This document shows, one piece after another, positions 1 through 64,000 of a stretch of 64,000 nucleotides of DNA (position 1 is its first letter; the number at the start of each line of letters is the position of its first letter). Position numbers and translations under genes: made by a program. The stretch comes from Roseivirga sp. E12. Its GTDB lineage: Bacteria; Bacteroidota; Bacteroidia; Cytophagales; Cyclobacteriaceae. Under the pieces are notes generated by a model that did not search any database, was not told the DNA's origin, and saw nothing but the letters and a program-made list of their open reading frames with translations. The stretch lies in contig NZ_JAGFMD010000001.1 in NCBI RefSeq assembly GCF_017592825.1, positions 1,364,001 through 1,428,000 on the forward strand, read 5' to 3'.

Positions 1-65
1 ATGACCAAGCTGAGAATATTGCTACCGTTGGTGATGCAATCTCTTACCTGGAAGCAAACGCATAA
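1..65 (+). CDS. acpP: Acyl carrier protein, C-terminal end only
   Basis: This is the last 20 codons of a gene cut by the window edge, read from base 3. The peptide ends DQAENIATVGDAISYLEANA, which matches the C-terminal helix of bacterial acyl carrier proteins (the TVGDA(I/V)xYIExN signature). ACP carries growing fatty acyl chains on a phosphopantetheine attached to a Ser that would lie upstream of the window. The stop lies 30 bases before fabF, and acpP-fabF-rnc is a common bacterial order, which supports the call. Only the fragment can be judged. Confidence 0.85.
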   Translation, partial: DQAENIATVGDAISYLEANA

Positions 66-95
66 TAATATTTCCCTTACTATTACGACTCATAT

Positions 96-1346
96 ATGCA
101 ACTAAAGCGAGTTGTAGTCACTGGACTTGGCGCACTTACACCATTAGGCAACAATCTGAATGATTACTGGAATAACCTGATTAAAGGTGTAAGTGGAGCC
201 GGCCCGATCACGAGATTTGATCCCGAAAAATTTAAGACCAAGTTTGCCTGCGAGGTAAAAAACTATGATCCTCTTGATCACTTTGATCGCAAAGAGATGA
301 GGAAAATGGATGCTTTTACCCAGTATGCAATGATCACTTCCAAAGAAGCCATTCAAGACTCTGGTCTAGACCTTGAAAAAATTGATAGGTTGAAAGCAGG
401 AGTTATTTGGGGTTCTGGAATTGGTGGACTAAAAACTTTTCAGGAAGAAGTCGAAGGATTCGTTCAGGGCGACAAAAACCCAAGATTTAATCCGTTTTTC
501 ATTCCGAAAATGATTTCAGACATATCTGCTGGAATGATTTCAATGAAATACGGCTTTCATGGACCTAACTTTGTAACAGTTTCGGCTTGTGCCTCTGCTA
601 CAAATGCCATGATAGATGCCATGACCTACATTAAACTGGGCAAGGCAAAAGTGATGATCACTGGTGGTTCGGAAGCATCAGTTGTTGAAGCAGGCATGGG
701 TGGATTCAATGCCATGAGAGCATTGTCTGAAAGAAACGACTCACCCCAAACAGCATCAAGACCCTTTGACAAAGACAGAGACGGTTTTGTTTTGGGTGAA
801 GGTTCTGGAGCGATTATTCTTGAAGAATATGAGCACGCGAAAGCAAGAGGTGCCAAAATCTACGCTGAACTTGTTGGTGGTGGAATGTCAGCTGATGCAT
901 ATCATATTACTGCTCCGCATCCGGAAGGTTTAGGTGCTTATAATGTAATGCTAAATGTGCTGGAGGATGCAGAAATGCAGCCAGAAGATATAGATTACAT
1001 TAACGTTCACGGCACTTCAACCCCACTGGGTGATATGAGTGAAGTAATTGCTATTGAAAGAGTTTTTGGTGAGCATGCTTACAAACTGAACATTAGCTCT
1101 ACCAAATCAATGACCGGCCATCTGTTAGGTGCAGCCGGTGCAATTGAGGCAATAGCAAGTATTAAAGCCATTGAAGATCAAATCGTACCTCCAACCATCA
1201 ATCACTTTACAGATGATGAAAGGTTTGACCCAAGGTTGAACTTCACATTTAACAAAGCACAAAAACGTGAAATTAGAGCTGCATTAAGCAATACTTTCGG
1301 TTTTGGTGGACACAATACATCGGTAGTTTTTAGAAAAATTGATTAA
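96..1346 (+). CDS. fabF: 3-oxoacyl-ACP synthase II (KAS II)
   Basis: This is the elongating beta-ketoacyl-ACP synthase of type II fatty acid synthesis. It condenses malonyl-ACP with acyl-ACP in the cytoplasm. The 416-residue length is normal for FabF. The catalytic triad is visible: Cys165 in VSACASATNAM, His305 in NVHGTSTPLGD and His342 in KSMTGHLLGAAG. The N-terminus MQLKRVVVTGLGALTPLG is the standard start of the thiolase-fold domain. It follows acpP closely, and its stop overlaps the rnc start in a TAATG, so the three genes are probably co-transcribed and translationally coupled. Nothing is unusual and the family assignment is secure. Confidence 0.97.
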   Translation: MQLKRVVVTGLGALTPLGNNLNDYWNNLIKGVSGAGPITRFDPEKFKTKFACEVKNYDPLDHFDRKEMRKMDAFTQYAMITSKEAIQDSGLDLEKIDRLKAGVIWGSGIGGLKTFQEEVEGFVQGDKNPRFNPFFIPKMISDISAGMISMKYGFHGPNFVTVSACASATNAMIDAMTYIKLGKAKVMITGGSEASVVEAGMGGFNAMRALSERNDSPQTASRPFDKDRDGFVLGEGSGAIILEEYEHAKARGAKIYAELVGGGMSADAYHITAPHPEGLGAYNVMLNVLEDAEMQPEDIDYINVHGTSTPLGDMSEVIAIERVFGEHAYKLNISSTKSMTGHLLGAAGAIEAIASIKAIEDQIVPPTINHFTDDERFDPRLNFTFNKAQKREIRAALSNTFGFGGHNTSVVFRKID

Positions 1347-2089
1347 TGCCTCGGTTAGGTAACCGTTTAAGATCAATTTTTAAAAGGCATTCAAAAGAAG
1401 AAAAGCGGCTTGCCGCCTCTATCAAAATGATAGTAGGTAGCAAGCCGCTTAACTTAAAGCCATACCAAATTGCTGTACAGCATACCTCTGTAGCAAAGTC
1501 TGTAAAACAAGGTTTTAAAGAGTCAAACGAACGACTTGAATATCTTGGTGATGCTGTCTTGGGAGTGGTAGTAGCCGAATATCTATTCAAAAAGTTCCCC
1601 TTCAAAGATGAAGGTTTTTTAACCGAGTTAAGATCCCGTATAGTCAGTCGAGATTCTCTAAATAATGTAGCTCGAACGATAGGTGTTCCTCAAATTGTCA
1701 GGTTCGACAAAAAGCGCAAAACTCCCAATTCACATAAATCACTTTATGGAAATGCTCTAGAGGCCCTTGTAGGAGCTATATACATTGACAGAGGCTTCCA
1801 CTTTGCGAGTAATTTTATAAAGAAAAAATTACTCCAACCCCACTTCGACTTAGAAGAAATCATCAATACGACTAAGAATTATAAGAGTAAACTTATCGAG
1901 TGGTCGCAGAAGAATACTAAAACCCCTAGTTTTGACCATATAGAGACTATTGATAAAGGTCATTATAAAGAATTCATTATTCAGGTTTCTATTGATCAAG
2001 AACCAATTGCCAAGGGCCATGGTTTAAGTAAGAAGAAAGCTGAACAAGATGCTGCCCGTGAAGCTTGTATCATTCTAGAGTTAGAATAA
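1346..2089 (+). CDS. rnc: Ribonuclease III
   Basis: This is a double-strand-specific endoribonuclease that processes rRNA precursors and structured mRNAs. The family signature ERLEYLGDAVLG lies at residues 62-73, with the metal-binding Asp69. A second conserved acidic patch, NALEALVGAIYIDRG, follows in the catalytic domain. The C-terminal third (KTPSFDH through KKKAEQDAAREA) has the pattern of a double-stranded-RNA-binding domain. At 247 residues it is slightly longer than the E. coli enzyme because of a basic N-terminal extension of about 20 residues. The start overlaps the fabF stop (TAATG), and the gene's own stop overlaps the nadE start in the same way. Confidence 0.96.
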   Translation: MPRLGNRLRSIFKRHSKEEKRLAASIKMIVGSKPLNLKPYQIAVQHTSVAKSVKQGFKESNERLEYLGDAVLGVVVAEYLFKKFPFKDEGFLTELRSRIVSRDSLNNVARTIGVPQIVRFDKKRKTPNSHKSLYGNALEALVGAIYIDRGFHFASNFIKKKLLQPHFDLEEIINTTKNYKSKLIEWSQKNTKTPSFDHIETIDKGHYKEFIIQVSIDQEPIAKGHGLSKKKAEQDAAREACIILELE

Positions 2090-3939
2090 TGCGCAAATAC
2101 AGAATTGCTGGAGGTACTGTCAATCAAACACCACTTGATTGGAATGGCAATATTGCCCGGCTAAGACATGTGCTTCTTGACGCCAAAGCCTCGAAAGTAG
2201 AAATTCTCTGTCTTCCTGAGCTCTCAATCACTGGCTATGGTTGTGAGGATATTTTCTTGAGCGACTGGCTTTCTGAAAAGGCCTTGACATTTATTCCAGA
2301 ATTAGTCGAAGAGACAGAGGGCCTTTTGGTCACCCTCAATTTACCAATACGCCATAAAAAAAAGCTCTACAACTGCTCATTAGTAGCACATGACAAGCAG
2401 ATTCTCGGGATTTATGCCAAACAGTACATGGCCTTAGATGGCGTACATTATGAGCCAAGATGGTTCAACCCATGGCCAATTGGATTGGTTGAAAGTATTG
2501 AGCTGTTTGGAAAAAAGTACCCTATTGGAGATTTGACTTTCGATTTTGAAGATTGGAAGATTGGCTTTGAGATTTGTGAGGACGCCTGGAGAGGTAGTGA
2601 TCGACCTGCTTGTCGTTTGATTGATAAAGGTGTTAACCTGATTCTTAATCCAAGCGCAAGTCATTTTGCCATGCAAAAAACACTTGACAGGATCGATCTC
2701 GTTACAAAATCATCGATAGACTTCGAGTGTACGTACGTTTATGCTAACCTACTAGGCAACGAAGCGGGAAGAATGATCTATGATGGCGAGATCATTGTTG
2801 CGCAACAAGGTCACATGTACCTTAGAAATCAACTACTCTCCTTCCAGTCACATCAACTCTCCTGGGTGGATATATCCCCAGAGGAAAAAGATAAACCTCA
2901 CAAAGATTTTGTTTCTCCTGTTACAGCAAAGGAAGAGGAATTCCCAAAGGCTACGGCTTTGGCTTTGTTCGACTATTTAAGAAAAAGCAGAAGCAACGGC
3001 TACACACTTTCATTAAGTGGCGGGGCAGACTCAGCCACCTGTGCCGTAATGGTCGCTGAGATGGTAAAAAGAGGGATTGAGGAGCTAGGAAAAGCTGGCT
3101 TTCTAAAAGCCATTGACAAATCGGATATGAATGAACTCAGCCAAAAAGAAATTGTAAATAAGCTTTTCAACACAGCTTATCAAGGCACGGTCAATTCTTC
3201 TGAGACAACTCTCAATGCTGCAAAGACACTGTCTGAGTCGATTGGCGCTAACTTTTATGATTGGAACATAGACAACCCCGTTCAGGCCTATACATCTACC
3301 ATTGAAAGCGCATTGGGTCGTGAGTTGACTTGGGAAGATGATGACTTGGCACTGCAAAACATTCAAGCCAGGGCAAGAAGTCCTATCATCTGGATGTTAA
3401 CGAACATTACCAATACTTTACTCTTAACAACATCAAACAGAAGTGAGGGTGATGTAGGTTATGCCACGATGGATGGAGATACTAGCGGAAGTCTTGCCCC
3501 TATTTCGAGTGTGGACAAGCATTTCATCCGCGAATGGTTAAAATATGCAGAAGCCGAATTGGGATATGAAGGTCTCGCACCTATTAATGCATTACCACCG
3601 ACAGCTGAACTTAGACCATCTGACCAAAATCAAACAGACGAAGACGACTTGATGCCCTACCATATCATGGTAGAGATTGAAAAACTAGCCATTAGAGATC
3701 ATAAGTCACCATTACAGGTTTTTGAAGAATTGAAACCAAAGGACTTAGAAAGCTCGATTCTATTAAAGGCACATATCATCAAATTCTTTCGACTCTGGAG
3801 CAGGAATCAATGGAAGAGAGAACGTCTAGCACCAGCCTTTCATCTTGACGAATTCAACGTGGACCCTAGAACCTGGTGTCGTTTTCCGATTCTTTCATCG
3901 GGCTTTCATGAGGAATTGTTGGAACTAGAATCACAGTAA
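2089..3939 (+). CDS. nadE: Glutamine-dependent NAD+ synthetase
   Basis: It converts nicotinate adenine dinucleotide to NAD+ using ammonia released from glutamine. The N-terminal half is a nitrilase-fold glutaminase with the expected triad: Glu44 (LPELSITGYGCED), Lys111 (AKQYMALDG) and Cys163 (FEICEDAW). The C-terminal half is an N-type ATP pyrophosphatase with the P-loop SGGADSAT starting at Ser310. The ATG start gives 616 residues and overlaps the rnc stop as TAATG. A TTG eight codons upstream also opens the frame, but it lies inside rnc and is unlikely. The two-domain form can use glutamine directly. Confidence 0.96.
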   Translation: MRKYRIAGGTVNQTPLDWNGNIARLRHVLLDAKASKVEILCLPELSITGYGCEDIFLSDWLSEKALTFIPELVEETEGLLVTLNLPIRHKKKLYNCSLVAHDKQILGIYAKQYMALDGVHYEPRWFNPWPIGLVESIELFGKKYPIGDLTFDFEDWKIGFEICEDAWRGSDRPACRLIDKGVNLILNPSASHFAMQKTLDRIDLVTKSSIDFECTYVYANLLGNEAGRMIYDGEIIVAQQGHMYLRNQLLSFQSHQLSWVDISPEEKDKPHKDFVSPVTAKEEEFPKATALALFDYLRKSRSNGYTLSLSGGADSATCAVMVAEMVKRGIEELGKAGFLKAIDKSDMNELSQKEIVNKLFNTAYQGTVNSSETTLNAAKTLSESIGANFYDWNIDNPVQAYTSTIESALGRELTWEDDDLALQNIQARARSPIIWMLTNITNTLLLTTSNRSEGDVGYATMDGDTSGSLAPISSVDKHFIREWLKYAEAELGYEGLAPINALPPTAELRPSDQNQTDEDDLMPYHIMVEIEKLAIRDHKSPLQVFEELKPKDLESSILLKAHIIKFFRLWSRNQWKRERLAPAFHLDEFNVDPRTWCRFPILSSGFHEELLELESQ

Positions 3940-4009
3940 AACTCACAATGCTTCAGGATTGTTCTTATTTAAATCTTGGGTATCTTAGGCTGCATCTTCA
4001 GAAAGTGAC

Positions 4010-4423
4010 ATGAGAAAAGTCGTGCTGGTTTTCGGTGGAATTTCTATCTCAATATTTCTTCTATTTGAGCTTAGCAAATGGTCATGGACTAATTCAGAGT
4101 CGCGAAGTGACATCATGATAATTGTTGTCGGTTGTCTTTTCATTTTGATAGGTTTCTTGATCAATCGGTATATGGCACATTCGCCATATACGCTCAGCCC
4201 CCAAACTGACCAGGTCCAAAGAACAAAGAAATCCAATTTGACAGAGCAGGAACTAAAGGTTCTGACATTCATGGCAGATGGATATTCCAATACTCAAATA
4301 GCCGAATCACTTTTTATATCTGAGAATACAGTCAAAACTCACATATCTCGAATTTTCGCCAAGCTTGAGGCAAAAAGAAGAACGGAGGCCGTCAAAATCG
4401 GAAGAGACCTCAAGATAATCTAG
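4010..4423 (+). CDS. Small membrane-anchored LuxR-type HTH regulator
   Basis: The protein has 137 residues. Two hydrophobic segments near residues 4-20 and 37-54 should anchor it in the inner membrane, with a short loop between them. Residues from about 75 to the end form a LuxR/GerE helix-turn-helix (LTEQELKVLTFMADGYSNTQIAESL, then FISENTVKTHISRIF). There is no receiver or sensor domain, so the DNA-binding domain seems tethered directly to the membrane. A DUF4199 membrane protein lies 110 bases downstream, a pairing I associate with Bacteroidota genomes. A role in envelope sensing is inference. The HTH assignment is firm. Confidence 0.85.
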   Translation: MRKVVLVFGGISISIFLLFELSKWSWTNSESRSDIMIIVVGCLFILIGFLINRYMAHSPYTLSPQTDQVQRTKKSNLTEQELKVLTFMADGYSNTQIAESLFISENTVKTHISRIFAKLEAKRRTEAVKIGRDLKII

Positions 4424-4532
4424 CGCCTCATCCGTGTAATACTTTAGTAGTACTTCTACAATATCATACTTTTGAGTGACGCCTTCGGAAAGATAATTTC
4501 ATAGAATTGTGTTCCAACTACAACAGAACATC

Positions 4533-5033
4533 ATGAAAAAATTAGTATTACGATATGGTATAGTAGGTGCCTGCGTATCAATTACACTTGGCCTCCTTAA
4601 CTGGTTCACCGTTGCACAAAGCTTTAGTGTTGAAGCATCACAAATAACAGGCTATGCCTCCATTATCCTTTCGTTAATGTGCGTACCTCTGGGCATTAGG
4701 TATTTCAAGCATAAACTCAACAGCGGTATAGTTCCATTTAAAAAGGCTCTAAAAATAGGCACATCAATTACTTTGGTAAACGCAACTATTACATTCCTAT
4801 ATAGTGTTCTATTCTTCGTTTTTGCAGGAGAAGAATTCGCCAATTGGCGTACTAGTGGAATGAACGAGGAGGCTTTACAACGTATGAACCAGGCACCAGA
4901 CTTTGTAATGTCACCACTGTTTCAGGGGCTAATCATGTTCTTATCGGTATTTTTCATTGGCCTGATCATTAGCCTCGTCAGTTCAGTAGCTCTATCAGGA
5001 ACCAAGAAACCAATCACACGAAACTTAGCCTAA
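4533..5033 (+). CDS. DUF4199 family membrane protein
   Basis: This is an integral membrane protein of about 166 residues with four predicted membrane segments. The first two are near the N-terminus, the third is around LVNATITFLYSVLFFVFAG, and the last is around LIMFLSVFFIGLIISLVSS. The pattern and the FKKALKIGTSITLVNATITF region resemble the Bacteroidota family DUF4199, whose function is unknown. I chose the ATG that begins MKKLVLRYGIVG. An in-frame GTG eight codons upstream would add a polar tail before the first membrane segment. It lies between a membrane-tethered regulator and an MGMT-fold gene that starts 4 bases after its stop. Confidence 0.75.
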   Translation: MKKLVLRYGIVGACVSITLGLLNWFTVAQSFSVEASQITGYASIILSLMCVPLGIRYFKHKLNSGIVPFKKALKIGTSITLVNATITFLYSVLFFVFAGEEFANWRTSGMNEEALQRMNQAPDFVMSPLFQGLIMFLSVFFIGLIISLVSSVALSGTKKPITRNLA

Positions 5034-5037
5034 TCCA

Positions 5038-5511
5038 ATGTCCAAGAAGAAAAGTACTCGAGAGAAGTTGATGGCACGAGAAGAAAAAATTCATGTTATC
5101 ACACCCGAATGGGAGCACAAGTATGGTAAAGGCAAACTTTTGGTGCCACACCCACGCGATATTGAGAACATTGTCAATACTACCAATAAAGGAGAACTTC
5201 TTACAAATGATATCATCAGAGACCTCTTGGCCAAAGAGAGGAAGGTGCAGGTAACCGACCCAATCTCGGTAGGTATATTCCTTAAAATCCTTGGTGAAGT
5301 TGCAGAAGAAGAACGCCTTGAGAAAAAAGAATCCATAACGCCTTATTGGCGGGTTCTAAAGCCCGATGGTTCGATTAACATAAAATTCCATGGTGGAGTT
5401 AAATATCAAGAGGAGCTTTTGAGAGCCGAAGGCTTTGAACTTTTGCCTCCCAAAGGTAAAAAACCTCCCAAAGTGGCTGATTTCGAGAAATTCTTAAAGA
5501 CGTATGGCTAA
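5038..5511 (+). CDS. MGMT-fold (alkyltransferase-like) protein without active-site Cys
   Basis: This 157-residue protein resembles the group annotated as MGMT family in Bacteroidota. The landmarks are a basic N-terminus (SKKKSTREKLM), a central DNA-binding-like helix region (KGELLTNDIIRDLLAKE), and ITPYWRVLKPDGSINIKFHGG near residues 101-121. The O6-alkylguanine transferases carry a PCHR cysteine. This protein contains no cysteine at all, so it cannot be a suicide alkyltransferase. By analogy with alkyltransferase-like proteins it might recognise damaged DNA, but that is inference. It starts 4 bases after the DUF4199 gene and is probably co-transcribed with it. Confidence 0.7.
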   Translation: MSKKKSTREKLMAREEKIHVITPEWEHKYGKGKLLVPHPRDIENIVNTTNKGELLTNDIIRDLLAKERKVQVTDPISVGIFLKILGEVAEEERLEKKESITPYWRVLKPDGSINIKFHGGVKYQEELLRAEGFELLPPKGKKPPKVADFEKFLKTYG

Positions 5512-5589
5512 ACTAAAAGTTCATTGACCCATTCGACTGGAGGTTATATTCTAACCACACAACCCATATATGACATTGAACTTTTAGTT
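5511..5589. repeat. Long-stem inverted repeat with an inner hairpin
   Basis: The arms AACTAAAAGTTCA (5511-5523) and TGAACTTTTAGTT (5577-5589) are perfect 13-bp complements. Inside the loop lies a second small hairpin, GGTTA-TATTC-TAACC (5542-5556). The outer arm begins on the last base of the preceding stop codon. There is no clean T-tract on either side, so this is not an obvious intrinsic terminator. The remaining bases up to 5761 hold nothing else I recognise. Confidence 0.6.
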
Positions 5590-5761
5590 CAGTGTCTTAC
5601 TTATCTGGCCTGTAGGAGTATCATCTTTAAGTTAGTCTCAGAATTAGATGTCGCTTTCCAATTCTTTCGTTTCAAAGAAGAGTTAAAATAGAGTTAAGCA
5701 GAAAATACGACTTTCATTTGAGAAGAGAATCCATTTAATTACCGCTCCTAATCACATTCAA

Positions 5762-6232
5762 ATGAGGCATCTACAAAGGTCATTGGCAGTTTTGATTTTT
5801 TCAATGACTTGTTCATTCATTTCTTTCGGTCAAGAAGAAAAGGTAACTCCTAAAGATTCTTTGATCCATATAGTAAATGACTACTACAGACTGAATGTAA
5901 TCGTGTTCCAATCCGACTCTTCCCCAAAGGATGTAGAAAACATTTTTGACCTTTTCACTCCTGACTTTGTTTATGTGCACCCAAAGTATGGTGGAACATA
6001 TTCACGAGATGACCTTTACAATGGCTACTTGCGAAATCAGAAAAATGGTGGTTATGATGGATCGGTAACTGATATTATCATTGCAAATATGATTACTGGC
6101 TTAAATGCGGTAACTGTGACAAAACATTTTGTGAATAAGCAAGAAGATGGAAGCTCAAAAAAGGGCGAGCCTCAAATGACGCTATTCGAATTTAAGGGCG
6201 GCAAAATCTCCAAAATCTTTGAATATTGGTAA
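5762..6232 (+). CDS. Secreted NTF2-like / SnoaL-like protein
   Basis: The 156-residue protein starts with a signal peptide (hydrophobic LAVLIFSMTCSFISFGQ, cleavage probably after FG). The mature part looks like one nuclear-transport-factor-2 fold: a helix (IHIVNDYYRLNVIVF), a strand pair around FTPDFVYVHPKYGGTYSRDDL, and terminal strands VTVTKHFVNKQ and PQMTLFEFKGGKISKIFEYW. The closing pattern GGKISKIFEYW is typical of SnoaL-like domains. The ligand or enzymatic role is not evident. It stands alone between the inverted repeat and lgt. Confidence 0.7.
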   Translation: MRHLQRSLAVLIFSMTCSFISFGQEEKVTPKDSLIHIVNDYYRLNVIVFQSDSSPKDVENIFDLFTPDFVYVHPKYGGTYSRDDLYNGYLRNQKNGGYDGSVTDIIIANMITGLNAVTVTKHFVNKQEDGSSKKGEPQMTLFEFKGGKISKIFEYW

Positions 6233-6325
6233 GCCAATAGTTCTGGCACAATGGAACCACGATTGAGTTCCTTAGAATTAACACACCTTTACCATACGGA
6301 ATCCATTTACTTTTCGTAATTCCCA

Positions 6326-6333
6326 TATATTTG
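6326..6333 (+). promoter_or_regulatory. Candidate -7 element for lgt
   Basis: TATATTTG matches the Bacteroidota -7 consensus TAnnTTTG and lies 24 bases before the lgt start codon. No good TTG is found 19-20 bases upstream, so the promoter would be weak or activator-dependent. Confidence 0.4.
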
Positions 6334-6356
6334 TTGATTCCATTAAATAGTACAAA

Positions 6357-7487
6357 ATGCTTCTACACATAGTTTGGGACCCAATGAGGGAAATCATTAA
6401 GGATATTCAACCACCTGTATGGTACAGTGTGTTGTTTGCCATGGGTTTTATTATTGGTTATCAGATTATGGTCAACATCTTCAAGAAGGAAGGTAAAGAC
6501 CTATTAAATGTCGATACGCTTACTGTCCACATGGTGCTTGCGACCATTATTAGTGCCCGGTTAGGCCATTTGGTGTTCTATGAGCCCCAAAGGTTTCTGG
6601 CTGACCCATTAATGTTTTTCAGAACATGGGAAGGGGGCTTGGCAAGTCATGGCGCAGCATTTGGCATACCACTAGCACTTTACTTATACAGCAACTATTT
6701 CGTAGATGCCAGCTGGTCACCTTTCAGATTCAAATTCAGAAAGAAAAAGAGAGAAGGCCAAAGTTGGTTATGGATAATAGACCGAATTGTCATTACTGTT
6801 GCCTTGGCTGCGGTTTTCATCCGTATGGGTAACTTTGTCAACTCTGAGATTGTAGGCAAGCCTACTGAGTCAGACTATGGGGTTGTCTTTGGCCGTGTAG
6901 CCGAAGAAATGATTGAAGACGCAGGGCTCGGTATCGAAAAGGCAGAAGCCTCAAAAGGCATCTCAACAGAGAGGCCAGCACCCGGAATTGTACCTGTGGA
7001 CTTAACACTCACCTTTGAAAACTCGCAATTACCTGAGCAAGATGCTCGGAGAATTGTTGAAGACAATGTTAAGAGAATACTCACAGGTTATGGAAGTGTA
7101 AGAGAGCATTATGCTCAGGGCAATGAGCCTCTCGATTACGAATTGAAGGTAATTAATCGCAAAGTTGTTGTGACTGTACATACTTGGGGGATTTCTCGAC
7201 ACCCCACTCAGCTCTATGAGTCAGCAACATCTTTGGTTCTTTTCTTCATTTTACTTGGTATATGGATGAAATACAAAGAAAAAACCCCTGAGGGTCTACT
7301 TTTTGGGATTTTCCTTGTTTACATTTTCTCATTGCGATGGTTCCATGAAACGTATAAGGAAAACCAAGTAGCCTTCGAAGATGAAATGACTTATAATATG
7401 GGACAAATATTGAGTATTCCTCTGCTTGCATTAGGGGTATTCATCCTTATAAGGGTCTTTATAAAGTCAAGAAAATCGGTGGGATAG
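6357..7487 (+). CDS. lgt: Prolipoprotein diacylglyceryl transferase
   Basis: It transfers diacylglycerol from phosphatidylglycerol to the lipobox cysteine of prelipoproteins in the inner membrane. The family signature is present as RMGNFVNSEIVGKP near residue 157, with the conserved AARLGH-like motif (SARLGHLVFYEP) and WEGGLASHGAAFG upstream. HPTQLYESATSL lies in the C-terminal membrane half. At 376 residues it is about 85 residues longer than E. coli Lgt. The extra length lies between GKPTESDYG and GISRHPTQLYE and reads as an acidic, soluble alpha/beta stretch. Several lipoproteins in this window are its likely clients. The next gene begins directly after its stop. Confidence 0.95.
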   Translation: MLLHIVWDPMREIIKDIQPPVWYSVLFAMGFIIGYQIMVNIFKKEGKDLLNVDTLTVHMVLATIISARLGHLVFYEPQRFLADPLMFFRTWEGGLASHGAAFGIPLALYLYSNYFVDASWSPFRFKFRKKKREGQSWLWIIDRIVITVALAAVFIRMGNFVNSEIVGKPTESDYGVVFGRVAEEMIEDAGLGIEKAEASKGISTERPAPGIVPVDLTLTFENSQLPEQDARRIVEDNVKRILTGYGSVREHYAQGNEPLDYELKVINRKVVVTVHTWGISRHPTQLYESATSLVLFFILLGIWMKYKEKTPEGLLFGIFLVYIFSLRWFHETYKENQVAFEDEMTYNMGQILSIPLLALGVFILIRVFIKSRKSVG

Positions 7488-8912
7488 GTGATTAAAGGTA
7501 TTGGTTGGTGTTGTTTGTTGTGGGTTTGCATTTTAGCCAACCCTGCATTTTCTCAAACGGGTAACGTTGCAGACATCAATCCTGATTCTACTGTTCGGGT
7601 AGGCAAGATATATGTCACAGGAAATACAAAGACAAAATTAGAAATTGTCTTAAGAGAACTTGACTTTGAAGAAGGAGAGGAATTAAAGCTATCTGACTTT
7701 GCTGAAAAAGTTACCTTAGACCAACAAAAACTGACCAACACAAGGCTTTTTGTTTTTGTAGAGATAGTACCCCTCTTCATGTCTGAGAAAGAGGTAGATG
7801 TACTCATCAGGCTTCAGGAACGCTGGTACATCTTTCCCCTACCGATTTTTAAACTAGCCGATCGAAATTTTACAGAATGGTGGGTCAACCAAAACAGAGA
7901 CTTTTCACGCGTCAACTATGGAGCCCAACTCATTCATACCAACCTGACTGGGCGAAATGATCGTTTTAGAGTCCGAGCGCAGTTTGGCTTTGCTAAACAG
8001 TTCTCCTTAAGTTATCAAATTCCATATATCAATTCGGAACAAACAATAGGTCTCGGATTTTCTTCGAGTTATACTACTAACAAAACTGTGGGTGTTAATT
8101 CGATTTCTCACAGGGCTCAGTTTGTAGAAAGCGACAATGTTATTAGAAGGGCCTTTAGTACAAATGGGACAATTACCCTACGCCCCTCTTTTTATACTAG
8201 ACATAGCCTAAACCTGGGCTATGTGAGATCCTCCGTAGGAGATACTATTAGAGACGTTAACCCTGAGTATCACTTAAGAAATGAGAGTGTTCAAGAATAC
8301 ATAAGGCTATCATACACTTTTAGTCTTGACAAGAGAGACTATATAGCTTACCCATTAACCGGAAGTCTATTGACGGTTCAGTTGAGTCAATTCGGTCTAG
8401 GTAGCTTCAATGATTTTGACATGCTGACTACAAGACTTACGTATTCAAAATTCTTTGACTTGAAGGGCAAATTTTACTTTGCCAATCGCATTGATGCCTA
8501 TAATAATTCCGCACAAAACATCCCATACTTCGTTAGAGCTGGCTTTGGTTATCGACCAGACTTTATTAGGGGCTATGAGAGGTTTGTTATTGAAAGCAAT
8601 CAATATATCTCCAATCGAAGCTCATTGAGGTTTAAAGTTTTAGAGGGAGTCCAAGAGCTTAACCGAAGGAGCCTTATTAATCAATTCAGAACCCTACCCT
8701 ACGCCTTCTATCTCAAAATCTTTATGGATGCCGGTTATGCGGGTAACCCCATTAATTCCACACAAAATAACTTCTTCAATAATGAGTGGATTGGCAGTAT
8801 AGGCTTAGGCCTTGACATTGTCACCTATTATGATTTCGTCTTTAGGTTAGAGTATAGCATCAATAGAGAGGGAACTAAGGGACTCTTCTTCAATTTCAAA
8901 TCAGCACTATAA
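7488..8912 (+). CDS. POTRA-domain outer-membrane beta-barrel protein (Omp85-like)
   Basis: A signal peptide (CCLLWVCILANPAFSQ) is followed by one POTRA-like domain. Its strands and helices are VRVGKIYVTGNTKTKLEIVL, then LSDFAEKVTLDQQKLTNTRLF and VDVLIRLQERW. The remaining 350 residues are amphipathic strands rich in aromatic residues, as in BamA/TamA-type barrels (for example YIRLSYTFSLDKRDYIAYP and the GFGYRPDFIRGYE region). The start is the GTG directly after the lgt stop TAG, so the genes are coupled. At 474 residues with a single POTRA it is shorter than BamA. A specialised translocation or assembly role is possible, but the substrate is unknown. Confidence 0.8.
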   Translation: MIKGIGWCCLLWVCILANPAFSQTGNVADINPDSTVRVGKIYVTGNTKTKLEIVLRELDFEEGEELKLSDFAEKVTLDQQKLTNTRLFVFVEIVPLFMSEKEVDVLIRLQERWYIFPLPIFKLADRNFTEWWVNQNRDFSRVNYGAQLIHTNLTGRNDRFRVRAQFGFAKQFSLSYQIPYINSEQTIGLGFSSSYTTNKTVGVNSISHRAQFVESDNVIRRAFSTNGTITLRPSFYTRHSLNLGYVRSSVGDTIRDVNPEYHLRNESVQEYIRLSYTFSLDKRDYIAYPLTGSLLTVQLSQFGLGSFNDFDMLTTRLTYSKFFDLKGKFYFANRIDAYNNSAQNIPYFVRAGFGYRPDFIRGYERFVIESNQYISNRSSLRFKVLEGVQELNRRSLINQFRTLPYAFYLKIFMDAGYAGNPINSTQNNFFNNEWIGSIGLGLDIVTYYDFVFRLEYSINREGTKGLFFNFKSAL

Positions 8913-8967
8913 CTTTATTTTTAATATCATTAATCACTATTCATAGTTGATTTTATTATATTGATAT

Positions 8968-9786
8968 GTGCGCAGACTATCAATCATTTTGATTTGCTGT
9001 GTCACTTTAAATCTTACATCATGGAGTCAGCTGGCCGGAACACCCCCAAATGGGGCTGTATCAATAGGTTTAGGTGGCATATCATCCATAGACCACAAAG
9101 AATGGTCTATTTTCAATAATCCTGCAGGCCTCAGCAATGTTGGTCAAGTTTCTGGCATAATCGGATACCAAACTACTCTTAGCTTCCTACCATTCAATTC
9201 GGTCATGGCTGGGGTCAGTTCTCCCCTTAAGTCAAGTGTTCTTGGTTTTGGCATCTCTAAGTTTGGTGATGAAATCTTCAATACTCAAATGGCTTATATG
9301 GGTTTTGCCCATAAAGTCGGAAATACTAAGGCGGGAATTAAAACCAACATTCTCCAACTTCAAATTGATGGCTTTGGGAAGCAATCGGTATTCATTTCAG
9401 AGATTGGTGTGCTTGCCAACTTAAGTCCAGAGTTCACCTTAGGAACCTACATTTATAATTTCACACAATCGAGTATTTCTACAGATATACAGGAGAAAGT
9501 ACCTGTGATCATAAGACTATCGATTGACTATCATCCAAGCGACCAATTAAACATCTATTCTGAAATAGAGAAGGATGTGGTTTTAGATCCCGATCTCAGA
9601 TTTGGTTTGGCTTATAAGTTAGTGGAGCGGCTCATTGTGAGGACTGGAATATCCACATCGGTAAAAAGGCATTCATTCGGAGCTAGTCTAATTTCAAATC
9701 GATTTACAATTGACTATGGCGTCAGGTCGGGACGAGAAACAGGAGTCTTGCATAGTTTTGGACTCAAGTACCTATTCAAACGATGA
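8968..9786 (+). CDS. PorV/PorQ-like outer-membrane barrel protein
   Basis: The 272-residue protein has a short signal peptide (IILICCVTLNLTSWSQ) and then a pattern typical of PorV/PorQ-type barrels in Bacteroidota. GLGGISSIDHKEWSIFNNPAG resembles the 'awtNPAgl' start of such FadL-like barrels, and alternating strands run to the end (DYGVRSGRETGVLHSFGLKYLF). The start is GTG. An ATG two bases upstream is in another frame and closes quickly. The next gene overlaps by four bases (ATGA). PorV and PorQ act with the type IX secretion system, but whether this paralogue does is inference. Confidence 0.65.
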   Translation: MRRLSIILICCVTLNLTSWSQLAGTPPNGAVSIGLGGISSIDHKEWSIFNNPAGLSNVGQVSGIIGYQTTLSFLPFNSVMAGVSSPLKSSVLGFGISKFGDEIFNTQMAYMGFAHKVGNTKAGIKTNILQLQIDGFGKQSVFISEIGVLANLSPEFTLGTYIYNFTQSSISTDIQEKVPVIIRLSIDYHPSDQLNIYSEIEKDVVLDPDLRFGLAYKLVERLIVRTGISTSVKRHSFGASLISNRFTIDYGVRSGRETGVLHSFGLKYLFKR

Positions 9787-11846
9787 GACGGTCGGTGCTT
9801 TTAATCATTTCTCTCCTATTGCTCATAATCACAGACCGAGCACATGCTCAAGGGAGGAAGCCTATTGACTTACAATCATTTGTCGAGAAGTGGTTGAACG
9901 ATCAGGAAGTAGGGTCAAACTATCAAGAACTCTATGAGCGATTAATTCTTGCCTATGAAAACCCCATCGACATTAACCGAGCTGAAAAAGAAGAACTCAT
10001 CAATCTTGGCCTGCTGTCAATATCCCAAGTTCAAAACCTACTTCAGTATCGCCAAGAGGTTGAAAGGCTCAACACACTCTATGAACTCCAATACGTTGAT
10101 GGCTTCGATAAACAAACGATCAATAACATTCTCCCATTTATTACCCTCTCTACAAGAAGTTTAAATGCCTCGCCACTCCTAAAAAGGATATTGTCGGAAA
10201 GAAACAACTACCTGATACTCCGCTATGAGAGGGTGTTAGAAAAAAAGGAAGGCTATACCATTGATGATGAGACCCAGACACACTATTTCGGCTCTCCTAA
10301 CAAAGCTTACCTCCGATATCGGGTTTCTAAACCTGGGGATTTTAGCATTGGGCTTACCGCTGAGAAAGATGCAGGTGAGAGATTTATCTGGAAACCCAAA
10401 TCTGGCAATTACGGAATGGACTTTTGGTCCGTTCACCTAATGATCCAGAACAAAGGGAGATTAAAAAAAGGCATAATAGGTGATTACCAGCTCCAATTTG
10501 GACAAGGCTTAATCTTTGGTTCGGGTTTCTCTGTAGGCAAGGGTTCCGAAACAGTTAACACACTAGAAAGGGCAAACATTGGCATTTCACCCTATACCTC
10601 AGTAGTTGAGGGTGGTTTTTTGCGAGGTTTAGCCACTACTTATGCTATAACCTCCAAGTTATCTTCCACTGTTTTTGTCTCAAGCCTTAATCAGGATGCA
10701 AACATTAGGTTGACTAATGAGGAAACAGCAAGCTATTTTTCTTCTTTCCAACTCACAGGGTTTCACAGGACTCAAGCGGAAATAGAAAATCGACATCGTG
10801 TGAATGAAAAGACATACGGACTAGCGTTGAATTACAAGCCAAGTGAAAAGAGGAAAATTGGCTTTATCGCAGCCCTCAATAGTTTTAGCGTTCCGATACA
10901 AAGAAGCGATCAGGCTTACAACATGTTTGAGTTCTCTGGTAATCAAAATTTCAACATCGGAGTATACGGTAACACTTATTGGGAAAGATTTAATTTTTTT
11001 GGCGAATTGGCCATTTCAAAAAGTATGGGAACTGGTAGTATTCTAGGCTTCAGTACGTACTTAACAAAAAGGATAGATTTCGGTCTGATTGTCAGGAATT
11101 ACGATAAGAATTTCCATTCAATTCGAGGGTCTTCCTTTTCAGAAAACAGTCGAAACATCAATGAAAGTGGTGTCTATTGGGGCATCAAATACAAACTAAA
11201 TCGCAAATTCGACTTATCAGCTTATTATGACTCCTTTCGATTCCATTGGCTCAAGTTCAGAGTCGACAAGCCATCTCAAGGGAGTGATTTCCTTTTACGT
11301 TTCAACTATGGGGCCAATTCAAACACCAAAGTGTACCTTCAGCTACGAGGTAAAAGCAAAGAAGAAAACACAACCCTGGCGAATGAAGGTAAAGTGGTTG
11401 GTAATGGAAAAAAGCTACAGTATATAATTAATACTCAATACCAAGCATCCAGTGCCATAACCCTTCAAACAAGAGTTCAGTATAGCAGTTTTTCTATTGA
11501 AGGCGAGCACACTGAAGGCTATGCTATAATGCAAGATGTCAACTTTAAGATCGAGGCACTCACATTTAGCAGCCGAATTGCAATATTCGACACAGAAGGT
11601 CTTCAAAATCGCCAATATGCGTATGAAAGAGATGTTTTATACGCCTTTTCCATCCCTGGGTACAGTGGCCAAGGTGTTAGAAGCTATCTCTTATTCAGCT
11701 ATCGTCTAAATCGCAAGTTCGATATATGGACTCGGTTCGCTAGAACGACTTTTTACGATCGGAATGAAATTGGCACGGGACTTGAAACTATTGGAGGAAA
11801 TAAAAGAACTGAAGTTAAATTTCAAATCAGGTATAAGATCAGGTAA
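9783..11846 (+). CDS. Helix-hairpin-helix plus outer-membrane beta-barrel protein
   Basis: After a signal peptide (VLLIISLLLLIITDRAHAQG), residues about 55-125 form a ComEA-like pair of helix-hairpin-helix motifs. They read NPIDINRAEKEELINLGLLS, then QVQNLLQYRQEVERLNTLYE and LQYVDGFDKQTINNILPF. The remaining 550 residues are alternating beta-strands ending in the basic FQIRYKIR typical of a barrel C-terminus. HhH motifs usually contact the DNA backbone, so joining them to an outer-membrane barrel is odd. Proteins of this layout recur in Bacteroidota without a known function. The gene overlaps the PorV-like gene by four bases, so the two are translationally coupled. Confidence 0.75.
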   Translation: MRRSVLLIISLLLLIITDRAHAQGRKPIDLQSFVEKWLNDQEVGSNYQELYERLILAYENPIDINRAEKEELINLGLLSISQVQNLLQYRQEVERLNTLYELQYVDGFDKQTINNILPFITLSTRSLNASPLLKRILSERNNYLILRYERVLEKKEGYTIDDETQTHYFGSPNKAYLRYRVSKPGDFSIGLTAEKDAGERFIWKPKSGNYGMDFWSVHLMIQNKGRLKKGIIGDYQLQFGQGLIFGSGFSVGKGSETVNTLERANIGISPYTSVVEGGFLRGLATTYAITSKLSSTVFVSSLNQDANIRLTNEETASYFSSFQLTGFHRTQAEIENRHRVNEKTYGLALNYKPSEKRKIGFIAALNSFSVPIQRSDQAYNMFEFSGNQNFNIGVYGNTYWERFNFFGELAISKSMGTGSILGFSTYLTKRIDFGLIVRNYDKNFHSIRGSSFSENSRNINESGVYWGIKYKLNRKFDLSAYYDSFRFHWLKFRVDKPSQGSDFLLRFNYGANSNTKVYLQLRGKSKEENTTLANEGKVVGNGKKLQYIINTQYQASSAITLQTRVQYSSFSIEGEHTEGYAIMQDVNFKIEALTFSSRIAIFDTEGLQNRQYAYERDVLYAFSIPGYSGQGVRSYLLFSYRLNRKFDIWTRFARTTFYDRNEIGTGLETIGGNKRTEVKFQIRYKIR

Positions 11847-11915
11847 TCCCTCCATTCAAAAATTATCATTTGTTGGGGACTTCAAACTTTGATATTTTCC
11901 TGCCTAGATTAAAAA

Positions 11916-13826
11916 ATGATCATTATGAATATAAGACGAACAGTGTTTCAAGCATTTTTCCTTGTTGGTACTACAGCAATGTTACTGGCTCAGGGAAAGG
12001 CAAACCGAAGTGACAATGAGCGATGGCAGCAGCGTGTGAACTATTACATGGAAATTGACATGGACGTTGAGACCAATCGCTATCAAGGAGTTCAAAAGTT
12101 AGAATACACCAATAACTCTCCTGATGACCTAAAAATGGTTTTCTACCACCTCTATTTTAATGCCTTCCAACCAGGAAGTATGATGGATGTTAGATCTCGT
12201 ACCATTCAGGACCCCGATCGCAGAGTGGGTGACAGAATATCAAAACTATCTGATGATCAGATTGGCTATCAGAAGATATTCTCTCTGAAAATGAATGGAA
12301 AGGACGTTGACCATGAAGTGGTCGGCACTATTCTAGAGGTAAAGCTTGATGATCCTATTAAATCAGGGCAGACAGTCACCTTTGATATGACTTTTGAAGC
12401 ACAAGTTCCTGTACAGATCAGAAGAACCGGAAGAGATAATGCGGAAGGCGTGCGTTATTCGATGGCTCAATGGTTTCCTAAAATGGCTGAGTATGACTAC
12501 CAAGGGTGGCATGCAGACGAGTACATAGGCCGTGAATTTTACGGTGTATGGGGAGACTTTGAAGTAAAGCTTTCAATAGACAAAGACTATGTAGTGGGCG
12601 GTACAGGTTACCTTCAAAATCCACTTGAAATTGGACATGGCTATGAGAACTCTGGCGACAGGGTGAACCAAAAAGTTGTTGATGGCAAGCTCACATGGCA
12701 CTTCATTGCGCCAGACGTGCATGACTTTATGTGGGCAGCTGACCCAGACTACCTTCATAATAAACTCACTATGAAGAATGGTACTGTATTGCATTTTCTA
12801 CACCAAGAAGGTCAGAACAGTGCTAACTGGGAGAAACTAAGACCTTTGACAGAAATGTCATTTGAGTACGCAAACAAATATTTCGGTCAATACCCTTACA
12901 AACAATTCTCAGTGATTCAAGGAGGTGATGGTGGTATGGAATACCCTATGTCTACATTGATCACTGGTAACAGAGGTAGTCTGTTAGGGGTAACCATTCA
13001 CGAGTCCATGCATGATTGGTATCATGGGGTATTGGGAAGTAATGAAGCATTACACCCTTGGATGGACGAGGGGTTCACTTCCTATGCATCCTCTAGAATC
13101 TCTCAGCATATTTCACGTACTAATAAAGGCGAAGCTGCGCCTGAAACCACATTGGAGAATATTGGTTCTAGATCCGGTCAAGGTGGCTACTTAAGAGCGG
13201 CTACAAGCGGACGTGAAGAGGCAATGAGTACACACTCTGACCATTATGAGCTTAATGGCATCTACGGTGCTCAGGCCTATGGTAAGGGAGCTGTATGGAT
13301 GAGTCAAATGGGCTATGTCATTGGTGAAGAAGCAAGAGATAAAGGTTTATTAGAATATTTTAATCGGTGGAAATTCAAGCACCCTAACCCAAATGATGTG
13401 CTTCGAGTGATGGAAGATGTATCTGGTTTAGAGCTGGATTGGTACAATGAATACTTTGTTTATACCACCAAACAAATCGACTATGCTGTGAAAGATGTCG
13501 TTGGTGAGGGTCAAAAAACGAAAGTAAGTCTAGAAAGAGTCAAGAAGATGCCAATGCCTGTTGATGTGGTGGTTACCTACACTGACGGAACCAAAGAGGT
13601 GCACTATATGGCATTGAGAATGATGCGTGGCGAAAAGCCTGCAGAAACTTCGGATAAGCGTATTGTACACGAAGACTGGCCTTGGACACATCCATCTTAT
13701 GAATTAACGGTGGATAGACCTATTTCTGAGATAGCTTCTGTTGTAATCGATCCATCTGGAAGAATGGCAGATACCAACAAGGATAATAACAAATGGGAGG
13801 CTACTGCCATTGAGAAGAAAAGATAA
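11916..13826 (+). CDS. Secreted M1-family zinc metallopeptidase
   Basis: An N-terminal signal peptide (TVFQAFFLVGTTAMLLAQG) precedes a beta-rich M1 N-domain, marked by MDMDVETNRYQGVQKLEYTNNSP. The catalytic zinc site is HESMHDWYHG, with His362, Glu363 and His366. The third ligand Glu is in HPWMDEGFTS, 18 residues further on, which gives HExxH-x18-E. The aminopeptidase exopeptidase motif appears as GGDGGMEYPMSTL. At 636 residues it is shorter than classical aminopeptidase N and probably lacks the large helical C-domain. A second ATG three codons downstream is an equally plausible start. It stands alone and ends at a strong terminator. Confidence 0.92.
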   Translation: MIIMNIRRTVFQAFFLVGTTAMLLAQGKANRSDNERWQQRVNYYMEIDMDVETNRYQGVQKLEYTNNSPDDLKMVFYHLYFNAFQPGSMMDVRSRTIQDPDRRVGDRISKLSDDQIGYQKIFSLKMNGKDVDHEVVGTILEVKLDDPIKSGQTVTFDMTFEAQVPVQIRRTGRDNAEGVRYSMAQWFPKMAEYDYQGWHADEYIGREFYGVWGDFEVKLSIDKDYVVGGTGYLQNPLEIGHGYENSGDRVNQKVVDGKLTWHFIAPDVHDFMWAADPDYLHNKLTMKNGTVLHFLHQEGQNSANWEKLRPLTEMSFEYANKYFGQYPYKQFSVIQGGDGGMEYPMSTLITGNRGSLLGVTIHESMHDWYHGVLGSNEALHPWMDEGFTSYASSRISQHISRTNKGEAAPETTLENIGSRSGQGGYLRAATSGREEAMSTHSDHYELNGIYGAQAYGKGAVWMSQMGYVIGEEARDKGLLEYFNRWKFKHPNPNDVLRVMEDVSGLELDWYNEYFVYTTKQIDYAVKDVVGEGQKTKVSLERVKKMPMPVDVVVTYTDGTKEVHYMALRMMRGEKPAETSDKRIVHEDWPWTHPSYELTVDRPISEIASVVIDPSGRMADTNKDNNKWEATAIEKKR

Positions 13827-13843
13827 GTTTATAGAACTCATAT

Positions 13844-13875
13844 AAAAAGGGCCTCGAAATATCGAGGCCCTTTTT
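13844..13875. terminator. Bidirectional intrinsic terminator
   Basis: A perfect 9-bp stem, GGGCCTCGA/TCGAGGCCC, with the four-base loop AATA is flanked by A5 on the left and T5 on the right. It therefore works for both the M1 peptidase (plus) and the converging MarR gene (minus). The right-hand T-run overlaps the MarR stop codon. Confidence 0.93.
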
Positions 13876-14482
13876 ATTTTGATTTGAAATCTCCGCAATC
13901 TACCCTAATATCAGTAGTCTGAAGATTCTTTTTCAAAAAAGAACACATATGGCTATTTTCCTTATCACCATGATAGAAACTACAATTAAAACACATCCGT
14001 TGAACAGGAATAAGCCCTTCTTCATTTAGTCTATCTAAAAGTTCGAAAAGCCCCTTGAATAGATTTGTCTTTTTTTCAGTTCCCAGTTTAGATAATGCCT
14101 TGTGAAAATCACCTTGATAACTTTCAATAGTATTTGCCAGTTGTACTCCCCTAGTTGTCAGGTGTAATGAAAAACTTCTCTTGTCATTAATTTCCGATAC
14201 CTTTCTCAATAGATTTTTGTCCACTAAAACTCTAACTGAATCACTAATTGTAGCCTTTGTCATCTGAAATTCCTTTGCGAGTTGGCTCACCTTGCTCAAA
14301 GCAGAAGAATGATTTTTTATAAAGAGAATTAATTGAACCTGTATTGGGCTCAAACCGTGTGGTTGAGCTTGGGACCAGAGTAATTGGCGGTAAAAATCTG
14401 ACAGCTTGGATAAAACCAAGCTAATTTTAAACTCAGTTTCAGACTCTGAAGCTTTGTTATCATCAATAATATCCATACTCAT
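13874..14482 (-). CDS. MarR-family regulator with C-terminal Cys cluster
   Basis: The 202-residue protein has a MarR winged helix in residues about 20-150. The recognition region reads VSQLAKEFQMTKATISDSVR, and the wing contains EINDKRSFSLHLTTRG. It continues into an unusual tail with Cys164, Cys167, Cys180 and Cys196 (CFNC, later HMCSF and VDCGDF). Four spaced cysteines suggest a bound zinc or Fe-S centre, or a redox switch, but the sequence alone cannot decide. MarR proteins with a similar tail occur in other bacteria. A candidate operator lies about 70 bases upstream of its start. The neighbourhood (molybdoenzyme, AhpD-like protein, cupredoxin) points to redox or aromatic-compound stress. 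Confidence 0.85.
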   Translation of the reverse strand: MSMDIIDDNKASESETEFKISLVLSKLSDFYRQLLWSQAQPHGLSPIQVQLILFIKNHSSALSKVSQLAKEFQMTKATISDSVRVLVDKNLLRKVSEINDKRSFSLHLTTRGVQLANTIESYQGDFHKALSKLGTEKKTNLFKGLFELLDRLNEEGLIPVQRMCFNCSFYHGDKENSHMCSFLKKNLQTTDIRVDCGDFKSK

Positions 14483-14550
14483 CTTATAAAATAGTCTCGG
14501 GCATTTTTAGCCAAATTCCTTTCTAAGGATCACCTACTAAGATCAGAAAA

Positions 14551-14568
14551 GTTTGGTCAATCTAAACC
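14551..14568. promoter_or_regulatory. Imperfect palindrome, candidate MarR operator
   Basis: GTTTGG-TCAAT-CTAAAC has near-complementary six-base arms in the gap upstream of the cysteine-rich MarR gene. Similar AGTTTGG half-sites recur at 16625-16683, between divergent genes. The assignment to this MarR is inference. Confidence 0.35.
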
Positions 14569-14588
14569 TTGTTCAAGCTATAATACCT

Positions 14589-14852
14589 CTAGCAGTCACA
14601 AGTAAAATCAATTATGTGACTATACTCTGACATTACTTGGCCCTCCAAGCTAACAATTGAATCTATATTGATAAACTGCCCACTTACCAACTCTATAACT
14701 CTGTTATTCAGTGTTTTAATCAAACTTGATTCTGTATGAAATTCATGAATTTCGTTGAAATACTGAATTTTGACATACTTCCTTTGATCAATTAACTCAT
14801 TTATAAGGTTGAGTTTATCGGAATGATTCTCAATTATCTCCGTTCTATGCAT
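14589..14852 (-). CDS. Small protein, possibly Rof-like (Rho-binding antiterminator fold)
   Basis: This is an 87-residue protein of uncertain family. A helical start (NHSDKLNLINELIDQ) is followed by alternating strands: KYVKIQYF, EIHEFHTESSLIKTLNN, RVIELVSGQFINIDSIVSLEG. This order and the 'G-x-x-I-x-I-D-x-I' ending resemble the Sm-like fold of Rof/YaeO proteins, which bind Rho. The similarity is weak, and a WYL-like or other small barrel is possible. The C-terminus DFTCDC has two cysteines. The start overlaps the end of the DUF2024 gene by eight bases, so it is the last gene of a four-gene minus-strand operon. Confidence 0.55.
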   Translation of the reverse strand: MHRTEIIENHSDKLNLINELIDQRKYVKIQYFNEIHEFHTESSLIKTLNNRVIELVSGQFINIDSIVSLEGQVMSEYSHIIDFTCDC

Positions 14853-15111
14853 CTCGGCAACCTTCCATCTCCAAAATAAAGTACCCCTTATTTAAAATAG
14901 ATGTTTCCATTTCATTTGTGGCCATCTCAATGTGACAAAAACGACACTCTTTCGAGCTTAAAACTTGCCCTTCTTCATTTTTGGTTTGCAAGTATTCTTT
15001 CCCATACTCGATCACATGTTCGATAGACTCACCTTCTTGGGTTATTATATCAAAATGCATAACGCGACCATTTTTCCTAGTCACGTAAGTATCAAAAACT
15101 GCTGCTTTCAT
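14845..15111 (-). CDS. DUF2024 family protein
   Basis: The 88-residue protein matches the compact DUF2024 family from end to end. It starts MKAAVFDTYVTRKNGRVMHF, has a central IEHVIEYGKEYLQTKNEEGQ, and carries the conserved SSKECRFCHIEMA with a C-x2-C pair. It ends GYFILEMEGC. The family has a small alpha/beta fold with no established function, and the conserved Cys/His cluster suggests metal binding. It lies one base after the lipoprotein gene and overlaps the next gene, so it is surely co-transcribed. Family assignment is from remembered sequence pattern. Confidence 0.8.
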   Translation of the reverse strand: MKAAVFDTYVTRKNGRVMHFDIITQEGESIEHVIEYGKEYLQTKNEEGQVLSSKECRFCHIEMATNEMETSILNKGYFILEMEGCRDA

Positions 15112-15112
15112 T

Positions 15113-15868
15113 TCAATTAAATTTTACGTTAAAATGTCTTTCCCCGGAGTAATTTTTCTTTCCCATAACCCAATGTCCATCTTGGTCAATCAACTCGAGT
15201 GAGATTGAATGGACTCCCTCTGTAATACCATATATAAAGTATGGCGTCCATTTCTCTAAGATGAATTCCTCTCCATCAATTAGAGCTCGAATCTTAACCC
15301 CATCTTTTAACTCAGTACCTACTAAGAAAAAATCTAGAAGTATTGGGCTCTTGTCACTATCTAAATTGTAACTCCCTTTTGGACGACTGTAATAAACCCC
15401 TTTAGTATCTATTTGCTTTGAATTTTGTGCTTCAGTGCCTATTGTCAGTTCCTTGATCACATATGAGTGATCCGTTTTTACACTTTCGTGATAGGACCTA
15501 GACAAAAAAGCTAGAAAGGTATGACTTCCTTCAGGCAACTGTAGTTCAAATCCAGTCTCATACTTGGCCATGTAGGGTTCATCATCCAACAAAACATGAA
15601 TGTGCTGACCAGCACCTGAATTGGCCAACAACTCTGAACGTTTAGATAACGTTTTTTCTCCCAGTTCAAAATTCGAGACGCGGAAATTCAAGTGTAACTC
15701 TTTAAGGTTCAATGAATCCAATGAGCTCAATAATTCCAATTCTCCATTCGAAACCATTGACCTTTCCTGTGCAATCACCTCGATTTTAGGAGCACCTGCT
15801 AAAGACTGGCAACCTTGAAGAAACAAGGCCACCAGTATGTATATGAATAAAAGTGCTATACTTTTCAC
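15113..15868 (-). CDS. Conserved lipoprotein with two related beta-domains
   Basis: The N-terminus has a lipobox, LVALFLQGC, with Cys20 as the likely lipidation site, so it is an Lgt client in the outer or inner membrane. The mature protein seems to contain two copies of one module. The first reads HIHVLLDDEPYMAKYETGFE and then LPEGSHTFLAFLS. The second reads VKIRALIDGEEFILEKWTPY and then ITEGVHSISLELID. Both give a strand, an acidic turn, a strand, and a G-x-H-[TS]-[FI] turn. The HIH and SRSYHES motifs in copy one could bind metal or substrate. No function is known to me. It is second in the minus-strand operon. Confidence 0.65.
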   Translation of the reverse strand: MKSIALLFIYILVALFLQGCQSLAGAPKIEVIAQERSMVSNGELELLSSLDSLNLKELHLNFRVSNFELGEKTLSKRSELLANSGAGQHIHVLLDDEPYMAKYETGFELQLPEGSHTFLAFLSRSYHESVKTDHSYVIKELTIGTEAQNSKQIDTKGVYYSRPKGSYNLDSDKSPILLDFFLVGTELKDGVKIRALIDGEEFILEKWTPYFIYGITEGVHSISLELIDQDGHWVMGKKNYSGERHFNVKFN

Positions 15869-15874
15869 CTCACT

Positions 15875-16621
15875 TTATTTTGAGACACTATAAGGCAAAC
15901 TAAGATTGCCTGAAGCCACTGAGTACACTTCATAAACACCAAGCATAGGTCTCTGTGCGTCTGAGGTGTTCACCTGCATATAGGCAGTGACTCCGTCAAA
16001 CTTAAAATCTGTCCTATTATTGATCCTATAAAGTGGTACTACAACTCTAATAGTATTCCCTTTAGTAATAACTGGGTAGCCTGGAGAATCCATGTACATC
16101 GGCATTCCAGGGTTGGTTGGAGGTAGTTTCACAGATTTGTCATTGGCGTCAAATTGTTTTACAGCCAAGCCTCCTGCTACGCGTTTATCTTCTGTTAGAA
16201 TCACCCAATGTGGATGCCAAATAATTCCATCATTGTCAAAGACGGCATCAGAGTTCTCATCCCATAAAGGAGTATCGTCAAAATCTGGATGTGAAGTTAG
16301 TGCTAGTGCTACAATACCGGCTGTCTCATTAAAGCCAACATCCCTGGCATTCAAGGTTGTGGGAAAAACATATCCTAATACCGGTGCACCATCCAAACTT
16401 CCGTGTACTTCAGACACCGTCTTTCCTGCTACACCGTTGACCTGTATCTCAAGGACAATGCTTGCGATTTCGGCATTATACTGTGCATTTACCTCCTTTA
16501 TCTTGAAATCTGGAGTTGTTTTAAAATTGTCCTGATGTTGTAGTTGAGTTTGTCCCCAAATCAATTGTGGGCAAAAGATTGCAATCAAGAATGCAATTAA
16601 GGTTTGATTTTTCATTTTCAT
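15875..16621 (-). CDS. Secreted protein of unknown function, first gene of operon
   Basis: The 248-residue protein has a signal peptide (TLIAFLIAIFCPQLIWGQ) and a mostly beta mature part. Distinctive stretches are VHGSLDGAPVLGYVFPTTL, LALTSHPDFDDTPLWDENSD and GIIWHPHWVILTEDKRVAGG. The acidic run around DENSDAVFDNDG looks like a calcium-binding loop, and HPHW could bind metal. I do not recognise a characterised family. It is the promoter-proximal gene of the operon with the lipoprotein, DUF2024 and Rof-like genes. It diverges from the molybdoenzyme genes across an intergenic region full of MarR-like half-sites. Confidence 0.6.
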   Translation of the reverse strand: MKMKNQTLIAFLIAIFCPQLIWGQTQLQHQDNFKTTPDFKIKEVNAQYNAEIASIVLEIQVNGVAGKTVSEVHGSLDGAPVLGYVFPTTLNARDVGFNETAGIVALALTSHPDFDDTPLWDENSDAVFDNDGIIWHPHWVILTEDKRVAGGLAVKQFDANDKSVKLPPTNPGMPMYMDSPGYPVITKGNTIRVVVPLYRINNRTDFKFDGVTAYMQVNTSDAQRPMLGVYEVYSVASGNLSLPYSVSK

Positions 16622-16624
16622 TTT

Positions 16625-16683
16625 TAGTTAGGATTACTTACTAATTATCAAACTATGATTTATTTAGTTTGGTTCCCTAACTA
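16625..16683. promoter_or_regulatory. Cluster of AGTTWGG half-sites between divergent operons
   Basis: The 140-base divergent gap holds TAGTTAGG (16625-16632), CAAACTA (16649-16655), TAGTTTGG (16665-16672) and CCTAACTA (16676-16683). The last two form a 17-base imperfect palindrome (AGTTTGG-TTC-CCTAACT), and CAAACTA with TAGTTTG forms a perfect 7-bp inverted repeat with a 9-base spacer. It is a likely operator region controlling both the secreted-protein operon and the molybdoenzyme operon. Confidence 0.5.
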
Positions 16684-16762
16684 TTTAAAAAACTTCTTCT
16701 GACCCCATATTGATGAAATAGAGCACATATCATGTAACTTGTAAGTATCAAATACTCTACAT

Positions 16763-17236
16763 ATGGCTTCTTATAAACTCAACATCAATAGTAAGGAATA
16801 CACTATTGAAGCCGAACCTCAAACGCCCCTACTCTGGGCTATTAGAGACGAGGTCGGCTTAACAGGAACAAAATACGGATGTGGAATTGCTCAGTGTGGA
16901 GCGTGCACAGTTCATTTAAATGGGAACCCGGTGAGATCATGTTCATTGCCTGTTAGCGCCATTGTAGGCCAAAGTATTACTACAATCGAGGGACTTTCAG
17001 AAGATAATTCGCACCCCGTTCAAAAGGCGTGGTTAGATGTTCAAGCGCCTCAGTGTGGCTACTGCCAATCAGGACAGATCATGTCGGCTTCAGCCTTACT
17101 TGAAAAGAATCCATCTCCTAGCGATGAGGACATTGATCAAGCCATGTCTGGCAACGTTTGTAGATGTGGTACCTACCATCGCATAAGAAAAGCAATTCAC
17201 TTGGCCTCAAAAGAGATTAGTAATGAAAGCAAATAA
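16763..17236 (+). CDS. (2Fe-2S) subunit of xanthine-oxidase-family molybdoenzyme (IorA-like)
   Basis: This is the 157-residue electron-transfer subunit. The N-terminal plant-type ferredoxin cluster is [20 protein letters not shown] plus RSCSLP. The second 2Fe-2S cluster is in the helical C-domain, [15 protein letters not shown] and [15 protein letters not shown]. This layout matches the small subunit of isoquinoline 1-oxidoreductase and related aldehyde or N-heterocycle oxidoreductases. It overlaps the large subunit gene by 14 bases. There is no separate FAD subunit, so electrons probably pass to a cytochrome or another carrier. The natural substrate cannot be told from sequence. Confidence 0.93.
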
Positions 17237-19406
17237 ACTCAATAGAAGAAGATTTCTTCAGGTCTCCGGAATGGCAGGAGCTATGCTTGCCGTTGGTTTT
17301 GATAGCCTCGCTTTCGGTTCGGATAAAAGCACTTTGAAAATGATCATGCCGGAAGATTTAATCAACGGTATCCAGATCAATCCATATGTCACGATTAGTG
17401 AAAGTGGTGAAGTCACGATTATGGCACACGTACCCGAGTTGGGACAAGGAATCTTTCAAGGTATTCCGGCCATCATTGCCGAAGAACTTGGTGTTACGAT
17501 GGAACAAGTTACCATTGTGAAAGCCAGTGCTTCCAGAAAGTACGGCCGCCAATCGATCGGTGGTAGTAGAAGCGTGCGCAGTATGTTTATGCCCATGAGG
17601 CAGCTAGGTGCAGCCACCAGAGAGGTTCTAGTTCAGGCCGCAGCCAAACAATGGGGAGTTGACGCTTCTAATTGTGAAGTAAAAGAAGGTGTTGTCTATA
17701 AAAAAGGATCGAAAGATGCATTGCCTTATGGCGATTTGGTTGCCAGTGCTGCTAAACTTGAACTTCCCAAAAAGCCAACTTTAAAGAACAAGGCTGACTT
17801 TAATATCATTGGTAAAGCAACTCATAGACCCGATTTAGTTGGCAAAGTCAATGGCAGTGCGGATTATGGCATTGACGCACAAACAGAAGGCTTGCTATAT
17901 GCGACTATAGAAAGGTGCCCTACCCTTCAAGGAACAGTAACCAGCTATGATGCCGATGCGGCCAAGTCTGTCAAAGGCGTTATTGAAGTAATGGAAGTCA
18001 CACGTACTGTGTATGGCAAAAAGAACACCGGTATTGCGGTGGTTGCTGAAACCTATTATGCCGCAACGGAAGGGAGAAAGAAATTAAGTGCCGAATGGGA
18101 CAATGCTGAGTTTTCTCAGATTTCTACAGAGAGTATCAATACTGATATGGCCCAGCTTGCTCAGGAAAAAGGGCTTGAACACTTCGAGAAAGGAGATTTT
18201 GAGGCTAGTAAAGGACAAAGAGGTGCGAGTAGCGACATAAAAGTAAAGACATCTCACTATAGACTACCACATGTTGCGCACTCATGCATGGAACCTATGA
18301 ATGCGACAGTACATGTGAGAGAAGATAATACTGTTGAAGTATGGGCACCAAGCCAAAGTCCGCAAGTACAAAGACAATTTGCTAGGCAACTTGGTATCCC
18401 AGACAACCAAGCCGAAGAAAAAATCAAAGTACATCTACCCTTCCTAGGAGGTGGTTTTGGTAGAAGATCGATGAATGACTCATTAGAAGAGTGTTTTCAG
18501 ATATCAAAAGCATTGAGAAAGCCAGTAAAACTGATTTGGTCTCGAGAGGATGATACTACACAAGGACCATTTAGGCAAACGAGTTTTCATCGAATGACCA
18601 TGTCATTCAATTCAGATAATAGAATTGGACTACAACATAAAGTTGTAAGCCCTGCCATTACCACTCAGAGTAGACCTTCTAATGGACGTGTCCCTTTCGA
18701 AGTAATGGAAGCCATTAACACTCATTACGATTTTGATGATATATCAGTAAGGTATTCTGAATATAAAAATCAAATACCTATACACTGGTGGCGATCAGTT
18801 TTTGGTTCTACAAATGCCTTCCCCCATGAAAGCTTCATAGATGAAATGGCCTTTGAGTTGAAAGTTGACCCTCTTCAGTTTAGAAAGACTAAGCTCAAGT
18901 CTGAGCCAAGGTTTATCAAGGTCTTGGAAAAATTGGAAGAACAGTCTAATTGGAACGAGAAGCTCGGAGAGAACGAAGGTAAGGGTGTAGCCATTGTCGA
19001 AAGTTTTGGATCCATTGTAGCTCATGCGGTGTTTTTAAAGCGAGAAAACGGCAAAGTGTCCATGCCAAAAGTTGTTTCCGTTGTCGACTGTGGCATTTAC
19101 GTGAATCCGGATCAAGTCATCGCTCAAACTGAAGGAAACATCATTTATGGATTGACCGCAGCTCTGAAGGATGCCATTACCTTTAAGAATGGTGCTGCCC
19201 AGGAAGCAAACTTTGATACCTATAGGATGCTCAGAATGAATGAGGCACCTAGAGACATTCAAGTTCACTTAATGGAGAATAATGAAGCTCCTGGCGGGGT
19301 AGGTGAACCAGGCTTACCTCCAATAGCACCTGCCTTGGCCAATGCAGTGTTTGATCTAAGTGGGAAAAGGATGAGAATTTTGCCATTCGACCTACAGAAA
19401 ATCTAA
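17223..19406 (+). CDS. Molybdopterin-binding subunit of xanthine-oxidase-family enzyme (IorB-like)
   Basis: The 727-residue large subunit begins with a twin-arginine signal, [19 protein letters not shown], so the folded complex is probably exported by Tat. Internal landmarks are [19 protein letters not shown] and the duplicated molybdenum-binding domain with [13 protein letters not shown]. The catalytic glutamate is Glu695 in [10 protein letters not shown]. The enzyme hydroxylates carbon next to nitrogen or oxidises aldehydes using water. Family members need a sulfurated (mono-oxo) molybdenum cofactor, and a MOCOS-like sulfurase gene lies at 54906-56342 in this same window. It is followed closely by a DoxX gene. 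Confidence 0.92.
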
Positions 19407-19413
19407 GTCCCCC

Positions 19414-19764
19414 TTGGAAGACCAATCACTTTACATTATGGCCGGCATGTATATCATAGCCGGCCTAGCACACTTTTGGAAGCCAAAGGCATATGTGAAA
19501 ATTATGCCCAGCTACATCCCCTACCATTTAGAGTTAGTCTACCTTAGTGGTCTACTAGAGGTATTATTCGGACTACTACTGCTATTTCCAGAAACCCAAA
19601 CCATCGGAGCTTGGGGCATTATTGCAGTGCTGATTGGTGTATTCCCGGCTAATATTGACATGGTAGTGAAATATAAGGGAAAGAGGCTTTGGTATAGAGC
19701 TATACTCTGGTTTAGACTACCAATTCAGCTTTGGCTTATCTATTGGGCTTGGGCATATATCTAG
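19414..19764 (+). CDS. DoxX-family small membrane protein
   Basis: The 116-residue protein has four predicted membrane helices: SLYIMAGMYIIAGLAHF, LELVYLSGLLEVLFGLLLLF, GAWGIIAVLIGVFPANI and FRLPIQLWLIYWAWAYI. The motif AGLAHFWKPKAYVKIMPSYIP is typical of the DoxX/DoxD-like group. A TTG start eight bases after the molybdoenzyme stop is chosen because it keeps the first helix intact. An ATG eight codons later would cut into that helix. It is probably the last gene of the molybdoenzyme operon. DoxX proteins are linked to quinone-dependent redox systems, so a role in electron transfer from the oxidoreductase is possible but unproven. Confidence 0.75.
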   Translation: MEDQSLYIMAGMYIIAGLAHFWKPKAYVKIMPSYIPYHLELVYLSGLLEVLFGLLLLFPETQTIGAWGIIAVLIGVFPANIDMVVKYKGKRLWYRAILWFRLPIQLWLIYWAWAYI

Positions 19765-19817
19765 CGCTTATTCCCTTCTATTTTCATTTAATCAAAAAAA
19801 TATTCGAACATAAGTAT

Positions 19818-19851
19818 CTGACCAACTGAATGTTGGAGTCAAGTTGGTCAG
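19818..19851. promoter_or_regulatory. Perfect 10-bp inverted repeat upstream of AhpD-like gene
   Basis: CTGACCAACT and AGTTGGTCAG are exact complements separated by 14 bases. The spacer contains a further GTTGG, which pairs with the first arm as CCAAC-TGAAT-GTTGG. No T-tract follows directly, so this looks more like an operator than a terminator, though a terminator of the DoxX operon cannot be excluded. Confidence 0.5.
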
Positions 19852-19887
19852 AATTTTTAAATATTCATTTCAATGTTTGAACTTTAA

Positions 19888-19919
19888 TGTTGCAACACTG
19901 GTTTTGTATCTGAATTTTG
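19888..19919 (+). promoter_or_regulatory. Promoter with embedded TGTTGCAACA operator
   Basis: The perfect palindrome TGTTGCAACA (19888-19897) contains a -33 TTG at 19890-19892. Exactly 19 bases later lies GAATTTTG (19912-19919), one base off the -7 consensus TAnnTTTG. A near-identical palindrome, TGTTACAACA, precedes the MarR gene at 21035. The arrangement suggests MarR repression of the AhpD-like gene. Confidence 0.55.
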
Positions 19920-19948
19920 AAACTGAAAAATTTAAAACATATATAATC

Positions 19949-20500
19949 ATGAGAACATTTGAAGTTCCTACCCGAGAAGAAGTGAGCCCAGCAGCTCAAG
20001 AAATTTTAGACAATGTGAATAAGAAAATAGGTATGATTCCTAATATCTATGCTACTATTGGAAATTCTGCCAACGCTCTAGGATCGTATTTGGCCTTTCA
20101 AGGTGCACAAGCACAAGGCTCATTCAATGCTAAAGAAAGAGAAGCCGTGGCCTTAGCAGTAGCAGAAACAAATGGTTGTTCATATTGCCAAGCAGCACAC
20201 ACCACCATCGGTAAAATGAGTGGTCTGACTGAAGAAGAAACGCTTGACCTAAGAGCAGGTAACAGCAGTGACCTTAGACTTAATTCACTTGTGACATTGG
20301 CTAAGGACATAACCAAAAACCACGGAAGACCATCTGCTAACAATGTAGAGGACTTCTTCGCTCAAGGATTTGACAATGCAGCCTTGATCGACTTGGTATT
20401 GTTAGTTGCAGACAACACAGTTACCAACTATGTAAACAACATTACCGGGATTGCAATTGACTTCCCAGCAGCCAAGTCACTAGATACAGTATTGGCATAA
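19949..20500 (+). CDS. AhpD-like carboxymuconolactone decarboxylase family protein
   Basis: The 183-residue all-helical protein has the peroxidase-type motif CSYCQAAH, with Cys77, Cys80 and His84, preceded by AVAETNG. This is the AhpD-like active site used in alkylhydroperoxidase activity rather than the lactone decarboxylase site. The chosen ATG begins MRTFEVPTREEVSP, a typical family start. An ATG 35 codons upstream is in frame but would overlap the promoter and operator described at 19888-19919. The cupredoxin follows 38 bases downstream with no terminator between them, so both are likely transcribed together and serve oxidative or electrophile stress. Confidence 0.85.
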   Translation: MRTFEVPTREEVSPAAQEILDNVNKKIGMIPNIYATIGNSANALGSYLAFQGAQAQGSFNAKEREAVALAVAETNGCSYCQAAHTTIGKMSGLTEEETLDLRAGNSSDLRLNSLVTLAKDITKNHGRPSANNVEDFFAQGFDNAALIDLVLLVADNTVTNYVNNITGIAIDFPAAKSLDTVLA

Positions 20501-20538
20501 TCAATCGAAACAAACACTATTTATAAATACAAAGAAAG

Positions 20539-20910
20539 ATGAAAAGATCATTAATGATTATCGCGTTGCTAGTAGGATTTGTAGCAACAGGTTTTGCCCA
20601 AAAGGATGAAGCAAAAGTTATCAAGTTAGACCAGACACCTGGTAAATTTACTACAGAAGCACTCACATTGAAGCCTGGAAAATACATCTTCGAAGTGACC
20701 AACTCAGGAGTAGATCACGAAGTAGGTTTCGTAATAGCACCTGTAACAAACGGTAAAGAAGGTGACCACATTAAGGCTGGCTACTTACCGAAAGCTATCA
20801 AAGACGGTGAAAAAGCTTCTTCCAAAGTAGTTGAACTAAAAGCTGGTACTTACAATTACTTTTGCCCGTTGAATCCTACACCGCATTACCAAATCATTGT
20901 AAAAGAATAA
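20539..20910 (+). CDS. Exported cupredoxin-like copper protein
   Basis: The 123-residue protein has a clear signal peptide (MIIALLVGFVATGFAQ) and a single cupredoxin fold. Its strands are KFTTEALTLKPGKYIFEV, VDHEVGFVIAP and AGTYNYFCPLNPTPHYQIIV. Potential type-1 copper ligands are the His in VDHEVG, the Cys in YFCPLNPTPH and the following His. The usual axial Met is replaced by Gln two residues after that His, which recalls stellacyanin-like sites. The protein would sit in the periplasm and could pass electrons in the same response as the AhpD-like protein. It ends at an intrinsic terminator. Confidence 0.8.
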   Translation: MKRSLMIIALLVGFVATGFAQKDEAKVIKLDQTPGKFTTEALTLKPGKYIFEVTNSGVDHEVGFVIAPVTNGKEGDHIKAGYLPKAIKDGEKASSKVVELKAGTYNYFCPLNPTPHYQIIVKE

Positions 20911-20939
20911 GTTAGTTGATTTGAGTGTTGAGTTTAAGT

Positions 20940-20969
20940 GCCAGTTCGACTAGTCGGACTGGCCTTTTT
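20940..20969 (+). terminator. Intrinsic terminator after cupredoxin gene
   Basis: GCCAGTTCGA-CTAG-TCGGACTGGC forms a 10-bp stem with one G-T wobble and is followed by six Ts. It lies 30 bases past the cupredoxin stop and separates it from the MarR-MFS unit. Confidence 0.88.
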
Positions 20970-20997
20970 TGTTATGAAACTTGTAATACTCATTCTG

Positions 20998-21007
20998 TGT
21001 TACAACA
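20998..21007. promoter_or_regulatory. TGTTACAACA near-palindrome, candidate MarR operator
   Basis: This ten-base site differs by one base from the perfect palindrome TGTTGCAACA upstream of the AhpD-like gene. It lies 27 bases before the MarR start. The shared motif suggests autorepression and a common regulator. Confidence 0.5.
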
Positions 21008-21034
21008 TTGTATTAGATTGTTAAGCTAATCGAA

Positions 21035-21484
21035 ATGACACTAGACGAACAGTTAATAAAAGGAACATTCCAGAACGAGAAGCACCAAACCCGTGTCAAT
21101 ATCATTTATACTGGTTATTGGTTAGGCCAAAGGATAACAGAACAGCTAAAGCCGTATGACATCTCGTTGCCGCAATTGAACGTGTTGAGAATTTTAAAGG
21201 ATCAGAACTCTGCTCCTATTAGCACATTAGAAATCAAAGAATTGATGATTATTGGTAATGCCGATGCATCCAGACTGGTGGATAAGTTATGCGCCAAGAA
21301 GTTGATTTGGAAAAAGCCCTGCCCACACGATGGACGAAAAATCCAAGTCTTTATAGACGATGCTGGATTGGATCTTTTGGAAAAGCTTGATAATGAGATG
21401 TCAGTTATTAATGAGATTACCGATAACTTGAACGGGAAAGAGCTTAAGGTTCTAAATCAATTACTCAATAAACTTCGGGCTTAG
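21035..21484 (+). CDS. MarR-family transcriptional regulator
   Basis: The 149-residue protein has the MarR winged-helix layout. A dimerisation helix (TRVNIIYTGYWLGQRITEQL) is followed by the HTH (ISTLEIKELMIIGNADASRL). The wing is WKKPCPHDGRKIQVFI, and terminal helices complete the fold. One cysteine (PCPHD) sits in the wing next to the DGR motif and another in KLCAKK. MarR sensors often use such cysteines to sense oxidants, but this is not shown here. The MFS exporter gene starts 12 bases downstream, a classical regulator-exporter pair. The TGTTRCAACA sites upstream of it and of the AhpD-like gene are its probable targets. Confidence 0.9.
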   Translation: MTLDEQLIKGTFQNEKHQTRVNIIYTGYWLGQRITEQLKPYDISLPQLNVLRILKDQNSAPISTLEIKELMIIGNADASRLVDKLCAKKLIWKKPCPHDGRKIQVFIDDAGLDLLEKLDNEMSVINEITDNLNGKELKVLNQLLNKLRA

Positions 21485-21495
21485 GCCACGCCAAT

Positions 21496-22650
21496 TTGAA
21501 AAATAAACCCATTGTCAAAGCAGTCATCTTACTCTGTAGTATGATGACTGTTATGGCAGGAGCAACAATTGCTCCCTCTCTTCCAGAAATGACGAAGGCA
21601 TTTCCAGACAATCCTTCGGCAGAAACACTTGTAAAACTTGTTCTGACCATACCCGGTCTTTTGATCGCGCTTACATCCCCTATTTCAGGATGGTTTATTG
21701 ACAAATTTGGTAGAATTAAACTATTAGCATTTATGCTTTTGCTATATGCCGCAGCAGGAAGTGCCGGACTTTACCTCAATACCTTAGTTGAAATTATCAT
21801 AAGCAGGGCATTTCTTGGCATTGCTGTAGGAGGCATTATGACTACAGCAGTAGCTTTGATTGGCGATTATTTTGAAGGAGATGAAAGGCAACAATTCCTG
21901 GGTACTCAAGCTGGCATAATGGCACTGTCTGGCACTTTATTTATCACCTTTGGAGGAGCTTTGGCAGACATCAGTTGGCGCTATCCTTTTGCTGTATACC
22001 TACTAGCATTTATCGCTTTCCCCCTTGTTCTTATCTTCCTGAAAGAGCCTAAGAAACAAGAAATCAACGAAAAGAGTGATATTGACAAAGCCATACCTAA
22101 ACTGGCCTGGACGATTTTCATCGTTTCATTCTTAGGTATGGTAACCTTCTACTTAATGCCAGTACAGATACCCTTCTTGATGCAAGAAATTTCTGAGGTT
22201 GGGAGTTTTGAAACTGGACTGGCAATATCAAGTGTGATGCTTATTGGTGGCATCATGTCCTTTCAATACCCTAAACTCAAGCGTAGGCTTACTCACTATC
22301 AGATTTATGGCCTTACTTTTCTGTTTATGGGCATAGGGTATTTACTAATTTCTACGGCAAACAGCTACGCAATGACCTTTCCAGGCTTGGTGATTTCCGG
22401 GCTGGGTGCCGGACTGCTTATGCCTAATTCGAACTTGTGCCTGGTTACCATGGCTTCGCCTGAAAATAGAGGTAAAGTACTCGGACTACTAACCACATTC
22501 ATTTTTCTAGGTCAGTTTGCATCCCCCCTTTTCTTTCAGCCATTAGTCAACTTCACTTCTATCAAAGGAGGATTTCTTTACCTATCAATCGCAATGATCT
22601 TGGTGTCTATCATAGTATTGATTCGCAATAAACGTTTGATTAAACAATAG
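21496..22650 (+). CDS. MFS transporter, drug-exporter type
   Basis: The 384-residue protein has about 12 hydrophobic segments. The MFS motif between helices 2 and 3 is GWFIDKFGRIKLL, and a motif-C-like glycine-rich stretch (FLGIAVGGIMTTAVALIGDYF) follows. The first helix requires the TTG start, since an internal ATG would remove it. The pairing with a MarR regulator 12 bases upstream points to efflux of a toxic compound, perhaps the same inducer that switches on the AhpD-like and cupredoxin genes. The substrate is unknown. The gene ends in a two-part stem-loop terminator that also serves the converging gene. Confidence 0.9.
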   Translation: MKNKPIVKAVILLCSMMTVMAGATIAPSLPEMTKAFPDNPSAETLVKLVLTIPGLLIALTSPISGWFIDKFGRIKLLAFMLLLYAAAGSAGLYLNTLVEIIISRAFLGIAVGGIMTTAVALIGDYFEGDERQQFLGTQAGIMALSGTLFITFGGALADISWRYPFAVYLLAFIAFPLVLIFLKEPKKQEINEKSDIDKAIPKLAWTIFIVSFLGMVTFYLMPVQIPFLMQEISEVGSFETGLAISSVMLIGGIMSFQYPKLKRRLTHYQIYGLTFLFMGIGYLLISTANSYAMTFPGLVISGLGAGLLMPNSNLCLVTMASPENRGKVLGLLTTFIFLGQFASPLFFQPLVNFTSIKGGFLYLSIAMILVSIIVLIRNKRLIKQ

Positions 22651-22692
22651 TAGGCCTCAAACCAATCATGGTTTCTTGGTCTACTCTTTTTT
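22649..22692. terminator. Two-part stem-loop terminator between convergent genes
   Basis: The outer stem AGTAGGCC/GGTCTACT (one G-T wobble) and the inner stem AAACCA/TGGTTT with loop ATCA are followed by a T-rich run ending in six Ts. It begins inside the MFS stop codon and reaches the last codon of the converging membrane-protein gene. Confidence 0.8.
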
Positions 22693-23137
22693 AAAATACA
22701 AAGCGCAGATTAAAACCAAATCCTTCGACAGTAAAGTCAGTATCATCCACTAAACGAAATGCTGGTCGCCAATCTAAACCCAGCGCTAATGGCACTTCGT
22801 CAAAGTGATACTCTAATCCTATCTCGCCAACGGCTCCCAACTGAAAATCATCTCCTAATCCGACAAAGGGGCCTGCACCTGCATACCAATTGAAATTCTC
22901 AGGGCCAAAGGGTTTGTATATAAAGTCCACTAGCGCATCAACTCCCACTTGATCATCTCCAAATGATAAGTTTGCATGCACCCTACTAAATTCACCCAGT
23001 GAAAAAACAGCATCTAGCGCCACATCTCCAACTGTTCCGTTCCCGAAGCGTATACCAAGCTCTTGACCTTTTACTTGGGTAAATAATGCTGACATTAATA
23101 CTAAGGTCATGCTGAGTAAGAGTTTTCTTAAATTCAT
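22691..23137 (-). CDS. Small outer-membrane beta-barrel protein
   Basis: The 148-residue protein has a signal peptide (LLLSMTLVLMSALFTQVKGQ) followed by alternating hydrophobic strands. Examples are ELGIRFGNGTVGDVALDAVF, NWYAGAGPFVGLG and LALGLDWRPAFRL, with a final strand FGFNLRFVF ending in Phe, as expected for BAM substrates. Length and pattern fit an eight-stranded barrel of the OmpX/OmpW-like type. No function can be assigned. It converges on the MFS gene and shares its terminator. Confidence 0.7.
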   Translation of the reverse strand: MNLRKLLLSMTLVLMSALFTQVKGQELGIRFGNGTVGDVALDAVFSLGEFSRVHANLSFGDDQVGVDALVDFIYKPFGPENFNWYAGAGPFVGLGDDFQLGAVGEIGLEYHFDEVPLALGLDWRPAFRLVDDTDFTVEGFGFNLRFVF

Positions 23138-23253
23138 AATATTGTTTTGAATGAGTGATTGAATTATATGTTATTGCTAATAACACGAAAAGCCAGCAAT
23201 TTATTTGAACACTCTCACTTTATAATTCCCAATCCTTTTTATAAATCAACAGG

Positions 23254-23269
23254 CTTTGACAGGTCAAAG
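23254..23269. promoter_or_regulatory. Palindrome CTTTGAC-AG-GTCAAAG
   Basis: Perfect 7-bp arms with a 2-base centre lie about 110 bases upstream of the TPR-methyltransferase gene. It is a candidate operator for a dimeric regulator that I cannot name. No T-tract follows. Confidence 0.4.
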
Positions 23270-23323
23270 AGTTTGTCCTTTTGATGACTTCTGATCATAA
23301 GTCTCGTTGAACTTACATAATAC

Positions 23324-23339
23324 TTGTTGGTTCCAACAA
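23324..23339. promoter_or_regulatory. Palindrome TTGTTGG-TT-CCAACAA
   Basis: Perfect 7-bp arms with a 2-base centre lie 41 bases before the ATG of the TPR-methyltransferase gene. The site covers the alternative TTG start at 23324, which favours the later ATG as the real start. Confidence 0.4.
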
Positions 23340-23380
23340 CTTTGAATATTATTGATGTTAATAAACCAACACATGTATTT

Positions 23381-25150
23381 ATGGATACTGCCTCGGGCCT
23401 TCCATTGCTTCAGAAAGCAAGACAATTTCAATTATCAGGTGATTTCATAAATGCCGAAATATATTTCAAGGAGGCCTTAAGTGACGCTCCCGAATCGAAA
23501 GAAGTACTAACTGATATTTTTCAATTTTACTTAGCCTCTGGAAATATCCAAAGTGCGATAGCCCATCTGAAAAAGTTAATTGAAATTGAAAAAAACAGTT
23601 TTGAAAGGCTTATGCAGCTCGGGCAACTTCTAAGTCAGGTTCAAGACTTCCAAGGCGCTAGAAATGCAATAGAAAAAGCTCATAAGGAAGTTCCTGATAA
23701 TGAAGTAGCAATATTACAACTGTCTCAGCTCCATATTCATTTAGGCGCTTTAGGTGATGCCGAAGTACTATTGACTTCAGCAATTAAATCTAGTGCCGCG
23801 AGCCCAAATGCCTTTCTACTTTTAGCTCAGGCACTATTCATGCAAGAAAAATTGTCTCAGGCAAAAGCTGTACTTCTTGAACTCGTTGAAAAGCAACCGA
23901 CCTTGCCCGAACCCTTCATCAATCTAGGCAGTATATTTGAAGTAGAGGGAAATTTAGAGGAAGCAGGTAAGAACTTTCATATGGCTATTTCTCTCGATCC
24001 AGCCCAATTTCGTACTAATTTCGAATACGGGAGATTCTTACTTGCACAACTACGATACGCAGAGGCGCTTCCACTTCTTGAAAAAGCCAATCAACTAATT
24101 CCTCAGGATAACATCACCTTAAATCTTTTAGGCACAATTTATCAGGAACTTGGTCAGTTTGATGAGGCTATTGAAACCTTTCGCAGCGTCCTAGAACAAA
24201 ATCCAGATAGTCTGGCCGCGCATCAGAACTTGGCAAAAGTAATGACTCGTTTTGTACCTCCTTGGCATCTAAAAATGTTAGCGGACCAAGAGCGAAATGA
24301 TGCGTTTGAAAAAGCCATCAAAAAGAGCGTAAATAAAGACTCCGTAGTATTAGACATTGGCACAGGTTCTGGCCTACTTTCAATGATGGCTGCCCGAGAT
24401 GGTGCGAAAAAAATATACGCTTGTGAAATGTCTAAATACATAGCGGATGTCGCAAAGCTCAACATAGAAAAGAATGGTTTTTCTAATCGAATCGAGGTGT
24501 TTGACAGAAAGTCCACCCAACTAATCAAAAGTGATCTCCAAGAGACTCCTAATGTGATTATTGCCGAAATCTTTGATTCAGGTCTGTTAGGTGAAGGTGC
24601 AATGCCTTCATTTCGGCACGCTCTGGAAAAACTTGCTTCTGATGACTGTATCGTTATCCCTAAGGCTGCAGAAATAAAAGGACGGCTGCTACATTCTGAA
24701 ACACTAGCTGCTTTTAACCCTATTACGACCATTTCTGGATTTGATGTTTCTGCATTTGATCAATTTAGAGTACCAGGAGAATACATCACTCAGAACCTCA
24801 GCGAAGTGAATCATGAGTTTTGCTCTTCTGAGTTTAAAATCCTAGATGTAGACTTCAAAAAGACATGGCATGCACTACCGGAAGGTCAGTGCAGAAAATT
24901 ACCGCTAACGGTCCAAGTCGATTCTTCAAAACCAATCCATGGAATTGCTTTTTGGTATACACTCTTTCTTGACGATCACATTGAATTGAGTAATAACCCA
25001 GATCGAGTTGATAATCATTGGGGTCAGGCAGTTGCATTCTTTGAACAATCAATTCAAGGGGAAACTGGTCAATCTTTGGACTTCATGGTCTGTTATACAG
25101 ATACTGAAATTTGGTTCGAAAGTCCTGCATTTGGAAAAACCGCTCACTAA
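23381..25150 (+). CDS. TPR protein with PRMT-like methyltransferase domain
   Basis: The 589-residue protein has six or seven TPR-like helical repeats in residues 1-280 (for example GDFINAEIYFKEALSDAPES and GQFDEAIETFRSVLEQNPDS). A class I SAM-dependent methyltransferase follows. Motif I is VLDIGTGSGLLSMMAARDGA near residue 322. The loop EIFDSGLLGEG has Glu396 and Glu405, the E-x8-E double-glutamate spacing of protein arginine methyltransferases, and His546-Trp547 (DNHWGQAV) resembles their THW loop. The closest eukaryotic pattern I recall is PRMT7/PRMT9, and PRMT9 also carries N-terminal TPRs. The ATG is chosen over a TTG 19 codons upstream. Arginine methylation is inference, as another peptide nucleophile is possible. 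Confidence 0.8.
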   Translation: MDTASGLPLLQKARQFQLSGDFINAEIYFKEALSDAPESKEVLTDIFQFYLASGNIQSAIAHLKKLIEIEKNSFERLMQLGQLLSQVQDFQGARNAIEKAHKEVPDNEVAILQLSQLHIHLGALGDAEVLLTSAIKSSAASPNAFLLLAQALFMQEKLSQAKAVLLELVEKQPTLPEPFINLGSIFEVEGNLEEAGKNFHMAISLDPAQFRTNFEYGRFLLAQLRYAEALPLLEKANQLIPQDNITLNLLGTIYQELGQFDEAIETFRSVLEQNPDSLAAHQNLAKVMTRFVPPWHLKMLADQERNDAFEKAIKKSVNKDSVVLDIGTGSGLLSMMAARDGAKKIYACEMSKYIADVAKLNIEKNGFSNRIEVFDRKSTQLIKSDLQETPNVIIAEIFDSGLLGEGAMPSFRHALEKLASDDCIVIPKAAEIKGRLLHSETLAAFNPITTISGFDVSAFDQFRVPGEYITQNLSEVNHEFCSSEFKILDVDFKKTWHALPEGQCRKLPLTVQVDSSKPIHGIAFWYTLFLDDHIELSNNPDRVDNHWGQAVAFFEQSIQGETGQSLDFMVCYTDTEIWFESPAFGKTAH

Positions 25151-25286
25151 AGAGACGCACCTCTACCTTGAGATCATTGCTGGGTCTCAAAATAGGTATA
25201 ATAAATATGTAAAGACATAAAGGCTTTGCAAACAAGAACGATGGTTGCAATAGCAGATAAACATAGAAGTCACCACAATAAAACAT

Positions 25287-26231
25287 ATGGATTTTAAAAC
25301 AGCCACTGAGTACTTACTCTTTTCTAAAGACGATTATTCAAAGATTAAGGAGGGCATCGATTGGATGTACGACCAATATGTCAAGCCTACCCAAATCGAA
25401 GCCACTGACCTCACAGATGCTCATTTCATCAAAGCAGAAAGTGGCCAGATTGTATCGCCAATTGCTGCAGCCCATTGTCTTAAAGACATGATGCGAACAG
25501 TCCTGTTCTTGAGAGGTATTCATAATGCCATTGAGAGCGAGCTTAGTAAAGACTTAAACCGCCCCGTGGAAATTCTTTATGCTGGGTGTGGTCCTTACGC
25601 TACTCTATTGACACCTTTTACAACAATATACACCACAGACCAAGTGCAATTCACTATGCTGGAGTATAATCCTATTTCGATGGATGCCATGAATAGACTG
25701 TATTCGGATTGGGGAATCAGTAAGTACCTAAAACACACCATTCTTGCTGATGCCACATTACCAGAGGTTGAGATAAAAGACACTTATGACATAATTATTT
25801 CCGAAACAATGCAGGCAGGTTTGAAAAAGGAATGTCAGGTGCCACTTACTAGAAACTTGGTGAGGTTTCTAAATCCTGAAGGCACCTTCATTCCTCAAAA
25901 CATTTATATAGATGCGTGTTTGGTAGGACCCGACAAAAATGAACTGGAAGTTCCAGACAGGGTGTCCTTGGGTACAATCTATGACCTCGATTTTAAAAAC
26001 GTTCCTCCTTTGAATTATGAAAGGAGAATAGATATACCTGCACACCCCTATGAATACCTTAATTCTTTTACTACCATTAGAGTCTTTGAAGACGTGATAA
26101 TTCATCCATACATGTCAGGGCTAACCTGTCCTTTGATTATCGATAGGTTTGAGACTAAACCCAAGTCAATTAACTTTAAATACGTAGAAGGTGAAAATCC
26201 TGATTTTGAAGTTAATTACCATCTAGAATAA
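25287..26231 (+). CDS. SAM-dependent methyltransferase, divergent PRMT-like
   Basis: The 314-residue protein has a Rossmann methyltransferase motif I, VEILYAGCGPYATLL (Ala99-Gly100-Cys101-Gly102), followed by an acidic strand end (FTMLEYNPISMDAM). The loop ISETMQAGLKKE places Glu173 and Glu182 at the same E-x8-E spacing as the upstream TPR protein. A beta-rich C-terminal part follows, as in PRMTs, but I find no His-Trp THW motif. The N-terminal 90 residues are helical (KIKEGIDWMYDQYVKPTQIE). It lies 136 bases after its neighbour on the same strand. The two may form a heteromeric enzyme or act in sequence, and the substrate is unknown. Confidence 0.7.
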   Translation: MDFKTATEYLLFSKDDYSKIKEGIDWMYDQYVKPTQIEATDLTDAHFIKAESGQIVSPIAAAHCLKDMMRTVLFLRGIHNAIESELSKDLNRPVEILYAGCGPYATLLTPFTTIYTTDQVQFTMLEYNPISMDAMNRLYSDWGISKYLKHTILADATLPEVEIKDTYDIIISETMQAGLKKECQVPLTRNLVRFLNPEGTFIPQNIYIDACLVGPDKNELEVPDRVSLGTIYDLDFKNVPPLNYERRIDIPAHPYEYLNSFTTIRVFEDVIIHPYMSGLTCPLIIDRFETKPKSINFKYVEGENPDFEVNYHLE

Positions 26232-26232
26232 A

Positions 26233-26297
26233 ACACGATGCTATATACAACAAAACCGATTAGCGGTTGAGTGCGAATCGGTCGAGTTGTATCGTGT
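26233..26297. repeat. Large three-segment hairpin after the methyltransferase pair
   Basis: Three consecutive arms pair in register: ACACGAT (26233-26239) with ATCGTGT (26291-26297), ACAAC (26247-26251) with GTTGT (26286-26290), and ACCGATT (26255-26261) with AATCGGT (26276-26282). The loop is 14 bases. No T-run follows, so a standard intrinsic terminator is doubtful. A structured RNA 3' end or a remnant repeat element is possible. It starts two bases after the methyltransferase stop. Confidence 0.6.
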
Positions 26298-26420
26298 ATG
26301 CTTGTGTTCTTAATGTTAAGTCTTCCCAAGCAGAAAATTAAACTCTGCTCTAGAAAACTGGTAGAAAATTTACAAACGATCCAATCATTGATAATGATCA
26401 AACATGTAAATCCATGTGAT

Positions 26421-29400
26421 TTAGTTGCCTACATCACTTAACATCTCCTGAATTGCTCGCTCTAATTGCTGATCTCTATTTTTATCAATCACGCCCGGCA
26501 TATTCTTAAGCTTGATGGTTGGTTCAGTTTGTAGATTCTCCATCCAACGGCCATTCTTGTCTTTGGCACTCACTGGCACCACACCCCAACGACCGCCATC
26601 AGGAAGCCCTTCCCAACCGGCAAAACTACAGGTACCTGGAACTGGCATACCAATGGTCTTTCCGATTTTCAGATCGGTATAACCCTGAGCAAAGCAGTGA
26701 CCATCTGAATACATGCTTTCGTTGAACAACGCAAGTGTCGGCTTTGTCCATCTTGAAGTAGGCTCACCCCCTACATCTTTTGCAGCCGTAGCATAGGTAA
26801 TGAATGGCTCTCCTGTAAAGAACATCGCTAAGTCAGCTACCAAGTCGCCACCACCATTAAAACGGGTATCCACTATGATGCCCTTTCTATTGAAATATTT
26901 TCCCATTATGTCTTCATAGATGCTTCGGAATTGTCCATCTCCCATGCCTGGGATGTGTACATAGCCCAGCTGACCATTCGACTTCTCCTCTACCTCTTTC
27001 TCGTTGATCTTGACAAACCTGTTATATAGTAACCCTCGCTCTGCACCCAGCGAGATAGGCTTCACTGTAATCTGTTGTCTATCCGATTTCTTAGGACCTG
27101 TTATTTCTAACAATGTGAATTTGCCTGACTTTCTGTTTAGATAAGTGGCTACATCACGATCCGGAGTCACTAATTCCCCATCAATTTTCTCAATGATCAT
27201 GCCCGGCACAATGTTGAACTTCGCTTTGTCCAAAGGACCTCCTTTAAGTACTTCAGCAATTCTAATTCCATTGCCCTTGTGATCGTAGTCCATGAAAATC
27301 CCTAATGATGCTGTGGCATCTGCATTAGGAATGCTTGTTCCATATCTAGCCCCTGCATGAGATACGTTTAGCTCACCAAGCATCTCCGATAACATTTCCG
27401 AGAACTCATAACTATTACCTATCGAAGGCAAGTATTTGGCATATTCTGTGCGCATCAAATCCCAATCAATTCCATGGAAAGTTGGTTCGTAAAATATATT
27501 CTTGGTGCGTATCCAAACATGATCAAACATATAACTGCGCTCGGCAACAGCATCATATTCCATCTCCCCTCGAATACTGATTGATTCCCTCTTGCCCGCA
27601 TCGGGGTTAATCTTAGAAATCCTACCTCCACTCAAGAGATACAGATTCTTCATGTCCTTATCCCATTGGAAAGATCCAAACCCACCATTTAATTTGATGG
27701 CCATTTTGGTTTCTCTCGTTCTTAGGTTTGTTGTCCAAAGGTTCTGACCACCCTCGAAGCTTGCTAGGTAATACAGTTTTTCTCCGTCTTTAGAAAGAGT
27801 GGCATCGCCAAGACTTGATGAATGAATAGTCAACCGAGCCTTGCGGTCTTTCATATCTTCAAAATCGAAAGTCAGATCCTTTTTAGATTCTTCTTTCTTA
27901 TCATCAGCCTTCTTCTCTTTACTGTCCTCACTCTTTTCGCCTTTTTTCTGCTCTTTCTCTATTTCTTTCATCAAAGCGTACTCTTCCTTATTGAGCTTAT
28001 ACTTGTCCCAGCTATCTTGGGTAAAGAACATCGAGTAAACATCACTTTGCGATCGACCACTGGTAGCATAGCTCTTCAGGCCGTTACGGTTACTAAACCA
28101 AATCATTTGCTTTCCTCCGTTAACCCACTTTGGTCTGGAATCATAGTAACCACTCTCGGTAAGGTTAATGCGATTGCTACCATCAGCAGCCATCAACAGC
28201 GCTTCACTGTTATTCAAGCTCATGCTCCAGTCAACGAGTAACCATTTACTGTCTGGGCTCCAAGTGAAGTATTTGTCACCATCACGCATATGGAAAAGAT
28301 CATTAGGAGTCAAAAGGTCGACTGAATTTCCTGATGCCACATCTAATATTCTAAGCGTCCTTCGGCCTGCGATAAAAGCCATTTTCTTTCCATCAGGAGA
28401 ATACTGAGGCATATAATTATCCTCATTATTGGCTAGAACAACCTCTTCTTTCACCAAGGTAGAAGCAAAGAAGAAAGGCTCCTCAGCAGCTCTCTCTTTG
28501 GTCGACTTATAGATATTCCACTTGCCTTCTCGTTCACTTGCGTAAACCACAGATTTGCCGTCAGGCCCCCAAGTCACAAAACGTTCTTGTTCAGGAGTAT
28601 TAGTAATTCTTTTGGTTAACGATCCGTCCACAGAAGTCACAAACACTTCTCCCCTAGCGATAAAGGCAATCTCTTTCCCGTTGGGGGCAATGGCCATTTC
28701 TCGAACACCGCCATTAATAGATATGAATCTATCCGAATTAGCTTTGTCTTGTGTTCTTATGTTGACAGCAACCTTTTGTGGCTGACCACCCTCCTGCATC
28801 GTGTAAAGCTCACCATCATATCCAAAGCAAAGGGTTCCATTACCGAAGCTCAAGAAACGCACAGGATGCAAGTTGAAATTTGTCAACTGCTGACTTTGTG
28901 ATGGGTCTTCAATTGACATATTATACACATTGAATGTCCCACTAGATTCGTTTAAATAGTAGAGACTCTTTTCATCAGCACTGAAGACAGGCTGACGGTC
29001 TTCGACCTCACGATTGGTAAGCATTTTATGTTCATCTCTTCGCACATCATACATCCAGATATCTCTGGTAATAGACGATTTGTGATGTTTCCTAAACTCG
29101 TTCTCGCCACCTTTTTTATCATGATAGACCATGTAGCGACCATCTTTGCTGACCTGAACGTAATCTGCTGGAATAGTGAAAACCTGATCTACTCTACCAC
29201 CTGCAACAGGAACTTCATATAACTCTGACTGCGAACCATGAGGGTATTGGCGGTGTTCCGCCCTGTCTTGTCTTAATGCTCCAAAAATTACATGCTTATT
29301 GTCGTGTGAAAAGGAGTATGGACTCTCATTATTAGAATGAAAGGTCAATCGTGTGGCTTGTCCACCCATGGCATCCATAACGTATACATCGAAATTACCA

Positions 29401-29651
29401 TAGCGATCTGACGCAAAGGCAATATGCTTACTATCCTTACTCCAAACCGGCATGAAATCATGGGCTTGGTGAAAGGTCAATTGTGTAGCATCACCTCCGG
29501 TAGAGGCAACTCTATATAAATCGCCTTTGTAGGTGAAAACAATGTGTTGACCATCAGGAGAAATACTTTGGTATCGAATCCAGTTTGGTGTTGTTTGAGA
29601 TTTTAAGTTTGTGCTCAGAAGGCACAAAAGAATAATGACCAGCTTTTTCAT
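26421..29651 (-). CDS. Secreted tricorn-type S41 peptidase
   Basis: The 1076-residue protein has a signal peptide (LVIILLCLLSTNLKSQ). It continues with an N-terminal WD40/TolB-like propeller whose blades show IRYQSISPDGQHIVFTYKGD, MPVWSKDSKHIAFASDR and YMPQYSPDGKKMAFI. A lysine/glutamate-rich linker lies around residues 560-590 (EKEQKKGEKSEDSKEKKADD). A second propeller part, a PDZ domain (MDYDHKGNGIRIAEVLKGGP through EKIDGELV) and the C-terminal S41 serine peptidase domain follow. The peptidase domain has IIVDTRFNGGG and the nucleophile region ESMYSDGH. This layout matches tricorn protease homologues that trim peptides, here probably in the periplasm. It has no operon partner. Confidence 0.92.
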   Translation of the reverse strand: MKKLVIILLCLLSTNLKSQTTPNWIRYQSISPDGQHIVFTYKGDLYRVASTGGDATQLTFHQAHDFMPVWSKDSKHIAFASDRYGNFDVYVMDAMGGQATRLTFHSNNESPYSFSHDNKHVIFGALRQDRAEHRQYPHGSQSELYEVPVAGGRVDQVFTIPADYVQVSKDGRYMVYHDKKGGENEFRKHHKSSITRDIWMYDVRRDEHKMLTNREVEDRQPVFSADEKSLYYLNESSGTFNVYNMSIEDPSQSQQLTNFNLHPVRFLSFGNGTLCFGYDGELYTMQEGGQPQKVAVNIRTQDKANSDRFISINGGVREMAIAPNGKEIAFIARGEVFVTSVDGSLTKRITNTPEQERFVTWGPDGKSVVYASEREGKWNIYKSTKERAAEEPFFFASTLVKEEVVLANNEDNYMPQYSPDGKKMAFIAGRRTLRILDVASGNSVDLLTPNDLFHMRDGDKYFTWSPDSKWLLVDWSMSLNNSEALLMAADGSNRINLTESGYYDSRPKWVNGGKQMIWFSNRNGLKSYATSGRSQSDVYSMFFTQDSWDKYKLNKEEYALMKEIEKEQKKGEKSEDSKEKKADDKKEESKKDLTFDFEDMKDRKARLTIHSSSLGDATLSKDGEKLYYLASFEGGQNLWTTNLRTRETKMAIKLNGGFGSFQWDKDMKNLYLLSGGRISKINPDAGKRESISIRGEMEYDAVAERSYMFDHVWIRTKNIFYEPTFHGIDWDLMRTEYAKYLPSIGNSYEFSEMLSEMLGELNVSHAGARYGTSIPNADATASLGIFMDYDHKGNGIRIAEVLKGGPLDKAKFNIVPGMIIEKIDGELVTPDRDVATYLNRKSGKFTLLEITGPKKSDRQQITVKPISLGAERGLLYNRFVKINEKEVEEKSNGQLGYVHIPGMGDGQFRSIYEDIMGKYFNRKGIIVDTRFNGGGDLVADLAMFFTGEPFITYATAAKDVGGEPTSRWTKPTLALFNESMYSDGHCFAQGYTDLKIGKTIGMPVPGTCSFAGWEGLPDGGRWGVVPVSAKDKNGRWMENLQTEPTIKLKNMPGVIDKNRDQQLERAIQEMLSDVGN

Positions 29652-29687
29652 ATTTATTGATTTGGCCCTGAATTTAGGAAAAGAAGG

Positions 29688-29717
29688 TGGAAGACGGAAG
29701 ACGGAGGACAGAAGATA
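29688..29717. repeat. Short purine-rich imperfect tandem repeat
   Basis: Units of the form GGAAGAC / GGAAGAC / GGAGGAC / AGAAGAT follow one another in the gap between two minus-strand genes. Similar GGAAGACGGAAGACGG tracts are common between genes of Cytophagales. No function is apparent. Confidence 0.5.
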
Positions 29718-29727
29718 AAGAGTTGGC

Positions 29728-30978
29728 CTACGCCAAAGGACGAGAAGTCAACTCCATAATGGTAATTTCAGGTAGAATACCAATTCGGCCAGGGAAGCCT
29801 AAGAACCCAAAGCCTCTGTTCACATAGAGGTACTGATTCTCCTCTTGATACAAGTCGGCCCACTGCTTATAGATATACTTTGAAGGACTCCAACGGAAGT
29901 CTCCAATCTCCACTCCCAACTGCATACCATGAGTATGGCCTGAAAATGTAATGTCAATATCTGGCTGCTGCCCTCTTACTTGAGCATCCCAATGGCTTGG
30001 ATCGTGTGAAAGCAAAAGTTTAACATCCCCTTCGGCACTCAAGGCAGTCTGATCAAGTCGTCCATACTTCGCAAAACGACCCGCCCCCCAGTTTTCTACA
30101 CCTAGAACTGATATTTGATCTGTACCGATTCGGACCGAGCGATTTTCATTCATTAGCAAGTCCCAGCCCATACGTTCGTGGACTTTTATCATATCCTCCA
30201 GGTTTCTCCTCTTTTCAGAAATTGACGACCAGGCCATATAGTCACCATAGTCATGATTGCCAAGTGTAGAATACACACCAAGGTCTGCCTTAACTTTCGA
30301 GAAAAGATCGAAGTAGTCCGCAACCTCTTTGGTCTGATTATTCACAAGGTCACCAGTAAAGAAGATCATATCTGGTTTTTCGGCCATCAACATTTCGATC
30401 CCTCCTTTCACAGCAGTCTTATCATAAAAGCTACCGCTGTGAATATCGGATAGTTGGGCGACCTTAATTCCTTCGAATTGCTTTGGAAGGTTTGGCAGGT
30501 ATACTCTTCGCCTTCTGATTCTATAATCATATGCCCCTCTGACAATACCAAAGCTCATTGTAACAATTGGAAGCGTGGCCATAACCACGGCACTTCTTGC
30601 TAAAAATTTTGAGCGTGGCATCTTCTGTCCTGCCGCAACTCTCTTTTCATAACGTCTTTTTCTCCCCGCAAAGAATAACCCTAGCACTCGTCTGATATCG
30701 TCAATAAACACTAATACTACAGCGGCCAACTTTGCTGTATAGGACATAAAGACAATGGAAATCAAAAAAGAAAATGGAACAGTCCCTGCTTGCACAAACC
30801 GTAGGTATACCACCAATGAAAGCATAAAAATGGCCTGCAATAAGTAGAGGTATCTTACTACCGTTTTGGTGCCATTCTTCTTTCCGATTAAAAGGGTTTT
30901 TGTAGCCTGATAAGCATAGTAATCCAGCCAGCCTAGAAAGGCAACGATGATCACAAAGAAAAGTGGCGAAATGCTCAT
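29728..30978 (-). CDS. Membrane-anchored metallophosphoesterase
   Basis: The N-terminal 150 residues contain four hydrophobic segments (SPLFFVIIVAFLGWLDYYAY, LYLLQAIFMLSLVVYLRF, FSFLISIVFMSYTAKLAAVV and a later one). The C-terminal 260 residues are a calcineurin-like phosphoesterase. The metal-site motifs are in order: QLSDIHSG, FFTGDLVN, TLGNHDYG, LLLSHDPSHW and FSGHTHGMQLG. These bind a two-metal centre. This subgroup resembles YaeI/YkuE-type enzymes, some of which act on lipid phosphates, but the substrate here is unknown. It is a single gene that reads in the same direction as the upstream efflux operon and is separated from it by a terminator. Confidence 0.9.
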   Translation of the reverse strand: MSISPLFFVIIVAFLGWLDYYAYQATKTLLIGKKNGTKTVVRYLYLLQAIFMLSLVVYLRFVQAGTVPFSFLISIVFMSYTAKLAAVVLVFIDDIRRVLGLFFAGRKRRYEKRVAAGQKMPRSKFLARSAVVMATLPIVTMSFGIVRGAYDYRIRRRRVYLPNLPKQFEGIKVAQLSDIHSGSFYDKTAVKGGIEMLMAEKPDMIFFTGDLVNNQTKEVADYFDLFSKVKADLGVYSTLGNHDYGDYMAWSSISEKRRNLEDMIKVHERMGWDLLMNENRSVRIGTDQISVLGVENWGAGRFAKYGRLDQTALSAEGDVKLLLSHDPSHWDAQVRGQQPDIDITFSGHTHGMQLGVEIGDFRWSPSKYIYKQWADLYQEENQYLYVNRGFGFLGFPGRIGILPEITIMELTSRPLA

Positions 30979-31014
30979 CTACTTCTTTTAACCAGAGACC
31001 TGTTTAATGGGTTC

Positions 31015-31048
31015 AAAAAAAAGACTCCCGAGTACCACCTCGGGAGCC
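31015..31048 (-). terminator. Intrinsic terminator of the efflux operon
   Basis: Read on the minus strand, GGCTCCCGAG-GTGGTA-CTCGGGAGTC forms a strong stem followed by eight Ts. It lies about 75 bases past the RND transporter stop and insulates the downstream metallophosphoesterase gene. Confidence 0.9.
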
Positions 31049-31123
31049 ACCAAATCAACCTTAACTATGAATGACCCTCACTGAAGAAGGCCATAATCAC
31101 CACGTTAATGTTATTATCAAACA

Positions 31124-34100
31124 TCAGGCCAAAACCTTTTGAGTTTCTCCTGATGAATCAGACATATCAATTATGTTTGCCTTACCTCTCCACTTGGCAA
31201 TTCTAAACAATAGCTTATCAGCCAATAAGTACATTGTTGGTACCATAATTAGCGTAAAGAAAGTTGCGAACGTCAATCCAAAAATGATTGTCCAAGACAT
31301 TGGGCCCCAGAAAATCACATTATCACCTCCAACATAGAAGTCAGCGCTATATTGAACAAAGGCTCCGATAAAGTCTATATTCAAACCTACAGCCAGTGGC
31401 ACCAATCCAAGAATAGTGGTGATTGCTGTCAATAGTACTGGTCTCAACCTAGTCCTACCCGCAGTGATAATAGAGTCCACGACTTCATTCATAGGAAGAA
31501 TCTCATCTTCACCCATTCCCAATTCTTCTCTTCTTCTCTTACGCGTCAGCACGATAAAGTCAATCAATACAATGGCATTATTCACAACTATACCAGCAAG
31601 TGCGATAATACCCACCATTGTCATAATTACGATAAAGTCCATATTGAATGCAACCAGACCTAAGAACACACCAATGGTACTCAATAGTACTGAAACCAAG
31701 ATGATGAACGGAGCTGTGATATTGTTGAACTGCGATACGATAATCAAGAAAATCAAGAATACAGCGATCAAGAGCGCCTTACCCAAAAAGGCCATCTCTT
31801 CTGCTTGCTGTTCCGCCTCACCTGTAAAAGCAAAGCTATAGCCAGCTGGCATTTCATAATCAGCCATCAATTCTTTTAGCTGATCATTGATTACTGTCGC
31901 ATTAGCATCAGCAAGAACGTTCGAACTAAGCGTAACAACCCTATCCAAATCCTTTCTCTTGATCGATCCATATGTGGAGCTATAACGAATGCTTGCTACT
32001 GAAGAAATTGGAACTTGTACCAGCTTACCTGAATTTTGATCTCTAAATGTGATATTCTTGTTCATTAAAGCATCGACATTGTATCTATAATCTTCATCCA
32101 ATCGGATGTTTATCTCATAATCGTCTTCGCCTTCTTTATATTTAGAAACCTCTTTTCCGAATAGCGCTGTTCTAATTTCATTAGCGATAGAGAAAGTTGA
32201 CAGTCCGAATCTTCTGGCATTATCCCGATCAATATCGATCACCAATTCTGGCTTACCGAGTTCAAGTGAACTCTTCAGCTTCTCAATACCTTGAATACCC
32301 GACTCTGAAATCTTCTGCTTGATATCTTCTCCAAGATTGATCAGTGTGGGCAAATCCTCTCCGATAATCTCCAAATTCACCGGCTTACCCGTTGGAGGTC
32401 CAGCAGCATCTTTATCGACTGTTAGTGTAACACCTGGTTGCAACTTAACTTGCGCACGAATGTCGTTCATAACGTCCGATGTGTTTAAATCGCCACGTAG
32501 TTTACTTTCAATAAAATTGACAGTAATTCTAGCCTTGTGCGGCTCTTCAGATTGACCAACAGCGGTTGGGTCATTCGGGTCCGCAGCACCTTGGCTTACA
32601 TTAGTAGATACAGACTCAACTATGGCCGAGTATGGCTCTATGATTTTGAGCACTTGTGCCTCGATATCTTTTGAAAAGGCATTCGTCTTTTCGATATCTG
32701 TTCCTACTGGATACTCCACAAATACGTTTACATATTTAGGTTCATTTATTGGAAAGAATTCCACTTTTGGTAGAAACGCCCCAAAAATCATCAAAGAGAT
32801 AATCAGTGTCATAAATGCCCCACCCAAATACTTAATAGGGTGCTTAACAGCGCTCTTAAGTACTCGTACATAAATACCTTCTAATCTAGGCAAAAAGCCT
32901 GCTTGGAAACGTTTTGACAAAGGCCCTAAAATGTAAACATTGAGTAATGTCAGCACTCCTATCATCATCAAGAAGTTACCAAAACCGATTGCTCCAAGTC
33001 CGAAAGCGAAAACCGCACCTGCGATGATGGCCAAGCCTGATCTAATCAAAATCTTTTTATGGTCATATACTCTGTCGCCATCCACGCGCATAAAGCTTGA
33101 GATAAACACTGGATTTATTACCAATGCTACGAAGAGTGAAGAACCAAGCGTGATGATTAGTGTTAATGGTAAATAGAGCATAAACTCTCCAATAATCCCT
33201 GGCCAGAAAGCCAGAGGTAAAAACGCTGCTAAGGTCGTTGCAGTGGATGTAATAATAGGTAAGGCCACCTCACCTACACCTCTACGAGTAGCGGCCAAAG
33301 GACTCAATCCCTCTTCCATCAAACGATAGACGTTCTCTACTACCACAATACCATTATCTACAAGCATACCCAAGGCCATGATTAGCCCGAATAGTGTCAT
33401 AGTATTGATGGTAATACCCGCAAGACCAAGAATCATCAAAGCCATGAACATGGACAATGGAATCGCCATCCCCACAAATAGTGAGTTTCTTGTACCCAAG
33501 AAGAACAAGAGCACTGTCACCACTAGGATTACCCCAAAAATGATGTTGTTACCCAAGCTACTTACCTGCTCCCTAGTGTCTTTTGACTGATCATTTGTGA
33601 TGGTCACCTTGGTCGTTTCTGGAATCTGACCATCTAGTCTACTATCAGCAATCAATGCCATGATATTGTCTGTGGCTATCAACAAGTTTTCGCCACTTCT
33701 CTTCATTACATCAACTTTGACTACCGGATTTAGGTCTAGTCTAGCATAGTTTTGCTTGTCTTTGTAACCGAATTCAACAGTCGCAACATCTTTCAGGTAA
33801 ACGATATTGCCATTTTCATTGCTTATGATGATGTCCTCCATTTGAGAAGGGTCATCAAACTCACCGATTACACGGACGTTTCTTCTCAATCCATCTGCAA
33901 TCACATTACCTCCAGACAGGGTCATGTTTTCAGATGATATTGCATTCTCAATATCATTGAAAGTCACCTTTCTAGCTTCTAGCTTGAATGGATCTATTCT
34001 GACCTCAACTTCCTTTTCATCAACACCAACAATATTGGCTTTTGAAACTTGTGGAAATTTTTCGATCTCGTCTTCCAGGTATTCAGCAATATCATTCAAC

Positions 34101-34600
34101 TCGTCCAAGGTCTTGGTTGGATCAGTCAGGTTAATATTTAGAATTGGGAAGTTCTCAGAAAAACTAAATTTGATCACATTCGGATCTGTCTTCAAATCTG
34201 TTGGTAGTTCTGATTTTGCCCTATCAACAGCATCTTTCACATCGATAACCGCGTCATCGACATCGATCCCCACTTGAAATTCAATCACAATTGCAGAGAA
34301 ATCTTGTACTGAAGTCGACTGGATATTATCCACTCCTTCGATTGTATTGATCTCTTTTTCTAGTTCTCTTGTGATTAAGCTCTCAATATCTTCTGGAGAG
34401 TTCCCCGGGTGCGCTGTACTTACATATACTGTAGGCTGTTCAACTTCTGGGAAGTTTTCTTTCGGTAGTGTGATGTACGAGTATATACCAGCCGCAACAA
34501 TGATCAGCGTCAGCACATATACCGTAATTCTATTACGAAGGGCAAAGGAGGTTAAGCCAAATTCCTTGTCTACTACATTTTTGTCGTTCTCGTTAGCCAT
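31124..34600 (-). CDS. RND efflux transporter, AcrB/HAE1 family
   Basis: The 1158-residue inner-membrane pump has the usual duplicated layout. Each half has one N-terminal helix, a large periplasmic loop and five more helices. Landmarks are the N-terminal helix region ALRNRITVYVLTLIIVAAG, NFPEVEQPTVYVSTAHPGNS at the start of the first loop, and the proton-relay helix ALGMLVDNGIVVVENVYRL with its conserved Asp. At 1158 residues it is about 110 longer than AcrB, with extra sequence around the middle loop and tail. It belongs to the tripartite pump encoded with the membrane fusion and TolC genes upstream. The exported substrate cannot be deduced. Its start lies 21 bases after the fusion-protein stop. 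Confidence 0.95.
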   Translation of the reverse strand: MANENDKNVVDKEFGLTSFALRNRITVYVLTLIIVAAGIYSYITLPKENFPEVEQPTVYVSTAHPGNSPEDIESLITRELEKEINTIEGVDNIQSTSVQDFSAIVIEFQVGIDVDDAVIDVKDAVDRAKSELPTDLKTDPNVIKFSFSENFPILNINLTDPTKTLDELNDIAEYLEDEIEKFPQVSKANIVGVDEKEVEVRIDPFKLEARKVTFNDIENAISSENMTLSGGNVIADGLRRNVRVIGEFDDPSQMEDIIISNENGNIVYLKDVATVEFGYKDKQNYARLDLNPVVKVDVMKRSGENLLIATDNIMALIADSRLDGQIPETTKVTITNDQSKDTREQVSSLGNNIIFGVILVVTVLLFFLGTRNSLFVGMAIPLSMFMALMILGLAGITINTMTLFGLIMALGMLVDNGIVVVENVYRLMEEGLSPLAATRRGVGEVALPIITSTATTLAAFLPLAFWPGIIGEFMLYLPLTLIITLGSSLFVALVINPVFISSFMRVDGDRVYDHKKILIRSGLAIIAGAVFAFGLGAIGFGNFLMMIGVLTLLNVYILGPLSKRFQAGFLPRLEGIYVRVLKSAVKHPIKYLGGAFMTLIISLMIFGAFLPKVEFFPINEPKYVNVFVEYPVGTDIEKTNAFSKDIEAQVLKIIEPYSAIVESVSTNVSQGAADPNDPTAVGQSEEPHKARITVNFIESKLRGDLNTSDVMNDIRAQVKLQPGVTLTVDKDAAGPPTGKPVNLEIIGEDLPTLINLGEDIKQKISESGIQGIEKLKSSLELGKPELVIDIDRDNARRFGLSTFSIANEIRTALFGKEVSKYKEGEDDYEINIRLDEDYRYNVDALMNKNITFRDQNSGKLVQVPISSVASIRYSSTYGSIKRKDLDRVVTLSSNVLADANATVINDQLKELMADYEMPAGYSFAFTGEAEQQAEEMAFLGKALLIAVFLIFLIIVSQFNNITAPFIILVSVLLSTIGVFLGLVAFNMDFIVIMTMVGIIALAGIVVNNAIVLIDFIVLTRKRRREELGMGEDEILPMNEVVDSIITAGRTRLRPVLLTAITTILGLVPLAVGLNIDFIGAFVQYSADFYVGGDNVIFWGPMSWTIIFGLTFATFFTLIMVPTMYLLADKLLFRIAKWRGKANIIDMSDSSGETQKVLA

Positions 34601-34621
34601 AATCTATCGCTCTGAGTTTGA

Positions 34622-35755
34622 TTAGTTTTGAATACTTACGGTTGTGCCATCTGCAACTGTACGGTTGCCCTTATCTACAACAGTCTCGCCACCAGCTAGC
34701 CCTTGGACCACCTCTGTGTGATTGTCATATGAGTAACCAAGTTTAACGTGGACTTTACTGGCCTTCTTGCCATTTACCAAGTAAACGAAGTTTCCTTTTA
34801 GGTCTTCCTGAATGATTCGAGAAGGGATAACAATAGCATCTTCAGACTCATAATCTGTAAGTGATATCCGTGTCACTAGATTAGTTTTCAAATAGTCATC
34901 TACTCGTGGAAGTCTCACTTCAATAGTGAAAGTTCTACTCGCTGGGTTGATCACTCTACCGACAGAGATAATACTAGATTCGAAGCTCTTATCTAGGGAA
35001 GGAATTTCTACAGTAACATTGTCACCTCTCTTGAACTTACCAACAAAAGACTCTGAAACTTCAGCAGAGATATACATGTCTGCACTACTCACCAATAAAG
35101 CTATGGGAGCACCCGGCTGTACCAGTTGTCCTCTTTTTACTGGAACTTGCTCAACTGTACCACTAAACGGTGCCTTGATTTCGGCTTTGTCCAACTGAGT
35201 GTTCAAGGTTGCCAACTGATTCTCTAAAGCTTCTTTGTTGTTTTTAGCTTGTAAGAAGTCAATTTCAGTACCGATATTCTTCTTCCAAAGCCTATCACGC
35301 TTTTCGAAAATCGTAGTAGCAAAATCTAGTTGAGTTTCCAATTCAGCAATCGACTTTTGAAGATTATCCGAATCTATGATTGCCATCACATCGCCTTCTT
35401 TGATATACTGACCTTCGGTGACGTTAACGGCTGTCAAAATTCCAGACATCTCTGCACTTACGTTGACATTGGTTCTTGAATCAACATTACCTCTAATCTG
35501 AATCTTATGCTCGAAATTGGTTTTCGCAGCCGGAACAGTTGTAATTAGAGTAGCAGTCTCTGTTGGCTTATTGAAATCGGGATCTTCAGCGCTAATTTCT
35601 GCCGTTAAAGTCTCCATCTCGGTTTCTAATGCCTTTATTTCAGCTTTAGCCTCCGCTAAACGAGCTTTCTTTCCTTCAACTCCCTCTGGGCTCTGACCGC
35701 AACTAACTGCAATCAAAGCAATGAGTAAAAATGTGATGATGTTCTGAGGTTTCAT
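34622..35755 (-). CDS. RND efflux periplasmic adaptor (membrane fusion lipoprotein)
   Basis: The 377-residue protein starts with a lipoprotein signal, MKPQNIITFLLIALIAVSC, so Cys19 is the probable lipid anchor. An ATG eleven codons upstream is in frame but would put a polar tail before this signal. A coiled-coil stretch (KARLAEAKAEIKALETEMET) precedes the barrel-sandwich hybrid or lipoyl half (VNVSAEMSGILTAVNVTEGQ). A helical hairpin, the second lipoyl half (IKAPFSGTVEQVPVKRGQ) and beta-barrel domains follow. This is the HlyD/AcrA family fold. It bridges the RND pump and the TolC-like channel encoded on either side. Confidence 0.93.
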   Translation of the reverse strand: MKPQNIITFLLIALIAVSCGQSPEGVEGKKARLAEAKAEIKALETEMETLTAEISAEDPDFNKPTETATLITTVPAAKTNFEHKIQIRGNVDSRTNVNVSAEMSGILTAVNVTEGQYIKEGDVMAIIDSDNLQKSIAELETQLDFATTIFEKRDRLWKKNIGTEIDFLQAKNNKEALENQLATLNTQLDKAEIKAPFSGTVEQVPVKRGQLVQPGAPIALLVSSADMYISAEVSESFVGKFKRGDNVTVEIPSLDKSFESSIISVGRVINPASRTFTIEVRLPRVDDYLKTNLVTRISLTDYESEDAIVIPSRIIQEDLKGNFVYLVNGKKASKVHVKLGYSYDNHTEVVQGLAGGETVVDKGNRTVADGTTVSIQN

Positions 35756-35795
35756 GTCTCTATATAATTTTGAAGTTCTGTAAGTCATTGTGTTG

Positions 35796-37142
35796 TTAGT
35801 TTAATTTGCCCAAGGATCTGTCTAAATCTACTTTAGCAATAATCGCTTCATAAAGGGCACTTAGGTAGTTGATTTCGGCTTCCTTATAATCCTTTTCAGA
35901 ATTAATCAATTCCAAATTCGAACCTACACCTTCCGTGTATTTCTCACGAGTGATGTCTGTAACTTCCTTGGCCAATGCCATATTTTCTCTTTGTACTTCA
36001 AGACGCTGAAGGTTTACATCCAAGGCATCCTGAGAATTTAAAAGTTGTTGTTTCAAATTATTCGTCAAAAGAGAGTACTGATTATCAAGGGTCTCTAACT
36101 GGTACTTCTTGCGAGCAACAGTATATTTCTTTCTCAACCCATCGAATACTGGGATACTCACATTTATACCTATACTAGAACTCGTAAACCACTGACGGTT
36201 ACTATTGAATAGGTTACTAAAGGAGTCATTACCCGTGTTTCTACCCCAACCTGCATTAAAAGTCACTTTTGGGATATACTGAGAGTATACATTCTTGATA
36301 TCCAATTCCGCCAATTCCTTTAAGTAATCGAGCTGACGTGCTTCGATACGCTCCTGAACATCATAGGCATCAATCTCAGATTTAGAATAATCGAAATCAA
36401 AATTCGCAAGGTCACCACTCAAGTCGATCTCCTTTGTCACAGGCATACCCATAGTAAGTTTCAGTAAGTTTTTGCTAGACTCAATGACCTGGTCAACTCC
36501 TTGACGCTCTGTTCTAAGATTATTCAATTGAACTTGAAGTCTGGTAACATCAATTTTCTCTGCAAAGCCATTTTCGTATAGGGCTCTAGTGTCTTTGAGC
36601 GTAGATTCGATTGTACTGATATTAGTGTCAATCAAACCTGTTCTTACCTGATTAACCAAAACCAAGTAGTATGCCTTTGTGACTTGTTCAATTACATCTA
36701 ACTCAGTCTTCTTTTCATCAACAAGCACCTTCTCGCGGAGCGTCTTGGCAGCTTTCAGTCCGATAAAGAAAGAGCCATCCCATATCATTTGGGAAGCGGT
36801 GATATTGAAATTACTCTGATGCTGAATTCCAAAGGCTACAGTTGTGATATCATCGGGACCTGCCGTAGGGTCGAATATATCAGCCCTTACAATGCTCTGT
36901 TGCAACTTAGTGTTATTGGTATAACCGAATACTGCATCGACTTGAGGCAATCCATCAGCACGGGTCTCAAAGACTTGTGCATCGGCATCCTTTGTTGCGA
37001 CCTTAGCATTTTTGATGTCTTCATTGTTCAATAAGGCATAGCTTATTGCCTCCTGAAGAGAAATCCCGCTTTGTGCATTGACTCCTATGGTCAATAGCAT
37101 AAGCACCGCTAAATAGTTTAATCTCCTAATTGAGCGTCTCAT
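35796..37142 (-). CDS. TolC-family outer-membrane efflux channel
   Basis: The 448-residue protein has a signal peptide (LNYLAVLMLLTIGVNAQ) and the internal duplication of TolC. The first repeat starts ISLQEAISYALLNNEDIKNA and the second includes DIKNVYSQYIPKVTFNAGWG, and each has long helical stretches forming the periplasmic tunnel. The chosen ATG begins MRRSIRRLNYLAV and overlaps the end of tetR by 17 bases. An upstream in-frame ATG would extend the overlap without improving the signal. The gene is the second of the operon tetR-tolC-MFP-RND, and the coupling suggests the regulator and pump are made together. Confidence 0.93.
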   Translation of the reverse strand: MRRSIRRLNYLAVLMLLTIGVNAQSGISLQEAISYALLNNEDIKNAKVATKDADAQVFETRADGLPQVDAVFGYTNNTKLQQSIVRADIFDPTAGPDDITTVAFGIQHQSNFNITASQMIWDGSFFIGLKAAKTLREKVLVDEKKTELDVIEQVTKAYYLVLVNQVRTGLIDTNISTIESTLKDTRALYENGFAEKIDVTRLQVQLNNLRTERQGVDQVIESSKNLLKLTMGMPVTKEIDLSGDLANFDFDYSKSEIDAYDVQERIEARQLDYLKELAELDIKNVYSQYIPKVTFNAGWGRNTGNDSFSNLFNSNRQWFTSSSIGINVSIPVFDGLRKKYTVARKKYQLETLDNQYSLLTNNLKQQLLNSQDALDVNLQRLEVQRENMALAKEVTDITREKYTEGVGSNLELINSEKDYKEAEINYLSALYEAIIAKVDLDRSLGKLN

Positions 37143-37755
37143 TGGTTTTAATTTTTGACGTGGTATAATCATTAAAAAGTTGATGGCCTTCTATCGTAAA
37201 GAGACCATGTATAAAGTGATCGAATAATTGCATTTGTACATCGTAGAGAGAATATTTCTCCCTAGGAAATAAATTTCTCATTATAAAAGTCTGAACCTGT
37301 TCGATTCGCATGACAGCGATTAGATAAGGATCCACCTCTGCCCTAAAAAGTCCTTCTTTCTGCCCTCTTTCTATTACTGCGGTAATAGATTCTAACATTA
37401 CACCTTTCTTAAAGTCCTCATACATCTGCCAAGCTTCAGGGTAGAACTTCTGTAGTTCATTCATTAAGCTCATTTTCATGTCTTTCATAGACTCCCTCAG
37501 ACACTGAGAAACCATAATCAGTTCATGTACACTGTTTTCACTGGCGGTGGCAGTACCTTCAAATCTTTCTTTCTCAAGGTTTAGATGGATGCTTGTTATG
37601 GTATTGACAAGCTCCTTCTTATCCTTGAAATACTGGTAAATTGTCTTCTTAGAAATCCCCAAATCACGAGATATATCATCCATGGTTACAGTCCGTATCC
37701 CAAACTGCTGCATCAGTTCACTCGCCCTTTCTGCTATCTTCTCTTTCATTTCCAT
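37126..37755 (-). CDS. TetR-family repressor of the efflux operon
   Basis: The 209-residue protein has an N-terminal TetR HTH: KIAERASELMQQFGIRTVTM, then DDISRDLGISKKTIYQYFKDK, the hallmark recognition helix with YQYF. A helical ligand-binding domain follows (residues 60-200). It is the first gene of the operon and overlaps tolC. Directly upstream, a palindrome sits on top of a well-formed Bacteroidota promoter (37763-37799), which fits autorepression released by an exported compound. The ligand is unknown. Confidence 0.93.
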   Translation of the reverse strand: MEMKEKIAERASELMQQFGIRTVTMDDISRDLGISKKTIYQYFKDKKELVNTITSIHLNLEKERFEGTATASENSVHELIMVSQCLRESMKDMKMSLMNELQKFYPEAWQMYEDFKKGVMLESITAVIERGQKEGLFRAEVDPYLIAVMRIEQVQTFIMRNLFPREKYSLYDVQMQLFDHFIHGLFTIEGHQLFNDYTTSKIKTNETLN

Positions 37756-37762
37756 CTGCCGA

Positions 37763-37799
37763 CAAAACTAAGGAAACTATTACCGTATTCAAAGTTTCC
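37763..37799 (-). promoter_or_regulatory. tetR promoter with overlapping palindromic operator
   Basis: On the minus strand, TTG (37790-37792) is followed by exactly 19 bases and TAGTTTTG (37763-37770), a perfect match to the Bacteroidota TTG-N19-TAnnTTTG promoter. The palindrome GGAAACT-N14-AGTTTCC (37772-37799) covers the -33 element and spacer. The start codon lies 7 bases beyond the -7 element, so the leader must be very short. Confidence 0.8.
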
Positions 37800-38115
37800 G
37801 AATGATGTAATGACGTGGATTTCAAGACTTTTGTTCCGAAAAAATCAAAAATCTTCATGATTTCCATCATGAAAACGGTTGTACACACAATAGATAATTT
37901 GGTATAAAAAGTGTATGACAACATGAAAGTCAAGTCAAGACTTACTTGATTGACTGAAAATTATAATGTCAGATAAACGACTTATGAATTATTGGTTTTT
38001 AAAATTTTCTAAAAAAAACCTCTCAACGGAGGCACTTGCAACGAGCTGTCACTGCTCTATCAATAATCGCTTGAATTAATGATCATACTTTAGCAACTTC
38101 ACACAAAATCACCTC
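37800..38115. other. Intergenic stretch without recognised gene
   Basis: The gap between divergent tetR and the TPR gene is A+T-rich and holds no open reading frame I would support. Small inverted repeats occur, such as TTCATGATTTCCATCATGAA near 37853-37872 and CAAGTCAAGACTTACTTG near 37931-37948. No clear promoter for the TPR gene is visible. TACTTTAG about 23 bases before its ATG is one base off the -7 consensus and has no -33 partner. Confidence 0.5.
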
Positions 38116-39300
38116 ATGCCGAAGATTTGGGTTTTTATATTCCTCATTATATCCTTCTCGGTCTCTGCTCAGAGCACGGGACTCATTGAGGCGCGAACTT
38201 TACAAGCTGAGGGCAATTTACCCGAGGCACTTCGTGTGATTAAGGAAGCTGTAAAAACAGATGAGTTCAAAGAAGATGGCGGTGCGTGGTACACTTATGC
38301 TGAGATCAACAAGGCGCTTTTCAAAAGCGAGCCAGCGGGAACTGTAAAGTCTACCTACCTATCTGATGCCATATTAGGTTATCAAATGACTCAGAAGTAC
38401 CCTTCGAATAATGTTAGAATTAACTTATCTGCTGATCAAAGTATTGAGCAAATCTTTCAGGAACTCATCCAAAATGGCGCTCAATGGTACCAGCAACAGG
38501 ACTATAAATCAGCCCTCGAGGCTTTTGAGAACGCCATCATCATAGCACCCAAGGATTCAACCATCATTACTTATGCGGCCAATGCAGCAGTTCAGGGTAA
38601 ACTGTATGATAAGGCTTTGACCAACTTTCGAATGCTTCAGGACATGAGGCCAAAAGAGAGTATCTATCAAAGTATGATAAGCATACAAAGAGACCTGCAG
38701 AAGGACTTCCCTGCTGCATTAATCACTATAGACGAAGCTAAAAAAGACTTCCCCAATTCAGCAGTATTCGATCGATACAAGCTTGATATTTATCTGCTTT
38801 CCAAAGACAATGAAAAAGCCATAGATCTCATTACAGAAATACTAAAAACGGATACCGAAAATGACCAGCTGGCCTTGAGAAAGGCTGTACTCTACGATGA
38901 AGAAATCAAGGAGATCAAGGCAAACCCTGAAATGGATAGTGCTGCCTTGCAAAGTGCCATAGGAAACTCTGAGCAAGCGTATCTCAAGGTATTATCTATT
39001 GCCCCTGATAACCTGGTAGCCAATTTCAACCTCTCTATGCTGTATAATGATCAGGCCAATAGCTACTACCTAGCCATTAATAACATGACCAATGACGAGT
39101 ACAAAGCCAACTCAGAAGCTTATGAAGAGAAGGCCTTAGACTTTATTAGAAAAGCATTGCCAAGAATGGAGGTCGCATCCAAGAAGGATACCACAGATTT
39201 AAATATTCTTAGAACCCTGGAAACCTATTACGATCGGCTTAGTATGGGAGATCAAAAAAGAGCTATACAAAAGAAAATAGATCAGAAAAAGGGTAACTAG
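38116..39300 (+). CDS. Exported tetratricopeptide-repeat protein
   Basis: The 394-residue protein has a signal peptide (IWVFIFLIISFSVSAQS) and then helical TPR-like repeats. Examples are LIEARTLQAEGNLPEALRVI, AQWYQQQDYKSALEAFENAI and KLYDKALTNFRMLQDMRP, with a last unit near EQAYLKVLSIAPDNLVANFN. No enzymatic domain is present, so it probably acts as a periplasmic scaffold. It is monocistronic. Its stop overlaps the stop of the converging glpD gene in a shared CTAG, which leaves no room for a terminator between them. Confidence 0.8.
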   Translation: MPKIWVFIFLIISFSVSAQSTGLIEARTLQAEGNLPEALRVIKEAVKTDEFKEDGGAWYTYAEINKALFKSEPAGTVKSTYLSDAILGYQMTQKYPSNNVRINLSADQSIEQIFQELIQNGAQWYQQQDYKSALEAFENAIIIAPKDSTIITYAANAAVQGKLYDKALTNFRMLQDMRPKESIYQSMISIQRDLQKDFPAALITIDEAKKDFPNSAVFDRYKLDIYLLSKDNEKAIDLITEILKTDTENDQLALRKAVLYDEEIKEIKANPEMDSAALQSAIGNSEQAYLKVLSIAPDNLVANFNLSMLYNDQANSYYLAINNMTNDEYKANSEAYEEKALDFIRKALPRMEVASKKDTTDLNILRTLETYYDRLSMGDQKRAIQKKIDQKKGN

Positions 39301-40868
39301 TCTTTGATTACATACTTACCGGCTACTTCATTAAATTCTTCTAGTTGGTTATCAACCCAATCAGACCCTTCACCAAGTTCCTCCGCCATAATTTCAGCCA
39401 CTTTCTCGGAAACTCTCAGCGATTCTCTCGCATCAAGGAATAACCCCCTAACCCTTCTTGCTAACATGTCTTCCACACTCCTTGCCATTTCGTGTTTGAC
39501 AGCCCAAACCACTTGAGACTTTCTCAGTGGCAACGTCTCACTGATCACTTCGGCCAAAGCCGGATTTTCCTCCTCCAACTCTAGTAATTGGTATTTTTCT
39601 GTGCCATAAACCGCAAGTGGATCGGTGGTTAAATCGAGGTTTTTATCATACCCCGAAACTGGCAAATTCATCGTGATACACTTTCGCTCTGGCAGTGCCC
39701 CTATCAACATGGCGTTATCAACAGTGTCTTCTGCCATCTTCCGATAGGTAGTCCATTTGCCACCGATAATCGTGATCAATCCAGACTGAGAAATCATTAC
39801 TTTATGATGCCGTGATATCTCCTTGGTTGATTTACCATCTCCTTCCGGTTTGGCCAAAGGCCTTAAGCCTGAAAAAACACTCAGAATATCTGCTCTGGTT
39901 GGTTGTTTCGTCAGGTACTGACCGGCAGTTTCTAATATGAAGTCAATCTCTTGATCTTGCGCCTCTGGTTCAAGCTCAGGTTTCTCCTTCATAGTATCAG
40001 TTGTCCCCAGCACTACTTTATCATGCCACGGCACAGCAAACATTACTCTACCATCTTTGGTCTGAGGCACCATAATAGCATACTTATCAGGCAAAAACTC
40101 CTTACTAACTACGAGATGAATACCTTGACTGGGCTGAATCATGGATTTCACATCAGGCTCGTCCATTTTCTTGACTTTGTCTGCAAAAACCCCAGTCGCG
40201 TTGATCACTGACCTGGCCTGGATGCTATAATGCTTACCTGACTCGCAATCTTTAGCCTTCAATCCGCTAATGATTCCTTCTTCGTTCTTTTCAAGCCCTG
40301 TAACTTCAAAGTAATTAAGCAAAACCCCATTATACTGATGAGCCGTTTTCGCCAAACTCAAAGCCATTCGTGCATCGTCAAACTGGCCATCATAATACAC
40401 TACACCACCCTTCAAACCATTCTGATCAATAGTTGGAATGTGTTCGACAGTCTCATCCTTAGAAAGTCGTTTCGAAGAACCTATACCAAGTTTCCCCGAC
40501 ATTAAATCATACACCTTCAACCCCACTTGATAGAAAGGACCATCCCACCATTCGTAATTCGGAATAATGAAAGCCTGGTTTTTCACCAAGTGCGGTGCAT
40601 TCTGGATCATTAAACCTCTTTCCTTTAATGCCTCTAGTACTAAAGAGATGTCGCCTTGCTGAAGATACCGTACCCCTCCGTGCACCAGCTTGGTACTTCG
40701 GCTGGACGTTCCCTTCGCAAAATCATGCTGTTCGAGCAATAAGGTCTTATAACCCCGTGATGCAGCATCGACTGCCACTCCGAGGCCCGTTGCACCTCCA
40801 CCAATAACAACAACATCCCATGGCTCTTTTTGCTTCTTGAGCCTTTTCAGCATCTTTTCTCTCTTCAT
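39297..40868 (-). CDS. glpD: Glycerol-3-phosphate dehydrogenase, FAD-dependent
   Basis: It oxidises sn-glycerol-3-phosphate to dihydroxyacetone phosphate at the inner face of the membrane and passes electrons to the quinone pool. The 523-residue protein begins with the FAD-binding dinucleotide fold VVVIGGGATGLGVAVDAASR and the family motif GTSSRSTKLVHGGVRYLQ. IGGKWTTYRKMAEDTVD lies in the C-terminal half, as in GlpD. It starts 21 bases after glpK, so the two form a glycerol catabolism operon. I see no glpF facilitator or glpR regulator nearby. The stop codon is shared in part with the converging TPR gene. Confidence 0.95.
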   Translation of the reverse strand: MKREKMLKRLKKQKEPWDVVVIGGGATGLGVAVDAASRGYKTLLLEQHDFAKGTSSRSTKLVHGGVRYLQQGDISLVLEALKERGLMIQNAPHLVKNQAFIIPNYEWWDGPFYQVGLKVYDLMSGKLGIGSSKRLSKDETVEHIPTIDQNGLKGGVVYYDGQFDDARMALSLAKTAHQYNGVLLNYFEVTGLEKNEEGIISGLKAKDCESGKHYSIQARSVINATGVFADKVKKMDEPDVKSMIQPSQGIHLVVSKEFLPDKYAIMVPQTKDGRVMFAVPWHDKVVLGTTDTMKEKPELEPEAQDQEIDFILETAGQYLTKQPTRADILSVFSGLRPLAKPEGDGKSTKEISRHHKVMISQSGLITIIGGKWTTYRKMAEDTVDNAMLIGALPERKCITMNLPVSGYDKNLDLTTDPLAVYGTEKYQLLELEEENPALAEVISETLPLRKSQVVWAVKHEMARSVEDMLARRVRGLFLDARESLRVSEKVAEIMAEELGEGSDWVDNQLEEFNEVAGKYVIKD

Positions 40869-40889
40869 GATCGCTATTTAATTAGGATT

Positions 40890-42374
40890 TTATTCAACCC
40901 AGGCTTTAGCACGATCCACCGCTCGTGACCAATTTCTTTTTACTTCCGACACATCATCACCGGATGGTTCGAAGGTTTTATCAATGGCCCAAAGCGATTG
41001 AATTTCTTCTTTACTCTCCCAATAGCCTACAGCCAGTCCAGCTAAGAAGGCTGCACCTTGAGCAGTAGTCTCTACAATTTGGGGTCTTACGATCTTTAAT
41101 CCAGTGATATCAGATTGTATTTGCATTAAGAGATTGTTAGCTGATGCTCCTCCATCTACGCGAAGTTCTTTTTGCTCAATCCCAGAATCTAAAGCCATTG
41201 TATCAATCACTTCCATACTCTGAAGAGCCAAAGCTTCAAGCGCAGCTCTCGCAATATGCCCTTTCTCTGTTCCTCGGGTCAAACCAATCATCAAACCAGT
41301 ACTATATTGATCCCAATGCGGAGCACCTAAACCCACAAAGCCCGGAACGAAGTAGACCCCTCCGTTATCTTCAACAGTCTTTGCCAAGGCTTCTATTTCA
41401 GGAGCGTTATCCACAAAGTGTAGGTTATCTCTCAAAAACTGGACAATGGCGCCACCAATGAAAATACTTCCTTCAAGGGCATAGTTGACTTCATCTCCAA
41501 TTTGCCATGCAATAGTCGAGAGTAACTTATGTTTAGATTTAATGACTTTTTCACCCGTATTCATCACCATGAAACAACCCGTTCCGTAGGTATTTTTGAC
41601 CATGCCTGGCTCTGTACACATCTGCCCAAATAGAGCCGATTGCTGATCACCTGCTATGCCGGCAATGGGTATTTTGCCACCAAAAAGTTCAGGATCAGTA
41701 TGCCCATAGACCTCGCTACTGCTTTTTACTTCAGGCAGCATAGCCTTCGGTATGTTGAAAATCTCAAGCAACTCATCATCCCATTGTAGTGTATGGATAT
41801 TGAAGATCATCGTTCGACTCGCATTGCTAACGTCAGTCGCATGCACCTTTCCACCCGTCAGTTTCCATAATAACCAGCTATCAACCGTTCCAAAGGCCAG
41901 TTCACCAGCTTCGGCTCTTTCCTGAGCTCCTTCTACATGATCCAATATCCACCTGATTTTTGAAGCTGAAAAGTAAGCGTCTATCAACAGTCCAGTTTTC
42001 TCCTGGATCATATCCATGGTTGCTTGGTCTTTTAATTCTTCGCAATAGTCAGCCGTTCTTCTGTCCTGCCATACGATCGCTTTGTGAATAGACTTACCGG
42101 TTTTTTTATCCCAAACCAATGTTGTTTCTCGCTGGTTGGTAATGCCTATGGCGGCAATATCAGCTGCAGAGGCTCCCTGCTTTTCAAGAACATCTGAAAT
42201 AGTGAACTTCTGTGTCTCCCAAATTTCTAATGGGTTGTGTTCCACCCATCCAGGTTTTGGATAGAATTGTTCGAACTCTCGCTGAGAGACATTGACAATG
42301 TCACCCTGTTTGTTAAAGATAATTGCGCGTTCACTGGTTGTGCCAGCATCTACAGTGATGATATATTTTGACAT
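40890..42374 (-). CDS. glpK: Glycerol kinase
   Basis: It phosphorylates glycerol with ATP to sn-glycerol-3-phosphate, the substrate of the next gene's product. The 494-residue sequence shows the FGGY sugar-kinase fold. The N-terminal phosphate-binding loop is [20 protein letters not shown], the substrate region is [19 protein letters not shown] and VWQDRRT, and the C-terminal FGGY motif region is [20 protein letters not shown]. Length is normal for GlpK. It is the first gene of glpK-glpD. No clear regulator site was found in the upstream gap. Confidence 0.96.
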
Positions 42375-42510
42375 AGAAGATTAAATTCTGATGGATTTCT
42401 AAATTATAACATTTATCCTTTTGGGCATGCTAAAGCTAGAACTAATGAATTGACAATGAGGTATACTGAAACTCAGATCTCAGCGTAGAATAGAAAACAA
42501 TTATCCCAAT

Positions 42511-43515
42511 ATGAGGAAGCTCAAGTTTATTGTTCTACTACTCTTACCCATAACCGTGGCTTACAGTCAAAGCCTTTCAAAGGGTCAACAAATAAGGCTC
42601 ATGTACTCCTTGATCGAGGAACATGACAGCGACTCTTACGCAATGCTTCAATCACTGGCCAAATTACCTACCAAATACAAGCTCAACGGGATGACAATCA
42701 CCACAGGAGAACCCACCAAACCTGAAGCTTGGTTAAGTGGAAAAACGGCCGAAGATATTCGAGGATCACTCAACACAGTGGTTCATGAGTCATTACATAA
42801 TTTCACGAGTTATTACCCATATCAAATGCTCAGCAATGAATCATCTCATGATTATGATTTTGGAGATTCTTATTCTGCATTTATGATTGACGGCAGTGAC
42901 ATAGCTTTAGTCAAGCATACTGATGTTTACAATAGCAATGAACTAAAAAGGGATATCCCTAAAGCCTTAAGAACTTTTCGGTACAACCCATACATCACTC
43001 CAAAGAGTAATCTGGGAAGTCAAAAGCAAGGAATCTATGGACTACTGGATGAATTTAATGCCTACTTCAGAGGTACATTGATATCTTATAAGCTCTTCCC
43101 AGTTTACCGGGAAATGGGAAGTGACAACCCTAGTGCTTACCTGGATTATATGCAAAACATGAGCAGCATTCGGATGGCATACTTTGAATTCAAATATTAT
43201 ATGCTCGCCTATTTAAACAGAGCAGAAACAAGCTACCCAGAACAATATGAAGGATTTATGAGCAACCAAGATCTGAGAAGAACCTATACATTAATACATG
43301 ATCAATTTGAACAACTGAACGAGAACATCGATCAACGCATAACCAAATTGATGGCAGATCTTAATAATCAGGGAATAGAATCTTATATTAAGGACAATTA
43401 CTTCTGGGTTCAGAACCGAGGAATTGGTATGAATCTCGAAGCCATCGAGTTGTTAAAAGAAGAGTTATCAAAAAGTAGATATACCAGGCAACACGATGCG
43501 TTTGTTTTGAATTAA
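42511..43515 (+). CDS. Secreted protein with HExxH zincin-like motif, uncharacterised
   Basis: The 334-residue protein has a signal peptide (LKFIVLLLLPITVAYSQS). It contains TVVHESLHNFTSYYP, an HExxH motif with His92, Glu93 and His96 in a helix, the core of zinc metallopeptidases. A possible third ligand is Glu181 in GLLDEFNAYFRG, 85 residues further on, in another helix. The rest is mostly helical and aromatic-rich (AYFEFKYYMLAYLNRAETSY). I do not recognise a named family. A secreted or periplasmic peptidase is the best guess. An esterase gene follows nine bases after the stop, so the two are probably co-expressed. Confidence 0.6.
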   Translation: MRKLKFIVLLLLPITVAYSQSLSKGQQIRLMYSLIEEHDSDSYAMLQSLAKLPTKYKLNGMTITTGEPTKPEAWLSGKTAEDIRGSLNTVVHESLHNFTSYYPYQMLSNESSHDYDFGDSYSAFMIDGSDIALVKHTDVYNSNELKRDIPKALRTFRYNPYITPKSNLGSQKQGIYGLLDEFNAYFRGTLISYKLFPVYREMGSDNPSAYLDYMQNMSSIRMAYFEFKYYMLAYLNRAETSYPEQYEGFMSNQDLRRTYTLIHDQFEQLNENIDQRITKLMADLNNQGIESYIKDNYFWVQNRGIGMNLEAIELLKEELSKSRYTRQHDAFVLN

Positions 43516-43524
43516 AGATCAACC

Positions 43525-44394
43525 ATGAAAAGCCTATTGACCCTTCTATTTTCCTTTACGATTTCTGCCCTTTCGGCTCAGAGTGTTGTCAAGGAAAGCA
43601 TGTCCTTTCAGAGTAAAATTTTACAAAAAGACATCCGCTACTCCGTTTATCTACCCGATGGTTACAACACATCATTGCGCATGTACCCTGTCGTCTACCT
43701 ACTCAACGGCTTCACCGGAAACGAGACCGATTGGATTCAGTTTGGCGATATGCAACACATTGTTGACGAAGGTATTGCTCAGGGCGACATTCCTCCAATG
43801 GTTATTATCATGCCTGATGGTGACGATCGCCTCTACATGAACAATCATGATAATTCGTATAGATATGGTGACATGTTTATCGAAGAGCTTATGCCACATG
43901 TGGAAGGTAAATATAGAATCAGGGCAGAAAAACAGTTCCGTGGCATCAGTGGCTTATCCATGGGAGGTGCTGGTACTTTAAGATTTGCTATGCTCTACCC
44001 CGAGTTGTTTGGCGCTGCTGCTGCTTACAGCTCAGCCGTAGGCACAGACGAAGAAATGCTTGCCGGTGGTCAACAAGGGTTTGATGGCTATTGGGGACGT
44101 GCTTTAGGTACTGGCCTTAAAGGAGAGGCCAGGCTTTCCGAGCACTACCGAAAGAATAGCATTTTGGATATTGCCAAAACCGCAGATGTAAATAAGCTTA
44201 ATACAGTTAGAATCTACTTTGACTGTGGCGATGATGACTTCTTGGCCATCGGTAATGCCAGTCTACATATTGAAATGCGCAAAAGAGGCATCCGTCATCA
44301 GTATCGTGTTAGAGATGGAGCTCACACTTGGGATTTTTGGAGAACTTCTCTACCCATTGGTCTCAAATTTATCGCAGAAAGCTTTACTCGATAA
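43525..44394 (+). CDS. Secreted alpha/beta-hydrolase esterase (esterase D / feruloyl esterase type)
   Basis: The 289-residue protein has a signal peptide (LTLLFSFTISALSAQS). The hydrolase fold shows YPVVYLLNGFTGNETDWIQF, then the nucleophile elbow GLSMGGAG with Ser145. The likely acid residue is in FDCGDDDFL and the catalytic His is in RDGAHTWDFW. This pattern belongs to the putative esterase family (PF00756: esterase D, feruloyl esterase, antigen 85). The substrate is probably a carboxylic ester in the periplasm or outside the cell. It follows the HExxH protein by nine bases. The repeat-bounded DUF559 segment begins just after it. Confidence 0.85.
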   Translation: MKSLLTLLFSFTISALSAQSVVKESMSFQSKILQKDIRYSVYLPDGYNTSLRMYPVVYLLNGFTGNETDWIQFGDMQHIVDEGIAQGDIPPMVIIMPDGDDRLYMNNHDNSYRYGDMFIEELMPHVEGKYRIRAEKQFRGISGLSMGGAGTLRFAMLYPELFGAAAAYSSAVGTDEEMLAGGQQGFDGYWGRALGTGLKGEARLSEHYRKNSILDIAKTADVNKLNTVRIYFDCGDDDFLAIGNASLHIEMRKRGIRHQYRVRDGAHTWDFWRTSLPIGLKFIAESFTR

Positions 44395-44435
44395 TTATCG
44401 AAATGCTTTAAAGGACATAAGGAATGCTAAACCTC

Positions 44436-44472
44436 TCCTCCCTTGAGAGAGGTGCCGATAGGCAGAGGGAGA
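44436..44472. repeat. Left direct repeat flanking DUF559 gene
   Basis: This 37-base unit recurs at 44976-45012 with only two differences. It contains a self-complementary start (CTCCCTTGAGAGAG) and a small GCC-GATA-GGC hairpin. Such units are probably dispersed repeats in the genome. Confidence 0.75.
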
Positions 44473-44477
44473 CATAG

Positions 44478-44861
44478 TTAGTCCAGATTTTCAAGTATTT
44501 CTTCAATTGTACTAAGTATCGATTCTCTTACCCTATTGATTTGAGTTAACACTTCATCATCAGTAAATCGAATAACAGTGAATCCCAGTGCTTCTAATCT
44601 AGTTTGCCTTATAGCATCTTCATTGGCCACTTCACCATGTTCGTGGGTTAGTCCATCAACTTCAATAATAACCTTGAGATTAAGACAGACAAAATCAGCA
44701 ATGTAACGATCTATTGGCCTCTGCCTTCTGAATTGATGACCTTCAAGCATTCTAGCCCTAAGCACATATTTCCATAAACAAGCTTCAGCCTTCGTCATTC
44801 TCTTTCGGAGGGCATTGGCATTTTCCTTGAGGTGCTTGTTATAGTGGTTATTGGAAGGCAT
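44478..44861 (-). CDS. DUF559 / Vsr-like endonuclease-domain protein
   Basis: The protein of about 128 residues has the DUF559 pattern. It begins KENANALRKRMTKAEACLWK, continues HQFRRQRPIDRYIADFVCLN, and has the core VIIEVDGLTHEHGE followed by LEALGFTVIRFTDDEV. The D-x(n)-E-V-D-G arrangement is that of the PD-(D/E)xK nuclease superfamily, related to the Vsr mismatch endonuclease. The biological role of DUF559 proteins is unknown. I chose the ATG giving MPSNNHYNKHLK. An upstream ATG adds 14 residues. The gene lies between two nearly identical direct repeats, which suggests it arrived or spreads as a unit with them. Confidence 0.8.
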   Translation of the reverse strand: MPSNNHYNKHLKENANALRKRMTKAEACLWKYVLRARMLEGHQFRRQRPIDRYIADFVCLNLKVIIEVDGLTHEHGEVANEDAIRQTRLEALGFTVIRFTDDEVLTQINRVRESILSTIEEILENLD

Positions 44862-44910
44862 ATGTGCAAAATGAAGATAGCGAAAGAAAACTTGTTGGTC
44901 CACCCCCTAA

Positions 44911-44926
44911 CCCCCGCCAGCGGGGG
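44911..44926. repeat. GC-rich hairpin CCCCCGC-CA-GCGGGGG
   Basis: A near-perfect 7-bp stem with a 2-base loop lies upstream of the DUF559 gene inside the repeat-bounded segment. Its base composition is far more GC-rich than its surroundings, which points to a dispersed repeat element. Confidence 0.6.
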
Positions 44927-44975
44927 AAAGCGAAGCCTGTCAGTAAGCAGGTAACATCAAAAAACGGTAGACTTG

Positions 44976-45012
44976 TCCTCCCTTGAGGGAGGTGCCGATA
45001 GGCGGAGGGAGA
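44976..45012. repeat. Right direct repeat flanking DUF559 gene
   Basis: This copy of the 44436-44472 unit has the two changes that complete both of its palindromes (CCTCCC-TTGA-GGGAGG and GGCGGAGGG). It ends one base before the last codon position of the converging lysR reading frame (stop at 45014-45016). Confidence 0.75.
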
Positions 45013-45013
45013 T

Positions 45014-45880
45014 TCAGAGCAATTCCAAAAACTTACCCAAAGCCTCATTCCTGTTCTTAGCATCCCAAACAGCCATCAGCTTAGTGCGCTGCGGCAAGTG
45101 ATCGAGAGGAATAAAACGCACTCCCAAATCCACTCCGCCTTCAAGTGCAGATGGCACAATAGCCACCCCCAGCTGCCGCTCTACCAGACGAAAGATGCTA
45201 TTGGCTTGTACTGAGCGATGAGAAACCTTAGGTTCAAAATCATGATCTGAGAAAATACTCATGATGTTGTCATAATACTCTTGGCTGTAATCGTTGGAAA
45301 AAAGGATAAACTGCTCCTCTTTAAATTGATAAAGGCTTTCAAACGATTCTGGCTGAATGGCATGTTGATCTGACACGACTAGTGAAAACGAATCCTCCAA
45401 TACCACTTGTTGCTCAAAGCCCTTATGCACACTTTCGAGTCTCACGAAACCAATGTCCAGTCGATCATGAGCGATAGCATCTAGCTGGTCTTTGTTGTTC
45501 AACTCATCTAAAGATGCGTGGATATTTGGGTGTGACTTACTCATCTCTTCAAGCAATTCAGGAATAATATTCTGCATTGCCGAGCCTACAAATCCTACCC
45601 TAATCTCGCCCTGCTCCCCTTCTCCTTTACGCTTAGTCGCCTCAACTACTCGGTCCAAGTGATTGATGATGTAGTCGGCTTCATCCATTAAGTATTTACC
45701 AGCTTGTGTTAGCGAAACACTCCGCTTTGTACGATGGAACAACTTAGTCCCTAAGTCCTCTTCTAGCTGTTGAATCTGCTTTGACAAAGCCGGTTGAGTA
45801 ATGAAAAGCTTTTCCGCAGCTTTAGCAAAATGCAACTCCTTGCCCAATGCGAGTAAATACCTAAGATGACGTAATTCCAT
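45014..45880 (-). CDS. LysR-family transcriptional regulator
   Basis: The 288-residue protein has the N-terminal LysR winged HTH (HLRYLLALGKELHFAKAAEKL, then FITQPALSKQIQQLEEDLG). A periplasmic-binding-like effector domain follows, with GEIRVGFVGSAMQNIIPELL and IGFVRLESVHKG, resembling the BenM/CatM/HcaR-type group. It diverges from hutH, with 100 bases between them that contain an inverted repeat. It is therefore the probable activator of the histidine utilisation genes. The effector, perhaps urocanate, is inference. The direct repeat of the DUF559 segment abuts its 3' end. Confidence 0.9.
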   Translation of the reverse strand: MELRHLRYLLALGKELHFAKAAEKLFITQPALSKQIQQLEEDLGTKLFHRTKRSVSLTQAGKYLMDEADYIINHLDRVVEATKRKGEGEQGEIRVGFVGSAMQNIIPELLEEMSKSHPNIHASLDELNNKDQLDAIAHDRLDIGFVRLESVHKGFEQQVVLEDSFSLVVSDQHAIQPESFESLYQFKEEQFILFSNDYSQEYYDNIMSIFSDHDFEPKVSHRSVQANSIFRLVERQLGVAIVPSALEGGVDLGVRFIPLDHLPQRTKLMAVWDAKNRNEALGKFLELL

Positions 45881-45882
45881 TG

Positions 45883-45928
45883 ATTCCTAATAGTTATTAA
45901 TCAATAATAATAAATCATTTATAGGAAT
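45883..45928. promoter_or_regulatory. Inverted repeat between lysR and hutH
   Basis: ATTCCTA (45883-45889) and TAGGAAT (45922-45928) frame a very A+T-rich stretch with TTATTAATCAATAATAA inside. The position directly upstream of lysR and in the hutH leader suits a LysR binding region. No standard -7 element for hutH is clear. Confidence 0.4.
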
Positions 45929-45980
45929 TACTAATTAGAAGTAGATTTAAAGTTGATAAATCGAGTAACCCTTAAAACCT

Positions 45981-47522
45981 ATGAAGGAATTCAACTACGG
46001 ATCGGATCGCTTAACCACAAGTGTTGCATTAAAAATCGCCCGAGGTCAAATCAACGGAACACTCACAAAAGACACCATCGATAGGGTCAATCAGAGCGCT
46101 CAATATGTCAAAGAAATCACCGAAAAGGAGACTACGGTATATGGAGTCAATACGGGCTTTGGACCACTTTGCACTACTAAAATATCAGCTAAAGACACCG
46201 AAACGCTTCAATACAATATCCTCAAAAGCCACAGTGTTGGTGTGGGAAATCCAATTGCCCCAGAACTGAGCAAATTGATGATGATTCTGAAGGTGCACTC
46301 GTTGGCCAAAGGGTTTTCAGGTATACAGTTAAGCACTTTAGAACGAATCGCTTGGCATATTGACAATGATGCAATTCCTGTTGTGCCAGAAAAGGGATCG
46401 GTCGGTGCATCAGGTGATTTAGCTCCATTAGCTCACCTCTTCCTACCATTGATTGGCTTAGGAGAAGTTTTCTATCAAGGTGAAAAAATCAGCACCAAAT
46501 CACTGTTTGACAAAACTGGTCTAACATCAGTGGCTTTAGGACCCAAGGAAGGTCTGGCATTAATCAATGGCACCCAATTTATTGCTGCTCATGGAGTTGA
46601 GGTACTCGACAGGCTTTATAACTGTTTAAGCCATGCCGACATCATTGGTGCTATGATGATCGAAGCATTGCAAGGTTCCATCAAACCCTTTTCTCCAGAA
46701 CTGCATGCACTTAGACCATTTAAAGGGAACCAACACGTTGCGAATAGAGTAAAGACGCTACTGCAAGACTCTGAGATTCTATCGGCACACGCCAATTGCG
46801 ATCGCGTACAAGACCCCTATTCGCTACGTTGTATTCCTCAGGTTCATGGTACATCAAGAAACACTTGGCTGCATCTCAAAGAACTTTTAGAGGTAGAACT
46901 CAATGCTGTAACGGACAATCCCATCATTTTAAGTGCAGAAGAAACCATCAGCGGTGGAAACTTCCATGGCCAACCTCTGGCCCTTCCTTTAGACTATGCA
47001 GCATTGGCTGCGGCTGAATTAGGCAATATTTCGGACCGTAGAATATACCTGTCATTGGAAGGAAAAGTAGAAGGCTTACCTCAGCTATTGATGAATGACA
47101 CCGGAATCAACTCAGGTTTTATGCTACCGCAATACACCTCTGCTGCGCTGGTAAGTGAGAATAAGAGCCTCTGCTTTCCGGCAAGTGCCGATAGTGTACC
47201 AACTTCTTTAGGTCAAGAAGATCATGTGAGTATGGGATCTATCAGCGGGAGAAAAGCCTTGGAAATCATCGGCAATTTAGAGCATATACTCGCGATCGAA
47301 TTACTATGTGCTGCACAAGCTTTCGATTTTAGACGTCCTCTTAAGTCGGGAGAAGTTCTGGAAGCCTGTCACGCCCACACACGAAGCAAGATTGATCATG
47401 CAGAAGTCGATCGTATCTTCTCGAAAGACATCGAAAAGGCTCATAAAATCATAGAGAGCAGGGCCTTCCTTGAAATTTGCAAAGTCAGCAGCGACCATCA
47501 TTCATCTTTTGAAGTTTACTAG
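45981..47522 (+). CDS. hutH: Histidine ammonia-lyase
   Basis: It removes ammonia from L-histidine to give trans-urocanate, the first step of histidine degradation. The 513-residue sequence has the MIO prosthetic-group tripeptide Ala143-Ser144-Gly145 in GSVGASGDLAPLAH. It also has the conserved VYGVNTGFGPL near the N-terminus and the NGTQFIAAHG and HGTSRNTW-like motifs of the aromatic lyase family. Length is typical. hutU starts one base after its stop, and hutI follows, so the three enzymes lie in pathway order. The divergent LysR gene is the likely regulator. Confidence 0.95.
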   Translation: MKEFNYGSDRLTTSVALKIARGQINGTLTKDTIDRVNQSAQYVKEITEKETTVYGVNTGFGPLCTTKISAKDTETLQYNILKSHSVGVGNPIAPELSKLMMILKVHSLAKGFSGIQLSTLERIAWHIDNDAIPVVPEKGSVGASGDLAPLAHLFLPLIGLGEVFYQGEKISTKSLFDKTGLTSVALGPKEGLALINGTQFIAAHGVEVLDRLYNCLSHADIIGAMMIEALQGSIKPFSPELHALRPFKGNQHVANRVKTLLQDSEILSAHANCDRVQDPYSLRCIPQVHGTSRNTWLHLKELLEVELNAVTDNPIILSAEETISGGNFHGQPLALPLDYAALAAAELGNISDRRIYLSLEGKVEGLPQLLMNDTGINSGFMLPQYTSAALVSENKSLCFPASADSVPTSLGQEDHVSMGSISGRKALEIIGNLEHILAIELLCAAQAFDFRRPLKSGEVLEACHAHTRSKIDHAEVDRIFSKDIEKAHKIIESRAFLEICKVSSDHHSSFEVY

Positions 47523-47523
47523 T

Positions 47524-49530
47524 ATGAACAAGTTCCACCAACAACTCCAAGAAGGAATTCCTTCAAGCCTTCCAAAAGCCCTAGTCTTCGATCCAGAAAT
47601 CAATCGAGCTCCCAAACGCAAAGACATACTTTCTGATTCAGACAAAAAGCTCGCTATCCGAAATGCATTAAGGTACTTTCCTAGCGAATGGCATGGCCAA
47701 CTCGCTGCTGAGTTTTTAGAGGAGCTCAATGCCTATGGCAGAGTCTATATGTATCGTTTTATGCCGAAAGATTTCGTTTCTGCCAGAAGTATTGAAGAAT
47801 ACCCTGGGAATTCAGAGCAGGCAAAAGCACTAATGCTCATGATTCAGAACAACCTAGATCCAAAAGTCGCCCAGCACCCCTACGAACTAATCACCTACGG
47901 TGGAAATGGAGCGGTCTTTCAAAACTGGGCACAGTACAGACTCGTAATGAAGTATCTTTCTGAGATGACCGATGAACAAACCCTAGTTATGTACTCTGGT
48001 CATCCAATGGGACTATTCCCATCCAGTAAAAATGCCCCTAGAGTTGTGGTCACAAACGGCATGATGATCCCAAATTATTCGAAGCCGGATGACTGGGAGA
48101 AATTCAATGCATTAGGCGTTACTCAGTACGGTCAAATGACGGCTGGTTCCTATATGTACATTGGCCCACAAGGAATTGTCCATGGCACCACAATAACTGT
48201 GTTGAATGCTGCCAGAATGAAGAGACCTGATGGCAATTTCAAAGGCTTGCTCTTTGTCACCTCAGGCTTAGGTGGTATGAGTGGTGCTCAACCGAAAGCA
48301 GCTAAAATTGCCGGCCTGGTTTCGGTAACAGCCGAAGTAAACCCAAAAGCAGCCTACAAAAGGCAAGAGCAAGGATGGGTAGATGTTGTGATTGAAAATA
48401 TTGACGAACTCATCACTCAGGTTGAGCAAGCGAGAAAAGCTGGCGAAAACACTTCTTTTGCTTACCTCGGCAACATTGTTGACGTTTGGGAAGGCTTTGA
48501 AAATGCTGGACTTACGATTGATTTCGGTTCTGATCAAACCTCTCTGCATAACCCATTTGCCGGTGGCTACTACCCTGTCGGCATGAGTTATGAAGCAGCC
48601 AATGAAATGATGGCAGAGCAACCAGAAAACTTCAAAGAAGAGGTATACAAAACGCTCAGAAGGCATGCTCAAGCCATCAACAAACAAACCGCAAAGGGCA
48701 CCTATTTCTTCGATTACGGTAATGCCTTTTTGCTAGAGGCCGGTAGAGCTGGAGCGGATGTCTTCAAGTCAGATTCACAAGAGTTCAAATATCCTTCTTA
48801 CGTTCAAGACATTATGGGGCCTCTGTGTTTTGACTATGGCTTCGGGCCATTCAGATGGGTTTGTGCTTCAGGTAAACCAGAAGATTTAGACGCCACGGAT
48901 GCCATTGCCGCGACAGTTATTGAGCAAATGCTCGAAGAAGCTCCAGAAGAAATTAAACCTCAGCTTCAAGACAACCTACACTGGGTTAAGGAGGCTAAAA
49001 AGAATCAGTTGGTGGTGGGCTCTCAAGCGCGAATTCTTTATGCAGATGCCCAAGGTAGAATGAGAATCGCAGCTGCCTTTAATGAGGCGATTAAAAATGG
49101 AGAGATAGGTCCAGTCGTGCTAGGGCGTGACCATCATGACGTTTCTGGAACAGACTCTCCTTACAGAGAGACTTCTAACATCTATGATGGGTCTCAATTC
49201 ACAGCTGACATGGCAGTCCAAAACTTTGTTGGCGATGCCTTCCGAGGTGCTACCTGGGTGTCCCTGCACAATGGCGGTGGCGTTGGCTGGGGAGAAGTCA
49301 TAAATGGCGGTTTTGGTATGTTCCTTGATGGTTCTGAAGAAGCTGATCAAAAGCTCAAAAGCATGCTCTTTTGGGATGTCAACAACGGAATTGCCAGACG
49401 TAATTGGGCTCGAAACCCTCATGCGATGAGCGCCATTGACCGCGCCATGCAGTCAGAACCTAAGCTGAAAGTCACGAAACCACAATTGGTTGAAGACACC
49501 TTGATTAACAACCTATTTACATCATCCTGA
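47524..49530 (+). CDS. hutU: Urocanate hydratase
   Basis: It hydrates urocanate to 4-imidazolone-5-propionate using a tightly bound NAD+. The 668-residue protein begins MNKFHQQLQEGIPSSLPKAL. It contains the NAD-binding Rossmann stretch FVTSGLGGMSGAQPKAAKIA and the active-site region FGFGPFRWVCASGKPEDL-like YGFGPFRWVCASGKPEDL with Cys447. It is about 110 residues longer than the Pseudomonas enzyme, with an extended N-terminus, as in other Bacteroidota-type urocanases. The ATG directly after hutH is chosen over an upstream in-frame start inside hutH. Its stop codon lies in a hairpin of a repeat-like element. Confidence 0.94.
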   Translation: MNKFHQQLQEGIPSSLPKALVFDPEINRAPKRKDILSDSDKKLAIRNALRYFPSEWHGQLAAEFLEELNAYGRVYMYRFMPKDFVSARSIEEYPGNSEQAKALMLMIQNNLDPKVAQHPYELITYGGNGAVFQNWAQYRLVMKYLSEMTDEQTLVMYSGHPMGLFPSSKNAPRVVVTNGMMIPNYSKPDDWEKFNALGVTQYGQMTAGSYMYIGPQGIVHGTTITVLNAARMKRPDGNFKGLLFVTSGLGGMSGAQPKAAKIAGLVSVTAEVNPKAAYKRQEQGWVDVVIENIDELITQVEQARKAGENTSFAYLGNIVDVWEGFENAGLTIDFGSDQTSLHNPFAGGYYPVGMSYEAANEMMAEQPENFKEEVYKTLRRHAQAINKQTAKGTYFFDYGNAFLLEAGRAGADVFKSDSQEFKYPSYVQDIMGPLCFDYGFGPFRWVCASGKPEDLDATDAIAATVIEQMLEEAPEEIKPQLQDNLHWVKEAKKNQLVVGSQARILYADAQGRMRIAAAFNEAIKNGEIGPVVLGRDHHDVSGTDSPYRETSNIYDGSQFTADMAVQNFVGDAFRGATWVSLHNGGGVGWGEVINGGFGMFLDGSEEADQKLKSMLFWDVNNGIARRNWARNPHAMSAIDRAMQSEPKLKVTKPQLVEDTLINNLFTSS

Positions 49531-49590
49531 AGTCATTTCAGGGGCCCAGAGATGCTGAAACACCTCGAAGCTTCGGGGCGGCATGACGAT
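49524..49590. repeat. Degraded dispersed repeat at the hutU 3' end
   Basis: CCTGAA-GTCAT-TTCAGG forms a hairpin that includes the hutU stop codon. It is followed by GATGCTGAAA, the palindrome-like CCTCGAAGCTTCGGGG and GCATGACG. The CATCCTGAA...TTCAGG...ATGACG pattern resembles a repeat family I recall in Bacteroidota intergenic regions. It could also attenuate transcription into hutI. Confidence 0.5.
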
Positions 49591-49617
49591 TCATAATCAA
49601 AAATAGTAACTTCAACT

Positions 49618-50844
49618 ATGCAAAAGGTTTTTACCAATATCGGCACACTTGCTCAAGTTAGAGCGTTCGGCACCAAGATTCTTCGTGGTGCGCTCATGGC
49701 AGATGTTCCCTCTCTCAAAAATGCCTGGCTTAAGGTAAAAGACGGTTTGATTGAAGATCATGGCACTATGGATGAATTCCAAGCTGACAGCACATATGAG
49801 GTCATCGACTTACAAGGCCGCATGGTTACACCAACTTTTATTGATTCGCATACTCACTTAGTTTTTGCTGCCGATCGTGATGAGGAATTTGTAATGAAGA
49901 TTAAGGGAATGGACTATCAATCCATTGCTGCTGCTGGAGGTGGTATTGTGAACTCAGCTCGAAAACTTCAAGAAGCATCATTCGAGGCCTTACTCGATGG
50001 TGCTAGGCAAAGGCTTTCTGAAGCTATTTCCAGTGGAACTGGAGCCATTGAAATCAAGAGTGGCTACGGACTAACGCTTGAAGCGGAGATAAAAATGCTT
50101 CAAGTGATAGCCCAGCTCAAACAAGAGTTCCCCATTCCCATCAAATCTACTTTTTTGGGAGCCCATGCTTTTCCTCATGCTGATCGGGAGAAGTACATGA
50201 AAACTATTCTTCAAGAAATGCTACCAGAGATTTATTCTCAAAAGCTGGCTGACTATATAGACTGTTTCTGTGAAGAAGGTTATTTCACTGTCGATCAAAT
50301 GTGTCATATTTTGGAAGCTGGAGAGAAATATGAGCTAAAGCCAAAGGTTCATGTGAATCAGTTTAATGCCATCGGAGGGATAGAAAAGGCTATCGAATTT
50401 GGTGCTGTGTCAGTCGATCACCTAGAAGTGCTCCCTGAATCTGAAATGGTGCTACTAAAGGATTCCGATACCATTCCTGTCGCCCTGCCTGGATGTTCTT
50501 TCTTTATCAATATTCCCTTTGCCCCAGCCAAAAAGATTATCGAAAATGGTCTACCGTTGGTATTGGCTTCAGACTTTAACCCGGGTTCGGCCCCATCATT
50601 CAACATGGGTCTGATCAATAGTTTGGCGACTATGAAAATGAAGTTGCTGCCTGAAGAGGCTTTCAATGCCACAACTTACAATGCGGCTTTCGCTCTAGAA
50701 CTTCAAGAAGAAGTTGGAACCATTACCAAAGGTAAAAGGGCGAATTTCATTGTTTCCAAACCAAATAGAACACTCAACTCGATCGCCTATAATTTCGGAG
50801 TGAATTGGATTGATTCTGTTTATATCAATGGTGAAAGGTTCTAA
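49618..50844 (+). CDS. hutI: Imidazolonepropionase
   Basis: It hydrolyses imidazolone-5-propionate to N-formimino-L-glutamate, the third step of histidine degradation. The 408-residue amidohydrolase has the metal-binding motif DSHTHLVFAADRDEEF near residue 80. The family-specific AIEIKSGYGLTLEAEIKML, STFLGAHAFPHA and KVHVNQFNAIGG follow, with the late metal ligand region LASDFNPGSAPS. Length is typical of HutI. It is the last hut gene visible. No formimidoylglutamase or hutF/ftcD homologue is seen downstream, so the final step must be encoded elsewhere. Its stop overlaps that of a converging lipoprotein gene. Confidence 0.95.
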   Translation: MQKVFTNIGTLAQVRAFGTKILRGALMADVPSLKNAWLKVKDGLIEDHGTMDEFQADSTYEVIDLQGRMVTPTFIDSHTHLVFAADRDEEFVMKIKGMDYQSIAAAGGGIVNSARKLQEASFEALLDGARQRLSEAISSGTGAIEIKSGYGLTLEAEIKMLQVIAQLKQEFPIPIKSTFLGAHAFPHADREKYMKTILQEMLPEIYSQKLADYIDCFCEEGYFTVDQMCHILEAGEKYELKPKVHVNQFNAIGGIEKAIEFGAVSVDHLEVLPESEMVLLKDSDTIPVALPGCSFFINIPFAPAKKIIENGLPLVLASDFNPGSAPSFNMGLINSLATMKMKLLPEEAFNATTYNAAFALELQEEVGTITKGKRANFIVSKPNRTLNSIAYNFGVNWIDSVYINGERF

Positions 50845-51473
50845 TTGACCACTGTATAAACTTCGTTGGGGGTTTGTAAGCCTTTATGAATTTGAAAACG
50901 AAGTAGACCTGCCGTTAAGCTGAAATCTACACCTACAATGTCATTATCATCTACACAGTTGGGGCCGCTAGGTTGTTTACAGTCATTATTGGGATCGAAA
51001 AAATAGGTCAACACATCATCGTAAGTGGTCCCATTAATGGTCATGCTTGAGGTTCTATCTGAAGTGGATGGGCTCATCGCACCTCCATCAAAAAAGATGA
51101 AAATATTGGCATCACCCATACTGATCACCATTTGTAAGTCCGAGGTGGAAGTATCATCCCTGAACTTATTTAATTCAACGGTCAGATCGGAAATACCGCC
51201 AGACACATCGAATCGCTGTGTAGCATTCGTGGAACAAGCGTTAAGGTCTGGAGAACCAAAGCCTCCACAAGTCTTACCGCTATCCTCCACATCAGTCCCT
51301 TGAAAACTCATGGTCACCTCATTGCCAGCACCATTGCTAAAGGTCCGACCCGAAGACATTTGATATTTCAAATTGTTTAACTCAGATTCCTCGAAGGGTA
51401 GGTCACATTTCTTACAACACCCAGCGGTAACTAGTGAACAAACAATAACACAAAGTGCGATAAACCTTTTCAT
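50841..51473 (-). CDS. Lipoprotein of unknown function
   Basis: The 210-residue protein begins MKRFIALCVIVCSLVTAGC, a lipoprotein signal with Cys19 as anchor. An ATG ten codons upstream is in frame but less suited to a signal. The mature part is beta-rich and Cys-containing (KTCGGFGSPDLNACSTNATQ, then DPNNDCKQPSGPNCVDDNDI), so disulfides are likely outside the cytoplasm. DPNNDC and VDDNDIVG look like acidic, possibly calcium-binding, turns. I do not recognise a family. It diverges from another small lipoprotein gene and shares a stop overlap with hutI. Confidence 0.65.
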   Translation of the reverse strand: MKRFIALCVIVCSLVTAGCCKKCDLPFEESELNNLKYQMSSGRTFSNGAGNEVTMSFQGTDVEDSGKTCGGFGSPDLNACSTNATQRFDVSGGISDLTVELNKFRDDTSTSDLQMVISMGDANIFIFFDGGAMSPSTSDRTSSMTINGTTYDDVLTYFFDPNNDCKQPSGPNCVDDNDIVGVDFSLTAGLLRFQIHKGLQTPNEVYTVVN

Positions 51474-51543
51474 AGTTTTTTTATTTATGCAACAATGATG
51501 CAATATGATAAATTATGTTGCGGTCTAACCAAAAAGATCAGAA

Positions 51544-51587
51544 TTAACATAAGTTTAACGTATTGACACTATTTTGAAACGATTAGT
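51544..51587 (+). promoter_or_regulatory. Weak TTAAC-type repeat array (site D)
   Basis: TTAAC at 51544 and 51555, TTGAC at 51563, TTGAA at 51574 and TTAGT at 51583 form a run resembling the arrays at 54212 and 59759, but with an 8-base step where those have 9 and more mismatches. It lies upstream of the small lipoprotein gene at 51678. No good -7 element follows at the expected distance. Confidence 0.35.
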
Positions 51588-51677
51588 TGTCCCCTATAAA
51601 AGTTTTATCCATAAACTATGATCACAACCATCTGGCTCGGTCTTGGGTCTAATAGTTCAAACTAATCGTTTAAGCTT

Positions 51678-52133
51678 ATGAAGAAATCTCTCAACCTTTG
51701 GATACTAGCTATAATACTGATTCAGGCCTGTTCGAATGAGGAGGACGCGCAACCTACATGCATTGCACCTCCCAGTTGTGGTCAGATTGTGCCAAATCAA
51801 GTGAATTTCACCATTTTTAATAGCACCACCTTAAACGTTTTGGGCTATAACGTAGTTAAATCGGCTTCCGACTTTGAAAGTGTACAGATCTCAGCTGGCG
51901 AGCTTCGATGCTGGCATAATTTTTCTCGTACTGATGTATCAACCTTAGAAATAACTTTAGGTGAAGGGGAAGATGATCAGAATGCCTTCAACATAAGTCT
52001 TGCGCTAAATCAGACCATCACTATTGAAGATGGTGAGACATATTGGGTAGATGTAAATCATCGGGACAATAGCTACATCGCCTCAATTTCCAAATATGAC
52101 CCGACTGTTTGCAACGATACCGTGGACAATTAG
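51678..52133 (+). CDS. Small lipoprotein of unknown function
   Basis: The 151-residue protein starts with MKKSLNLWILAIILIQACS, a lipoprotein signal with Cys18 as anchor. The mature part begins with a Cys-bearing linker (CIAPPSCGQ) followed by an apparent single beta-sandwich (VNFTIFNSTTLNVLGYNVVK, ISLALNQTITIEDGETYWVD). No catalytic motif is visible. It lies directly before the converging end of the first two-component system (one base apart) and downstream of a weak TTAAC-type array, so it may belong to that regulon. I do not recognise a family. Confidence 0.6.
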   Translation: MKKSLNLWILAIILIQACSNEEDAQPTCIAPPSCGQIVPNQVNFTIFNSTTLNVLGYNVVKSASDFESVQISAGELRCWHNFSRTDVSTLEITLGEGEDDQNAFNISLALNQTITIEDGETYWVDVNHRDNSYIASISKYDPTVCNDTVDN

Positions 52134-52823
52134 TCAATCCTCTAGGACAAACCCTTTGCCGTGTACATTGGTAATTTTCACCTGCGGATCTCGGCTCAGG
52201 TATTTGCGCAGTTTAGAAATAAACACGTCCATACTCCTCCGATTGAAATAGTCACTCTCTCCCCAAAGCTCTTTCAGAGTGGTTTGTCTATCTAGGATCT
52301 GACCCTTTCTCAAGCAAAGTTGCCTTAGAATTTCAGCCTCTTTGGAGGTGATAGTTTGTTTTTCCCCGTCAAAAATCAATGTTTGATTGGGGTAGTCAAA
52401 GCTGTATTGACCAATTTGATAGGTGATGGATTGACTTTCTTGCCTGTGCAAACCACTCCTTTTCACAATAGCATTAATCCTAGCGATCAATTCCTCCTCA
52501 TCCACAGGCTTAACTATATAGTCATCGGCACCTGCCTTGAAGCCTTTCAGTTTATCTATTTTCAAGGCTTTAGCCGTTAGAAATATCAACGGAACCTCTG
52601 GCGATCCTCGTTTAATCTTTTCTGCCAGCGTAAACCCATCCATTTTGGGCATCATCACATCAAGAAGGCAAAGATCGAACCTACTACTTTCAAAAGCATC
52701 GAGACCTTGCAAACCATCTTTTACCCAGGTCACTTTGAACTCATGCACCTGAAGATACTCCTTGAGAATATAACCAAGGTTATCATCGTCTTCAACCAAA
52801 AGAATACTGACTTTATCACTCAT
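52134..52823 (-). CDS. OmpR-family response regulator (system 1)
   Basis: The 229-residue protein has an N-terminal receiver with the acidic triad EDDD and phosphoacceptor Asp55 in LCLLDVMMPKMDGF. The conserved Thr/Lys region is FLTAKALKIDKLKGFKAGAD and DYIVKPVDEEEL. The C-terminal winged helix (ITSKEAEILRQLCLRKGQIL, then SMDVFISKLRKYLSRDPQVK) is of the OmpR/PhoB type, which binds direct repeats. It overlaps its kinase gene by one base. A paralogue at 56755-57438 is very similar throughout. TTAAC arrays upstream of neighbouring genes are its probable targets. Confidence 0.93.
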   Translation of the reverse strand: MSDKVSILLVEDDDNLGYILKEYLQVHEFKVTWVKDGLQGLDAFESSRFDLCLLDVMMPKMDGFTLAEKIKRGSPEVPLIFLTAKALKIDKLKGFKAGADDYIVKPVDEEELIARINAIVKRSGLHRQESQSITYQIGQYSFDYPNQTLIFDGEKQTITSKEAEILRQLCLRKGQILDRQTTLKELWGESDYFNRRSMDVFISKLRKYLSRDPQVKITNVHGKGFVLED

Positions 52824-54160
52824 TATCTTAATGGTAAATATATGTTGAACTCACTGCCCTCATTCTTTTTGCTGTTAAGGTTAATACCACCTTTATGCGC
52901 CTCAATCACACTTTTCACATAACTCAATCCTAAGCCAAAACCCTTTACATTGTGTAAATCACCAGAACCCGCTCTATAGAATTTATCAAAAATGAACTTC
53001 TGCACCTGCTCGCTCATTCCTATACCATTGTCTTTGATAATCAGTATAATACCCTCATCTGTGTTGGCGGTACTGACAACAATTTCTGGACGCTTTTCAG
53101 TATACTTCACGGCATTGTCCAAGAGATTGTATATGATGTTATTCAGGTGTGTTTCATCAGCGAAAATAGAGGCACTTTCCGCACTCAAATCAAGTGTCAA
53201 TTGACCTTTCTGTTCATTGATTATTAACTCAAAGTTCTTTGATACCCTTTCGATCAAATCATGAAGATTTAATTGTTTCTTATCCAACTTGAAATTACCA
53301 GAGTCGATAAGCGCCATTTGAAGAATTTTATCCACTTGGCTTTTTAACCGTTTGCCTTCATTGTCAATAAGTTCTGTGTATTTCAATAGACGCGCAGACT
53401 GTTTTACTTCTTCCGATTTCCGCAATAAACCCGAAGCCAATGAAATAGAGAAAATGGGCGTTTTAAACTCATGGGTGAGATTATTGATGAAATCGTTCTT
53501 TAGATCGGATAACTTCTTCTGCTTGTTAATGGTGATGACGGTATAGGAAAAAGCCGCAATAAGAATCAACAAAAGCAACAACGAAGTTCTAAGCAAGGGT
53601 CCGTTTTCACCCACAAACCCACCTAGCTCATTTGGATAATCTATACTCACATCTAATGCCGTATACTCACCTGCTCCATGTTGACCATGCCCCATCCCCA
53701 CATTTGGTCCACAGAGACACATAAAATTGTCATGATCTACTATCTCAGTAATCCTAGGGTTACTCTCCTTCTCTTGCTCATCAGAGTAAAAAAAGCAGCG
53801 CCTATCTTGCCCCATGATTACCTTAAGCTCGTAATCAATATTCAACTTATTAAGATCGAAGACAGCATCGATATTCTTCTTTAAGTTCATAAGGATTTGA
53901 TCGTCAGGAGCATCTTCAAATGACTCAATAACGAAGTATTTTTCTGGCCCCTTATATGAATTCACCAGATCTCTTAAGGTTTTATCTTTTCGAATAGCAC
54001 TTTGCATATCGCTGATATACTCAGGCACCAGCAGTTTGAATTGTTGTTGATAGACCTCAACATCTGCTCTAATCAGCTTGAGCTGTACATTGATCAATCC
54101 AATGACGGAAAGGGCCACGGCTCCTATTACTATATATATGGTCAATCTTGAGAGCTGCAC
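52823..54160 (-). CDS. Sensor histidine kinase (system 1) with Cys/His-bearing periplasmic loop
   Basis: The 445-residue kinase has membrane helices near residues 8-27 and 190-210 enclosing a sensor domain of about 160 residues. No HAMP domain is apparent. The cytoplasmic part has the H-box NLTHEFKTPI with His230, then the N-box NIIYNLLDNAVKY, DNGIGM and GFGLGLSY. The sensor ends with FMCLCGPNVGMGHGQHGAG, including Cys148, Cys150, Met156, His158 and His161, plus Cys122 earlier. These are plausible metal or redox ligands. The divergent gene encodes a rhodanese with a Cys-rich metal-binding-like motif, which fits metal or sulfur stress. That link is inference. Confidence 0.92.
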   Translation of the reverse strand: MQLSRLTIYIVIGAVALSVIGLINVQLKLIRADVEVYQQQFKLLVPEYISDMQSAIRKDKTLRDLVNSYKGPEKYFVIESFEDAPDDQILMNLKKNIDAVFDLNKLNIDYELKVIMGQDRRCFFYSDEQEKESNPRITEIVDHDNFMCLCGPNVGMGHGQHGAGEYTALDVSIDYPNELGGFVGENGPLLRTSLLLLLILIAAFSYTVITINKQKKLSDLKNDFINNLTHEFKTPIFSISLASGLLRKSEEVKQSARLLKYTELIDNEGKRLKSQVDKILQMALIDSGNFKLDKKQLNLHDLIERVSKNFELIINEQKGQLTLDLSAESASIFADETHLNNIIYNLLDNAVKYTEKRPEIVVSTANTDEGIILIIKDNGIGMSEQVQKFIFDKFYRAGSGDLHNVKGFGLGLSYVKSVIEAHKGGINLNSKKNEGSEFNIYLPLR

Positions 54161-54211
54161 GATAGGTGTATTTATTCGAAATTAAGGATAAGCGAATACA
54201 TTCTGAATCCC

Positions 54212-54257
54212 TTAACCTTTCATTAACACTTTTAACATGTCATTGACCAAGCTTAAC
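54212..54257 (+). promoter_or_regulatory. TTAAC direct-repeat array (site A)
   Basis: TTAAC starts at 54212, 54223, 54232 and 54253, and TTGAC starts at 54243, giving steps of 11, 9, 11 and 10 bases. This reads as tandem dimer sites with 11 bp within pairs and 20-21 bp between pairs. The array lies between the divergent kinase gene and the rhodanese gene, 79 bases from first repeat to the -7 element at 54291. The same geometry occurs at 59759. Confidence 0.75.
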
Positions 54258-54290
54258 ATAGCATTCGCCCTTTAGCCTTTTCCGAATAAA

Positions 54291-54298
54291 TAGTTTTG
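54291..54298 (+). promoter_or_regulatory. -7 element of the rhodanese operon
   Basis: TAGTTTTG matches TAnnTTTG and lies 22 bases before the start codon. No TTG occurs 19 bases upstream; the TTAAC array ends there instead, which suggests activator-dependent transcription. Confidence 0.65.
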
Positions 54299-54320
54299 AC
54301 AAAAACTTAAAACAACGAAA

Positions 54321-54902
54321 ATGAAAGCTCAAAAACGCAAAAACGCACTTGTGGTCATTGGTGTACTAATGGCACTTATTCTTTTTACTACCGAGTCTGT
54401 AACGGCCCAGGATAAAAAGCCCCACTATAAGTGCACACCCTGTGGTTGTAGTCAAGACGATGTTCTTGTTGCTGGTCCAGGAAACTGCTCAAGCTGTGGC
54501 ATGAAGTTGATCAACATACACAATCCCGATGAAGGTTTGGCTTATAATAATCTTAACAGCGCTCAAGTGTGTGAGTTACTTGAAAACAATCCAAATGTAA
54601 TACTCTTAGACGTGCGCTCTGAAGGTGAATTTACTCAAAAGACCAGTCAGATTGGAAGGTTTAAAAATGCTATTAACATTCCTGTAAATCAGATAGCCGA
54701 TCGACTGGACAAGCTGGGGCCATATCGTGAGAAAACTATACTTGTGTACTGCTCTATTAGCGCCAGAAGCCCAAGAGCCAGCGCGATACTAGCCGAGAAT
54801 GGCTTTACCAAAATCAAAAACCTAATGGGTGGACTGAACGCTTGGAATGAGCAATCGCTTGAGAAACTACCATGCAGAGATACACACACCACTAAACAAT
54901 AG
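54321..54902 (+). CDS. Exported rhodanese with Cys-rich heavy-metal-binding-like motif
   Basis: The 193-residue protein has a signal or anchor segment (NALVVIGVLMALILFTTESV). Residues about 37-63 carry YKCTPCGCSQDDVLVAGPGN followed by CSSCGMKL, a heavy-metal-binding-domain-like motif with six cysteines. A rhodanese domain follows (residues about 75-185) with ILLDVRSEGEFTQKTSQIG, the active-site loop VYCSISARSPRAS with Cys144, and MGGLNAWNE. Rhodaneses move sulfane sulfur. The fusion suggests handling of sulfur together with metal in the periplasm. Three bases separate it from the MOCOS-like gene, so they form an operon under the TTAAC array. Confidence 0.85.
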   Translation: MKAQKRKNALVVIGVLMALILFTTESVTAQDKKPHYKCTPCGCSQDDVLVAGPGNCSSCGMKLINIHNPDEGLAYNNLNSAQVCELLENNPNVILLDVRSEGEFTQKTSQIGRFKNAINIPVNQIADRLDKLGPYREKTILVYCSISARSPRASAILAENGFTKIKNLMGGLNAWNEQSLEKLPCRDTHTTKQ

Positions 54903-54905
54903 GCT

Positions 54906-56342
54906 ATGTTAGAACTGCTCAAAAGTATCTCCCGCATTGGCGAACAGATACTCCCAAAGAACCCCTATAAGTCCTTTATCAGTAAATATCCAGCATTCGA
55001 ACAGACTCTTCATATTGATGAATTAAGGTCAAGAGACTTCAAGCGTCTAGATGAACAGAAACATACTTATTTGGACTTTACAGGTGGGCAACTTTTTGGA
55101 GAAAGTCAGGTCAAAACACATCATGACTTTCTCTGCAACACCATCTTAGGCAATCCACACTCTATTAACCCCAGTTCTGCTCTTGCCGAGAAACACATTC
55201 AAGCTACTCGAAGAAAAGTGCTAGACTACTTTAATGCCCAAGAAGACTATATCTGTGTTTTCACATCCAATGCCTCAGCTGCTCTAAAAATCATTGGAGA
55301 ATGTTATCCTTTTGACCAAGAAGGAAGGTTCTTAATGACTTTCGACAATCACAACTCTGTAAATGGTCTTCGAGAGTTTGCCAGGAAAAAGAATTGTCCT
55401 TTTACATACAGCCCCTTGACTGAAGAACTGAGAATAGATGAGGAAAAGCTCAACTTAGAACTTTCTCGAAGGGGATTGAACAAGTTATTTGCTTTTCCTG
55501 CCCAGTCGAATGTATCGGGTGTTAAGCACGATCTCAGTTGGATTGAGAAAGCACAAGAGCAAGGTTGGGACGTTCTTTTGGATGCCGCTGCCTTTGTACC
55601 GAGTGATCGGTTGAATCTACAATTGCACCAACCCGAATTCGTCTCCCTGTCATTCTATAAAATCTTCGGCTATCCGACAGGTTTAGGTGCGCTTCTTATT
55701 AAAAAGACGGCTTATGACAAATTGCAAAAACCCTCTTTTGCTGGAGGCACCATTACCATTGTGAGTGTTCAGGGTGATGGTCACTACTTAGAAAAACAAG
55801 CTGCACGCTTTGAAGAGGGAACGGTGAATTATTTAGACATTCCGGCCATCAAATTCGGTCTGGAATATATTGAAGCGATAGGTATTTCAAGCATTAAAAA
55901 TAGGGTCAACTCCTTGACCGGGTATTTGATAGAAAAACTAGCGAGGCTAAAGCATGCTAATGGAAAACCCCTGATCCAAATATATGGACCCAGAAATATG
56001 AAAGACCGTGGTGGAACCATCGCCATGAATTTCTTTGACTCAGACGGGGCAATTCATGATTTTCTGTCTATTGAGCAAGAAGCCTTTGAACGTAACATAT
56101 CGATCCGAACAGGATGCTTTTGTAACCCAGGCATAGACGAAACCAATCATCAACTCAAAGCTGATAAACTCAAGGCCTATTTTAATAAAGACGGTCAGAA
56201 GGACTACTTTGACCTGATAGAGTTTATAGATCAAAAGAGAGGAGCAGTAAGAGTGTCTATTGGATATATCACCAACTTCACTGACCTTGAAATGTTTTTA
56301 CTCTTTTGTGAAACTTATCTAAATAAAAAAGTCGCTTTATAA
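54906..56342 (+). CDS. Class V aminotransferase fold, MOCOS-like cysteine desulfurase
   Basis: The 478-residue PLP enzyme resembles the N-terminal domain of eukaryotic molybdenum cofactor sulfurase. Landmarks are YLDFTGGQLFGESQV and GNPHSINPSSA near the start, FTSNASAALKIIGECYPF, and the PLP lysine Lys252 in SLSFYKIFGYPTGLGALL, almost the MOCOS wording. SIRTGCFCNPG carries Cys404 and Cys406. The C-terminal MOSC domain of MOCOS is absent. The likely activity is removal of sulfur from cysteine, perhaps passed to the co-encoded rhodanese or to molybdenum cofactor. A xanthine-oxidase-family molybdoenzyme at 16763-19406 could be a client, but this is inference. Confidence 0.8.
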   Translation: MLELLKSISRIGEQILPKNPYKSFISKYPAFEQTLHIDELRSRDFKRLDEQKHTYLDFTGGQLFGESQVKTHHDFLCNTILGNPHSINPSSALAEKHIQATRRKVLDYFNAQEDYICVFTSNASAALKIIGECYPFDQEGRFLMTFDNHNSVNGLREFARKKNCPFTYSPLTEELRIDEEKLNLELSRRGLNKLFAFPAQSNVSGVKHDLSWIEKAQEQGWDVLLDAAAFVPSDRLNLQLHQPEFVSLSFYKIFGYPTGLGALLIKKTAYDKLQKPSFAGGTITIVSVQGDGHYLEKQAARFEEGTVNYLDIPAIKFGLEYIEAIGISSIKNRVNSLTGYLIEKLARLKHANGKPLIQIYGPRNMKDRGGTIAMNFFDSDGAIHDFLSIEQEAFERNISIRTGCFCNPGIDETNHQLKADKLKAYFNKDGQKDYFDLIEFIDQKRGAVRVSIGYITNFTDLEMFLLFCETYLNKKVAL

Positions 56343-56360
56343 AGAATAAAGCGACTTTTT
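56326..56360. terminator. Bidirectional intrinsic terminator
   Basis: AAAAAGTCGCTTTA and TAAAGCGACTTTTT are perfect complements around a short loop. The stop codon of the MOCOS-like gene lies in the loop region. The A-run and T-run let it serve the converging small gene as well. Confidence 0.92.
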
Positions 56361-56381
56361 ATTGATTTGATTAGGCTAAGA

Positions 56382-56681
56382 TTAGTCTTCATTTGATTCT
56401 GTAGGAACCTGCTTGAGGCCTTCCTCAATGGCAGCTTTTTCCTCATCTGCTGACATTGGTGGTGGCGGTGTAAAAGAGGTGATTTCTTTTTTGACCGCTT
56501 CATATAATTCTTCACTCACGTGATCTGGAGCCTGAGCCTCTGCTACTTGCTCTTCGACAGAAGGAGCAGCTGGCTCCTCAACTTTATCTAGACCGGCTAG
56601 AAACTCTTGTTTTAACTCTTCAGTGGGTAGGCTATCGAGAATAATTTGTTTGTTCTCTTCTAAGCTCTCTTTTATTGCCAT
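56382..56681 (-). CDS. Small acidic protein of unknown function
   Basis: The 99-residue, strongly acidic, soluble protein has no signal peptide. It starts with a helix (MAIKESLEENKQIILDSLPT, then EELKQEFLAGLDKVEEP). A Pro/Ala/Glu-rich linker follows, with AAPSVEEQVAEAQAP and a TPPPPM stretch, and then a last helix (DEEKAAIEEGLKQV). The composition suggests a largely disordered protein with two helical ends. I do not recognise a family. It is monocistronic, converges on the MOCOS-like gene and lies downstream of the second two-component system. Confidence 0.6.
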   Translation of the reverse strand: MAIKESLEENKQIILDSLPTEELKQEFLAGLDKVEEPAAPSVEEQVAEAQAPDHVSEELYEAVKKEITSFTPPPPMSADEEKAAIEEGLKQVPTESNED

Positions 56682-56754
56682 AGTTTTTATGTGTTTAAAT
56701 TGACTTACTCTTAAAAATACTTAATTCAGCTCAAATCACAACAAAAAGATGCAC

Positions 56755-57438
56755 TTAAGCTTCCAACACAAAGCCTTTTCCATGGACATTGGTAATCTTA
56801 ACCGTAGGGTCCTGTTCTAGATATTTTCGGAGCTTATGAATAAAGACATCCATGCTCTTCCGATTGAAAAAATCGCTTTCTCCCCATACGGCTTTGAGGG
56901 CCAGATTACGATCAAGTACTTGATTCTTCTTATCACACAAAAGCTGAAGCAGTTTAGCTTCCTTTGTGGTAAGGCGCTGGGTTACTTCACCGTAAGACAA
57001 GGCTTGATTAGTAGAGTCGAATATGTAAAGACCAATTTCATAACTTGATCCTTCACTGTTACTCAAGGTTTCAATTCCAGTTCGCTTCATCAAAGCCTTA
57101 ACTCTTGCAATAAAGATTTCTTCATCAATGGGTTTCACAACAAAATCGTCACAGCCAAGTCTAAACCCTTTTAGCTTATCAATTTTCAAACTCTTTGCTG
57201 TTAAAAAAATGAATGGAACAGAACTATCATGTTCTTGAATTTCTTTGGCAAGGGTAAACCCATCTTTGAGTGGCATCATGATATCAAGTATACACAAATC
57301 ATATACTCCTCTCAGAAAGGCATCTAGACCAAGCTCTCCATTTTGAACCCAATCGACATTAAAGTCATTGATTTCGAGATACTCTTTCAAAATATAGCCG
57401 AAGCTATCATCATCTTCCACTAACAGAATTCTATTCAT
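56755..57438 (-). CDS. OmpR-family response regulator (system 2)
   Basis: The 227-residue paralogue of the regulator at 52134-52823 has the receiver acidic residues EDDD and phosphoacceptor Asp52 in LCILDIMMPLKDGF. FLTAKSLKIDKLKGFRLGCD precedes the switch Lys in DDFVVKPIDEE. The winged helix has LTTKEAKLLQLLCDKKNQVL and MDVFIHKLRKYLEQDPTVK. The DNA-binding parts of the two regulators are nearly the same (KITNVHGKGFVLE ends both), so they probably recognise similar sites. Two bases separate it from its kinase gene. Confidence 0.93.
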   Translation of the reverse strand: MNRILLVEDDDSFGYILKEYLEINDFNVDWVQNGELGLDAFLRGVYDLCILDIMMPLKDGFTLAKEIQEHDSSVPFIFLTAKSLKIDKLKGFRLGCDDFVVKPIDEEIFIARVKALMKRTGIETLSNSEGSSYEIGLYIFDSTNQALSYGEVTQRLTTKEAKLLQLLCDKKNQVLDRNLALKAVWGESDFFNRKSMDVFIHKLRKYLEQDPTVKITNVHGKGFVLEA

Positions 57439-57440
57439 AA

Positions 57441-58766
57441 CTATGTGAAAGGAAAATACATTCTAAATTCGCTACCTCTATTGATTTCACTGCTCAACCC
57501 AATCTTTCCGCTATGTGCTTCTATAATATTCTTTACGTAGCTAAGCCCTAAACCAAACCCCTTGACGTTGTGAACATTGCCTTTTTCAGCACGATAGAAT
57601 TTATCAAAAATATACTTTTGAATCTCCTCGCCTATACCAATACCGTTGTCTTTAATTGAGATCTCAATGCCATCTTCACTGTCTCTGGTTGTGATTGAAA
57701 TTATCGGTACATCAACGGTGTACTTCAATGCATTGTCAACCAAGTTGTATATAACATTGACCAAATGTGTTTCATCTGCCATCACCTCCGCTTGACTGGC
57801 TTTAAGGTCTAGTTCAATTTGACCTTGACGCTTGCTTACCACAAGGCTCATGCTTTCCACTACTCTCTTTATCGCTTCGTGAACATTGAGCAGTTTCTTA
57901 TTCAGAGAGAAGTTCCCTGAGTCTATCATGGCAATTTGCAAGACCTTATCTACTTGCCCTTCGAGCCTTTTGCCTTCATGTTCAATGAGATCCAAATAAT
58001 TGGCCTTCTTGACTTCATTTTCATCTACCGAATCACGTTTGAGCATGCTAGTGGCCAATGCAATTGAGGCAATTGGCGTTTTGAACTCATGGGTAAGGTT
58101 ATTGATGAAATCATTCTTGATGACAGATAGCTTTTTCTGCCTTTGGATGACAATCAGTGTATAGGCAAAACAGAACAATAAGAGCAATATGAAGACAATC
58201 GAAAGGATCAAAGCACCGCTTGACTGCGCAAAAACATAGGCGTTTTGACTTGGGAAAAACACGGCTAAATGATAGTCGCCATCCATATCCGTACCATTAG
58301 AACAGGTAAGCACCGTCCAAGAGTGACCTCTCTCATCGGGATTGGTACAATCTGTCAATTCAAAATCCAAACTTGTACCCTGATCGCCTAAAACAAAGTT
58401 GTAAATACCTTCTTTCCTTCTCGTTTCTGAATGCTCATAGATTGCATACTCATAAGGAAGGTCAAGGGAATAATCCTTAAAAACATCATCAATTAATGCT
58501 CTCATTTTGCCGTCAATGATGGGGTCATTGAACGCCCCCTTTTCTTTGACCCTCAGTGCAGATTGATGCAAAAGTTCTCCGTAGGTCTTATTCTTTGAAA
58601 ACTGTTCTCCAATGCCGACTGAGCACAGATCTACTTTTTGCAAGAAGATTTGTCTATTGGTCTCTATGGATGAATTGAGATTCCTAACCTGAATAACAGA
58701 AAGGCCTACCAATGCTATGGTAGCTAACCCCATGACTAACCCGATCGATCGCTTTGATAAATTCAT
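57441..58766 (-). CDS. Sensor histidine kinase (system 2)
   Basis: The 441-residue kinase is a paralogue of the one at 52823-54160. Membrane helices lie near residues 8-26 and 184-205, with a sensor loop of about 155 residues between them. The cytoplasmic part has NLTHEFKTPI with His226, NVIYNLVDNALKY, DNGIGI and GFGLGLSYVK. The cytoplasmic halves of the two kinases are close to identical in motif order, but the sensor loops differ. This one has Cys140, His148, Cys155 and His166 spread out (TDCTNPDERGHSW, TCSNGTDMDGDYH) and lacks the compact CLCG-GHGQH cluster. The pair therefore probably senses related but different signals. Confidence 0.92.
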   Translation of the reverse strand: MNLSKRSIGLVMGLATIALVGLSVIQVRNLNSSIETNRQIFLQKVDLCSVGIGEQFSKNKTYGELLHQSALRVKEKGAFNDPIIDGKMRALIDDVFKDYSLDLPYEYAIYEHSETRRKEGIYNFVLGDQGTSLDFELTDCTNPDERGHSWTVLTCSNGTDMDGDYHLAVFFPSQNAYVFAQSSGALILSIVFILLLLFCFAYTLIVIQRQKKLSVIKNDFINNLTHEFKTPIASIALATSMLKRDSVDENEVKKANYLDLIEHEGKRLEGQVDKVLQIAMIDSGNFSLNKKLLNVHEAIKRVVESMSLVVSKRQGQIELDLKASQAEVMADETHLVNVIYNLVDNALKYTVDVPIISITTRDSEDGIEISIKDNGIGIGEEIQKYIFDKFYRAEKGNVHNVKGFGLGLSYVKNIIEAHSGKIGLSSEINRGSEFRMYFPFT

Positions 58767-58814
58767 ACTGTTGTTAGATCGAAAATACGTGCTTTTGCAG
58801 TTTAATGTTAGAAT

Positions 58815-58850
58815 TTAACTTTTGCTTAACCATTTTAAATTATCCTTAAT
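58815..58850 (+). promoter_or_regulatory. TTAAC-type repeat array (site B)
   Basis: TTAAC at 58815 and 58826, TTAAA at 58835 and TTAAT at 58846 keep the 11-9-11 spacing of sites A and C. The array lies between the divergent kinase (system 2) and the TolB-like gene. The third pair is missing and the expected -7 element is weak (TACTTG near 58893), so activity is less certain here. Confidence 0.6.
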
Positions 58851-58901
58851 AGAACCCTTTGCGTAAACTGGAAGTGACAAAACAAAGGAAACTACTTGAA
58901 A

Positions 58902-59762
58902 ATGAAGTCACAGCTACTGATCTTCTTTCTGCTACTAATTAGTTTCAGAGTCACTGCCCAAAATTATAACGATCGATTCGCAGTAGTATCTCCTGATGGC
59001 AAGTCCATTGCATTTGAGTCGAACCGCGTCAGACCATCACATATTTTTACGGTCAACTTGGACGGAACTAACCTGAAGCAAATAACCCGAAAAGGAGGTT
59101 ACTCTGGTCCCAATTGGTCTCCAAATTCTCAGGCAATTAATTATTCAGAGATTAATAATGGTAGGTTTTTTCACGTATTCAAACATGACCTAAATGAGTC
59201 AGGGACCATCGAATTAGTTGCAGATTCATCATTGAACTTCGCCTCTGTGTGGAGAGATGATGTCATATATTATACATCAAATAGGGGAAAAGCAGATCAA
59301 CTGAGAAGGGTAAACATCAGGAGTAATGAAGACGAATTGATTGTTGAAAAAGTTGAGCATCATAATGGTATCTCTTTGAACCCTCAGGGAAACCTGGCCA
59401 TTATTATTGTTAAAAATGAAGGCAACAACTGGGACTTGGGGCTACTAGATATAGACAAGAAAAAGATAGTCCAAGAGTTCCATCATGCTGCTCGAGAAGA
59501 CTCTCCCAGTTGGTCCCCCAAAGGCGATCGTATCCTTTTCAGTTCAAATAGAACGGGTAACTGGGATATCTTTTCGATGAAATGGAATGGCAGTGACGTC
59601 ACAAACCTTACCCAAGGAAAAGGGAACAACCGTTTTGCTTCATGGTTTCCTATGGGAGAAAGAGTACTCTTCTCCTCTGATCGTGATGGCAATGGTTTCC
59701 GGCTTTACACTATGAATAAGGATGGAAGTAATCAGAGTGAGATTAAAATCTCAGAAAATTAA
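58902..59762 (+). CDS. Exported TolB/WD40-like beta-propeller protein
   Basis: The 286-residue protein has a signal peptide (LLIFFLLLISFRVTAQN) and then propeller blades of the TolB C-terminal type. The blades include RFAVVSPDGKSIAFESNRVR, GPNWSPNSQAINYSE, DSPSWSPKGDRILFSSNRTG and FASWFPMGERVLFSSDRDG. About six blades are present, with no peptidase domain. Such proteins often act as binding scaffolds in the periplasm. I prefer the ATG to a TTG two codons upstream. It is divergent from the second two-component system and lies downstream of site B, so it is a likely regulon member. The TTAAC array of the next gene begins at its stop codon. Confidence 0.8.
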   Translation: MKSQLLIFFLLLISFRVTAQNYNDRFAVVSPDGKSIAFESNRVRPSHIFTVNLDGTNLKQITRKGGYSGPNWSPNSQAINYSEINNGRFFHVFKHDLNESGTIELVADSSLNFASVWRDDVIYYTSNRGKADQLRRVNIRSNEDELIVEKVEHHNGISLNPQGNLAIIIVKNEGNNWDLGLLDIDKKKIVQEFHHAAREDSPSWSPKGDRILFSSNRTGNWDIFSMKWNGSDVTNLTQGKGNNRFASWFPMGERVLFSSDRDGNGFRLYTMNKDGSNQSEIKISEN

Positions 59763-59815
59763 CTACTTATTAACCATTTTAATTTTTCGATAAACAAGCT
59801 TAACTCCCCATTAAT
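59759..59815 (+). promoter_or_regulatory. TTAAC direct-repeat array (site C)
   Basis: TTAAC at 59759, 59770 and 59800, TTAAT at 59779 and 59811, and a degenerate ATAAA at 59790 give steps of 11, 9, 11, 10 and 11. This is three 11-bp pairs spaced 20 and 21 bp. The first repeat lies 79 bases from the -7 element at 59838, exactly as in site A. The first repeat overlaps the stop codon of the TolB-like gene. Confidence 0.75.
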
Positions 59816-59837
59816 CGACCCTTGGCCTGACCCACCG

Positions 59838-59845
59838 TATGTTTG
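59838..59845 (+). promoter_or_regulatory. -7 element of the permease gene
   Basis: TATGTTTG matches TAnnTTTG and lies 16 bases before the chosen ATG. No TTG is found 19 bases upstream, where the TTAAC array ends. The alternative TTG start at 59843 lies inside this element, which argues against it. Confidence 0.65.
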
Positions 59846-59860
59846 AACAAACACAGCCCA

Positions 59861-62233
59861 ATGGTCAAAATATTTATCAACCTACTGATCAGAAATTTTC
59901 TAAAGAACAAGCTTCTTAATAGCCTTAACGTGATTGGTCTATCGCTGGGTCTCATTGCAGCAAGCTTGATTATCTTATATGCTGATCATGAACTGAGCTA
60001 TGATGGTCATTACTCAGATGCTAAGAATATCTATCGTTTTGAAGGTAGAACCAACTCGCCCAATTGGTCTTCCAATTTAGGGTTCGAACACGGTAGAGCC
60101 CTAAAGTCTGGTAACTATCCTGAAATCAAAAACATTGTTCAGGTTAACAATCAGGGTGAATCATACATTTCTTTTGAAGGACGCAGGTTCGTAGAAAAAA
60201 ACATCAAACTTGTAGCTCCTGGATCCGACTTTCTTGAGTTATTCGACTTCGAACTGCTGGAGCAATCTAGGAAAGATCCATTGACCGCACCATACGCTGC
60301 GATCATTACTAAATCCACTGCGCGGAAGTATTTTGGTCAAAACTTAGCAGTCGGAAAAGCTCTAAAATATGATTCTCTCTATTTGACGATAGCTGCGGTT
60401 ATAGAAGACCTGCCAAGTAACACTCACTTGGAATTCGACATTCTTTACACTAACCCAGCTTCTTTTAGCAATACTCACTTCCATACCAATACCTACTTAA
60501 AACTTACTGACAAAGCAGAGCCTGGACAATTAGAGACTAAAATATTGGATATGGAAGGTGTAGCAACTGACGAGTTTCATAAGCTATCGGAGGTGAAGCT
60601 AATGCCAATTCAAAATATCTATTATGATTCGCAAGCGGGATTTGGTGCGGGCGGCAAAGGAGACAAGCTTCAGCTTACACTGTTCATAGTCATTGGACTA
60701 CTCATTCTCTTAATAGCGATTACCAATTACATTAACCTCTCTCTTGCTGTCTATTCTGGGAAACGTTTGGAATTCGGTATGAGGAAAGTTCTTGGCGAAG
60801 GGCGCGCACAACTAACGAAAAACTTATTTCTAGAATCTTTAAGTATTTCGTTGCTGACCATTCCACTAACACTTATTGGTATAAAGTTTACTTTGCCCAT
60901 CTTCAACGACTTTATGGGGTTGACCATTGAGAACAACTTGCTGGTTGATCCACTCTATTGGTTTTTAGGCTTAGCGTTTCTAGGCGTTCTAAGCGGCATC
61001 ACAGTCATTAATCCAACCATTACATTAGCCAAAATCAAGACCACAGATTTATTAAAGAGTAAAAATTCGGCACACACCAGCGGTGGAATCAAACTGCGTA
61101 ACGTGCTCGTATTCTCACAATTCATCTTGCTCTTTACACTGGGTATTTCCGCCTGGTTAATGAATCGTCAAATCCGCTATTTGGATTCCAAAGACATGGG
61201 TTTTAAGGCAGATAGAATAATCAAAATCACAAATGCCTTTGACATCGGAGGTATGGACGTCTACCAGATCTATAAGACTAAACTCCTTACATATCCGCAA
61301 ATCGGTGGTGTTTCATTTGGCCCGATGATGGGTGATGGGATGTCACCCATGGCCTACAAACCAGAAGGACAAGATGAGGTTTTTGAAAACCTTCTCTCCT
61401 ATGGAGTCGACATTGACTACTTCGATGTAATGGGGATGGAAATCTTACAAGGTGACTTTAAAGATGTACTACTTGCCTCTGAAGCTGGCCAGGTAATCTC
61501 ACTTGTCAATCAGAATTTTATTAACAAGTTCGGATGGCAGGATGACCCTATTGGCAAGAAAATCATACTTAGGCCCGGAAGCGAAAACGAACTTAACCGA
61601 AAGGTCTCTTCTGTTTTTAAAGACTTCCACTTTTTCAGTCTCAAGGAAAGAATCACTCCTCAAATCATTTCGTTAACGCCTCAACCACAATTCGTAAACA
61701 CCAATATCCTTGTCAAAGCAAATAACTATGACCTCAAATCAGTCGTAGAGATAATGGAAACCGAATGGACTGTTTTAAACCCCGAAATACCCATGCAATT
61801 CGACTTTATGGATGATGCGGTTAAACGACTTTATATCCAAGAAAAACGCACCGGACAGATCAGCATTATTTTCTCGATTCTCGCAGTGCTTCTTTCGTTA
61901 CTGGGATTGGTTGGCTTTATGTTTTATGTAATTGGTTTGAAGTCTAAAGAAATAGCCATTAGAAAAGTTCTTGGAGCCTCGCTCCTCCAAATAGTAACTC
62001 TTCTCAATCGACAACTTTTTCTAATAATACTGTTGGCCGCAATTATAGGTAGTGGGCTTAGCTACTGGCTTATTGATACTTGGCTGCGCGATTACGCCTA
62101 TTCTATTGAAGTGGCTCCAGGCACCTTCGTTTTGGCGGCCATAATTGTCTATTCTATCGTTTTTCTAATTACATGTTTCCAGTCCTTCAAGTCGGCTTTG
62201 TTCAACCCTTCAATGGCTTTAAAAAATGAGTAA
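59861..62233 (+). CDS. MacB/FtsX-type ABC transporter permease
   Basis: The 790-residue protein has the layout of the large Bacteroidota FtsX-like permeases. An N-terminal helix (LNVIGLSLGLIAASLIILYA) is followed by a MacB-like periplasmic domain (DHELSYDGHYSDAKNIYRF, then KSTARKYFG, and LPSNTHLEFDIL). Helices and an FtsX domain (EFGMRKVLGEGRAQLTKNLF) come next, then a second periplasmic domain and a final FtsX domain (AIRKVLGASLLQIVTLLNRQ). No ATPase gene is adjacent. MacB-type permeases drive mechanical work on periplasmic substrates rather than classical transport. Transcription is probably activated through site C. Confidence 0.88.
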   Translation: MVKIFINLLIRNFLKNKLLNSLNVIGLSLGLIAASLIILYADHELSYDGHYSDAKNIYRFEGRTNSPNWSSNLGFEHGRALKSGNYPEIKNIVQVNNQGESYISFEGRRFVEKNIKLVAPGSDFLELFDFELLEQSRKDPLTAPYAAIITKSTARKYFGQNLAVGKALKYDSLYLTIAAVIEDLPSNTHLEFDILYTNPASFSNTHFHTNTYLKLTDKAEPGQLETKILDMEGVATDEFHKLSEVKLMPIQNIYYDSQAGFGAGGKGDKLQLTLFIVIGLLILLIAITNYINLSLAVYSGKRLEFGMRKVLGEGRAQLTKNLFLESLSISLLTIPLTLIGIKFTLPIFNDFMGLTIENNLLVDPLYWFLGLAFLGVLSGITVINPTITLAKIKTTDLLKSKNSAHTSGGIKLRNVLVFSQFILLFTLGISAWLMNRQIRYLDSKDMGFKADRIIKITNAFDIGGMDVYQIYKTKLLTYPQIGGVSFGPMMGDGMSPMAYKPEGQDEVFENLLSYGVDIDYFDVMGMEILQGDFKDVLLASEAGQVISLVNQNFINKFGWQDDPIGKKIILRPGSENELNRKVSSVFKDFHFFSLKERITPQIISLTPQPQFVNTNILVKANNYDLKSVVEIMETEWTVLNPEIPMQFDFMDDAVKRLYIQEKRTGQISIIFSILAVLLSLLGLVGFMFYVIGLKSKEIAIRKVLGASLLQIVTLLNRQLFLIILLAAIIGSGLSYWLIDTWLRDYAYSIEVAPGTFVLAAIIVYSIVFLITCFQSFKSALFNPSMALKNE

Positions 62234-62444
62234 GAAACATAAATGGGTCTTTTTGGGAATGATCGCTATTCCTTTTGTCATCGCATTGGGTTTTCGAACT
62301 TATGACAACTATCAGTTTCATCAACAAATCATTACTAATAGAGAACAACAGTCTGATAAGCCATTTACTCACTTCAATGATGACTGCATGCATTTCCTAC
62401 TAACATTTGGTGAAAGCCTCGATAAACTCAAGTCCAAACTCTAA
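62226..62444 (+). CDS. Small single-pass membrane protein
   Basis: The 72-residue protein has one hydrophobic segment (WVFLGMIAIPFVIALGF) after a basic start (MSKKHK), followed by a polar tail with two His residues (THFNDDCMHF). The start overlaps the permease stop by eight bases, which suggests translational coupling and a possible accessory role for the permease. No similar family comes to mind. An overlapping frame on the other strand (62202-62393) looks like noise. Moderate confidence, because the gene is short. Confidence 0.55.
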   Translation: MSKKHKWVFLGMIAIPFVIALGFRTYDNYQFHQQIITNREQQSDKPFTHFNDDCMHFLLTFGESLDKLKSKL

Positions 62445-62557
62445 GGAAAAATCAAGTCTGTCAAATTTGAAATTTTATTTGTACAACAAAATAGTAACTA
62501 ATCCGTATGTTTAACAAAGTATATAGAAATTAAAATTGGCTTTTCAACAACCACTTT

Positions 62558-62884
62558 ATGAAAGGTAATTACCTCGGTGAATTTGAAGAATTAGTTATGC
62601 TCACATGTGCTTACCTAAAGGATGAGTCATACGGCATCAACATTGTTGAAGAAATAAAATCAAAACTGGATCGATCCGTCAGGCTTAGCGCGGTCCATAT
62701 GACACTTTATCGACTAGAAGACAAGAAGTTAGTAGAATCGCATATGGGTGGGTCTACTACCCAAAGAGGTGGTAGAAGAAAACGAATTTTCAGACTTACC
62801 AGCGCAGGTATGGAAATGCTCAAAGCCACCCAAAGAGGACGCATCAGTCTATGGAATCAAGTACCTGAACTTAAACTCAATTGA
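62558..62884 (+). CDS. PadR-family transcriptional regulator
   Basis: The 108-residue protein is a PadR winged helix. It starts LGEFEELVMLTCAYLKDESY, has GINIVEEIKSKL and the recognition region LSAVHMTLYRLEDKKLVESH, and ends with the wing GGRRKRIFRLTSAGMEMLKA. The usual PadR is a repressor. It lies six bases upstream of a permease-prefix gene, an arrangement I recall for Bacteroidota FtsX-type permeases, so it probably controls that gene. No second HTH or ligand domain is present. Confidence 0.9.
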   Translation: MKGNYLGEFEELVMLTCAYLKDESYGINIVEEIKSKLDRSVRLSAVHMTLYRLEDKKLVESHMGGSTTQRGGRRKRIFRLTSAGMEMLKATQRGRISLWNQVPELKLN

Positions 62885-62890
62885 TCCACA

Positions 62891-64000
62891 ATGAAAACAC
62901 CTCATAAATGGGTTCTTAAATTACTTCATAGTATATGTCCTGAAGAATTACAGGAAGGTATCACTGGCGATCTCATTGAGCAGTATGACATCAACAGAGG
63001 TAGAAACAGCAAGTTAATAGCCAATTGGCTATTCATTTTTAACGGACTTCAGTTTATCAGTCTGAGTATGCTCCAAAGACGAAATCAGTATCGAAAACCA
63101 AAAGTGACAGCAATGATTTTTAGCTACTTGAAAACTACCTTCAGAAATATTCGCAAACAATCTGCCTACTATTCCATCAACTATGTCGGTCTTGCTATGG
63201 GTCTAACTTGTTGTGCATTAGCCATATTGTATGTTAAATATGAGCTCAGTTATGATGACTTTCATCAAGATCCCAAAAACACCTATCGAGTCACAGGTGA
63301 AATAAATAACAGGGCTTGGTTTCCTTCAATACAGAATATTTATGCTGAAAGGCTTATGGACCAACCCTTTCCAGAGGTCAAAAAAATCGCAAAATTCAGA
63401 CGAACACCCCAACAATTTGCAATTTATGGTGATCAGCGATTTCCTACCCGCACCCTCGTGACAAATCCTGGCTCAGACCTGTTTGATATTTTGAGTTTCA
63501 AATCACTAGAGGGCGATCCCGACCAGATGTTAGAAGAACCTAACTCTGTAGTGATGACTGAGAGTTCGGCCAATGCCTTGCTAGGAGATTCACCGCATTT
63601 GGGCAAGATTATCAAATGGGACTCACTCACTCTTAAGGTCAGTGGAGTACTAGAAGACATCCCCGACAACAGCCACTTGACATTCAATTTTCTGGTAGCT
63701 GCGGAGGTTGATTTTTATGGGGTTTTCACCATTATGCAACTACAAGAGGGAGCAGACATCGAGGCTCTTGAGGATAAAATTGTCTCGTTAGACATCCCAG
63801 ACAATCAGTTCCCTATCAAACAAATAGCACTCCAACCCATTCGAGAAATTCACTTGGCCAAACCACTCACTTTTGAATTAAAACCACCTGGAGACAGAGG
63901 ATATCTACTTTTATTCTCAGGCGTGGCTCTATTCATATTGATCATTTCCTGTACCAATTACATCAACCTGTCTACTGCAATTTATGCCGGGAGAACCAAA
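62891..64000 (+). CDS. Permease-prefix FtsX/MacB-type ABC permease, truncated by window edge
   Basis: The reading frame stays open for 370 codons and runs off the window. It begins MKTPHKWVLKLLHSICPEE. This is a permease prefix domain (LQEGITGDLIEQYDINRGRN, about 75 residues with one helix) that links to a MacB-type permease. The permease part starts with an FtsX N-helix (YYSINYVGLAMGLTCCALAI) and a periplasmic domain with LPxxSHLTFNFLVA-like IPDNSHLTFNFLVA. A further helix near the edge is LFSGVALFILIISCTNYINL. The prefix and the preceding PadR gene form a typical pair. It is a paralogue of the permease at 59861-62233, and its downstream half is not visible. Confidence 0.85.
   Translation, partial: MKTPHKWVLKLLHSICPEELQEGITGDLIEQYDINRGRNSKLIANWLFIFNGLQFISLSMLQRRNQYRKPKVTAMIFSYLKTTFRNIRKQSAYYSINYVGLAMGLTCCALAILYVKYELSYDDFHQDPKNTYRVTGEINNRAWFPSIQNIYAERLMDQPFPEVKKIAKFRRTPQQFAIYGDQRFPTRTLVTNPGSDLFDILSFKSLEGDPDQMLEEPNSVVMTESSANALLGDSPHLGKIIKWDSLTLKVSGVLEDIPDNSHLTFNFLVAAEVDFYGVFTIMQLQEGADIEALEDKIVSLDIPDNQFPIKQIALQPIREIHLAKPLTFELKPPGDRGYLLLFSGVALFILIISCTNYINLSTAIYAGRTK

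Follow-up and report, generated by a model that had tools for sequence, protein, structure and literature searches.

The PhoP box of Bacillus subtilis consists of TTAACA-like repeats about 11 bp apart; it resembles the repeats described here in core word and spacing but differs in phylum and regulator group. Dimers of OmpR-family regulators recognize direct repeats; for C. difficile RR_1586, a head-to-tail dimer occupies a repeat with an 11-nt unit (PMC6222199). Within the Bacteroidota, the OmpR-family regulator PhoP (of PhoPR) in Riemerella anatipestifer has a DAP-seq motif with the core TTTAACA and occupies DNA ahead of its own operon; its 50 direct targets include GLPGLI proteins, a TonB-dependent receptor, an outer-membrane beta-barrel protein, and ABC transporters (PMC9603813). 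A TTTAACA core with autoregulation has already been published for one such regulator; array geometry, register to a -7 element, and spacing by regulator clade were not found in the portion of that article available. Porphyromonas gingivalis RprY, whose kinase partner has been lost and which is a proposed repressor, bound its own promoter in an EMSA (PMC3646045); no binding site of RprY itself was found in the open-access literature, nor a binding motif in the available parts of the P. gingivalis RprY papers, including PMC6032018.

The window analyzed here (64,000 nucleotides of the Roseivirga sp. E12 genome) encodes two OmpR/PhoB-family regulators, as an earlier note on this DNA had stated; both RR1 and RR2 have receiver and Trans_reg_C domains (Table 1). 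They belong to a set of four kinase/regulator pairs in the genome, which share a recognition helix among RR1–RR4 and have TTAAC arrays ahead of the kinase in all four cases, a 10-10 triple of half-sites in the case of HK4. As for P. gingivalis RprY, the best model for each regulator is NF051850 (330.5 and 273.7 bits for RR3 and RR4), but the scores of 274–331 bits lie under the equivalog cut-off of 370, and the proteins are accordingly called RprY-like rather than RprY.

Table 1. Arrays, predicted promoter elements, and neighboring genes (positions in the window)
Feature	Position	Strand	Remarks
RR1, OmpR-family response regulator, RprY-like	52134..52823	-	NF051850 283.7 bits (cut-off 370)
HK1, histidine kinase	52823..54160	-	
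TAATTTCG	54177..54184	-	predicted -7 element, HK1-RR1; one mismatch; 32 bp past start of proximal GTTAA
Array A	54212..54257	+	five TTAAC-type half-sites, steps 11-9-11-10; HK1 (minus) on one side, rhodanese operon (plus) on the other
TAGTTTTG	54291..54298	+	predicted -7 element, rhodanese operon; exact TAnnTTTG; 27 bp past sixth half-site place (54264)
Rhodanese-domain protein, cysteine-rich N-terminal part	54321..54902	+	proposed target of array A
RR2, OmpR-family response regulator, RprY-like	56755..57438	-	NF051850 274.4 bits (cut-off 370)
HK2, histidine kinase	57441..58766	-	
TATTTTCG	58780..58787	-	predicted -7 element, HK2-RR2; one mismatch; 32 bp past start of proximal GTTAA
Array B	58815..58850	+	four half-sites TTAAC, TTAAC, TTAAA, TTAAT; steps 11-9-11; ahead of HK2 (minus) and PD40 gene (plus)
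PD40 beta-propeller protein	58896..59762	+	between HK2 and permease
Array C	59759..59815	+	six half-sites, third and fourth degenerate; ahead of permease
TATGTTTG	59838..59845	+	predicted -7 element, permease gene; exact TAnnTTTG; 27 bp past last half-site (59811)
MacB_PCD/FtsX-type permease	59843..62233	+	proposed target of array C

The earlier note had described arrays A and C as equal in their steps, and its coordinates were borne out when the sequence was re-read. Array A has TTAAC at 54212, 54223, and 54232, TTGAC at 54243, and TTAAC at 54253, and its sixth position reads TTCGC; array C has TTAAC at 59759 and 59770, TTAAT at 59779, ATAAA at 59790 (or TAAAC at 59791), TTAAC at 59800, and TTAAT at 59811, so that the steps agree only if its degenerate copies are counted. 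The first repeat lies 79 bp before an exact TAnnTTTG in both, as claimed. As for the TTG said to be missing at -33, A has none between array and element; C has one at position 59822, which is 16 bp ahead of its element. Array B (half-sites starting at 58815, 58826, 58835, and 58846) falls inside the range covered by that note, which made no use of it and overlooked that A and B also stand at the kinases' own promoters. All three arrays are same-strand repeats about 10–11 bp apart near promoters, as in OmpR/PhoB-type operators, at fixed distances from the TAnnTTTG elements: 27 bp for A and C, and 32 bp at HK1 and HK2. TTAAC arrays stand at the HK1–HK4 promoters; the T and A that flank TTAAC in the Riemerella PhoP core (PMC9603813) differ from copy to copy.

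An aminotransferase class-V gene follows the rhodanese gene, at 54906. The PD40 gene has its stop codon within the first half-site of array C; the gene separates HK2 from the permease in two of the eight genus loci (G000 and G012), and the array split around it offers a natural experiment on the half-sites needed by each promoter. Judged by eye, the ATG at 59861 is a likelier permease start than the annotated TTG.

Our analysis suggests that the arrays are very probably operators of the RprY-like OmpR-family regulators encoded beside them. Most likely, A and B are autoregulatory operators of RR1 and RR2, with A also serving the rhodanese operon and C the permease. Each TTAAC would be the core of one half-site, a pair of half-sites 10–11 bp apart would hold one head-to-tail dimer, and dimers would pile up at steps of about 20 bp along one helix face, with two to three per array. 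Such an array would differ from operators of the C. difficile RR_1586 type in lining up two to three dimer sites, flanked by a promoter on either side with a fixed spacing to each. Toward the kinase, the closest half-site, which reads GTTAA on that gene's strand, starts 32 bp ahead of a TAnnTTTG-like element, and occupancy there would result in autoregulation. Toward the divergent target, the last half-site position precedes that gene's TAnnTTTG by 27 bp and so stands at about -39 to -35 if the element spans -12 to -5, where a class-II activator could replace the absent -33 element. In this proposal RR1 would use A (its own operon and the rhodanese operon) and RR2 would use B (its own operon) and C (the permease). 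The arrays may be activator sites, as the earlier note proposed; the sign may also differ, since P. gingivalis RprY is a proposed repressor (PMC3646045). Because A and B stand at the kinases' own promoters, autoregulation would be the more widely conserved role.

Arrays are kept upstream of orthologous genes in the genus (HK1, 8/8 loci; HK2/permease, 8/8; HK3, 19/19), and at HK3 a divergent-side element lies 27 bp from the last half-site position in 19/19 loci (seven exact; the other 12 have one mismatch). Of 77 kinase-regulator loci from elsewhere in the Bacteroidota, 34 have a GTTAA pair with 10- or 11-bp spacing no more than 150 bp from the start of the kinase gene, compared with a mean of 0.19 and a maximum of two in shuffles; these loci come from the best 80 of 585 candidates, a set that leans to close relatives of RR3, less two without a kinase start (L169 and L179) and one without an upstream kinase (L146). 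Of 28 exact cases in this set, 25 have a TAnnTTTG 32–34 bp further along; a separate register count used 63 of the 87 entries of the tree described below, those with TA and at least three letters of TTTG within 26–39 bp. Among family kinase loci, 18 of 20 have a pair at 9–11 bp (the E12 locus and one of the same genus included). Similar TTAAC blocks precede related sensor-regulator pairs in many other Bacteroidota.

Several observations count against the model. The exact 10- or 11-bp pair is absent from 43 of the 77 RprY-family loci, often in Prevotella or Muribaculaceae records, and two loci whose proteins fall outside the group (L130 and L131) each have one GTTAA pair upstream. A scan of 60 family genomes gave 102 matches (39 with the pattern reversed), which collapse to 72 places; 23 of these have an RprX-like kinase match no farther than 1.5 kb away and 49 do not, and 11 of 30 loci retrieved contain an HK1–HK4 homolog. 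Among the 49, whose number is close to the control and therefore does not demonstrate a wide regulon, are HK4-type loci and 11 four-copy arrays that precede other genes and were chosen by eye; an element at 27 bp (at most one mismatch) accompanies only four of these 11.

Chance clustering in A+T-rich intergenic DNA, which the earlier note had named as a possible refutation, draws on the richness of the window in single 16-bp pairs with one mismatch (11 found, 5.85 expected, a number reached by 4 of 100 shuffles); such pairs are common and prove nothing. Four-half-site arrays are another matter. The pattern 0/11/20/31 with up to three mismatches occurs six times forward and never in reverse in 4,701,246 bases (reversed-pattern control, one and zero), and three of the six, A, B, and C, fall within one stretch of 5.6 kb, with a fourth preceding the third paralogous pair (HK3). 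On a scale of 20, array A scores 19, B 18, and C 17, while one strand of order-3 Markov sequence, simulated over 2 Mb, contained no site of at least 17 and three of 16. With these comparisons and the shuffles all far lower, and the arrays kept at orthologous places, a chance origin is rejected as having a negligible probability. The remaining two genome matches, either of which may be chance, precede a 301-aa gene DUF58-like in appearance (C11:991832, two mismatches) and a surface-protein-like gene (C29:5867, three mismatches).

The words are also A+T-rich and helically phased, as might be expected if an unrelated regulator bound them or if they were a structural feature such as phased A-tracts, with the RprY-like neighbors incidental. 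The exact word, its strand orientation, and its enrichment at RprY-like loci make this very improbable: the opposite strand gave 0/77, eliminating a two-strand pattern, and among PhoB-type regulators the pair occurs in only 2 of 30 upstream regions (taken there ahead of the regulator gene instead of a kinase gene), on which ground a general property of OmpR-family regulators was rejected as well. Conservation, non-random density, and this tracking of one subfamily support the earlier reading of the arrays as probable sites of the regulators encoded here. An unlikely variant has RR3 or RR4, with the same core, as the main binder, coordinating four systems with RR1 and RR2 as targets or co-binders. 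The TTAAC core is indeed common to all four, and RR3 occurs in 19/19 genus genomes, which HK1 and HK2 do not; on the other hand, arrays A–C occur in the genus where HK1 and HK2 occur, and spacing differs by clade, 11 bp for RR1/RR2-type regulators and 10 bp for RR3/RR4.

This spacing was followed on a tree of 87 of 135 kinase-regulator entries (37 from the genus, 73 from the best 80 of 585 candidates, and 25 from the family), after 39 without an exact pair and nine to which an automatic rule assigned a 9-bp pair had been dropped. Proximal half-sites are 10 bp apart in 56 entries with FNARSMDVY helices and 11 bp in two; with other helices the numbers are five and 24. Spacing changes three times on the tree (22.7 in shuffles), which may come from joint inheritance of gene and promoter and not from specificity. 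It is possible, if somewhat doubtful, that an ancient operator code is common to Bacteroidota RprY-like regulators, with the TTAAC half-site kept across diverged paralogs and specificity residing in spacing (10-10-11 in the FNARSMDVY group, 11-9-11 in the RR1/RR2 group) and not in letters, together with a two-faced array whose distance to the -7 element is 32–33 bp toward the kinase and 27 bp toward the target. If so, with the two distances about half a helical turn apart, the same bound dimers could affect their own and the divergent promoter differently.

Phylum-wide array placement, fixed register, and clade-linked 10/11-bp spacing were not found in the open-access literature searched. RprXY-type pairs occur across the Bacteroidota, a widespread and little studied family for which a predicted binding site can now be tested, and with a fixed-register operator regulons could be predicted in members from gut, soil, and marine habitats. 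The operator would tie such pairs to genes of the envelope (FtsX-type permeases, GLPGLI proteins, and ECF sigma factors), and paralogs with one half-site at different spacing provide a clean test of insulation between duplicated two-component systems. At two loci given a 9-bp pair (L098 and L250), the value looks like the inter-dimer link of an 11-9-11-type array. The regulator's own promoter is often predicted to be leaderless.

The window contains three arrays of TTAAC, here called half-sites (GTTAA on the kinase strand). Arrays A and C lie at the coordinates reported in an earlier note, and its observation that an exact TAnnTTTG, the Bacteroidota -7 promoter element, lies 79 bp from the first repeat is true of both; copies 3 and 4 of C are degenerate. 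Some 50 bp separate A and B from the starts of the minus-strand histidine kinase genes that they precede (HK1 and HK2, respectively), whose partners are the OmpR-family response regulators RR1 and RR2. The plus-strand genes downstream of A encode a rhodanese and an aminotransferase, and the gene downstream of C encodes a MacB/FtsX-type permease.

TTAAC arrays, regulators of the own genome, and neighboring features
Feature	Position	Sequence or content	Array steps (bp)
Array A (HK1-RR1)	54212, 54223, 54232, 54243, 54253	TTAAC, TTAAC, TTAAC, TTGAC, TTAAC	11-9-11-10
Array A, last half-site position	54264	TTCGC	
Array B (HK2-RR2)	58815		11-9-11 (six positions in relatives)
Array C	59759, 59770, 59779, 59790, 59800, 59811	TTAAC, TTAAC, TTAAT, ATAAA, TTAAC, TTAAT	
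RR3 (HK3-RR3)	C33:229068		10-10-11
RR4 (HK4-RR4)	C33:95785		10-10
PD40 gene	58896-59762		
Rhodanese gene	54321-54902		
Separate repeat group	51544-51567	TTAAC pair at 11 bp, then TTGAC 8 bp on	

The arrays are not a product of chance. A search of the own genome (4,701,246 bases) for four half-sites at offsets 0/11/20/31 (20 specified bases, up to three mismatches) gave six forward and no reverse matches, against one and none for the reversed pattern; A, B, and C are three of the six, and another (C33:231352) directly precedes the paralogous pair HK3-RR3. An order-3 Markov simulation (2 Mb, one strand) yielded no site at 17/20 or better, and C scores 17. The random density in intergenic DNA that the earlier note had set against its own reading is thus not what was found. 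Single TTAAC pairs with one mismatch are uninformative (11 found, 5.85 expected). The arrays also proved to be kept upstream of orthologous genes: among 19 genomes of the genus, HK1 occurs in eight and HK2 with the permease in eight, with the array in the same place at 8/8 loci of each kind. HK3 is present in 19/19, always with a 10-10-11 array, and HK4 has a triple in both genomes inspected.

The own genome encodes 11 Trans_reg_C proteins, of which RR1 to RR4 have a common helix segment, F-N-[AR]-[RK]-S-M-D-V-[FY]-I-x-K-L-R-K, which we take to be the recognition helix. Their top NCBIfam model is RprY (NF051850) at 273.7-330.5 bits, below the cut-off of 370, and they are therefore named RprY-like. 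An array stands ahead of the kinase in all four pairs. The 10-10 triple (at most one mismatch) was found in this genome at HK4, HK3, and one more place (C1:168566), against none in the control; a fourth row is the HK4 site read on the opposite strand. Two of the seven other Trans_reg_C proteins (L130 and L131) have one upstream GTTAA pair each; these pairs (1298-1312 and 1379-1393) are spaced at 10 bp. Both are winged-helix proteins encoded by short ORFs, with Trans_reg_C close to the N-terminus.

The same placement extends across the phylum. RprY-family loci were the best 80 of 585 candidates, leaning to close relatives of RR3 and Bacteroidota by title except L171 (uncultured bacterium), L177 (Clostridiales label), and L193 (Chlorobiota label). 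Among the 77 of these 80 in which the kinase precedes the regulator, an exact GTTAA pair at 10 or 11 bp occurs at 34, on the strand of the kinase and no more than 150 bp from its start. Dinucleotide shuffles (500) averaged 0.19 such loci and never exceeded 2; the opposite strand has a pair at 0/77. The full series (-40, -50, -60, -71) occurs in L155 (Flavobacteriales), L170 (Sphingobacteriales), and L147 (Cyclobacteriaceae), and Bacteroides L161 has half-sites at -42, -52, and -73. The exact pair is absent from the other 43 loci; many of these are from Prevotella or Muribaculaceae, and 9-bp pairs occur at some. Such 9-bp pairs (L152, L153, L164, L166, L173, L202, and L206, mostly Prevotella-type) are perhaps a lineage-specific operator variant. 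In the window's family, 18/20 kinase loci (own HK2 and one same-genus HK3 counted in) have a 9-11-bp pair; of 30 upstream regions of PhoB-type regulators from the order, which served as the control, 2 have a pair.

Regulator clade and spacing are linked. An exact proximal pair is present in 87 of 135 kinase-regulator entries (37 from the genus, 73 of the RprY-family loci, and 25 from the family), at 10 bp in 61 and 11 bp in 26. Regulators with FNARSMDVY have 56 at 10 bp and 2 at 11 bp; the remainder have 5 and 24. On a quick maximum-likelihood tree the spacing label changes three times, against a shuffled mean of 22.7 (0/500 as low), a result inflated by close copies among the 87 entries. So few changes denote linkage only; that spacing causes specificity does not follow.

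Position relative to the promoter is also fixed. Of 28 exact cases on the kinase side, drawn from the best 80 of 585 loci, 25 have an exact TAnnTTTG that starts 32 bp (18 cases), 33 bp (5), or 34 bp (2) past the point where the proximal GTTAA begins; in the own genome the distance is 32 bp at both HK1 and HK2, each with one mismatch, and 33 bp at HK3 and HK4. On the divergent side of A and C the element starts 27 bp past the last half-site position, as it does at 19/19 HK3 loci (7 exact, 12 with one mismatch), 2/2 HK4 loci (one mismatch), and 4 of 11 further arrays ahead of other genes. In Flavobacterium psychrophilum, TAnnTTTG is described as occupying -12 to -5 (PMC9723704); by this numbering, the half-site on the kinase side would cover roughly -44 to -40 and the position on the divergent side -39 to -35, an offset of about half a helical turn between the registers. 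The T of TAnnTTTG lies 12 or 13 bp ahead of the first start codon in 38/63 cases, near-copies from one genus counted and start codons taken as the first of the ORF (12 bp in L134, L136, L138, L139, L143, L147, L150, L155, L170, L183, and others). Many RprX-like kinases are accordingly predicted from sequence to have leaderless or nearly leaderless mRNAs, a class put at 5.5% in F. psychrophilum (PMC9723704). The distance does not hold in the window (24 bp at HK1, 21 bp at HK2).

The TTAAC arrays are putative additional examples of OmpR-family direct-repeat operators; dimers of this family are described as often binding head-to-tail direct repeats (PMC6222199). In Riemerella anatipestifer, another member of the Bacteroidota, the OmpR-family regulator PhoP (earlier paper, PMC5399024) is reported to have a DAP-seq motif with core TTTAACA, to bind upstream of its own operon, and to have 50 candidate direct targets including GLPGLI proteins, a TonB-dependent receptor, an outer-membrane beta-barrel protein, and ABC transporters (PMC9603813). 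Porphyromonas gingivalis RprY, reported to bind its own promoter, has been suggested to act as a repressor (PMC3646045). Neither the half-site core nor autoregulation is therefore new in kind. The fixed-register array, its phylum-wide place ahead of RprY-like pairs, and the 10/11-bp split were not found in the open-access papers searched; the spacing and two-register model is proposed as a testable hypothesis.

Arrays also precede other genes. The pattern TTAACN5-6TTAACN4-6TTAAC gave 102 matches in 60 family genomes against 39 for its reverse; merging leaves 72 places, 23 of them with an RprX-like kinase at most 1.5 kb away. Eleven four-copy arrays away from such kinases were chosen by hand and are no sample of a regulon: three are near ECF sigma-factor genes (L318, L320, and L322; Pfam), two precede Porph_ging/GLPGLI-type proteins (L319 and L325; Pfam), two precede FtsX-type permease look-alikes recognized by eye (L323 and L326), one precedes a DUF2911 gene (L327; Pfam), and three have no clear assignment. 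Permeases and GLPGLI-type genes turn up repeatedly here, in keeping with a role in the envelope. A GIN-domain (DUF2807) protein adjoins the L318 array (Pfam), with a similar one, by eye, near that of L322.

The PD40 gene separates B from C, and its stop codon falls within the first TTAAC of C. G001, the closest relative by HK1 identity (89%), has a single array between HK2 and the permease, whose initial 24 bases are identical to B and whose 39-base run from +11 is identical to C. The gene may have been inserted with a duplication, or may have been lost elsewhere through recombination between arrays; in a second same-genus genome (G012, L097) it likewise has an array on either side. In both split cases the kinase-side copy retains exact TTAAC at 0 and +11 and has lost +41 and +52, and the permease-side copy retains 0, +11, +41, and +52, each with 4 or 5 matching bases out of 5, a pattern to be expected if each promoter were to need its own nearest dimers.

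The separate repeat group, ahead of a small gene at 51678, differs in geometry from A-C. The rhodanese protein has, after its signal region, a cysteine-rich stretch (YKCTPCGC...CSSCGMKL) that looks metal-binding; a class-V aminotransferase gene starts 3 bp past its gene.
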